A DNA stretch of 36,103 nucleotides from Gammaproteobacteria bacterium (GCA_011375345.1 DRLM01000038.1:1-36103); one strand, 5' to 3'. Shown: positions 1 to 36,103, counted from the stretch's first letter. Program-made: numbers and translations. Notes: a model not told the origin generated them from the letters alone.

Positions 1-127
1 CGTCGCCAAAGGCCATGGTGATATCTTCCATGTCGTCAGGTGTGCCGGCGTAGGTTACAACAGCGTGAGAAAACATCAGGGCCAGTGCAAGGAATAGAGC
101 TGCAGCGTTATTTCCCGGCATTGTCAT
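1..127 (-). CDS. Exported protein of unknown function, N-terminus only
   Basis: This reading frame is open from an ATG at 127 to the window edge, so only about 42 residues are visible. It begins MTMPGNN, followed by a hydrophobic stretch (AALFLALALMFSHAVVTYA) and then an acidic segment (GTPDDMEDITMAFGD). This is the layout of a Sec signal peptide with a probable cleavage site after TYA. An AGGA ribosome-binding sequence lies just upstream, and a second ATG two codons in is an alternative start. It follows the thiamine-diphosphate enzyme on the same strand with a 72-bp gap, so the two may be co-transcribed. The visible part is too short to assign a family; export is inferred only from the signal peptide. 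Confidence 0.55.
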   Translation of the reverse strand, partial: MTMPGNNAAALFLALALMFSHAVVTYAGTPDDMEDITMAFGD

Positions 128-199
128 TGTTCCTGATATGGGTGCAAGTGCTGAGTCGGTACCAACGCAGTGTTTGTTGGTCTGTATGTGGAGGGAAGT

Positions 200-2188
200 T
201 TATGTTTTTACCTTCAATTTGGGTTTGGCCTTGTTGAGCATTTTGATGCGCTCTTCCAAGGGAGGTTTTTCGTTGGGGTCTATCCGAATATCAAGGATTG
301 TTGGGCCTTGGCGCCGGGTTATGGCCGCCATATCAAGCCGAATAAACTCATCAGGAGAGTCAATGCGAAAAGCGTTGGCTCCCAATGCCTTGCCGTAGGC
401 GCAAAAGTCTACCGATGGCAGCTCATAAGCAATTGGCTCTGCCCCGGCCATTTGTTGTCCGTGCTTTACTGTTCCGAGGGCACCGTCATTGAGTACAACG
501 AATATCACAGGAATCTTTTCTGTGACTGCGGTTGTTATTTCTTGTCCGCTCATAAGCAGAGCGCCATCACCAGTAATGCATACCACCGGCCCGTTTGGTT
601 TGCACATCGCCGTGCCTACAGCGACGCCGATAGCCCATCCCATGGAAGAAAATCCCATGCCCAGCCGCACATCACCGCCTTCGGGCCGGCGTGCGTTGTT
701 CACGGTGTTACGCCGGTCGTAGGGGTGGAGATAGTGGATGGCCCACAGGAAGCTGTTCCCTATGTCGGCAATGTAGCGTGTATTGGGCGGGAACCTGCGA
801 GACAGGTCGTACATCAGCCGTTGCGGTTTATATGGTATGGAGTTTGAAAAATATTTGTGTTCGTTGCTTAAGGCGAAATGGCGTGTAACGGGTGGAAGGC
901 CCTCGTTGGTTCTGCGGTTAGAATCCTGTCTACGTCGGTCACGCGCCAAACCGTAGATTCCGTAATCTGTGTCCTGGACTGACTGTCGTCTGTCTTGAGT
1001 GCGGCGTTCAAAAGGTGTTTTCGGGGGTTGATTGTATATTTTTTCGGCGTTGACGGCTGTAACGGTGTTTGAGCGCGCGTTTCGGATCTGCTCTGAGTGG
1101 GCACGCGCCTGATTCAACAAGCGCGTCATTACTGCGCGGATGTCGCCATGGATATGTTGCCGGGCCATCGGTGCCCGGGAAAAACTTTCCGGGCTGTCGT
1201 CCATGAATATGGATTTGCTGCTAAGCAATCCGCTGGGCGCCCAACCGTTGGTGGCCAGTTCATCCAAATCTGATCCTATAACTACGACCAGGTCGATATG
1301 GCGGCTTAGGAGCAACTCGTGGGCGGTGGAATGGCCGGCCAAGCCGAAGATTCCCCTGAACAGGGGATGGTAGGCGTTAACAAGACCTTTGCCTTGCGGC
1401 GTCGCGACGATGTATGCGGAGAACAAGTGGCATACTTCCAGTATTTCCTCCACAGCTCCGCGGGAACGTGGCCCGATGACCAGTACAGGGAATCTGGCCG
1501 CAGCCAGTGCGAACAGCAACTGTTTTACGGCGTTTTCGTCAACGGTGTTTGAGTTGCACATCAGGGAGTCGAGGTTGCTGTAGGGGGCTTCCAGGGTAAT
1601 ATTCCGCCGGAACACGTCCAGCGGCACGCTGATATGCGCAGGTCCTTTCGGTGCGTGCAGGGCGGCGTTGACGGCACTTACGAGTTTTCGTTCCAGCTGG
1701 TTGATGTGGGATACGAGCGAGCTGAAGCGGGTGCAGTGTTCGTACATGGCGACGGTGTTGATTCCCGTGCACGACGATTCCTGTACGCCGCCGCGGCCGA
1801 AGGTGGGCAGCGGGGTCTGGGCCGTGATGGCGAGCAGGGGGATCTGGTCCTGGTAGGCGGAGGCAATGCCGGTGATCATATTGGTGGCGCCCGGTCCGGT
1901 GGTGGCGCAGCAGACGCCGATTTTGCCGCTCTCCCGGGCGTAGCCGTCCGCCATGAAGGCGGCGCCGGCTTCGTGGCGGGCGACCACCGGGCGTGGTCCG
2001 CCCCGTCTCTGGCTGCGGGCCAGGGCATCGTAAAACGGCTCGATGCCGCCGCCGGGAATACCGAAGACGTATTCCACTCCCAGTTGTTCCAGATAGTGAA
2101 TGATGAGGTCGGCGCCGGTAAATGAGTCCTGTGCCGGCGAGACGAGCGCCTCGTTGGCCAGGGTCTCGGTAGACTCTGAATGGTGCAT
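200..2188 (-). CDS. Thiamine-diphosphate enzyme of the acetolactate synthase family, with linker insertion
   Basis: The 662-residue product has the three-domain layout of acetolactate synthase-like enzymes. The N-terminal PYR domain shows FGIPGGGIEPFYDAL (about 42-56) and the catalytic glutamate in RHEAGAAF (E73). The central domain covers about 215-355. The C-terminal PP domain has the thiamine-diphosphate motif starting at GDG (540-542) and ending at VVLNDG (N567). Members usually have 550-590 residues. The extra length is mainly an Arg-rich, low-complexity linker at about 365-440 (ERRTQDRR, RDRRRQDSNRR) between the central and PP domains. The ATG at 2188 was chosen because the family homology starts soon after it and GGGAAG lies upstream; the frame stays open to 2437. 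No regulatory ilvN-like subunit is nearby, so branched-chain amino acid synthesis is not assured. It could act on another 2-oxo acid. Confidence 0.75.
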   Translation of the reverse strand: MHHSESTETLANEALVSPAQDSFTGADLIIHYLEQLGVEYVFGIPGGGIEPFYDALARSQRRGGPRPVVARHEAGAAFMADGYARESGKIGVCCATTGPGATNMITGIASAYQDQIPLLAITAQTPLPTFGRGGVQESSCTGINTVAMYEHCTRFSSLVSHINQLERKLVSAVNAALHAPKGPAHISVPLDVFRRNITLEAPYSNLDSLMCNSNTVDENAVKQLLFALAAARFPVLVIGPRSRGAVEEILEVCHLFSAYIVATPQGKGLVNAYHPLFRGIFGLAGHSTAHELLLSRHIDLVVVIGSDLDELATNGWAPSGLLSSKSIFMDDSPESFSRAPMARQHIHGDIRAVMTRLLNQARAHSEQIRNARSNTVTAVNAEKIYNQPPKTPFERRTQDRRQSVQDTDYGIYGLARDRRRQDSNRRTNEGLPPVTRHFALSNEHKYFSNSIPYKPQRLMYDLSRRFPPNTRYIADIGNSFLWAIHYLHPYDRRNTVNNARRPEGGDVRLGMGFSSMGWAIGVAVGTAMCKPNGPVVCITGDGALLMSGQEITTAVTEKIPVIFVVLNDGALGTVKHGQQMAGAEPIAYELPSVDFCAYGKALGANAFRIDSPDEFIRLDMAAITRRQGPTILDIRIDPNEKPPLEERIKMLNKAKPKLKVKT

Positions 2189-2403
2189 GGGCGTGTACTT
2201 CCCGCAAGCGTGCTTACTATCAAAAATAAGCAAGGGATCAGGCCGTTGCAAGGTGAGGGATGATTTCGCCACGGGAGGCGCCGAAAACGGTGATTGCGTC
2301 GTCATACCACCTGCCGCGCCGTGTTCATACTTGTGGGAACGGCCCCGGCCGCGATGGCATGGCCCGAAGGCACCTGCGAACATGTTGACCTGTTGATCTG
2401 GCT

Positions 2404-2569
2404 GGATGTTGAACAAGGCTCTCCCGGGCTTTTTCAAGGTTCAAGGCCGGCCGTTGCATACGCTGTTTACGGCTGCCGCACATGTTCAATGACTTATCGT
2501 CATTGAATATGACGGTGCATCCACATACCGCACACAGCCTGTTGAAAAACGAAGTTTTTCAACAGGCTG
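2404..2569 (-). repeat. Hairpin-rich repeat, copy A of an inverted pair
   Basis: Read on the minus strand, this segment aligns along its whole length with the plus strand at 5391-5551. It starts with a perfect 16-bp hairpin (CAGCCTGTTGAAAAAC, 3-nt loop, at 2535-2569), continues through shared blocks such as TGACGATAAGTCATTGAA, and ends with an imperfect hairpin at 2409-2437 followed by ACATCC. A further palindrome, TTCAATGAC with GTCATTGAA, lies at 2485-2507. Compared with copy B, one stem position has changed on both arms (C-G against T-A), so pairing is kept. It lies directly downstream of the GGDEF-EAL gene. Confidence 0.75.
2535..2569 (-). terminator. Strong hairpin 19 bp after the GGDEF-EAL gene, possible terminator
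   Basis: A perfect 16-bp stem with a 3-nt loop begins 18 bp beyond the stop codon of the minus-strand c-di-GMP gene. The stem contains A5/T5 tracts but is not followed by a classical T-run, so factor-independent termination is plausible but unproven. The same hairpin type occurs in copy B, upstream of the gene, where it cannot serve this purpose. Its primary identity may therefore be part of the repeat. Confidence 0.4.
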
Positions 2570-2587
2570 CCAGAGGTGGTCCCGGCT

Positions 2588-5149
2588 TCAGGCAGGGCTG
2601 ATGCGGGGGTGGGCGGCGCGGTATTCGTTGATGGGCGCGACGCCGCCGGTGTTGTTTCCCTGCACATAGTCCACCCCGATGTTGCGCAAGTGTTCCATGA
2701 CCGCATTGCTTTCCACGCATTCCGCGATGGTTTTTTTGCCGAGTATGTGGGCAATCTCGTTCATGGAGCGCACCATGGTGAGGTCGAGATCGTTGTGGGC
2801 GATGTTTCTGATGTAGGAACCGTCGAGCTTGAGATAGTCGGTGGGCAGCTGGCGGAGATACTGATAAGAGCAATAGCCGGTGCCGAAGTCGTCCAGAGCG
2901 AAGCGGCAGCCCACTTTTCTGAGCCTGCGGATCATGCGCTGGGTTTCGGTGATGTTGGCCACGCTGGCGGTTTCGGTGATTTCAAAAATGACGCGCTGCG
3001 GCTCGAGGCGGTGGTGCTTCAGGGTGGCCTGGATGTAGTGGATGAGGTCGGGGTCCTCAAAGGCGCGCCCGGAAAGATTGATAGCCAGGCAATGAATCCA
3101 GCGGTGCGTCGCCAGATGCTCCATGGCACGGTTGATCACCCAGCGGTCCAGGGCATGAATCTGGCCGGCTTTTTCCACCGCGGGGATGAACGTTGCCGGG
3201 GTGACCAATTCCTGGTGACCGGGTGAGTGCAGGCGCAGCAGGGCTTCGTAGTGATGCACGGCCCGGCTGACGGTATCGACGATGGGCTGTATGTGCAGCT
3301 CCAGTTGTTGTTCGGCAATGGCCTGGCGGACGCGGTGGGCCCAATCGACGGTATGGCGCAGTTCTTCGCTGTCCCGGTCTGCAGGGTTGTACACATGCAC
3401 GAGGTTGCGGCCCCGGTTTTTGGCCACGAAACTGGCCTTGTCCGCCCGCACCAGATGTTCCGCAGCACCTGCCTGGCCGCCGTCCAACAGGCTCACGCCA
3501 ATGCTGCAGCCCAGGGTCAGGCTTGTGTCGCCGGAAGAGAAGGTGTGGTCGTTGATGGCTTTGATGATGGCCTCGGCGACAGCGATGGCCTGAGGCCGGT
3601 CGGTATGGGTGAGCAACAGGGCGAATTCATCGCCACCCAGGCGGCACAAGGTGTCGGCACTTCGGGTGCGGGCGGCCAGCAGTTCCGACACCTCCTTGAG
3701 GATGAGGTCACCTTCCCTGTGCCCCAGGGTGTCGTTGAGCATTTGAAAATGGTCGAGATCGATGTAGAGCAGGGCGTGGGGCGCGCCCGAGCGGGCACCG
3801 CTGGCCAGGGTGTGCTCCAGGCTCATTTCGAAGTAGCGCCGGTTGTAAAGGCCGGTAAGGCTGTCGTGCATCGCCATGTGTTCCACCTGTTCCATGGCGC
3901 GTTTGCGCTCGGTGATGTCCGTCAGGTGGCCGACGATGGCTTCCACGCCGTGCACCGGATGCTGGCGGCAGTCCAGGGTGATCTCGGCCCAGAGCACCTC
4001 GCCCTGTTTGTTCTGCAGGCGCAGTTCCTGTTTGTGGTGCAGTGTCCGGCCCTCGGCCAGGGATTTCATCACGCTGCGGTAGTGGCGCCGGTCTTCGGTG
4101 TGAAGAAACTCATGCAGCGGCCGCCCCAGGGTGTCGCGCACTTTATGTTGACTGAGCTGTTCCCAGGCCAGATTCAAAAAGCGCAGCCGGCCTTTTGTAT
4201 CCAGTTCGAAGACCACCGCGCCGAGGTTGTCCAGCAGGCGTTGATGGGCGTCGGCGATTTTCTGATAGTTTTCTTGCACCGTTCGCAGCGCGTGACCGCG
4301 CTGGGAGAATTCCTCATTGTTGGTCAGCCAGTCGTCGCGCCGCAGGGCCATTTCGCAGATTTCGCGCAATTGATTGGCGTGGAAGGGCTTGGCGATGAAA
4401 TCCACGGCCCCGTCCAGCATGAGCTCTTCACAGCGCTCGGCGGTGCCGTCGGCGGTCATGATGACCACGGCCTGGCGGGGCTTGAGTTTCAGCATTTCAT
4501 TCAACACTTCCGGCCCTGCCAGTTTGGGCAGCATCACGTCCAACAGCACCAGGTCGTAGTTGCCTTCGCGCCAGCGGGTCAAACCGGTGCGGCCATCGGT
4601 GACCACTTCCACCTGGAAACGGTGCCGCAGCATGCGCGAGGCCAGTACGGCGGTGTCAGGATCGTCCTCGATGATGAGCAAGGAGGGTTTGGGCACGAAC
4701 TGGCCGCTGTCTTCCAGCAACTCAGTAACGGTATCCGCCAGGATCTGGCGACGCGCCAGCGGCAGTGCCAGGAAACGGTTGATGCCGAATTCCCTGGCGC
4801 TGCTTTCCGCGAGGCGCTCGCTGTAGGTGGCGGAGACGGCGATGATGGGGATGGTGCTGGCAGAGCTGAACAGGCCGGACCGCACCATGCGCGCCAGGCG
4901 CCAGCCATCCAGGTGCGGCATGTGGATGTCGGTAATCAACACATCCACCTTGCTCAGCTTGAGCTGGCGGATGGCAGCGCGGCCGTCACCGGCTTCTTTG
5001 ATATGGGAATACCCCGCCTGTTTGAGATTGCGGGTAAGGAGGTCGCGGGTATCGGGGGAGTCGTTGACGATCAATATTCGGGGGATGCGGCCGCTTTTGA
5101 GGCTGCGGCGGCGGGGCAGGGGGATAACGCGTTCACCACAGACGGTCAT
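2588..5149 (-). CDS. Hybrid response regulator with REC-REC-PAS-GGDEF-EAL domains (c-di-GMP turnover)
   Basis: The 853-residue cytoplasmic protein joins five domains. REC1 (about 23-140) has phospho-acceptor D74 in LITDIHMP but lacks the usual Lys-Pro (FLALPL). REC2 (155-270) has D204 and K254. A PAS/PAC domain spans about 303-415. The GGDEF domain (about 425-585) has an intact GGDEF at 505-509 and an inhibitory RxxD site (RSAD, 496-499). The EAL domain (about 605-850) has EAL at 635-637, N691, E723, DDFGTG at 753-758, K774, E810 and Q830. Both diguanylate cyclase and phosphodiesterase motifs look intact, so the protein may be bifunctional, with the balance set by phosphorylation and the PAS domain. 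The end of the EAL domain reads QGNNTGG instead of the common QGYxxGxP. No partner kinase adjoins it. The ATG start has a weak ribosome-binding site. The gene sits alone between inverted repeats. Confidence 0.92.
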   Translation of the reverse strand: MTVCGERVIPLPRRRSLKSGRIPRILIVNDSPDTRDLLTRNLKQAGYSHIKEAGDGRAAIRQLKLSKVDVLITDIHMPHLDGWRLARMVRSGLFSSASTIPIIAVSATYSERLAESSAREFGINRFLALPLARRQILADTVTELLEDSGQFVPKPSLLIIEDDPDTAVLASRMLRHRFQVEVVTDGRTGLTRWREGNYDLVLLDVMLPKLAGPEVLNEMLKLKPRQAVVIMTADGTAERCEELMLDGAVDFIAKPFHANQLREICEMALRRDDWLTNNEEFSQRGHALRTVQENYQKIADAHQRLLDNLGAVVFELDTKGRLRFLNLAWEQLSQHKVRDTLGRPLHEFLHTEDRRHYRSVMKSLAEGRTLHHKQELRLQNKQGEVLWAEITLDCRQHPVHGVEAIVGHLTDITERKRAMEQVEHMAMHDSLTGLYNRRYFEMSLEHTLASGARSGAPHALLYIDLDHFQMLNDTLGHREGDLILKEVSELLAARTRSADTLCRLGGDEFALLLTHTDRPQAIAVAEAIIKAINDHTFSSGDTSLTLGCSIGVSLLDGGQAGAAEHLVRADKASFVAKNRGRNLVHVYNPADRDSEELRHTVDWAHRVRQAIAEQQLELHIQPIVDTVSRAVHHYEALLRLHSPGHQELVTPATFIPAVEKAGQIHALDRWVINRAMEHLATHRWIHCLAINLSGRAFEDPDLIHYIQATLKHHRLEPQRVIFEITETASVANITETQRMIRRLRKVGCRFALDDFGTGYCSYQYLRQLPTDYLKLDGSYIRNIAHNDLDLTMVRSMNEIAHILGKKTIAECVESNAVMEHLRNIGVDYVQGNNTGGVAPINEYRAAHPRISPA

Positions 5150-5844
5150 GGGGCGCTACCCAGGCGGCAACAGCGACGCCTTCGGTGCGGCTGCCGCCTG
5201 CCCGCCGCGCATATCGCCGGGTTGTTGACCCAAATGCCGTCCATGCCTGCCATGCCCACACTCCGATTTGGGCGCCAAGAAAATTGCAAGAGATGCTTGC
5301 CTTAGGCTTTTAGCACTCCGAAACCGGGGTGTCAAGAATGGCCGAGCCCTTATGGGCCGAGGTGAACGGGATCGATGGCCGCGGCGTTGACAGCTTGTTG
5401 AAAAAGGCTGTTTTTCAACAAGCTGTGTGCGGTGTAGGGCTGCACCGTCATTTTCTTGGTGACGATAAGTCATTGAAAATGTAAGGCCGCCGCAAACCGT
5501 GTTGGCAGCCGCCGGCGTTGAAAAAGGCCAGGAAGGCCTTTTTTAACATCCTGTTAAAGTTCCCCCGGGGGCGGCCGTTTCATGCCATGAGGTGTTCGGG
5601 GCCCCATGAACCGGCGTCCAGGCGGCGGGTTGATCGAATCCGTGGCAGCTCTGGCAGCCTGACAGCGGTCATGTAGAAGCGGCGTCATATTGAGACGCGC
5701 CAGCCCGGTGTTTCCACACTTCGCAGCAGCTCGCTTATCGCGGTCTGTCAGGACTCATTCAGACCGTTCGCAGCAATCTTCTGTGATGGTTGTTGCCAGC
5801 GGCGGCGGACTGGGCCGTGCAGCCCGTGACACAGGATTATTGTC
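5150..5844. other. Long intergenic region between divergent signalling genes
   Basis: This 695-bp gap lies between the start of the GGDEF-EAL gene (minus) and the start of the Wsp-type MCP (plus), so it should hold promoters for both. It contains repeat copy B (5391-5551). Frames inside it look like spurious high-GC or repeat-derived frames. No convincing sigma-70, sigma-54 or sigma-28 site was found in front of the MCP. Confidence 0.55.
5391..5551 (+). repeat. Hairpin-rich repeat, copy B of an inverted pair
   Basis: The plus strand begins with a perfect 15-bp hairpin (CAGCTTGTTGAAAAA, loop GGCTG, partner arm 5411-5425). Shared sequence with copy A follows (TGTGCGGT, TGCACCGTCAT, TGACGATAAGTCATTGAA). 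The unit ends with a second hairpin, GTTGAAAAAGGCC (5517-5529) pairing with GGCCTTTTTTAAC (5535-5547) through one G-T pair, then ATCC. It is inverted relative to copy A, so the two copies bracket the GGDEF-EAL gene with their strong hairpins facing inward. It lies about 240 bp upstream of that gene's start. Confidence 0.75.
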
Positions 5845-7869
5845 ATGCAGAACATCGTCGACGGCGCGCCGAAAAAATCACTTTCTTTGCGCACCAAGAT
5901 CAATCTGGCCATCGCGCTTATTTTTGTGCTGGTGATTGCTTCAGTCACCTTTTATTCCAGTCAGCGCCAGCAGGAGGCCACGTTGTTGTTGGCCGAGCAG
6001 CAGGTCAAGGACATGTCCACCATGTACTTCGACAGCCTCAACACCATGATGCTGACCGGCACCATGAGCGAGCGTGGGATCTTGCGCAAGAAAATGTTGC
6101 GCCGCAACCATGTGCTGGAAGCGCGGGTGGTGCGGGGCATGCCGGTCAAGGGTCAGTTTGGGGAGGGCATGCCGGAAGAACAAGCGGTGGATGAGTTGGA
6201 CCAGCGCGCCTTGGCCGGTGAAGATGTCCTGGTGGTGAAGCGTGGCAAAGAAGGCCGGGTAGTCACTGTGCTGACCCCTTTCCGGGCCACCACCAACACC
6301 CGCGGCGTCAACTGCCTGCAATGTCACCAGGTGCCCTCCGGGGCGGTCAATGGCGCCATCCGCATCAGCTATTCCCTGGCCGATCTGGATGCTGCCGTGC
6401 AAAAGGAACTGTGGATCGGCGCCGGTGCCAATGTTCTTTTGTTGGGCTTGGGCTTGGTGTTGGTGAACCTGTTGCTGCGCAACTGGATTTCGGTTCCCCT
6501 GCGTTCTGTTATGGACGCCGTGAGCCGGCGGGCCCAGGGCGACCGGCAGGCCCGCTCCAATGTGATGAGTTACGACGAGCTGGGGCAACTGGCCCGCGCC
6601 TTTAACAAGATGGCCGACAAGGTGGACGAAAGCGCCGACCGCGAGCGCCACAACGCGGAGGAGCTGTGCCGCAACGTCAACGAACTGTTGTCCGTGGTCA
6701 GCCGCGCCGCCGCGGGTGATCTGAGCGTTGAAGTCAATGTCGTCGGTGGCGGTGCCATAGGCGAACTGGGGCGTGGCTTGCAACAAATGATCGAGGGTCT
6801 CAGGGGCCTCATGGAGGAGCGCCGCCAGGCCATCGAGGATCTCCAGGCCAAGGTGGACGGCATGCTGGCCATGGTCACCCGGGCGGCGGGTGGCGATCTG
6901 ACCGGCACCCTGCCCGATCTGGGCGAGGATGCCATCGGCCGCCTGGGCAAAAGCATGCAATGCATGGTGGACAAACTCAGCGGCCTGGTGAATCAGGTGC
7001 AGCAATCGGGTATCCAGGTCACCTCCTCGGCCACCGAAATCGCCGCCACCGCCAAGCAACAGGAGGCCACGGCGGCGGAACAGGCGGCGACGGTCAATGA
7101 AATTGTCGCCACATCAACGGAGATATCCGCCACCGCGAAGGAGTTGCTCAACACCATGGAAGAAGTGGCCCACGTGTCCGAGGCCACCGCCGAGGCGGCC
7201 GCCAATGGTCAGTCGGGCCTGGAAAAAATGGAAGCCACCATGCACCACGTGGTGGACGCCTCCGCCTCCATCGCCTCCAAGCTGGAAGTGCTCAACGAAA
7301 AGGCCAGCAACATCAACACCGTGGTCACCACCATCACCAAAGTGGCGGACCAGACTAACTTGCTGTCGCTGAATGCCGCCATTGAGGCGGAAAAAGCCGG
7401 CGAATACGGCCAGGGCTTCGCCGTGGTGGCCACCGAAATCCGCCGCCTGGCGGACCAGACCGCCGTGGCCACCTGGGACATCGAGCAGATGGTCAAGGAG
7501 ATGCAGTCGGCGGTGACCGCCGGCGTGATGAGCGTGGAGAAATTCTCCGAGGAGGTGCGCCGCAGTGTGGCGGAAGTGGAAACCGTCGGCCATCAGCTGG
7601 TGCAGATCATCGAACAGGTGCAGGCGCTCACTCCCCGCTTCGAGACCGTGCACGAGGGGATGCAATCCCAGGCCCAGGGCGCCGAACAGATCAAGCAGGC
7701 CATGATCCAGCTCAACGAGGCGGCGCAGCAGACCGTGCAGTCCCTGCGGCAGTCCAATTCCGCCATCGAGCGCCTGAACGACGCCGCCCATGGCTTGCAG
7801 CAGGGGGTGTCCCGTTTCAAGGTGAAAAAGCGGGACAGCGACGGCGGTTCGTGGCTGGCCAGTGCCTGA
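5845..7869 (+). CDS. wspA: WspA-like methyl-accepting chemotaxis protein with a periplasmic c-type heme motif
   Basis: The 674-residue receptor has TM1 (about 19-38), a periplasmic domain of ~150 residues, TM2 (about 190-212) and a HAMP domain (about 211-265). Two further HAMP-like segments follow ([11 protein letters not shown] near 287, [11 protein letters not shown] near 346), then a signalling coiled coil with the conserved tip [20 protein letters not shown] (501-520). The periplasmic domain contains CLQCH at 157-161, a CxxCH motif for covalent heme c attachment, about 30 residues before TM2. The start at 5845 has CAGGA at suitable spacing. It is the first gene of a seven-gene run in Wsp order, so it should control the CheA-type kinase at 10369. 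Pseudomonas WspA is known for surface-linked signalling. The heme suggests redox or gas-ligand sensing here, which is inference. No C-terminal CheR-tethering pentapeptide is seen. Confidence 0.88.
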
Positions 7870-7890
7870 GGCCCGCTGGGGACCTCCCCG

Positions 7891-8364
7891 ATGTACTTGC
7901 TGTTTGCAGTGGCCGACGAGCGTTTCGGCATCAATGTGGCGGAGGTGGTGGAAGTCATCCCCTGGGTGCCCTTGCAGCGCATGCCGCAGGCGCCCGCCTG
8001 TGTGGCGGGTATTTTCAGCTATCGCGGCACGGCCGTGCCCGTCGTTGATCTGTCCTGCCTGTTGGCCGAACAGCCTTCCACCCCCCTGTTGAGCACCCGC
8101 ATCGTGCTGGTCCGGCGGCCGGGGCCGGGTGCCGCCATGCTGGGGCTGGTGGCCGAGCGGGTGACCGAGACCGTCAAATTCAAAGAGGGCGATTTTATTG
8201 CCACTGGCGAGGGGGAGTCCGGCTTTGCCGGCAAGCTGGCCATGGACGAGGCCGGCATCATCCGCTGCCTGGACTTGTCCGAACTGCTGCCCCGCGAGGC
8301 GCTGGCCCGGTTCAGCGGCCTCAATTTGGAAGGCCACGGCAACACAAGGGGCGCACCAACGTGA
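7891..8364 (+). CDS. wspB: CheW-like coupling protein (WspB-like)
   Basis: This 157-residue single-domain CheW protein should couple the upstream receptor to the CheA kinase. The CheW fold is recognisable from FAVADERFGINVAEVVEVIPW (split by the usual beta strands), GIFSYRGTAVPVVDL and the later GLVAERVTETVKF. The ATG at 7891 lies 21 bp after the receptor stop codon. The 3' end overlaps the downstream CheR start by 4 nt, which indicates translational coupling. It is one of two stand-alone CheW genes in the cluster, matching the WspB and WspD pair; the position directly after the receptor supports WspB. Confidence 0.88.
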   Translation: MYLLFAVADERFGINVAEVVEVIPWVPLQRMPQAPACVAGIFSYRGTAVPVVDLSCLLAEQPSTPLLSTRIVLVRRPGPGAAMLGLVAERVTETVKFKEGDFIATGEGESGFAGKLAMDEAGIIRCLDLSELLPREALARFSGLNLEGHGNTRGAPT

Positions 8365-9641
8365 GCTTGCGGCAAATCGAGCTTATGCTGCGGGAGCAAA
8401 CCGGCCTGGACAGTGAGTCGGTGGGCAGCGCCACCATCAGCCGCGTGGTCCAGCAGCGCATGCAGAGTCTCTCACTCGGTGCCCTGCGGGAATATATCGA
8501 GCTGCTCAGAACCGATTCCGAAGAGCGGCAGCGCCTGATCGAAGACGTGATGGTGCCCGAGACCTGGTTTTTTCGTGATGGCGAGCCCTTTCGCCTGCTG
8601 GCCGAGTACCTGGCGGGACCGCAGTGGTGCAAGCCTGCGGGCCTGTTGCGCGTTCTCAGCGTGCCCTGCGCCACGGGGGAAGAGCCCTATTCCATCGCCA
8701 TGGTGCTCAAGGATCAGGGCTATGGCCCCGGGCAGGCGCGGGTGACGGGGGTGGACATCAGCCGGCGGGTGCTGGCGCGGGCGGAACAGGCGGTTTATGG
8801 CCCCAACTCCTTTCGTGGTGATGAGGGGCACTATCTGGCGCGTTATTTCCAGGCGGAGCCTCACGGACAGGTGGTCTGTCAGGCGGTGCGGGAGATGGTG
8901 GAGTTTCGCCACGGCAATCTTCTGCACGATGTGATCCTCGGGGGGGTTCCCCAATATCACATTGTGTTTTGCCGCAATGTGCTCATCTACTTTGACCGCG
9001 AGTTGCAGGATCAGGTGCTGGCCCGGCTGCACCGCTTGCTGGTGCCGGGAGGCTTGTTGTTTGTGGGGCACGCCGAGGGGGGGCGGGTGCCCCGGGATCG
9101 CTTTCAAGTTGTGGACCGCTCCGGTGCCTTTGCCTACTGCAAGCGCGACGCCCCTCTGGCGGCAGCCATGGGGCCGAAGGAAAGGCGGCGCAAGAAGCCG
9201 GGGCCGGGACCGGGCAAGGGGTCCGCCGCGAAGCATTGTGGCAAAGAAGCGGTGCAACGTCTGCGCCGCCAGGCGCGGGCAGAGCTGAAGCATATCCCCC
9301 TGGCCGGGCGTGAGGAGCGTCCGGACCTGGACGAGGCGGAACGCTTGGCGGACCAGGGGCGCCTGGCCGAGGCGGCGCGTTGTTGCGAAGCCCATTTGAG
9401 CCACAACGCCGCCTGCGCGGACGGCTACTACCTGCTGGGATTGATCCGCCAGGCCCAGGGTCAGGAAGACACGGCCTATCGCCTGTTCCGCCAGGCCGTC
9501 TATCTTGCCCCCCTGCACAGCCAGGCCTTGATGCACCTGGCTGTGCAGGCGGAAGCGCGGGGAGAGCGGGATGCCGCCATATTGTTTCGCATGCGGGCGG
9601 AGCGGGCACTGGGCAACACGGGTGACAGCGCGCGTTCATAG
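8361..9641 (+). CDS. wspC: CheR-type receptor methyltransferase with C-terminal TPR (WspC-like)
   Basis: The 426-residue protein has a CheR domain: an N-terminal helical part (1-75), the SAM-binding loop CATGEEPYSIAMVL (103-116) and HIVFCRNVLIYF (200-211). A basic Pro/Lys-rich linker follows (about 272-292), then TPR-like helices (about 320-415, including GYYLLGLIRQAQGQEDTAYRLF). This CheR-TPR architecture is typical of WspC-type enzymes, which methylate glutamates of the cognate receptor using S-adenosylmethionine and so tune kinase activity. It starts with GTG in a 4-nt GTGA overlap with the preceding CheW gene. A second CheR without TPR, for the flagellar system, is at 34567. Confidence 0.9.
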   Translation: MSLRQIELMLREQTGLDSESVGSATISRVVQQRMQSLSLGALREYIELLRTDSEERQRLIEDVMVPETWFFRDGEPFRLLAEYLAGPQWCKPAGLLRVLSVPCATGEEPYSIAMVLKDQGYGPGQARVTGVDISRRVLARAEQAVYGPNSFRGDEGHYLARYFQAEPHGQVVCQAVREMVEFRHGNLLHDVILGGVPQYHIVFCRNVLIYFDRELQDQVLARLHRLLVPGGLLFVGHAEGGRVPRDRFQVVDRSGAFAYCKRDAPLAAAMGPKERRRKKPGPGPGKGSAAKHCGKEAVQRLRRQARAELKHIPLAGREERPDLDEAERLADQGRLAEAARCCEAHLSHNAACADGYYLLGLIRQAQGQEDTAYRLFRQAVYLAPLHSQALMHLAVQAEARGERDAAILFRMRAERALGNTGDSARS

Positions 9642-9664
9642 CGCAAAGCGGCCGGGAGCGGGTC

Positions 9665-10372
9665 ATGCAGGGACACCGAAAGCCTGAACCAAACGCCGTC
9701 TCCGGGGTGGGCGTGGACGACTGCTGGAACCGCATCGGTGTCTGGGGCCAGGGCGGGGAGCGCTGCCCCGAGTTGGAACGAGTCGTTCACTGCATCAACT
9801 GCAAAGTTTACGCGGCCAGCGGCCGCCGCTTGCTGGATCGCGCCGCCGATCCCGCCTACCTGGCCGCCTGGGGCAGACAGCTGCGCGAAGTCAAGCGCAG
9901 CACCAATACCCGCACCGCTTCCATACTGATCTTCCGCATTGCCGACGAATGGCTGGGTTTTCCCGCCAGCCTGTTCCAGGAAGTGCTGGACGTGCGCCCG
10001 GTACACAGTCTGCCCCACAACAACAGTCCCGCGCTCAAGGGCTTGGTCAATGTGCGGGGGGAATTGCTGCTGTGTGTCTCCCTGGGGCGGCTGCTGGGCA
10101 TCGACCGGGCGGAAGCCGGCGCTGCCCGTGATGCCACCAAGCGCCTGGCGCGCATGGTAGTCATCGCGGAGGGGACCACCCGGTATGTGTTTCCGGTCAA
10201 CGAGGTCAAGGGCATCCACCGCTATGCGGAAGCGGAACTGCGCGGCGCCCCGGCCACGGTCAGTCACAGCAGCTCGAACTATCTGCGCGGCATGTTGCGC
10301 TGGGACGGCCGGCAGGTGAGTTGTCTGGACCCGGCTTTGTTGTTTGCCGCGCTGCACAGGGTGGTGGAATGA
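9665..10372 (+). CDS. wspD: CheW-like coupling protein with Cys-rich N-terminus (WspD-like)
   Basis: The 235-residue product has a C-terminal CheW domain (about 85-230, with LIFRIADEWLGFPASLFQEV and GLVNVRGELLLCVSLGRLLG). About 70 N-terminal residues precede it and contain four cysteines: C20, C34, C43 and C46, in the contexts DDCWNRIGVWG and CPELERVVHCINCKVY. From memory, proteins in the WspD position often carry a similar HCxNC segment, but its role is not known to me. The spacing of the last cysteines would suit metal binding or a redox-sensitive site. The stop overlaps the CheA start by 4 nt (ATGA). Confidence 0.87.
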   Translation: MQGHRKPEPNAVSGVGVDDCWNRIGVWGQGGERCPELERVVHCINCKVYAASGRRLLDRAADPAYLAAWGRQLREVKRSTNTRTASILIFRIADEWLGFPASLFQEVLDVRPVHSLPHNNSPALKGLVNVRGELLLCVSLGRLLGIDRAEAGAARDATKRLARMVVIAEGTTRYVFPVNEVKGIHRYAEAELRGAPATVSHSSSNYLRGMLRWDGRQVSCLDPALLFAALHRVVE

Positions 10373-13212
10373 GCGAGCGTGACAGTCCCCTGGCGGACCA
10401 TTCCATGCTGGAGCTGTTCCGCATGGAAGTGGACCAGCATACCGCCGTGCTGACCGACGGTCTGTTGCGGCTGGAGGAAGGGCCCGCCGGCGCGGAGCAG
10501 ATCGAGCCGCTCATGCGCGCCGCCCATTCCGTCAAGGGCGCGGCCCGGCTGGTGGGTATCCGTGATGCCGTGGAACTGGCCCATCTCATGGAAGATGTGC
10601 TGGTGGCGGCCCAAAAGGGCGAGCGCGTTCTGGAACCCGGCGTCATTGATGTCATGCTGCGGGGTGTGGACATGCTGATTCTGGTGGCGGAACTCAGCGA
10701 ACACCCCGGTGGGCAGCTCAGCGCCGCCCAGCAAACGGAATACCAAAGCCTGCTCGAAGATTTGCGGGCCATCATGGCGGGCCGGCTGCCGGAGGGGCGG
10801 CGCGGGGAAGCGGATGAACGCCCGGCCAGCCCCGACGCGGCGGCTCAGCCGGCGCCCGCCGGGGAGGCGGAGAAGGCGGGGCCGGTGGTGGCGCCGCCCG
10901 CCCGTCTGGCCTCCTTCGGCGATGCTGCGGCTGCGGCGGCCATGCTGGCCGTGTTTCGCGACGAGGTGGCACGCTCGCGCAGCGTGCTCATGCAGGGACT
11001 GGCAACTTGGCAAAGCCCCCCCAGCCGCGAATTTGTGGCGCCGCTGCTCCATGCCGCGCGCGCCGTCAAAGGCGCCGCCCGCCTGCTCGGACTGGGTGAC
11101 GCGCAAGCCCTTGCCCAGCAGTTGGAAGCTTTGTTCAGCGCCGCCAAGCAGGGCGCGGAGCTTGCCGCGCGGACGCTGGAGCAGATGGTGGCTGCGGTGG
11201 ATTTTATTGACCGCATCGCCCAGGCCGGTGGCGGTGCCCATCTGAGCCGGGAAGAGCAGGAACGCTACATCGCCCTTTGTCAGGCGCTCAGCGACGGGGG
11301 AGGGCGGGGCGCGGTGTCCGCTGCGGACAAGCCGGTCGGGCCTGAATCACCGTCTGCGGCGGCGCCGGCGCCCGCCGCCGGAGGGGGCGCGGAGGACAGT
11401 CCGCCAGCGGACCGGGAAGGGGCGCCGGTCCCCGCCGCCCACCGGCCCAAGGCGGAGCAGGAGGCAGCCGGGCGGGTACTGCGCATCAGTGCCGGGCAGC
11501 TCAACCGCCTCATGGGCTTGGCGGGTGAGTCCATGGTGGAGGCGCGTTGGCTCAGGCCTTATGCTGAAAGCCTGATCCGCCTGAAACGCCGTCAGTTGGA
11601 GCTGGTTACCCTGCTCGATGCCCTGCGCGAATCCCTGGACGGCGAGTTGGACCGCGACCGCTTGCATCGGCTCCTGCGGGAGGTGCAGGGCCGGGCCGCC
11701 GACTGCCGCCACATTCTCGCCGACCGTCTGGCCGAGCTGGAATCCTACGACCGCCGGGCGGTGAACCTGTCCAGCCGTTTGCACCGCGAAGTGGTAGCCA
11801 GCCGCATGCGTCCCTTCGGCGACGGGGTGCAGGGTTTTCCCCGCATGGTGCGGGACGTGGCCCGTTCCCTGAACAAACAGGTGCAGCTGCAAATCGACGG
11901 TCAGAGCACCCTGGTGGACCGCGACATCCTGGACAAGATCGAAGCGCCCCTCAATCACCTGCTGCGCAACGCCGTGGACCACGGCATGGAACCGCCGCAG
12001 GAGCGCGAGGCGGCGGGGAAGCCGGCGCGGGGCACCATCCGGCTGTCGGCCTATCACCAGGCGGGCATGTTCTCCGTGGTGGTGGAAGACGATGGCCGCG
12101 GCGTGGATTTGGACAAGCTCAGGCGCAAAGTCATCGAGCGGGGGCTGGTTAGCGAAGACATGGGCGCCCGGCTTACCACCGCTGAGTTGATGGAGTTTCT
12201 GTTTCTGCCCAATTTCAGCACCCGCGACCAGGTGACCGAAATCTCCGGCCGCGGCGTGGGCCTGGACGTGGTACACGATGTGGTGCAGGAAATGCGCGGC
12301 ATGGTGCGGGCCACCTCAGAGCCGGGCAAGGGCACACGCTTTCAGTTGCAACTGCCGCTCACCCTGTCGGTGATACCGGCCTTGCTGGTGGAGATCGGTG
12401 GCGAGCCCTATGCCTTTCCCCTGGCCCGTATCGAACGCATATTGCAGGTGCCCGCCGGGGCGGTGCGGGAGATGGAGGGCTATCAATACATCAGCGTGGC
12501 CGACCACCACATCGGCCTGGTGGCCGCCAGCCAGGTGCTGGGTGTCGCCGACGGGGCCGGCCGGCGGGAGGAGTTGTCGGTGGTGGTGCTGGGCGAACGC
12601 AAAAGCTCCTATGGCGTTGTGGTGGACCGCTTCCTGGGCGAGCGGGATCTGGTGGTGCACGTGCTGCCGCCGCAACTGGGCAAAATCAAGGACATCAGCT
12701 CGGCCGCCCTGATGGAAGACGGTGCGCCGCTGCTCATTGTCGATGTTGACGACCTGCTGCGATCCATCGAGAAAATGGTGGGCGTGACGCGGCTGGAACG
12801 GGTGGCGGGCGGCCCGGACAGCGGGCGCCACACCTCGCGCAAGCGCATTCTGATCGTGGACGATTCCATCACTGTGCGCGAAGTGGAGCGCAAGCTGCTG
12901 GAGGGCTGCGGCTACCAGGTCAACGTGGCGGTGGACGGCATCGACGGTTGGAACGCCTTGCACGAAGGCAAGTTCGACCTGGTGATCACCGACATCGACA
13001 TGCCGCGCATGGACGGGATCGAACTGGTGCGCACGATCCGCAAAGATGCCCAGTTTGCCCGTCTGCCGGTGATGATCGTGTCCTACAAAGACCGGGAGGA
13101 AGACCGCCTGCGGGGGCTGGAAGCCGGTGCGGATTACTACCTCACCAAGGGCAGTTTCCATGACGAGACCTTGAAAGAGGCGGTGGTGGAATTGATCGGG
13201 ATGGCGGCATGA
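10369..13212 (+). CDS. wspE: CheA-type hybrid histidine kinase with two HPt domains and C-terminal receiver (WspE-like)
   Basis: The 947-residue cytoplasmic kinase has HPt1 (about 10-125, phospho-acceptor H53 in AAHSVKGAARL) and a Pro/Ala linker. A second HPt-like domain follows (about 190-305), where the equivalent position is R231 (AARAVKGAARL). After another linker come the dimerisation helices and the HATPase core (N534 and H538 in LLRNAVDHG, DDGRGVD at 574-580, GRGVGLDVV). A CheW-like domain spans about 665-800 and a receiver about 825-945, with D875 and K927. It should phosphorylate both the CheB and the REC-GGDEF protein encoded downstream. The ATG at 10369 overlaps the CheW stop by 4 nt; an upstream in-frame GTG at 10321 would lie inside that gene and is not needed. 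The loss of histidine in HPt2 is the notable oddity. Confidence 0.93.
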   Translation: MSERDSPLADHSMLELFRMEVDQHTAVLTDGLLRLEEGPAGAEQIEPLMRAAHSVKGAARLVGIRDAVELAHLMEDVLVAAQKGERVLEPGVIDVMLRGVDMLILVAELSEHPGGQLSAAQQTEYQSLLEDLRAIMAGRLPEGRRGEADERPASPDAAAQPAPAGEAEKAGPVVAPPARLASFGDAAAAAAMLAVFRDEVARSRSVLMQGLATWQSPPSREFVAPLLHAARAVKGAARLLGLGDAQALAQQLEALFSAAKQGAELAARTLEQMVAAVDFIDRIAQAGGGAHLSREEQERYIALCQALSDGGGRGAVSAADKPVGPESPSAAAPAPAAGGGAEDSPPADREGAPVPAAHRPKAEQEAAGRVLRISAGQLNRLMGLAGESMVEARWLRPYAESLIRLKRRQLELVTLLDALRESLDGELDRDRLHRLLREVQGRAADCRHILADRLAELESYDRRAVNLSSRLHREVVASRMRPFGDGVQGFPRMVRDVARSLNKQVQLQIDGQSTLVDRDILDKIEAPLNHLLRNAVDHGMEPPQEREAAGKPARGTIRLSAYHQAGMFSVVVEDDGRGVDLDKLRRKVIERGLVSEDMGARLTTAELMEFLFLPNFSTRDQVTEISGRGVGLDVVHDVVQEMRGMVRATSEPGKGTRFQLQLPLTLSVIPALLVEIGGEPYAFPLARIERILQVPAGAVREMEGYQYISVADHHIGLVAASQVLGVADGAGRREELSVVVLGERKSSYGVVVDRFLGERDLVVHVLPPQLGKIKDISSAALMEDGAPLLIVDVDDLLRSIEKMVGVTRLERVAGGPDSGRHTSRKRILIVDDSITVREVERKLLEGCGYQVNVAVDGIDGWNALHEGKFDLVITDIDMPRMDGIELVRTIRKDAQFARLPVMIVSYKDREEDRLRGLEAGADYYLTKGSFHDETLKEAVVELIGMAA

Positions 13213-14255
13213 GAATCGCGGTGGTCAATGACATGAGTCTGGCGGTGGAGAGCCTGCGCCGGGTGCTGACCAATGCGCCGGCGCACGAACTGGCCTGGGT
13301 GGCGCGTGACGGCGAGGAAGCGGTGCAGCGGGCGGCGGAAGACCGGCCTGATCTGATCCTGATGGACTTGATCATGCCGCGCTTGAACGGCGCTGAGGCT
13401 ACCCGCCGGATTATGGCCGTCAGTCCCTGCCCCATCCTGGTGGTTACCGCTTCGGTGGGGGGGAATGCCTCCTTGGTCTTCGAGGCCATGGGCGCCGGAG
13501 CCCTGGATGCCGTGCGCACGCCGGTGCTGGCGCAGCAGGGTGGTGCCGGCGCGGCGACGCTGCTGGACAAAATCGCCACCATTGAAAAACTGGTGCGTCC
13601 CGTGCCCGCGCGCCGCAGCCGCTTTTCCGCCCCCGTGGCCGAGGCTGCTGCTGTCGCGCGCAAACCCTTGCTGGCCCTGGGCGCGTCCACTGGCGGGCCC
13701 AAGGCGCTGGCCGCTGTGCTCAGTGCTTTGCCACCGGACTATGCCGCCGGCATTGTCGTCGTCCAGCATGTGGATCAGCAGTTTTCCGCGGAACTGGCCG
13801 CCTGGCTGGATGCCCAGACGCCCAATCTGGTCGTGCGCCTGGCACGGCCCGGGGACAGACCCGAGGCTGGTCTGGCGCTGGTGGCCGGCACCAACGATCA
13901 TCTGATTCTGGATGCGTCTCTGCGTCTGGACTACACGCCCGAACCGCGCGAGCAGGTGTACCGGCCTTCGGTGGACGTCTTTTTTGAAAGCGTCGCCGCC
14001 CGCTGGCGGGGCGACGTGGCCGCCGCCCTGCTCACCGGTATGGGGCGCGATGGTGCCATGGGATTGCTGCGCCTGAAACAGGGTGGCGCCCACACCATCG
14101 CCGAGCACGAATCCACCTGCGCCGTCTACGGCATGCCCAAGGCGGCGGCGCAACTGAACGCGGCGCGGCAGATCCTGCCCTTGGGTGATATTGCCCCGGC
14201 GCTGGCCCAAGTTTTCCGTCCCTGCGCCGATACAGGGTCCAGAGGCGCAGCATAA
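13209..14255 (+). CDS. wspF: CheB-type receptor methylesterase response regulator (WspF-like)
   Basis: The 348-residue protein has a receiver domain (1-115, phospho-acceptor D53 in LILMDLIMP; the usual Lys position reads AVRTP) joined by an Ala/Arg linker to a CheB esterase domain (about 150-340). The catalytic triad is visible as S160 (GASTGGP), H187 (VVVQHVD) and D281 (TGMGRDGA). It should remove receptor methyl groups when phosphorylated, giving negative feedback. In Pseudomonas, loss of WspF locks the pathway on and raises c-di-GMP. Its ATGA start overlaps the kinase stop by 4 nt, and its TAA shares a base with the next ATG (TAATG). Confidence 0.93.
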   Translation: MRIAVVNDMSLAVESLRRVLTNAPAHELAWVARDGEEAVQRAAEDRPDLILMDLIMPRLNGAEATRRIMAVSPCPILVVTASVGGNASLVFEAMGAGALDAVRTPVLAQQGGAGAATLLDKIATIEKLVRPVPARRSRFSAPVAEAAAVARKPLLALGASTGGPKALAAVLSALPPDYAAGIVVVQHVDQQFSAELAAWLDAQTPNLVVRLARPGDRPEAGLALVAGTNDHLILDASLRLDYTPEPREQVYRPSVDVFFESVAARWRGDVAAALLTGMGRDGAMGLLRLKQGGAHTIAEHESTCAVYGMPKAAAQLNAARQILPLGDIAPALAQVFRPCADTGSRGAA

Positions 14256-15316
14256 TGAGTGACTCCCAAAACCCGGCGAACGAAGAGCCCGGCGGCGGTG
14301 TATCGTGCACCGCGCGCGTGCTGCTGGTGGACGACCAGGCCATCGTGGCGGAAGCCATACGCCGCATGCTGGCCGAGGAGAGCCAGGTGGTGTACCGCTA
14401 TTGCGCTGACCCGGCCCAGGCCATCGCCGAGGCGGTGGAATTTCAGCCCACCGTGATTTTGCAGGATCTGGTCATGCCCGACATCGACGGTATGATGCTG
14501 CTGCGCTTTTTTCGGGCCAACCCGGTCACCAAAAACATCCCCGTCATTGTCATGTCCACCAGGGAAGACCCGAAGATCAAGAGCGAGGCCTTCGAACTGG
14601 ACGCCAGTGACTATCTGGTGAAAATCCCGGACAAAATTGAGTTGATCGCCCGCATCCGGGCCCATTCGCGCAGCTACCTGGCGCAACAGGAGCGGGACGA
14701 GGCCTACCGCGCGTTACGCGAACTGCAGATTGAGCTGGAAAAAAAGAACAAGGAGCTGCAACGTTTGTCGAGCCTGGACGGCCTGACCGGCATCGCCAAC
14801 CGCCGCCGTTTCGACGAATACCTGGAGCAGGAGTGGCTGCGCGCCGCGCGGGGCGGCAAGCGGGTGTCGCTGATTTTGATCGATATCGACCACTTCAAGG
14901 CCTACAACGACAATTACGGCCACCAGGGTGGTGACTGCGTGCTCAGACGCGTGGCCCAGGCCTTGGAAAGCGATATCCGCCGCCCCGGCGATCTGGTCGC
15001 CCGCTACGGCGGGGAGGAGTTTGCCGTGATCCTGCCGGACACGGACCTGGAGGGGGCGGCCCAGGTCGCCGAAGGCCTGCGGGAAACGGTGGCGGCACTG
15101 GACATTGCCCACGCCCATTCCTCCACCGCCTCCCATGTCACCATCAGTCTGGGCGTGGCCAGCATCACCCCCCGCGAAGGGGGTCTGCCCGCCACCTTGA
15201 TCGAGGCGGCGGACAGCGGCCTGTACGAGGCCAAGCGCAAGGGCCGCAACGGCTACTGTTGTGCCCCGGCGGCGGGCAAGCCGGGCGTGGACGATGCGGC
15301 GGTGGCGGCGGGTTAA
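14255..15316 (+). CDS. wspR: Response regulator diguanylate cyclase (WspR-like)
   Basis: The 353-residue protein has a receiver (about 20-140, phospho-acceptor D71 in LQDLVMPDIDG, K123), a helical stalk (about 140-170, LQIELEKKNKELQRL) and a GGDEF domain (170-335). The active-site motif is GGEEF at 252-256, and an inhibitory RxxD site (RPGD, 243-246) sits five residues before it. Length, stalk and motif spacing match Pseudomonas WspR, which makes c-di-GMP from two GTP when phosphorylated by WspE. It is the output of the cluster. It is coupled to the CheB gene (TAATG), and its stop overlaps the convergent transporter gene's stop (TTAA at 15313-15316). Confidence 0.95.
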   Translation: MSDSQNPANEEPGGGVSCTARVLLVDDQAIVAEAIRRMLAEESQVVYRYCADPAQAIAEAVEFQPTVILQDLVMPDIDGMMLLRFFRANPVTKNIPVIVMSTREDPKIKSEAFELDASDYLVKIPDKIELIARIRAHSRSYLAQQERDEAYRALRELQIELEKKNKELQRLSSLDGLTGIANRRRFDEYLEQEWLRAARGGKRVSLILIDIDHFKAYNDNYGHQGGDCVLRRVAQALESDIRRPGDLVARYGGEEFAVILPDTDLEGAAQVAEGLRETVAALDIAHAHSSTASHVTISLGVASITPREGGLPATLIEAADSGLYEAKRKGRNGYCCAPAAGKPGVDDAAVAAG

Positions 15317-16611
15317 GACGGTCCCGTGGTTTTTTGCTGCTCTTCCTGCGGGCGGCGCTGGTTGGGGTAAATGCGGGCGGTTTTGACCGTGTTGGCGCTG
15401 GTGTGGGTGATCTCGATGGGGTAGCCGGCGATTAACAGGCTGGTGCCCGGTTCCGGTATCGTCTCCAGGTACTCGATGATCAGGCCGCTGAGGGTTTTGG
15501 GGCCGGTTTCGGGCAGCTCCCAGTGCATCAGCCGGTTCAGCTCCCGTACGTGGGCGGCGCCGTCCACCAGGTAGCTGCCGTCTTCCTGAGGATGCACCTC
15601 GCGCAAGGAAGAGGACAGGTCGGTGGTGAATTCACCGACGATTTCTTCCAGAATGTCTTCCAGTGTCACCAGCCCCAACATATCACCATACTCATCCACC
15701 ACCATGGCGATGCGGCGTTTTTCCCGCTGAAAGTTGAGCAATTGAGTGGTCAGGGGCGTGCCTTCGGGAACAAAATAAACCTCGTGGGCGGCGGTCGCCA
15801 GGGTGTCCCGGGTGAGCTTGTCCTGCGCCAGCAGGTGCATGGCCGTGCGCACATGGATGATGCCGGTGACGTTGTCGATGCTGTCCCTGTACAGTGGCAG
15901 CCGGGTATGCTGGCTGGTGGTGAGTTGGCGGATGATGTCGTCCAGATCCTCGTTCAGATCCAGGCCCTCGATCTCATTGCGGGGCACCATGATGTCATCC
16001 ACCTTCACCTTTTCCAGATCCAGGATACTCACCAGCATTTGTTGATGGCGGCGCGGAATCAGGGCGCCCGCCTCGTTCACCACCACCCGCAGTTCTTCCC
16101 GGCTGAGTTGGTGCATGGCGCTGCCTTGGGGCGCCACGCCCGCGAGCCGCAGCAATCCGTTGGTGATGCCGTTGGTCAGCCAGACGACGGGATAGAGCAA
16201 TTTGAGCAGCGGCGTGAGCACGCGGGCGGCGGGAAAGGCCAGCCGCTCGGGATGCAGCACCGCCAGGGTTTTGGGGGTGACTTCGGCGAAAATCAATATC
16301 ACCAGGGTCAGCAGGGCGGTGGCGATGGCGATGCCCGCGTCGCCGTACAGGCGCATGGCGATGACGGTGGCCAGGGCCGAGGCCAGGATGTTGACGAAAT
16401 TATTGCCCAGCAGGATGAGCCCGATCAGCCGGTCCGGCCGCGCGAGCAAAGCACTGGCCAGAATGGCGCCGCGGTGCCGGGATTCCACCAGGTGGCGGAG
16501 GCGGTAGCGGTTGAGGGACATCATGGCGGTTTCCGAGCCGGAGAAGCAGGCGGAGACCACGATCAGCACCATCAGCGCGGTGAAAAGCAGGCTGAGCGGA
16601 AGATCGTCCAT
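15313..16611 (-). CDS. CNNM/CBS/CorC-domain membrane transporter (HlyC/CorC family)
   Basis: The 432-residue inner-membrane protein has an N-terminal CNNM (DUF21) domain with hydrophobic segments at about 5-25, 60-85, 95-115 and 130-150 (GSETAMMSLNRYRLRHLV, LLGNNFVNI, AEVTPKT). Two CBS domains follow (IMVPRNEIEGLD; MVVDEYGDMLGLVTLEDILEEIVGE) and then a CorC_HlyC domain (YLVDGAAHVRELNRLM). The family is linked to magnesium or cobalt efflux and homeostasis, but the substrate is not evident here. The ATG at 16611 was preferred over an in-frame TTG at 16617 that touches the upstream stop codon. It directly follows ypjD, as in several gammaproteobacteria, so the two are probably one operon. There is no room for a terminator before the convergent WspR gene. 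Confidence 0.88.
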   Translation of the reverse strand: MDDLPLSLLFTALMVLIVVSACFSGSETAMMSLNRYRLRHLVESRHRGAILASALLARPDRLIGLILLGNNFVNILASALATVIAMRLYGDAGIAIATALLTLVILIFAEVTPKTLAVLHPERLAFPAARVLTPLLKLLYPVVWLTNGITNGLLRLAGVAPQGSAMHQLSREELRVVVNEAGALIPRRHQQMLVSILDLEKVKVDDIMVPRNEIEGLDLNEDLDDIIRQLTTSQHTRLPLYRDSIDNVTGIIHVRTAMHLLAQDKLTRDTLATAAHEVYFVPEGTPLTTQLLNFQREKRRIAMVVDEYGDMLGLVTLEDILEEIVGEFTTDLSSSLREVHPQEDGSYLVDGAAHVRELNRLMHWELPETGPKTLSGLIIEYLETIPEPGTSLLIAGYPIEITHTSANTVKTARIYPNQRRPQEEQQKTTGPS

Positions 16612-16617
16612 GGACAA

Positions 16618-17424
16618 TCAGTGACCCAACAACACCTCTGCCACCCACTTGCTGCCGAGGTAGGCCAGGAGTAATGTGACAAAGCCGCTCATGGTCCAGC
16701 GGATGGCCGTGCGGCCCCGCCAGCCGAAGCGCCAGCGCCCCAGCAGCAGCCCGGCGAAGACCAGCCAGGCTATGATGGACAGCACGGTTTTGTGGGCCAG
16801 GTGCTGGGCGAAGATGTCATCGATGTACATCATGCCACTGGCCAGAGAGAGGCTTTGCAGCACAAAGCCCAGGCCGATCATCTGAAACAACAGGGTTTCC
16901 ATGGTTTCCAGGGGCGGCAGGGCCCGGACAAAGCCGCCGGGTCGTTTGTGGCGCAGATTGTAGTTCTGAATGGCCAGCAAAATGGCCTGCACGCCGGCCA
17001 TGCTGAACACGCTGTACGCAATGATGGAGATGACAATATGGGCTTTGATGCCGGCCGCCACGTTTTCACTGACCAGATGGGTGGAGGGGACCGTCGCTTC
17101 CAATATCATGGACACCGCTGCCAGTGGCAGCACCGCTATCCCCAGATTTTCCACCGGCCTGAACAGGGCGACAAGCAGCACCAGTTGGGCGATCAGCCAG
17201 CCCAGGAGGGACAGGGCGTTAAAAAAACCCAGGTTGACACCGCTAACTACGAAGATGTTCTGATAAAGCACGTAAGCGTGCAGCAGTGCTGCCACCAGGC
17301 CGGTGGCCAGCAGGCCGTTCTTGGAGCGCATCACCTGGGTCCGCTGACTCAGGCGGAGTATCAGGCCGACGCCGGTGACGGAGTAAAGGATGATGGCCAG
17401 GATGGCGATATAGGTGATATTCAT
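16618..17424 (-). CDS. ypjD: YpjD/CcsA-like cytochrome c assembly family membrane protein
   Basis: The protein of about 268 residues has roughly eight hydrophobic segments beginning at MNITYIAILAIILYSV. The C-terminal half has the layout of the cytochrome c assembly (CcsA/HemX-like) family: HIVISIIAYSVFSMAGVQA and, later, HLAHKTVLSIIAWLVFAGLL, whose histidines could bind heme. The gene lies next to ffh and the CorC-type gene in many gammaproteobacteria; its biochemical role is unsettled. The start at 17424 was chosen because the first membrane segment follows at once. An ATG at 17439 is possible, and the frame extends to 17547 with non-conserved sequence. Its stop is 7 nt from the downstream transporter ATG. 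Confidence 0.82.
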   Translation of the reverse strand: MNITYIAILAIILYSVTGVGLILRLSQRTQVMRSKNGLLATGLVAALLHAYVLYQNIFVVSGVNLGFFNALSLLGWLIAQLVLLVALFRPVENLGIAVLPLAAVSMILEATVPSTHLVSENVAAGIKAHIVISIIAYSVFSMAGVQAILLAIQNYNLRHKRPGGFVRALPPLETMETLLFQMIGLGFVLQSLSLASGMMYIDDIFAQHLAHKTVLSIIAWLVFAGLLLGRWRFGWRGRTAIRWTMSGFVTLLLAYLGSKWVAEVLLGH

Positions 17425-17564
17425 GGAAACTGGTAGCATGCCGCCGAGCGGGAATGATGGCACAGCTTGAGGCACGAGACCAAGGCCGGGCCCCTCCGGC
17501 TGCTGCCGTCGGTGCGGCGGCCATGGTACTGGACTGCCGGACTCCAAAACAAGTGCGGTGACTG

Positions 17565-18332
17565 ATGGAACTCAAGGTACTGGGATGCAGCGGAGGGATA
17601 GGGCGCGGGCACCGCACGACATCCTTGCTGGTGGATGACGATGTGTTGATTGATGCCGGCAGCGGTGTCGGCGATCTCGACTTGTCTCAAATGGCGGCCA
17701 TCCGGCATGTCTTTCTGACTCATTCCCACCTGGACCATATCGCCTTCATTCCCTTCATGCTGGACAGCGTGTTCGACCGGGTCGGGCAGGCGCTGACCGT
17801 GCACGGCCTGCCCGAGACCATTAAAGCCTTGCAGCAGCATATCTTCAATTGGCGCATCTGGCCCGATTTTTCCGTTCTCCCCAGCGCCGACCGCCCCGTG
17901 TTGCGCTACGCGCCCATGGAAGCGGGGCAAGGCGTGGAACTCAAGGGGCGGCGTTTCGAAATGATCCCCGTGGCCCACGCCGTGCCGGCGGTGGGCTACC
18001 GGGTGTCTTCCCCCGGGGGGGCGTTTGCCTTCAGCGGCGACACCTCCACCAACGACGCTTTCTGGGACGCCCTGAATGCTGCTGCCGGGCTGGATGTGCT
18101 GATTGTCGAAACCGCCTTCTCCAACGCCGAACTCAAACTCTGCCACCTGGCGAAACATTACTGCCCCAGCCTGTTGGCGGCAGACATGAAAAAACTGCGT
18201 CATCGCCCGGCCGTGTGCATCACCCACAACAAGCCCGGGGAAGAAGAGACCATCCTCGCGGAAATCCGCGCGGCCCTGCCCGACTGGCCCTCCCTGCGCC
18301 GCCTCAGCGGGGGAGAGGTCTTTTACTTCTGA
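17565..18332 (+). CDS. Metallo-beta-lactamase-fold hydrolase, class II cyclic-nucleotide phosphodiesterase-like
   Basis: The 255-residue soluble protein has the metal-binding motif THSHLDHIAF (H53, H55, D57, H58), followed by FMLDS as in the class II 3',5'-cAMP phosphodiesterase signature. Later metal-ligand regions are SGDTSTND and VETAFSN, and the C-terminal histidine is in THNKPGEEE. Family members such as Vibrio CpdP and yeast PDE1 hydrolyse cAMP. The MBL fold is certain from the motifs, but the substrate is inferred. It is divergent from ypjD (140 bp apart) and 86 bp upstream of ffh, in a slot that is usually empty between these two conserved neighbours. No signal peptide is visible. Confidence 0.75.
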   Translation: MELKVLGCSGGIGRGHRTTSLLVDDDVLIDAGSGVGDLDLSQMAAIRHVFLTHSHLDHIAFIPFMLDSVFDRVGQALTVHGLPETIKALQQHIFNWRIWPDFSVLPSADRPVLRYAPMEAGQGVELKGRRFEMIPVAHAVPAVGYRVSSPGGAFAFSGDTSTNDAFWDALNAAAGLDVLIVETAFSNAELKLCHLAKHYCPSLLAADMKKLRHRPAVCITHNKPGEEETILAEIRAALPDWPSLRRLSGGEVFYF

Positions 18333-18364
18333 TCCCGGGCGCCCCCCGACCCCGACCCTTCGCG

Positions 18365-18370
18365 TATAAT
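18365..18370 (+). promoter_or_regulatory. Candidate -10 box upstream of ffh
   Basis: A perfect TATAAT lies 49 bp before the ffh start, in the gap after the phosphodiesterase-like gene. No good TTGACA-like box is found 16-18 bp upstream (that region is C-rich), so this is only a candidate. Confidence 0.3.
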
Positions 18371-18418
18371 CCCCCTCCTCGGCTTCTCACGTATTACAGT
18401 CACCCGTGACGGAAAACC

Positions 18419-19765
18419 ATGTTTGACAACCTCAGCGAACGCCTGGGCCACACCCTCAAGCGCCTGCGCGGCCAGGGCCGCCTGACCGAAGACAATATCA
18501 AGGATGCGCTGCGCGAAGTCCGCATGGCCCTGCTGGAGGCGGATGTGGCCCTGCCCGTGGTGCGCGAATTCATCAAGCACATCCGCGCACGTGCCGTGGG
18601 CCGCGACGTGCTGGGCAGCCTGACTCCCGGCCAGGCCTTCATCGGCGTGGTGCGGGACGAGCTGGTCGCCCTTATGGGGCAGGCTAACGAAGCGCTGCAA
18701 CTCAACACCCAGCCCCCCGCCGTCGTGCTCATGGCCGGCCTGCAGGGGGCCGGCAAAACCACCACGGTGGCGAAACTGGCGCGCCTGCTCAAAGAGCGGC
18801 ACAACAAAACGGTCATGGTTGTCAGCTGCGACGTCTACCGGCCGGCAGCCATTGCCCAGCTCAAGACGCTGGCGGATGAGGTGGGCGCCCTCTGGTTCCC
18901 CAGCGAGGCCGACCAGGACCCCGTTGCCATTGCCCAGGCGGCCCAGGTGGCGGCGCGCAAACAATTCGTGGACGTGTTGCTGGTCGACACCGCCGGGCGC
19001 TTGCACATCGATGCGGACATGATGGCGGAGATCCGGCGCCTGCACCAGGCGGTGGCGCCGGTGGAGACCCTGTTCGTGGTGGACAGCATGACCGGCCAGG
19101 ACGCGGCCAACACCGCCAAGGCCTTCGGCGAGAGCCTGCCACTTACCGGCGTTGTTCTCACCAAGGCGGATGGTGATGCCCGCGGCGGCGCCGCCCTGTC
19201 CGTGCGGCAGATTACCGGCTGTCCCATCAAGTTCCTTGGTGTGGGGGAAAAAACCGGGGCCCTGGAGCCCTTTCACCCGGACCGGGTCGCGTCGCGCATT
19301 CTCGGCATGGGGGACGTGTTGTCCCTGGTGGAACAGGCCCAGCGCAGCGTGGATCAGGGCAAAGCGGAGAAGCTGGCCCGAAAACTCAAAAAAGGCCGGG
19401 GTTTCGATCTGGAGGATTTCCGCGACCAGCTTCAGCAAATGCGCAATATGGGCGGCATCGCCAGCCTGATGGACAAAATGCCGGGGATGTCCAACGTCCC
19501 CGATTCGGTCAAAGAACAAGCCAGCGACAAAGAATTTCACCGCATGGAAGCGATCATCAACGCCATGACACCCCAGGAGCGCAGCGCGCCCGACATCATC
19601 AAAGGCTCACGCAAGCGCCGCATCGCCGCAGGTTCCGGCACCCGGGTGCAGGATGTTAACCGGCTGCTCAAACAGCATGCCCAGATGCAGAAAATGATGA
19701 AGAAATTTTCCAAGGGCGGAATGAAAAAAATGCTTCGTGGCATGGGTGGCCGCCTGCCGTTTTGA
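18419..19765 (+). CDS. ffh: Signal recognition particle GTPase Ffh
   Basis: The 448-residue protein binds 4.5S RNA and brings ribosomes making membrane proteins to the FtsY receptor. The N domain (about 1-85) is followed by the G domain with GLQGAGKTTTVAKLA (P-loop), DVYRPAAIAQLKTLA, LLVDTAGRLHID, LTKADGDARGGAALS and FLGVGEKTGALEPF. The Met-rich M domain (about 320-448) includes MRNMGGIASLMDKMPGM and the basic tail MMKKFSKGGMKKMLRGMGG. The length is normal. It opens the conserved ffh-rpsP-rimM-trmD-rplS block. Confidence 0.98.
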   Translation: MFDNLSERLGHTLKRLRGQGRLTEDNIKDALREVRMALLEADVALPVVREFIKHIRARAVGRDVLGSLTPGQAFIGVVRDELVALMGQANEALQLNTQPPAVVLMAGLQGAGKTTTVAKLARLLKERHNKTVMVVSCDVYRPAAIAQLKTLADEVGALWFPSEADQDPVAIAQAAQVAARKQFVDVLLVDTAGRLHIDADMMAEIRRLHQAVAPVETLFVVDSMTGQDAANTAKAFGESLPLTGVVLTKADGDARGGAALSVRQITGCPIKFLGVGEKTGALEPFHPDRVASRILGMGDVLSLVEQAQRSVDQGKAEKLARKLKKGRGFDLEDFRDQLQQMRNMGGIASLMDKMPGMSNVPDSVKEQASDKEFHRMEAIINAMTPQERSAPDIIKGSRKRRIAAGSGTRVQDVNRLLKQHAQMQKMMKKFSKGGMKKMLRGMGGRLPF

Positions 19766-20026
19766 GACTGGGATTGCGCCGGAGCGGGAAAACGGGTCAA
19801 CCGTGCAGGGTGCCAGGAGCGCCAAGCCGCTGTTGTCCGCGTCAACGGGCGGCGCGGATACCGGCGCACCAATGCGGCCGGGATCAGAATTCCAACCCTT
19901 GGCAGGCCTTCGCGGTTACACTTTTTTCTTTCCATTTTCAAAAGATCGCGTAAAATACCCGCTTTTTAGCCGGCTGCGCCTGGGCGGTCGGCCAGAGTCG
20001 ATTTTCCATAAGGGGACACAGAGCCT

Positions 20027-20275
20027 ATGGTGACCATTCGTTTGGCCCGGACCGGCGCGAAGAAGCGGCCGTTCTATCACATTGTCGTAACCGACAGCCG
20101 CAGTGCCCGCGGGGGCCGCTTTATCGAGCGCGTGGGGTATTTCAACCCCGTCGCCACGGGGGGGGAGACCCGTTTGCACATGGACGCCGAGCGCATTGAT
20201 TACTGGTTGTCGCAGGGCGCACAGGCGTCTGAGCGGGTTGGCAAGCTCATCCAGCAACAGGCCGCCCAGGCTTGA
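20027..20275 (+). CDS. rpsP: 30S ribosomal protein S16
   Basis: The 82-residue protein is full length for S16. It starts [20 protein letters not shown] and contains the typical [10 protein letters not shown] and [16 protein letters not shown] segments. It is an assembly protein of the small ribosomal subunit. The 261-bp gap after ffh probably holds a separate promoter; a TAAAAT at 19951-19956 is a possible -10 without a clear -35. The next gene, rimM, starts 7 bp after the stop. Confidence 0.98.
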
Positions 20276-20282
20276 TGAGAAC

Positions 20283-20804
20283 ATGGGTGCGGGCACGGCG
20301 GGGCCGGACCAGCCGGTTGTGCTGGGCCGCATTGCCGGCGTTTTCGGGGTGCGCGGCTGGGTCAGGGTTTTCTCCTTTGCTGATCCCCGGGAAGAGATTT
20401 TCCGGTTCAGCCCGTGGTGGCTGTGCCGGGACGGCGAGTGCCGGCCGTGGGAGATGGTGGAAGGCCGTTCCCACGGAAAGGGGCTGATTGCCCGTCTGGA
20501 AACATGCGATGACCGGGACCGGGCCCGTGAGCTGGTGGGTTGCGACATCCTCGTTCCCCGCGCGGCGCTGCCGCCCGTCGAAGCCGGCCGCTATTACTGG
20601 GTGGACCTCATCGGTCTCAGGGTGGAAACCCTGGCCGGGCAGCTTCTCGGCCGCGTGGACCATTTGCTGGAAACCGGTGCCAACGACGTGTTGGTGATCA
20701 AAGGGGATCGGGAACACCTGATTCCGTATGTCTCCGGCCGGGTGGTGCGCGAGGTGGATCTTGAAAACGGTGTGATGCAGGTCGATTGGGACCCCGAATT
20801 TTGA
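20283..20804 (+). CDS. rimM: Ribosome maturation factor RimM
   Basis: The 173-residue protein has the N-terminal RimM beta barrel (VVLGRIAGVFGVRGWVRVFSF) and a C-terminal PRC-barrel-like part (YYWVDLIGLRVETLAGQLLGRVDHLLETGANDVLVI, then HLIPYV). RimM helps fold the head of the 30S subunit around S19 during maturation. The frame is open upstream to 20103, inside rpsP. The ATG at 20283 fits the family length and leaves a normal 7-bp gap from the rpsP stop. Confidence 0.97.
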   Translation: MGAGTAGPDQPVVLGRIAGVFGVRGWVRVFSFADPREEIFRFSPWWLCRDGECRPWEMVEGRSHGKGLIARLETCDDRDRARELVGCDILVPRAALPPVEAGRYYWVDLIGLRVETLAGQLLGRVDHLLETGANDVLVIKGDREHLIPYVSGRVVREVDLENGVMQVDWDPEF

Positions 20805-20813
20805 GGTGGTGCC

Positions 20814-21563
20814 GTGCGTTTCGACGTGGTGACCGTGTTTCCGGACATGCTCGGCGCGGTGGCCGGTTACGGTGTGACCGGCAAGGCGGTAAAGCGGGGC
20901 GCTGTGCAGGTGGTGACCTGGAACCCGCGCGACTACACCCGTGACCGCCATCGTACGGTGGATGACCGGCCCTACGGCGGTGGTCCGGGCATGGTCATGA
21001 TGGCCGCGCCGCTGCAAGCGGCGCTGTCCGCCGCCCGGCAAGCGGCGCCGGCCAGCCCGGTGCTGTATTTGTCGCCCCAGGGGCGCACCCTGAATCAGGC
21101 CGGCGTGGAAGCCCTGGCGCGGCGCCCGGGACTGATTTTGCTGGCTGGCCGGTACGAAGGGGTGGACCAGCGGCTCATCGACGCCGAGGTGGACGAAGAA
21201 TGGTCCATCGGTGATTACGTGCTGAGCGGCGGTGAGTTGGCGGCAATGGTGATCATCGATGCGGTCACCCGGCTGCTGCCGGGCGTGCTGGGGCACGAGG
21301 ACTCAGCGCAGCAGGATTCATTTTGCGAGGGCTTGCTGGACTGCCCGCATTACACCCGCCCGGAGGTGTTTGACGGGCGCAAAGTGCCGGGTGTGCTGCT
21401 TGGGGGTGACCACGGTGCCATCCGCCGCTGGCGGCTCAAGCAGGCCCTGGGGCAGACCTGGCTGCGGCGGCCGGAGCTGCTCAAAGAAAAAACGCTGAGC
21501 GTGGCGCAGCGCCAGCTGTTGGACGAATTTATTCGTGAACGGGAAACGCCGGCGGACGAATGA
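20814..21563 (+). CDS. trmD: tRNA (guanine-N1)-methyltransferase TrmD
   Basis: The 249-residue SPOUT-class enzyme methylates G37 of tRNAs that read CNN codons, using S-adenosylmethionine, and prevents frameshifting. Diagnostic parts are [35 protein letters not shown] and the knotted SAM site [20 protein letters not shown]. It starts with GTG, preceded by GAGGTGGT overlapping the rimM stop region. Length and position between rimM and rplS are standard. Confidence 0.98.
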
Positions 21564-21622
21564 GCCCACACTCGTGGCGGCAGCCGTCAAGCAGTGATTA
21601 TCTGACTATCGGGGTAACGAAC

Positions 21623-21985
21623 ATGAGCAACATCATCAGCGAATTGGAAGCCGAGCAAATCAAGAGCGATGTCCCGGGCTTTGCGCCCGGCGATACGGTC
21701 GAAGTGCAGGTGAAAGTGAAGGAAGGCAATCGCGAACGCCTGCAGGCCTTCGAAGGCGTGGTCATCGCCCGCCGCAACCGGGGCCTCAATTCTTCGTTCA
21801 CCGTGCGCAAGATGTCGCACGGCGAAGGGGTGGAACGGGTGTTTCAGACCCACAGCCCGCTGGTGGACAAGATCACCGTCAAGCGGCGGGGGGATGTGCG
21901 CCGCGCCAAGCTCTACTATCTGCGCGGGCGCACCGGCAAGGCGGCCCGCATCAAGGAAAAACTCAAGGCGCCCAGCGGCTCATGA
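21623..21985 (+). CDS. rplS: 50S ribosomal protein L19
   Basis: The 120-residue protein is L19, at the 30S-50S interface. It shows [56 protein letters not shown] and the basic C-terminal [21 protein letters not shown]. The ATG at 21623 was chosen over the longer frame to 21560 because family similarity starts there. Its stop overlaps the start of an exported repeat protein by 4 nt, which is unusual because rplS normally closes this operon. Confidence 0.97.
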
Positions 21986-23832
21986 GCCTGTGGCAAAGCG
22001 GCCCGGCGAAGTGGTGCAAGCCCTTTCGCGGGCCGCTTTGTCTTTACGTTGTCTTGATGACGCTGGCCCTCCCGGCCGGCGGTGCAGCGCATCCTCCTCC
22101 CGATCCCGACGGCACCCTGGAAGAGGTGGTGCGCCTCAAACGGGACGGGGCGCCGGATCTGGCGCTGCGCCTGCTTGACACCTACCAACCCCCACCCAGC
22201 CCGGGCACACTGCCTGCCTGGGAACTGTGGGAGCGCCAGCGGCTGATACTGTTGGCATCGGCCGGCCATTGGGCCGCGCTGGTGGAGCGGGCCGACGCCT
22301 TGCCGGACGGTGTTTCCCCGGAATTCCTGCAATGGGCCCACACCCGCGCGGCCATGGCCGAGCTGGCCTTGTCCCGTGGCGCTGCGGCCCGACGCCGGCT
22401 GGCCGCTTTGTTGTGGCGCGATGGCGCGACAGTGACGGACGAGCAGAGGGCCCGGTGGCGGCGCCTGCTCATCAAGAGCTATCTCGCGGACAAACGCTAC
22501 GAGGACGCCCGTACCGCCATGGTGCGCTACCGGCAGGATTACGGCCGGGGCGGGGACAGTGCCAGGGAGCTGGAAGCGCGGCTGGCCCTGCTGAGTGCCT
22601 ATCCGGCGCAGGCCGTCGCCGTGTTGGACGGCGTGGCCGGTGAAGAGGCCCGCGTCTTGCGGTGGTTGGCACGTTTGCGCAGCGGACAGATGCCTCCTGT
22701 TGCGGTGCTGGCCGGGGTGATCAAGGCGCTGGACGATCCGGCGCTGTCGCCGGCAGGCAAGCGGCGCTTGTGGCTGATTGCCGCTCGGGCCGCCCAGCGG
22801 GACGGCGACCATTCCAACCGGGTGCGGGCATTGGAGCAGGCCCTGAGTTATCCGCCGCCGGCTCATCGCGGTGATGAACTGCTCGGGGGCGATGGGGACG
22901 AGCTGTGGCAGGCCTATCGCGATTATGGCATGGAGCTGGCCAACCGGGCGCAGCTTTTGCTGGGGGAGGCCGCGCCCTGGTTCGAGACGGCCCGCCGTAT
23001 ACATGCGCTGCGTCCCCGCGATGCCCGTGCCCTGCTGGCCACCCTGGCCCAGCAAGGCGGGGTCGGGGGCGACATGACGGCCCTGGCGCATCAGGAATTC
23101 GCGCGCCGCTTGGGTGAACTGCCCCAGGGGGGGCGGCTGTTGAGGGCGCTCTATCTGGACAGCGAACGTTTTCCCCGCATTGAGGACATTCCCGCCATCG
23201 TGCGTTATCCCCTGTTGGCCCAGGCCCTGGCCGATGAGGATATGGCGCTGGCGTCCCGTTTGAGTGCCGGCCTGGTGCAGGCGCCGCCCGGTGGCAATGC
23301 CGTGGACTGGCAGCTGCGTCGCGCCCGCTTGCTGCTGCTGGGGCGGCAATACGATGCCGCTGTCAATGCCCTGGAGCGAGTGATGGAGGCGCAGCAGCGC
23401 TGGTCGCGGGACGGCCTGGATCGTTACAACCAGATATTGTTTGATTTGCAAATCCTCGGCCGCCACGAGGAGGCCTTGCGGCTGTTCGATCTGGCCCTGG
23501 CCCGTGCCGGGGATCCGGGGCTCAGCCGGGAAATCTTGTTCTGGATGGCCGATTCGTACAAGGCGCTGGGTCACTTCGATACTGCGGCGCGCTATTATCT
23601 CCGTTCGGCGCGTCTGGACGACGATCCCGCAGGCATCTGGGGTCAGACCGCCCGCTATCACGCCGCCGAAGCCTTGACCGATGCCGGCCTGCGGGACGAT
23701 GCCCGGCGCATCTACCGGGATCTGTTGCGCCGTACCGGTGATCCCAGCCGGCGCGCAGCCCTGAAAAGAAAACTGGATCAACTATGGTTGCGTCCCGAAC
23801 AAACGCCCCAGCACTTTCCTTCGATGCCGTAG
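21982..23832 (+). CDS. Exported helical-repeat (TPR-like) protein, function unknown
   Basis: The 616-residue protein is not recognised beyond its repeat character. Residues 1-36 look like a signal peptide (basic start, then [18 protein letters not shown]). The remainder is Ala/Leu/Arg-rich helix with TPR-like pairs, for example [54 protein letters not shown] and [26 protein letters not shown] (written here as separate repeat examples in the 440-560 region). No catalytic motif is visible. The ATG overlaps the rplS stop (ATGA), so it is probably translated from the ribosomal operon mRNA. Its 3' end overlaps ogt by 49 nt. A periplasmic scaffold or envelope role is a guess from the signal peptide and repeats. 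Confidence 0.7.
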
Positions 23833-24308
23833 TCGAAACACCCATTCCCGGGGTACGGCTGGGTTTGCGAATGAGGGGCGAGGCGGTCACCGGCATTGTC
23901 TTTTTGGGGGCGGAGGCGGCCTTGCGCCCACCCCGCAGCGTTTTTGCCCGGCGGGCCGTTCAGGCTCTTGATGCCTATTTCGCCGACCCCCGGGCGCCCG
24001 TGGCGGTGCCTTACCTGGAGCGGGGCACCGCGTTTCAGCGCCGCGTGTGGGCGGGGCTCAGAGCGATTCCCGCGGGGGTGACCCGCTGTTACAGCGATTT
24101 GGCCGCCGATCTTCGCAGTGCGCCCCGGGCTGTGGGCGGGGCCTGCCGGGCGAATCCCCTGCCCCTGCTCACGCCCTGTCACCGTCTGGTGGCGGCAACG
24201 GGCCTGGGTGGTTTTATGGGGACCACCAGCGGGAGTCCGTGCGAAATCAAAGCGTGGTTGATACACCATGAAAAAAACGGTGCCGGCGCCGGAACTGGCG
24301 TTGATTGA
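23784..24308 (+). CDS. ogt: Methylated-DNA--protein-cysteine S-methyltransferase
   Basis: The 174-residue protein repairs O6-alkylguanine by moving the alkyl group to its own cysteine. The acceptor is C132 in LLTPCHRLVAATG. Other family features are GTAFQRRVWAGLRAIPAGVT, the helix-turn-helix part with APRAVGGACRANP, and GGFMG. The start at 23784 overlaps the upstream gene by 49 nt. It is supported by family-like sequence from residue 13 ([16 protein letters not shown]), which a later start at 23871 would lose. Its 3' end overlaps xerD by 41 nt. The stand-alone form without an AdaA domain resembles Ogt. Confidence 0.92.
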   Translation: MVASRTNAPALSFDAVVETPIPGVRLGLRMRGEAVTGIVFLGAEAALRPPRSVFARRAVQALDAYFADPRAPVAVPYLERGTAFQRRVWAGLRAIPAGVTRCYSDLAADLRSAPRAVGGACRANPLPLLTPCHRLVAATGLGGFMGTTSGSPCEIKAWLIHHEKNGAGAGTGVD

Positions 24309-25179
24309 TGTGTTTCTCGATACGCTGTGGATGGAACGGGGCGTGAGCCCCAACACCGTCGCCGCCTACCGCTCCGATTTGACCCGCTGCGCCCGTTGGT
24401 TGCACGAGCGCGGTGAGCGGTTGCTCACCGCCACCCGGCATCATCTGTCTCACTATCTTTCGGACCAGGCCGGTGACCGCCGGGCGCGTTCACGGACCAT
24501 TGCCCGGCGCTTGTCCTGCTTGCGGCGCTTCTATCAGTATCTGGTGCGGGAGGGTCGCCGGGAAGACGATCCCACCGCCCAGGTTGATGCCCCCAAACTG
24601 CCCCAGACCCTGCCCAGCGTATTGAGTGAGTCCGAGGTGGAGGCTTTGCTGCTGGCACCCGACACCGAGGCGACGCTGGGTTTGCGTGACCGTGCCATGT
24701 TGGAGCTGCTCTATGCCTGCGGCCTCAGGGTGAGCGAGCTGGTGGGTCTGCCCCTGGTGCGGGTGAGCCGCAGCCAGGCGGTGGTGCGGGTTATGGGCAA
24801 GGGCGGCAGGGAGAGGCTGGTTCCCATGGGCGAGGAAGCCGCCCAGTGGCTGGAGCGCTATCTTGACGGTGCCCGCCCGCAGCTGTTGCGCGGCCGCATG
24901 AGCGATGCCTTGTTCGTGACCCAAAGGGGCGCGGCCATGACGCGCCAGGCGTTTTGGTATCTGATCAAGCGCTATGCCCGCTCGGTGGCTATCCGCGTGC
25001 CCCTCTCACCCCACACGCTGCGCCATTCCTTCGCCACCCATCTGGTCAACCATGGCGCGGATTTGCGGGCGGTGCAGCTGTTGCTGGGGCATGCAGATTT
25101 ATCCACCACACAGATATATACTCACGTGGCCAAAGAGCGGCTGAAACAGCTGCACGCACGGCACCACCCGCGCGCTTAG
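24268..25179 (+). CDS. xerD: Tyrosine recombinase XerD
   Basis: The 303-residue protein has an N-terminal SAM-like DNA-binding domain (about 8-95) and a tyrosine recombinase domain. The catalytic set is visible: R154 (CGLRVSEL), K178 (MGKGGRER), H249 and R252 (HTLRHSFATHL), H275 (LLGHADLSTTQIYTHV) and Y284. With XerC it resolves chromosome dimers at dif during division. XerD is preferred over XerC because dsbC follows directly, as in many gammaproteobacteria. It overlaps ogt by 41 nt. Confidence 0.95.
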   Translation: MKKTVPAPELALIDVFLDTLWMERGVSPNTVAAYRSDLTRCARWLHERGERLLTATRHHLSHYLSDQAGDRRARSRTIARRLSCLRRFYQYLVREGRREDDPTAQVDAPKLPQTLPSVLSESEVEALLLAPDTEATLGLRDRAMLELLYACGLRVSELVGLPLVRVSRSQAVVRVMGKGGRERLVPMGEEAAQWLERYLDGARPQLLRGRMSDALFVTQRGAAMTRQAFWYLIKRYARSVAIRVPLSPHTLRHSFATHLVNHGADLRAVQLLLGHADLSTTQIYTHVAKERLKQLHARHHPRA

Positions 25180-25286
25180 CCCGCCTCCGCGGGGACGGGA
25201 GTCCGCCTGGGGTCCGCCTGTAGATGGGGGTCAGGGTGATGTCGCAGCCGGCCTGGGAAGACACACAAACGGAGAGCACACGCAAA

Positions 25287-26030
25287 ATGAAATTCGCAAG
25301 CATTATCCCCGCCCTGGTCTTGGCGGTTGGTTTCAGCGCCGCCGTGGTGGCTGGGGAGCCGCCCGCCGCCGTCAGTGCCGCCCTGGCCGAACTGGTGCCG
25401 GACAGACAGCCGGATGCCGTTAAGAAAAGCGCGCTGCCTGGTCTCTATGAAGTGCGCTACGGGCCGGAAGTGTTTTACTTGTCCGGAGACGGCCGCTACG
25501 TCGTTCAGGGGGATGTGATCGACGTGGCCAGCCGGGAGAACCTCACCGAACAGGGCCGCGCCGCGGGCCGTCTGGCCTTGTTGAGCACTTTGGACGAGAA
25601 ACAGATGATTGTGTTCGCGCCGGAACACCCCCGCCATACCATCACCGTGTTCACCGATGTGGATTGCGCATATTGTCGCAAGCTGCACAGCCAGATGGCC
25701 GAGTACAACGCCGAGGGTATCGCCGTGCATTATCTGGCCTATCCGCGCGCCGGCATGAACAGCCAGTCGTATTGGAAAATGGTCTCCGTGTGGTGCGCGG
25801 AGGATCGGGCCGAGGCCATGACCCTGGCCAAGCGGGGCAAGCCTACCGGGGGCAGGCGCTGCGACAATCCGATAGCCCAGCATCTGGCCGTGGCCGGTGA
25901 GCTGGGTGTGAACGCCACCCCCACCATCATCCTCGAAGATGGCACCTTGTTTGCCGGGTATGTGCCGCCCAGGCAAATGGCCGAGCTGCTCGACCGCCAC
26001 GCGGCGACCCGGCTGGGGGCCTTGCAGTAG
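25287..26030 (+). CDS. dsbC: Periplasmic disulfide isomerase DsbC
   Basis: The 247-residue exported protein has a signal peptide (about 1-23, ending AVVAG), an N-terminal dimerisation domain and a thioredoxin fold. The active site is CAYC at 127-130 (DsbC enzymes usually have CGYC) and the cis-proline loop is NATPTI. Two further cysteines (in VWCAED and RRCDNP) fit the structural disulfide of this family. The start at 25287 was chosen because the signal peptide begins there and GGAGA lies upstream; the frame is open to 25224. It would reshuffle wrong disulfides in the periplasm, together with DsbD. FlgI and c-type cytochromes are possible clients, by inference. Confidence 0.93.
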   Translation: MKFASIIPALVLAVGFSAAVVAGEPPAAVSAALAELVPDRQPDAVKKSALPGLYEVRYGPEVFYLSGDGRYVVQGDVIDVASRENLTEQGRAAGRLALLSTLDEKQMIVFAPEHPRHTITVFTDVDCAYCRKLHSQMAEYNAEGIAVHYLAYPRAGMNSQSYWKMVSVWCAEDRAEAMTLAKRGKPTGGRRCDNPIAQHLAVAGELGVNATPTIILEDGTLFAGYVPPRQMAELLDRHAATRLGALQ

Positions 26031-26046
26031 GTCTTCGCCGGGTGGG

Positions 26047-26086
26047 GCAGCGTTGGTGTGTTGTTCCGGATGAGGTGAAACGCTGC
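26047..26086. terminator. Weak inverted repeat between convergent genes
   Basis: GCAGCGTT (26047-26054) can pair with AACGCTGC (26079-26086) across a 24-nt loop in the 58-bp gap between dsbC and the convergent membrane-protein gene. The position suits a bidirectional terminator, but the loop is long and there is no T-run. Confidence 0.25.
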
Positions 26087-26088
26087 GC

Positions 26089-26991
26089 TCAGACCACGGA
26101 CGCCGGTCGCTTTTTCGTCTGGGTGTCGGTGGCAGCCAGGGTGGTCCCGCTTTCCTCCCGGGCTTCGGTGATTTTCACCGGTACCTGAATTCTCGTCTTT
26201 TGTTCGTTTTTCCCGCTGGCTCTTTTGGGTGACAGAACCTGTACCAGGTTGTCGAGAATGGAAAACAGCAGATCAATGCTGTAGCCGCCGAGAAAACCCA
26301 ACGCGGCTTGTTCCAGCTTCACCTGGGTGTCGCCGATGCCGCCGGAGTTGACAAACAGCACCAGCACGCCGCCGCTCAGGGTACCCAACACCCAGCGGGT
26401 GCGGTGTTCGGGAATGCGCCGTGGGTCGAAGGAACGGTCCCGCAGGCGGGTTTCCATGATGCGCAGCAGTCTTACCGAGGCCCCCAGGGCGCCATAGGCA
26501 AAGGGCAGGATGGCCAGGGCCACCCAGTACAACATCGAAAAGGTGGTGAACCAGTCCGGGTATTGTGCCGCCCAGGTGGCGGAATTGAATTCAAAACCGT
26601 ATTGATACAGATTGATGGCCAATATGACGGCCAGGGAAAAAAAGGACCAATACCACATGGTGCGCACCCGTCGCCCGGCGGGGGTGCGCATGGGTTTGCT
26701 CATGGACGGGCATGCCGTGGCGCGCAGGCTGGTGGGGGTGACGGGGTCCAGCTCGATTTTGAGAAGCTGATAGTAATATTGCAGCAATTCGATTTCGGCG
26801 GCGCTGAGGGGCAGGCTCTGGTCGATTTGTTTGTGATAAGCCTGATAAATATCCGCCAGCTTGACCTGCTCGGGCAGCCGGCCGGCTTCCACGGCGTAGG
26901 CGGCCAGCAGCATCAGGTCGCTGACGAAGTCAGCGACCCGGCCCGGTTGTTTTTCCGCATCCTGTTTAATGTCGTAGGTTTGACCGTTCAT
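26089..26991 (-). CDS. Inner-membrane protein of unknown function
   Basis: The 300-residue protein is not recognised. An N-terminal cytoplasmic-type helical region (1-105, with VADFVSDLMLLAAYAVEAG and EIELLQYYYQLLKIEL) precedes three clear hydrophobic segments at about 113-133, 145-172 and 202-220. A possible fourth lies at about 232-252 (ALGFLGGYSIDLLFSILDNL). The C-terminus is polar and Lys-rich. The ATG at 26991, with AGGGACGG upstream, was chosen over a frame open to 27147 that would run into the helicase-nuclease gene. It lies 86 bp after that gene on the same strand and may be co-transcribed. Nothing in the sequence links it to DNA repair. Confidence 0.65.
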   Translation of the reverse strand: MNGQTYDIKQDAEKQPGRVADFVSDLMLLAAYAVEAGRLPEQVKLADIYQAYHKQIDQSLPLSAAEIELLQYYYQLLKIELDPVTPTSLRATACPSMSKPMRTPAGRRVRTMWYWSFFSLAVILAINLYQYGFEFNSATWAAQYPDWFTTFSMLYWVALAILPFAYGALGASVRLLRIMETRLRDRSFDPRRIPEHRTRWVLGTLSGGVLVLFVNSGGIGDTQVKLEQAALGFLGGYSIDLLFSILDNLVQVLSPKRASGKNEQKTRIQVPVKITEAREESGTTLAATDTQTKKRPASVV

Positions 26992-27077
26992 GATCACCGT
27001 CCCTGCCAGTCGATGAAGCTTCAGTGTAATCCCGCCCGGGCCGTTTCCATAGCCCTTATTGGGTTGAAAAGCGTTTA

Positions 27078-30000
27078 TCAGTCCAGTTCCCATGCCGTGG
27101 CGCTGGCGGTGAACACCAGGCGCATCCGGACGGTTTTGTCCGGCCACAGGCGGGCCACCCCGGCAGCGTAAGCGCGCAGCTGTTCCCGGTAAGGTGCTGC
27201 CAGGGTGGCAGGATCGGTATTCAGGGCGCAGCGGTGCGTTTTGTAGTCAATGACCAGGCATTCGCCGCCGCGCAGGAGCAGCCGGTCGATGATCCCGTGG
27301 ACCTCCCGGTCTTGCTCCCGGTAGCAGATGGGGATTTCGTTGTAGGCACAGTCGAAACGGCGCGGATCGAATAATTCCTGCATGCCGGGGTGGCGGATCA
27401 GGGCCAGGGCTTCCTCCCAGCACGCCTGAGACGCAGCCGGTCCGGGAAGGCACAGGCGGTCCAGGAGGTGGGGCGGAGGCTCCGGTGTCTGCGGCCGGCC
27501 GGTGCTCAACCAGTCCAGAAAACAATGGATGGCGCGGCCCCGCTCCAGGCCGTCTTCGTCGCCGTCGCGGGTGGCCGGGTCGGCGTGCTGGTGGCTGGGT
27601 GAAGGGGCCTCGAAGGGGGGGGCGGGGACAGGTCGGGAGATCCCGTCCGGCAGGTCCGGAGGCGGTGGCGCAGGCGCTGCCGCGGCCGCCACGGGCGGAG
27701 GGTGATAGCCCAGCGGTTCATGGCAGGGCAGGCCGGCGGCGTCTGCCGCGTCGCCCAGGGCCGTGGCCACCTGGCCGTACCAGCCCAGGCCGGCGCCTTC
27801 TCTGGCGGGCGCCGCGCCGCTGACGATGAGCAGTTGGCGGGCGCGGGTGAGGGCCACGTAAAGCAGGTTGGCGTCCTCCCGCTGCCTGCGCTGGGCGGCG
27901 CTGTCCAACAGTTGCCGGGTGACGGCGTCGCGTTCATGACTGCGGGGGGCAAGGAGCATATGGCGGGGGGCGGCGGCGCGACTGGGCCAGTGCACCAGGG
28001 CCTTGTGGGTGGTGTCACCGCGGGGCGCCGCGGCGGCGTCGGCCAGCACCACCACGGGCGCCTCCAGGCCCTTGGCGGCGTGAATGGTCATGAGCCGCAC
28101 CCCGCCGGCGGCCTGGGGTGCTTCGTCCGGGGCATCTTCGTCACGCAGTGTGCTGAGGCGATCAAGAAAGCGGTGCAGGCTGGGATAGCGGCCGCTGTCA
28201 GTCTCCAGGGCCAGCTCCAGAAAACGGGTGAGGTTGGCCTCGGCCCGGGGACGCAGGTGGGCCGGAAAGGCGCTGAGGTAGCGGGCCAGCACGTTGCCTT
28301 GGGCATAAAGGCGATCCAGCAGGTCGTGCACCGGCAGGGCCTGAGCCGCCTGCTGCCACATTGGCAGATAGTGCGCCGCCCGTCCCAGGGGCGAGGCGGG
28401 ATCAACGCGGCCGGCCAGTTGGCGCAGGCCTTCCCACCAGGTGCCGTGTCGGCGGCAGGCGGCCAGCTGCGTCAGTTCCCGGTCGCCGGCATCGAACAGG
28501 GGGGAGCGCAGTACCGTGGCCAGGGCCAGGTTGTCATAGGGGGTGATGAGGGTGGTGAGCAGGGCCACCATGTCCTGCACTTCCACGCAGTTCAGCAAGG
28601 TGCCGCGGGTGGCGCTCAAATAGGGTATGCCCGCTTCCCGCAGGGCGGCCTCGTAGTCGCCCAGATGGGTGCGGCGGCGTACGAGGATGACGACGTCCTC
28701 CGGCCCCACGGTTTTTGCCTGGGCGCCTGTGCCCAGGATTTTCTGTTCCCTGAACAGGGCCTTGAGCCGGGCGGCGATGGCCTGGCCTTCCCGGAAGTGG
28801 CGTCGGTCCCGCAGCTCCGGCCGGGGCTGCTGCAGGGGGTTGCGCAGTCCCGCTGGCGGGGCAGTGTCCGGCGCGGCATCCGCTGTGGCCAGAGGCAGCA
28901 GTTCCACCCGGCCCCACAAGTCCGCGTGGTGGGTGGCATGCGGGGGGAAGTCGGGCAGGGCCTGGCGGTCACCAAAAACCTTGTTGACGACATCCATGAT
29001 TGCAGGGGCGGAGCGGTAGGACGTGACGAGGGTGTGGGTGCGGGCGCCCAGCCGCTGCGCCAGCCAGTCCCTGGCCGCCGGGAACAGGTCCGGGTCGGCG
29101 CGGCGGAAGCTGTAAATGGACTGCTTCAAGTCGCCCACCAGGAACACGCTGCGGCGGCGTCCGGACCCGCCGGCAGCCAGCTCTTCCAGCAGGGGCAGCA
29201 GCAGGCGCCACTGGGTGGGGTTGGTGTCCTGGAATTCGTCCACCAGCAGGTGGTCGATGCGCTGGTCCAGTTTGTACTGCACCCACAAGGCGTTTTCGCC
29301 GCGGTTGAGCAGGGTGTAGGCCTGCCATTCCAGATCGGCGAAGTCGAGTATCCGCCGCTCCCGCTTGAGGCGCTGGTAGTGTTCCAGCAGGGCACTGCCG
29401 GCCCGGTACCAGGCCCGGTTCAGCGCCAGGGTATCGAGGCGGCGTTGTTGTTCCCGGGCCTGCTCAATGAGTTCGAGGAGGCGCTGGTGCGTTGCCAGAA
29501 AACGGGCCTGGCCGGCGGTTCCCAGGCATTTTTCTGCCGTTTTGGTGGCCTTGCGCTGGCGCACCTGGTGTTTTTGGGTGAAAAAAGCGGGGATGAGCAG
29601 TGCCAGGCGCGCCGCCGGGTCCGCCTGGGCGGCCAGCGCCGCGTCGATGGTGTCCGCCTGTCCTTGTTCGGTGGCCGTGCCCAGGCGCCGCAAAGTGGCG
29701 GCGAATTGCCGCAGTTGTCTGATATTGTCCTCGGACCACAAGATCTCCAGGGCCGCATTGTGTCCGGCAGCATCCAGCTGCCGTTGCAAGGCCGCAGTGG
29801 CATAGGCTGCCGGCTCGGCCTGGCCTTCGGTGTAGGCCCACCAGTCACTGCGGTGGCGCAGAAATTCCGCCAGCGCCTCGCGGCAGTTGTGCTGGCCGCC
29901 CAGCCGTTCAAACAGCGCCTCCAGCGCGGCCGCCGTGGCGCCGTCTGGCTGCGCGGTCGCGGCGCTTGTCAGGGCATCCCAGGCTTCCTCTTGCAAGTAG

Positions 30001-30428
30001 CCGGTGCTTTCGGCGAGTTCGAAACCGGCGGGCACGCCGGCTTCCAGCGGAAAACGCTGCAGCAATTCCTGGCAGAAGGCGTGGAAAGTGGTGACCCGGA
30101 TGCGACGGGATTCGTGCAGCGTGTTTTCGTAGAGATGGCGGGCCCGGCTCAGGGTGGCGGCATCGGTGCTGAGGCCCAGGTGCTCCAGGGCAACGGCCAG
30201 GGCCTCGCCCTCCAGTCCGCCCAGGGTCAGCAAGCGTTCGGCCAGGCGGTTTTGCATCTCCGCCGCCGCTTTGCGGGTGAAGGTGATGGCCAAGATGGCA
30301 TCCGGCGCCGCCCCTTCCAGCAACAGGCGCAGCAGACGGGAGACCAGCAGCCAGGTCTTGCCGGTGCCGGCGGAAGCCAGCACGGTGATGCTGTTGTCAG
30401 GCGCCAAAGCCGCGGCGCTTGGGGACAT
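27078..30428 (-). CDS. addA: AddA/RecB-type UvrD-family helicase with C-terminal nuclease
   Basis: The 1116-residue protein joins a superfamily 1A helicase to a PD-(D/E)XK nuclease. Helicase motifs are LASAGTGKTWLLVSR (Walker A, K24), AITFTRKAAAEMQ, TTFHAFCQELL, LLVDEFQDTNPTQW (Walker B), FLVGDLKQSIYSFRRA, MTIHAAKGLEAPVVVL and LLYVALTRARQLL. Near the C-terminus, GIIDRLLLRGG with VIDYKT and YREQLRAYAAGV form the RecB-type nuclease site. Such proteins process double-strand breaks with an AddB-like partner, usually encoded next door. Here the upstream neighbours are tRNA genes and the downstream gene encodes a membrane protein, so no partner is visible. The ATG has AAGGAG upstream. It could instead be a stand-alone UvrD-like exonuclease. 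Confidence 0.88.
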   Translation of the reverse strand: MSPSAAALAPDNSITVLASAGTGKTWLLVSRLLRLLLEGAAPDAILAITFTRKAAAEMQNRLAERLLTLGGLEGEALAVALEHLGLSTDAATLSRARHLYENTLHESRRIRVTTFHAFCQELLQRFPLEAGVPAGFELAESTGYLQEEAWDALTSAATAQPDGATAAALEALFERLGGQHNCREALAEFLRHRSDWWAYTEGQAEPAAYATAALQRQLDAAGHNAALEILWSEDNIRQLRQFAATLRRLGTATEQGQADTIDAALAAQADPAARLALLIPAFFTQKHQVRQRKATKTAEKCLGTAGQARFLATHQRLLELIEQAREQQRRLDTLALNRAWYRAGSALLEHYQRLKRERRILDFADLEWQAYTLLNRGENALWVQYKLDQRIDHLLVDEFQDTNPTQWRLLLPLLEELAAGGSGRRRSVFLVGDLKQSIYSFRRADPDLFPAARDWLAQRLGARTHTLVTSYRSAPAIMDVVNKVFGDRQALPDFPPHATHHADLWGRVELLPLATADAAPDTAPPAGLRNPLQQPRPELRDRRHFREGQAIAARLKALFREQKILGTGAQAKTVGPEDVVILVRRRTHLGDYEAALREAGIPYLSATRGTLLNCVEVQDMVALLTTLITPYDNLALATVLRSPLFDAGDRELTQLAACRRHGTWWEGLRQLAGRVDPASPLGRAAHYLPMWQQAAQALPVHDLLDRLYAQGNVLARYLSAFPAHLRPRAEANLTRFLELALETDSGRYPSLHRFLDRLSTLRDEDAPDEAPQAAGGVRLMTIHAAKGLEAPVVVLADAAAAPRGDTTHKALVHWPSRAAAPRHMLLAPRSHERDAVTRQLLDSAAQRRQREDANLLYVALTRARQLLIVSGAAPAREGAGLGWYGQVATALGDAADAAGLPCHEPLGYHPPPVAAAAAPAPPPPDLPDGISRPVPAPPFEAPSPSHQHADPATRDGDEDGLERGRAIHCFLDWLSTGRPQTPEPPPHLLDRLCLPGPAASQACWEEALALIRHPGMQELFDPRRFDCAYNEIPICYREQDREVHGIIDRLLLRGGECLVIDYKTHRCALNTDPATLAAPYREQLRAYAAGVARLWPDKTVRMRLVFTASATAWELD

Positions 30429-30498
30429 GGGGGGCTCCTTAAGGTGGTCCAGACCACCAGTAGTGTACCGTTGGGCGGGGGAAGTGGAGCAGGTGATT

Positions 30499-30575
30499 TG
30501 GTGCCCCGGAGACGATTTGAACGTCCGACCTGCCGCTTAGGAGGCGGCTGCTCTATCCAACTGAGCTACCGGGGC
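30499..30575 (-). tRNA. tRNA-Arg (anticodon CCT)
   Basis: On the minus strand a full cloverleaf can be drawn. The acceptor stem is GCCCCGG with CCGGGGC, the D-arm is GCTC/GAGC, and the anticodon stem is GCCGC/GCGGC with loop CTCCTAA giving anticodon CCT (reads AGG). The T-arm has loop TTCAAAT. The discriminator A and an encoded CCA follow (30499-30501). It lies downstream of tRNA-Ala and may share its transcript. Confidence 0.95.
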
Positions 30576-30659
30576 GGCAGTGGCGTGAAATCCCTTGAAA
30601 TTATAGACGGATTTGCAGTGCCGTGCTGGCAGGCCCCGGCAGGGGACGGCGGGAATAGT

Positions 30660-30735
<76 letters not shown>

Positions 30736-30859
30736 GTCGACAAAACCACGCGCTATGGATCCATAGGTGGGTTCCCGGCGAGGACGGCATTCTACCACCG
30801 GTGTGGGGAGTCCGCTAGCGTAAAATGGGGCGCTTTGGAAGCAGGTGCCAGGGCCGGGC

Positions 30860-31540
30860 TCAGCGTGCCTGTTGCTTGAGGGCCTGCCGTTCCAGCCGGC
30901 GGGCGAAACGTTCGATGCGCCGTCGGTGGGCGGGCGTGATCTGGTGAAAGCGGCCCCCTAGGCGCGGGGACGGTTCCCGCAACAAAAACCGCACCTCCAG
31001 TTCACAGTCGATGCACTCGTCTTGGTCCAGCTCGAAGTGGCAGGGCAGGATGTCGCCCACCTTGATGCCCGGTAGCGCGCATTTGTGTCGAAGAGCCAGG
31101 CCACCGCCTGAGATGTCGTAGAGATCCACGTTCTTTTTGTCACCGCCAGGGAGCTGCAGGACTACGCGGATGCCTTGGGACAGGGCGACCGGTGAGCGGT
31201 AGTATTTGCGTCGCTGGCGGTAGCTGAGGCGGTCTGGCAGCGCCAGGTGATACAACGCTCCACGCGGGTCGTTCTCGCCGGCCAGCACGTTGGTGGTAAA
31301 ACTCACGGTGACGCCTTTGAGTTCTGCCCGGACCCGGCACTGTCCGGCATTCATCAGGGCGGCGTGACCTGCTGGCGGCTGCAGTTCATCCAGGGTCAGC
31401 GACTGGTCTCCGTCGATGTGGAGGAGGGCGCTGTTGTAGGTGCCGCTGTGACCGGGAATCATCACTTTCAGCAGACAGCGGGCGCGTTGCACCCGCTTGA
31501 GCACATTGATGATCTGGGGTTTGAATTTCACCTGATCCAC
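30860..31540 (-). CDS. ycgR: YcgR-like c-di-GMP-binding flagellar brake protein (PilZ)
   Basis: The 226-residue protein has a YcgR N-terminal domain (about 1-100) followed by a PilZ domain (about 107-225). Both c-di-GMP-binding motifs are intact: RxxxR at R111-R115 (RKYYR) and DxSxxG at 142-147 (DISGGG). In enterobacteria, c-di-GMP-bound YcgR acts on the flagellar motor and slows swimming. It is the last gene of a flgA-flgM-flgN-ycgR arrangement, 60 bp after flgN, as in Pseudomonas-type genomes. The start is GTG at 31540 with no clear Shine-Dalgarno; no better upstream start exists. It is the probable receptor for c-di-GMP made by the WspR-like or hybrid GGDEF proteins. Confidence 0.9.
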   Translation of the reverse strand: MDQVKFKPQIINVLKRVQRARCLLKVMIPGHSGTYNSALLHIDGDQSLTLDELQPPAGHAALMNAGQCRVRAELKGVTVSFTTNVLAGENDPRGALYHLALPDRLSYRQRRKYYRSPVALSQGIRVVLQLPGGDKKNVDLYDISGGGLALRHKCALPGIKVGDILPCHFELDQDECIDCELEVRFLLREPSPRLGGRFHQITPAHRRRIERFARRLERQALKQQAR

Positions 31541-31600
31541 GGCGTTGGGGGGCGCGAATGAATGCAGCGGCCTGGCCGGTTGTCGTTGTGGCCCCGGCGA

Positions 31601-32086
31601 TCAGGTGGAACCCAGGGAGCGCGACAGGCGCGGCGCACTGGCGGTGCCTGCGGGGCCGTAGGCGCCGGTTTCGGTTTCACCCTGGGTGAGCACAGCCAGG
31701 GCGGATTGTGTGCGGCGCAGCGACTGGGCCAGGACGGCGCCATTGACGCGGTTTTGGTCCTGGCATTTTTGCAGCCGGGCGACGGTCTGGTGCCATATGT
31801 GGTTCAGGTTTTTTCCGGCACTGCCGGGAAAGGCTGCGGCAAAGTCGGGGATCTCCCCTGGCCGGGATGACACATTCAGGTGCTTTAGCAAAGTCATTTG
31901 TCGTTGGTGCAGCGATTCCAGTTCCCGGGTCAACTGGTCCTTGGCGCGGGCGGCCTGTTCCAGCGCCGGCAAGTTCATGCCGCTCAAGGCGGCAAATTCC
32001 TGCTCCAGGGCCGCAAGCAGTGAGCCGCTGGCGTGGTGTTGTTGATCCAGCACCTTGTGCAGCGCCTGGACACCGGTCTCTTCCAT
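31601..32086 (-). CDS. flgN: Flagellar export chaperone FlgN
   Basis: The 161-residue protein is mostly alpha-helical and polar, with a FlgN-like N-terminal half (LLAALEQEFAALSGMNLPALEQAARAKDQLTRELE across about 23-57). It follows flgM by 21 bp, the usual position. FlgN protects the hook-filament junction proteins FlgK and FlgL before export. The C-terminal tail (about 135-161) is low-complexity. The ATG at 32086 has CAGGAG upstream. Confidence 0.85.
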   Translation of the reverse strand: MEETGVQALHKVLDQQHHASGSLLAALEQEFAALSGMNLPALEQAARAKDQLTRELESLHQRQMTLLKHLNVSSRPGEIPDFAAAFPGSAGKNLNHIWHQTVARLQKCQDQNRVNGAVLAQSLRRTQSALAVLTQGETETGAYGPAGTASAPRLSRSLGST

Positions 32087-32107
32087 GGGGGCCGCTCCTG
32101 AAAAAAC

Positions 32108-32431
32108 TCAGGCGGCGTGGCGGGTGATGCCGCTTTCAAAGCGCATCAGCTTGTCGGCCACGCGGTCCGTATTGAAGTCGTATTGGCCGGTGGTGAGCGC
32201 TTTTTTCACTCGCTCCACCCGGCTGATGTCCACCACCGGCATTTTGGAAATCAGGTGTTCGATCTTGCGCAGCTGTTCTGCGGTGTCGGTCAGTGTCACC
32301 GTGTCCCCTGTTTGCGGTTGGCCGGCCTGCAGCTTGGACACATTGGGGTCGTTGCGGCCGAGCTGGGCTTTGGCACTGTCCTTGGCGTTGGACAGCTGCG
32401 CTGTCACATTGCCGTTGATTTCTATGGCCAT
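32108..32431 (-). CDS. flgM: Anti-sigma-28 factor FlgM
   Basis: The 107-residue protein has the FlgM pattern: an N-terminal disordered region starting MAIEING, then a C-terminal sigma-28-binding half (DTVTLTDTAEQLRKIE, VVDISRVERVKKAL, GQYDFNTDRVADKLMRFE). It holds FliA inactive until the hook is complete and FlgM is exported. The start has GAGG upstream. A sigma-28-like promoter candidate lies at 32549-32575, which would fit the usual feedback control of flgM. Confidence 0.93.
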   Translation of the reverse strand: MAIEINGNVTAQLSNAKDSAKAQLGRNDPNVSKLQAGQPQTGDTVTLTDTAEQLRKIEHLISKMPVVDISRVERVKKALTTGQYDFNTDRVADKLMRFESGITRHAA

Positions 32432-32548
32432 GGCTGCCTCGATGCATTCTGATTGTGGGGTGCGGCGGGTGCTTGAACACCGTTGCCGCCCTGGGGGCCC
32501 GGCGTGTCGGGGCCGACAGGTTATTGGCTGCCGCGGTATCCGCTGAAG

Positions 32549-32575
32549 TCAACGACCCGGCACGCCAAAGCTTTA
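32549..32575 (-). promoter_or_regulatory. Candidate sigma-28 (FliA) promoter for flgM-flgN
   Basis: On the minus strand, TAAAGCTT, an 11-nt spacer and GTCGTTGA resemble the FliA consensus TAAAGTTT-N11-GCCGATAA (seven of eight and five of eight matches). It ends about 118 bp before the flgM ATG, in the flgA-flgM gap. Confidence 0.45.
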
Positions 32576-32637
32576 GTCTGAGGGCGTGCATGCGGCCTGT
32601 TTTTCTCTTGTGCTATCAATCAGTAAAGACCAGGGTT

Positions 32638-33360
32638 TCACATGTTGACGGTGACCACGCCGGCCGCGCTCACCTCGCCTTGGACTACGCGCCTGGATGT
32701 GAGATTGCGCACTTTGATCAAGTCACCGCGGGCGCCGTCACTGAGGGCGGTGCCGGACATGCGCACGGTCAGGGCACCGGCCCTGGCCAGCAGCAGCACC
32801 TTCTCACCGCGTCTCACCAGAGGAGGGGATTTGACCTGTCGGGCCGTCAAGAGGGTGCCGGCGGGCAGCGCACGGCGGGTTTGTTTTCCCACCGCATCGG
32901 CCGGGTTCGTCAGGTAGGCGCGGGTTGTGGTGTGGAGCTCGCGCTCCGTCAGCGTCACGTCAGACGGGCCGAGGTATTCGCCCCGGGCCAGCGGCCGGGT
33001 GGTGGTGAGGATGTGCACCCGAACCGTCACCGTCGCCCCCACGTATACCGTCCACGGCTTGCTGCCCGTGCAGCGCACTCCCACGGTGGTCTTGCCCGGA
33101 ATGCGGCTGCCTGCGGGCAGAAAGCCCTCCAGTGCCTGCTCGCAGGGGCTGAGGCGCAGGCGCCGGTCCAGGCGGCCGATCTTTACCTCGGCCTTGTCGT
33201 ACTGTTTGCCGGCGTATCCTTCGAGAAATGCCCGGGCGGTGGCGCGTATGGGTTCGATCGGTGTAAAGCCGGGCCTGGCCGTCGCCGGCAGCACCGTGAG
33301 TGCCAAGGCCGCGCAGGCCGCCAGAGACAGGGGCATGTGAGCCGGAGATGGGATGGTCAT
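32638..33360 (-). CDS. flgA: Flagellar P-ring assembly chaperone FlgA
   Basis: The 240-residue exported protein has a signal peptide (about 1-28, LSLAACAALALTVLPATA) and the FlgA/SAF C-terminal domain (RPLARGEYLGPSDV, LPAGTLLTARQVKSPPLVRRGEKV, GDLIKVRNLTSRRVVQGEV). It assists FlgI assembly into the periplasmic P ring. The ATG at 33360 has GAGGA upstream; an internal ATG eight codons later would also keep the signal peptide. It is divergent from cheV and 206 bp upstream of flgM. Confidence 0.95.
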   Translation of the reverse strand: MTIPSPAHMPLSLAACAALALTVLPATARPGFTPIEPIRATARAFLEGYAGKQYDKAEVKIGRLDRRLRLSPCEQALEGFLPAGSRIPGKTTVGVRCTGSKPWTVYVGATVTVRVHILTTTRPLARGEYLGPSDVTLTERELHTTTRAYLTNPADAVGKQTRRALPAGTLLTARQVKSPPLVRRGEKVLLLARAGALTVRMSGTALSDGARGDLIKVRNLTSRRVVQGEVSAAGVVTVNM

Positions 33361-33447
33361 GCTAGTCCTCGTAAACGTACACGTCGTGCGAAAACAGCAA
33401 GTATTGTGCCGCTGTGTGCCAGGCGGGTGCGTATCCGGCTGCCTTGA

Positions 33448-33475
33448 TTAAGCTTATCTCTTCGGCTGTCGATAG
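33448..33475 (+). promoter_or_regulatory. Candidate sigma-28 (FliA) promoter for cheV
   Basis: TTAAGCTT, a 12-nt spacer and GTCGATAG resemble the FliA consensus (six of eight in each box; spacer one longer than in E. coli). The site ends 37 bp before the cheV ATG. FliA control of chemotaxis genes is common, which supports the reading. Confidence 0.5.
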
Positions 33476-33512
33476 CAGACGTGTACCACAACGGACGTTT
33501 CCTGGAGTCACC

Positions 33513-34439
33513 ATGGCAGGTTTGCTGGATGGCATTGATTTACGGACCAAGCTCGCGGGTCAGAACCGCCTGGAGCTGCTTTTGTTTTTTCTTCACGGCA
33601 GGCAGCGTTTTGGCATCAATGTGTTCAAAGTCCAGGAAGTCATCACCCGTCCGGCCCTGACCCACCTCCCCAACGCCCACCCGGTGGTCTGCGGTGTGGC
33701 CACCATGCGGGGGAAGACCATTCCCGTGATCGACCTGTCTAGCGCCATAAGCATGGCTCCCTTGAGCAGCGAGCCGGGCGGGCATGTGGTGATCACTGAA
33801 TACAATCGCTCGGTGCAGGGCTTCCTGGTGCGGGCGGTGGATCGCATTATCAACGTCAACTGGGGACAGGTTCATCCGCCGCCGGACGCGATGGGGCACA
33901 GCAACTATCTTACCGCCATCACCGAGCTGGACGATGAGATGATAGAGCTGATCGATGTGGAAATGGTGCTCAGCGAAATCGGCGGCATGCTGGAGCCCGT
34001 CGCGTTGCAAACCGAACTGGACAGCAATCTGACGGCGGGGCGCTTTGTGCTGGTGGTTGATGATTCATCCGTGGCCCGCTCCCAGGTTACGCGCACTTTG
34101 AATGAGCTGGGATTGGAGCACGTGGTGTGCAAGAACGGCAGGGAAGCCTATGAGCTGCTGTGTGACTGGGCGGACAATCAGCCTGCGCGTTTGCAGGACA
34201 TGGTTATGGTGATCTCCGATATTGAAATGCCCGAAATGGACGGTTACACGCTCACGTCAAGAATACGCCAGCATGAAAAACTGAAAACGAGTTATGTGCT
34301 GCTGCATACTTCATTGAGTGGTGTGTTCAACGAAAGCCTGGTGAAGAAAGTGGGTGCCAACGGCTTTTTGTCCAAGTTCAGCTTTGATGAGCTGGCGGCG
34401 CTGGTGGTGGAGCGCCTCAGCCAGCAGGCCTGTCCGTGA
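33513..34439 (+). CDS. cheV: Chemotaxis coupling protein CheV
   Basis: The 308-residue protein fuses a CheW domain (about 15-160; FLHGRQRFGINVFKVQEVI, GVATMRGKTIPVIDL) to a receiver domain (about 176-305). The phospho-acceptor is D236 (ISDIEMPEMDG), with acidic D183/D184 (VVDDSSV) and K288. It couples receptors to CheA and its phosphorylation helps adaptation. The ATG at 33513 with GGAG upstream was chosen over a frame open to 33414. Position between flgA (divergent) and cheR is as in Pseudomonas-type flagellar clusters. Confidence 0.95.
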   Translation: MAGLLDGIDLRTKLAGQNRLELLLFFLHGRQRFGINVFKVQEVITRPALTHLPNAHPVVCGVATMRGKTIPVIDLSSAISMAPLSSEPGGHVVITEYNRSVQGFLVRAVDRIINVNWGQVHPPPDAMGHSNYLTAITELDDEMIELIDVEMVLSEIGGMLEPVALQTELDSNLTAGRFVLVVDDSSVARSQVTRTLNELGLEHVVCKNGREAYELLCDWADNQPARLQDMVMVISDIEMPEMDGYTLTSRIRQHEKLKTSYVLLHTSLSGVFNESLVKKVGANGFLSKFSFDELAALVVERLSQQACP

Positions 34440-34566
34440 CCGCGCCGGATCACATAGTCCTGGCAGTATGAATGGCAGTGAACGTGATCATTTTCCCACT
34501 TTGCGCGCGCCTGGTGGCGCTTGCGCGGGGGGCTAGGGCGCCCGTGGGTTGCGGGGAGGTTCCGGC

Positions 34567-35403
34567 GTGACCCGGGCGGATTCCCAGGAAGACTACTTCC
34601 TGTTCAGTCGGTACCTGGAGAAGGCTTCCGGGATCGTTTTGGGGCCAGGCAAGCAGTACCTGGTGTCCAGCCGGCTGGGGGGCATATTGCAGGATCTCGG
34701 CGTATCCTCCTTGCGGCAGCTACTGGATTGCGCCAGGAAGGATGCCACGGGAGAGGTGGAGCGCCGCATCATAGAGGCCATGACCACCAACGAAACCTTG
34801 TGGTTTCGTGATCAGCATCCCTTCGAGACCTTGAGCGAACTGGTGTTCCCCGAGTTCACCCGGCGCGGCATTCACAAGCTGCGCATCTGGTCGGCGGCGT
34901 GTTCGACGGGGCAGGAGCCCTATTCCATCGCCATGGTGGCAGAGGAATACCGGCGTGCCAGCCTGCGAGGTGCCGCTTTGCGGACGGAGATCATTGCCAC
35001 CGATATTGCCGCGTCAGTCCTGCGCATTGCCCGCGACGGCGTCTATGACGCCTTGTCCCTGGGGCGCGGTTTGACCGCGGAGCGCCGGGCAAGGTTTTTT
35101 GAGTGTATTGGCGAGCGCGCCAGAGTCAATGAGGCGCTGCGTCACTGCGTGCAGTTTCGCGAACTCAACCTGCTGCACAGCTACGCCGGGCTCGGACGCT
35201 TCCATATTGTGTTTTGCCGCAACGTTCTCATTTATTTCTCCCCCGAGTCCAAAAAAGACATCGTCGACCGCATGAGCCGGATCATCGAGCCCGGTGGTTT
35301 TCTGTTCTTGGGCGGTGCCGAATCCATGACCCGTCATTCTGATCGCTTTGAGTCTGTGCGCGCCCGTGGCGGCATGGTGTTTCGCCGCAAGATGGCCTCT
35401 TGA
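34567..35403 (+). CDS. cheR: Chemotaxis protein methyltransferase CheR (flagellar system)
   Basis: The 278-residue protein is a plain CheR. It has an N-terminal helical domain (EDYFLFSRYLEKASGI, NETLWFRD) and a SAM-binding domain with WSAACSTGQEPYSIAMVAEEY, IIATDIAASVL and FHIVFCRNVLIYF. It methylates receptor glutamates. The GTG at 34567 was chosen because GGGGAGGT (34553-34560) lies just ahead; an in-frame TTG at 34549 would put that site inside the gene. It has no TPR, unlike the Wsp-cluster CheR at 8361. Confidence 0.95.
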   Translation: MTRADSQEDYFLFSRYLEKASGIVLGPGKQYLVSSRLGGILQDLGVSSLRQLLDCARKDATGEVERRIIEAMTTNETLWFRDQHPFETLSELVFPEFTRRGIHKLRIWSAACSTGQEPYSIAMVAEEYRRASLRGAALRTEIIATDIAASVLRIARDGVYDALSLGRGLTAERRARFFECIGERARVNEALRHCVQFRELNLLHSYAGLGRFHIVFCRNVLIYFSPESKKDIVDRMSRIIEPGGFLFLGGAESMTRHSDRFESVRARGGMVFRRKMAS

Positions 35404-35461
35404 TCAGCGTCCGCTGTTGCTGCGCCTTGTGCTCCCGGCCTTGTCAAAGCCGACTTGTTGT

Positions 35462-35493
35462 TGCCGCATCAGCGGCATGATGTTGCCGCTTTT
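35462..35493 (+). terminator. Overlapping hairpins after cheR, probable terminator
   Basis: Three consecutive complementary arms occur: TGCCGC (35462-35467), GCGGCA (35472-35477) and TGCCGC (35484-35489), the last followed by TTTT. The middle arm can pair with either neighbour. The downstream pairing with the T-run resembles a weak intrinsic terminator for cheR; the upstream pairing would compete with it. Confidence 0.45.
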
Positions 35494-35550
35494 GCCACCC
35501 CTTCGCTGGTAGCGTTTGCTGCCGGCCTCTGATACCGCGCTTCTTTTGTT

Positions 35551-35567
35551 CTGGCATGGGCCTTGCC
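35551..35567 (+). promoter_or_regulatory. Sigma-54 (RpoN) promoter for flgB
   Basis: CTGGCATGGGCCTTGCC matches the RpoN consensus YTGGCACGRNNNTTGCW at all defined positions except C-to-T in the -24 box and the last base. The -24 GG and -12 GC have the required spacing. It ends 30 bp before the flgB ATG. RpoN control of hook-basal-body genes is well known in Pseudomonas and Vibrio. Confidence 0.75.
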
Positions 35568-35597
35568 TTGCTGGTGGCAACAAGCGGAGTGAGGCCT

Positions 35598-35993
35598 ATG
35601 GCGATTAGTCTGGACAAAGCACTGGGTATTCACGTCCAGGCGTTAAAAGTCAGGGCGGCGCGTGCCCAGGTGCTGGCTGCCAACATTGCCAATGCGGATA
35701 CGCCGCACTACCTGGCGAAGGATATCGATTTCAAAGCGGTGCTGAACCAGGCGCTGGCCGGGAATGGCACTTTGAAGACCACTGATCCCCGCCATTTTCC
35801 TTCTGCCCAGGGCGTGGGGGAGAAGGCCGGTGTCAAATACCGGGTGCCCTTGCAGCCGTCGCTGGACGGCAACACGGTGGATACCCAGATCGAGCAGGCG
35901 GAATTCGCCCGCAACGCGGTGCAGCACCAGGCGTCTTTGACATTCTTGAGCGGTCGTATCAAAGGCCTCATCAGCGCCATCAAAGGGGAGTGA
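35598..35993 (+). CDS. flgB: Flagellar basal-body rod protein FlgB
   Basis: The 131-residue rod protein has the FlgB/FlgC N-terminal motif RAARAQVLAANIANADTPHYLAKDIDF and the C-terminal helix QAEFARNAVQHQASLTFLSGRIKGLISAIKGE. It forms the proximal rod. The ATG at 35598 with GGAGTGAGG upstream was chosen over a frame open to 35556, which would overlap the sigma-54 promoter. FlgC starts 2 bp after the stop. Confidence 0.96.
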   Translation: MAISLDKALGIHVQALKVRAARAQVLAANIANADTPHYLAKDIDFKAVLNQALAGNGTLKTTDPRHFPSAQGVGEKAGVKYRVPLQPSLDGNTVDTQIEQAEFARNAVQHQASLTFLSGRIKGLISAIKGE

Positions 35994-35995
35994 TC

Positions 35996-36103
35996 ATGTC
36001 TTTGTTTTCGATCTTTGACGTTGCCGGCTCGGGGATGAGCGCCCAGTCCGTGCGCCTCAATACCGTGGCCAGCAATATGGCCAATGCGCAAACGGTCAGC
36101 ACC
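35996..36103 (+). CDS. flgC: Flagellar basal-body rod protein FlgC, N-terminus only
   Basis: The visible 36 residues begin MSLFSIFDVAGSGMSAQSVR and continue with LNTVASNMANAQTVST, which is the conserved N-terminal rod-protein motif of FlgC. The gene runs off the window. Its start lies 2 bp after the flgB stop, so it belongs to the same operon. Confidence 0.93.
   Translation, partial: MSLFSIFDVAGSGMSAQSVRLNTVASNMANAQTVST

Follow-up and report, generated by a model that had tools for sequence, protein, structure and literature searches.

MITEs with the ends of insertion sequences (ISs) are already well known, and bacterial MITEs are commonly seen as passive leftovers with a single long palindrome. 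MITEs such as ERIC, Correia/NEMIS and QMITE share with the element described here a length of 100–200 bp, terminal inverted repeats and a target duplication, as well as a mainly intergenic location and strong folds (PMC2229807, PMC10969869). Members of this kind mostly form one stem-loop by end-to-end pairing (PMC2229807, PMC10969869), whereas the present element comprises five separate hairpins in a row, the order of which is fixed across families. Its nearest structural parallels are CIR and BOX. The CIR repeats of Caulobacter are likewise intergenic, with more than one hairpin arm and a linker, but they have two arms, a GANTC motif and alphaproteobacterial hosts (PMC2229807), as against five arms and IS5-type ends here. 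The BOX elements of Streptococcus are likewise modular, and modules can be missing from them (PMC3049150), as in those copies of our element that consist of H1-H4-H5 and measure 96–98 bp; they differ in sequence and host group, and the available text of that source does not mention IS5-type ends.

Two further systems share single traits with the element. REP/BIME sequences with their RAYT are also intergenic palindromes present in many copies, but they are 20–40 bp long and tied to Y1 transposases (PMC2817692, PMC3733652), in contrast to an element of 160 bp that has DDE-type duplications and no Y1 linkage. IS5-family ISs (DUF772 plus DDE_Tnp_1; NF033581) have the terminal inverted repeat CAGGSTGTTGAAAAA and the 4-bp NTAN duplication in common with the element, which, unlike them, is gene-less and has an interior of five hairpins with no recognizable remnant of a transposase gene. 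What is unusual in the element is that the five-hairpin row is kept while most of its letters change. No paper describing it was found in the open-access literature, where neither text searches for the end sequence nor searches for MITEs with covariation gave anything relevant.

Two copies beside a GGDEF-EAL gene

The element was studied in a 36,103-nucleotide stretch of gammaproteobacterial DNA (the window), whose own genome (G000) comprises 2.68 Mb in 162 contigs. An earlier note, made from the sequence of the window, had described segments 2404–2569 and 5391–5551 as inverted copies of one repeat bracketing a GGDEF-EAL gene. These segments are indeed reverse complements of each other, matching at 81–82% in three successive blocks. 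This is far above what chance would give: each copy has dozens of relatives in G000. When the borders were fixed by aligning 18 copies, the element was found to run from CAG to CTG, which revises the extents of both copies (Table 1). Read in this direction, each copy is a series of five hairpins, beginning with H1 on the GGDEF side, followed by H2, H3 and H4, and ending with H5 outermost. The architecture first proposed, with hairpins at both ends of the unit, is correct for the ends, but there are five hairpins per unit, not two. The perfect hairpins on the gene-facing side (H1) are confirmed, as are the identical block TGACGATAAGTCATTGAA and the one pair that differs between the copies by compensated changes on both arms (CAGCCTG/CAGGCTG versus CAGCTTG/CAAGCTG); the outer hairpin (H5) is present in both copies, but that of copy 1 is decayed. 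Folding of each copy was stronger than that of 200 of 200 dinucleotide shuffles (z-scores of −6.7 and −5.2 for the two copies).

Table 1 Features of the GGDEF-EAL locus and of the two repeat copies (window positions).
Feature	Position	Strand	Remarks
Thiamine-pyrophosphate (TPP) enzyme, acetolactate-synthase-like	200–2188	-	Resident neighbor; domain search, orthologous loci
Copy 1 flank CTGG	2398–2401	.	Expected place of target duplication; opposite flank CCAG, so no direct duplication remains
Copy 1 (putative MITE)	2402–2569	-	168 bp; CAG...CTG borders; right end decayed; 18 nt past GGDEF-EAL stop
Copy 1 H5	2408–2438	-	Decayed; carries insertion
Copy 1 H4	2449–2477	-	Imperfect
Copy 1 H3	2481–2511	-	Contains block TGACGATAAGTCATTGAA
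Copy 1 H2	2513–2530	-	Alignment and pair counts
Copy 1 H1	2535–2569	-	16 perfect pairs
GGDEF-EAL gene	2588–5149	-	Resident, outside element; two receiver domains, PAS, GGDEF, EAL
Copy 2 left flank TTGA	5387–5390	.	3 of 4 bases agree with right flank TTAA
Copy 2 (putative MITE)	5391–5553	+	163 bp; CAG...CTG borders; in divergent GGDEF-EAL/MCP gap
Copy 2 H1	5391–5425	+	15 perfect pairs
Copy 2 H2	5430–5447	+	Alignment and pair counts
Copy 2 H3	5449–5481	+	Alignment, pair counts and fold
Copy 2 H4	5485–5513	+	Imperfect
Copy 2 H5	5517–5547	+	A5-GGCC..GGCC-T5 form
Copy 2 right flank TTAA	5554–5557	.	Counterpart of left flank TTGA
Methyl-accepting chemotaxis protein (MCP)	5845–7869	+	Resident neighbor; domain search, orthologous loci

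Copies also lie elsewhere in the genome: a similarity search matched 43 places in G000, ~30 of which, on many contigs, are copies or fragments. The element is ~160 bp long (~163–168 bp in the window copies) and has no capacity to encode a transposase. The window copies share 73% with each other; copy 2 is nearest to a copy on contig C77 (83%) and copy 1 to one on C40 (77%), and the two are not sisters. Orthologs of the GGDEF-EAL gene, with 57–65% identity, were identified in four genomes of the same family (G001, G002, G004 and G005) and one of another family (G027). The order TPP enzyme, GGDEF-EAL, MCP is retained in four of the five, and in G005 a contig end leaves GGDEF-EAL and MCP alone visible. 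The repeat is absent from the covered gaps beside the gene in 5/5 of these genomes, which belong to other genera. Given the scatter of copies through the genome, the non-sister relationship of the window pair and the repeat-free orthologous loci, the bracketing came about by chance, through two independent insertions. By these comparisons the GGDEF-EAL gene itself is ancestral and both insertions are later: the window copies arrived separately, long ago, in gaps flanking a pre-existing gene.

The same evidence decides among the possibilities raised in the earlier note. That the paired inverted repeats moved jointly as a composite unit, carrying the 3.1-kb GGDEF-EAL segment, would suit the inverted layout around a single gene but is hardly credible, because G000 holds scattered single copies, the gene and its neighbors are conserved without repeats at the orthologous loci, the window copies are 27% different, and no target duplication spans the whole segment; moreover, ~35 scattered copies are expected to yield ~1.3 pairs as close as the window pair, and there is a second close pair on contig 17 of G000. 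A cis-regulatory RNA or terminator serving the GGDEF-EAL gene or its neighbors is also very improbable. The short distance of copy 1 from the GGDEF stop, the position of copy 2 in a divergent promoter gap and the strong folding of both copies speak for such a role, and the element itself is indeed strongly structured, but the repeat is missing from the gaps at the orthologous loci and adjoins many unrelated genes throughout its scatter, and an Rfam covariance-model scan returned nothing at either window copy at E up to 10. The suggestion of a REP/MITE-like family with two chance insertions was the right one, as a MITE and not as a REP. On the strand opposite the GGDEF-EAL gene, a 692-codon open frame (window 3227–5305, +) probably results from codon usage at high G+C.

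Elsewhere in G000, solo hairpins of 35 and 42 bp (on C33, C55, C81, C119, C127 and others) link a CAGGATG end directly to a CAAGCTG end, which looks like the outcome of an interior deletion between repeated stem sequences. Two copies (L024 on C89 and L025 on C40) are identical over 139 bp and stop at contig ends, and only 14 bases separate a similar third (L021 on C93) from the end of its contig. All three closely resemble copies in G072, a genome of another family, which suggests a young subgroup and recent movement or exchange between families; the assembly breaks there, with C40, C89 and C93 ending in or at the repeat, and is blind at those points. An enrichment of insertions at stop codons, striking at first pass, rests on a home-made gene finder and is a lead only. 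Insertions inside open reading frames of G072, called with the home-made gene finder on joined flanks, were traced to antisense or spurious frames entering apparent real genes (dapF- and mpl-like), and we therefore make no claim of gene disruption.

IS5-type ends and 4-bp target duplications

The ends of the element are CAGSNTGTTGAAAAA in inverted orientation, and in G072 the end pattern has 80 matches and the reversed pattern 0. The copies in this genome are the freshest: exact 4-bp direct repeats flank 25 of 49, whereas 20,000 shuffles averaged 6.7 and reached 15 at most. Borders may be wrong for a few of these 49, and the choice of many G072 copies by similarity to a query favors intact ones. 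The duplications are almost all NTAN and mostly YTAR (TTAA, CTAA, TTAG); ATAA/ATAA, GTAA/GTAA and CTAA/CTAA are non-palindromic, which identifies them as genuine duplications. Two pairs of G072 copies lie head to tail with common target bases (C135, C217), and intact duplications also surround copies in G020, G027, G117, G174, G307, G315 and G330. At the window copies, where target duplications had been proposed as a check, neither pair of flanks is an exact duplication (CTGG/CCAG and TTGA/TTAA), although the flanks of copy 2 are probably a decayed one. Integron attC sites were considered for the GTTA-like ends and rejected, as the copies are dispersed with 4-bp duplications and not in arrays.

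The same ends and 4-bp duplications, here TTAA or CTAG, also occur on complete IS5-type ISs with a DUF772 plus DDE transposase: four copies with identical transposases in G266, one in G045 (L118), whose transposase has the DUF772 domain, and one on an IMG/VR viral contig (L172). The transposases of G266 and L172 match the NCBIfam IS5-family model NF033581 with 267.6 and 266.4 bits, respectively (cut-off, 140 bits). In addition to its transposase, G045 contains derivatives with related ends. The IS on L172 (6235–7781; CTAG duplication) has additional sequence separating the transposase gene from its right end, and in G266 the 4-bp flanks of two identical IS copies (L114 and L117) are swapped (CTAA and GTAG), which indicates either that these copies recombined or that the assembly is wrong there. 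A DUF772 search gave no match in G000 or G072, whose contigs break at repeats, and the G266 transposase protein, searched against the MITE-bearing genomes, had weak matches in G330 only.

Target duplications are usual for DDE, and not Y1, transposition, and they point to the former. Mobilization as REP/BIME-type palindromes by a Y1 (RAYT) transposase is accordingly most improbable, despite the palindromic, intergenic and multicopy nature of the element, the occurrence of solo hairpins and the presence of Y1 transposases in element-bearing genomes: the element's ends were not found within ~1.5 kb of 19 Y1 loci, the RAYT of G000 is tied to a different repeat, and the hairpin foot has no GTAG/CGTC tag. 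A Y1-type (RAYT-like) transposase gene at ~1130–1950 of L032 (G000, C62) is bracketed by inverted copies of the short repeat AAGGGGTCAGAGCCC.

We consider it probable (roughly 0.8) that the repeat is a gene-less MITE of ~160 bp with IS5-type ends, mobilized in trans, and that the window copies are separate old insertions. This reading draws on what can be seen directly in the sequences, namely the scatter of copies, their common ends, the 4-bp duplications, the occurrence of these ends on complete IS5-type ISs and the repeat-free orthologous sites. An IS5-type DDE transposase would recognize the ends CAGSNTGTTGAAAAA...TTTTTCAACANSCTG, act on them in trans, cut at CAG...CTG and insert the element at NTAN, with duplication of the four bases. 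The window's own assembly yielded no such transposase, so that its action in trans is inferred from other genomes.

Conserved pairing in the five-hairpin interior

The same order of five hairpins is found in G000, G013, G020, G027, G072, G117, G174, G307 and G315, and by eye in G476; across these genomes the H2 loop is similar (NGGA type), H5 is shared and the stem sequences are different. The five-hairpin subfamilies come from about nine gammaproteobacterial families. One exact pattern, which gives lower bounds, detected the element in at least 11 of 369 genomes of a class sample and at least 2 of 398 of a phylum sample (G000 and G476 only). A plasmid collection contained no copies, and a scan of a contig collection with the core TGCACCGTCATNTTCAATGAC retrieved just two Bacteroidales records, probably chance matches. 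Several copies of the element (L098, L104 and L155, in G117 and G072) have another short hairpin repeat, GGAATCTCTGA...TCAGAGATTCC, beside them, and at L155 the element is inserted at the center of this repeat. In one copy from G174 (L092), an extra hairpin is nested within H4 and the host stem is retained. Derivatives of the shortened H1-H4-H5 type with intact duplications occur in G307 and G330.

When arms from hand-picked representatives were compared, 98% of positions in H3 and 95% in H4 paired with their own arm, as against 66% and 69% with arms of other subfamilies; 0 of 20,000 shuffles were as good for H3 and H4, and p was below 1e-3 for H1 and H2. Within G000, both sides are changed in 15 pairs (shuffles gave 7.3), and pairing holds in 88% of cells, compared with 31–47% after sliding. 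Among 38 G072 copies, divergence per site is 1.4% in stems and 7.8% in unpaired positions, a roughly fivefold difference to which a few hypervariable loop sites contribute.

A serious alternative for part of this covariation is templated (quasipalindrome) correction, in which replication uses one arm as the template for the other, without selection or function. It would account for the compensated pairs private to single old copies (C40, C18; L022) and for paired changes among scattered copies that are each expected to be neutral. As an explanation of the conserved pairing it is possible but not favored: conservation across families of the H4 and H5 loops and of the H2 loop type is unexplained by correction of stems, and decayed G000 copies contain about five unpaired cells for every double change. 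In the preferred account, the five hairpins (H1–H5) stand in fixed order between the IS5-type ends and are preserved across families by paired changes. They would most likely be upheld on source copies that still move, while inserted copies decay.

In G072 the depletion of private stem changes is mild (p = 0.025), and decayed G000 copies have no strand bias (50 G-T wobbles and 52 A-C mismatches; two fixed wobble pairs confound the same test in G072), so that single copies may have no function of their own. A consensus terminator scan selected neither H1 nor H5; from its A5-GGCC...GGCC-T5 form, a terminator-like role for H5 is plausible. On the source copies, the hairpins would probably serve as stable RNA or single-strand folds that punctuate transcription and so let insertions beside genes be tolerated. 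It is a tentative and rather unlikely proposal that the five-hairpin array works in the transposition cycle or in the element's RNA, for example as a folded single strand that draws the two ends together or shields the element.

For the GGDEF-EAL locus, these results settle the bracketing as coincidental. More broadly, a five-hairpin family spread across many gammaproteobacterial families offers a direct test of whether the structure of a MITE is selected or mended by mutation, and comes with its own collection of natural compensatory mutants. If the array does prove functional, the element would represent a class of mini-transposon in which the information conserved lies more in structure than in sequence.
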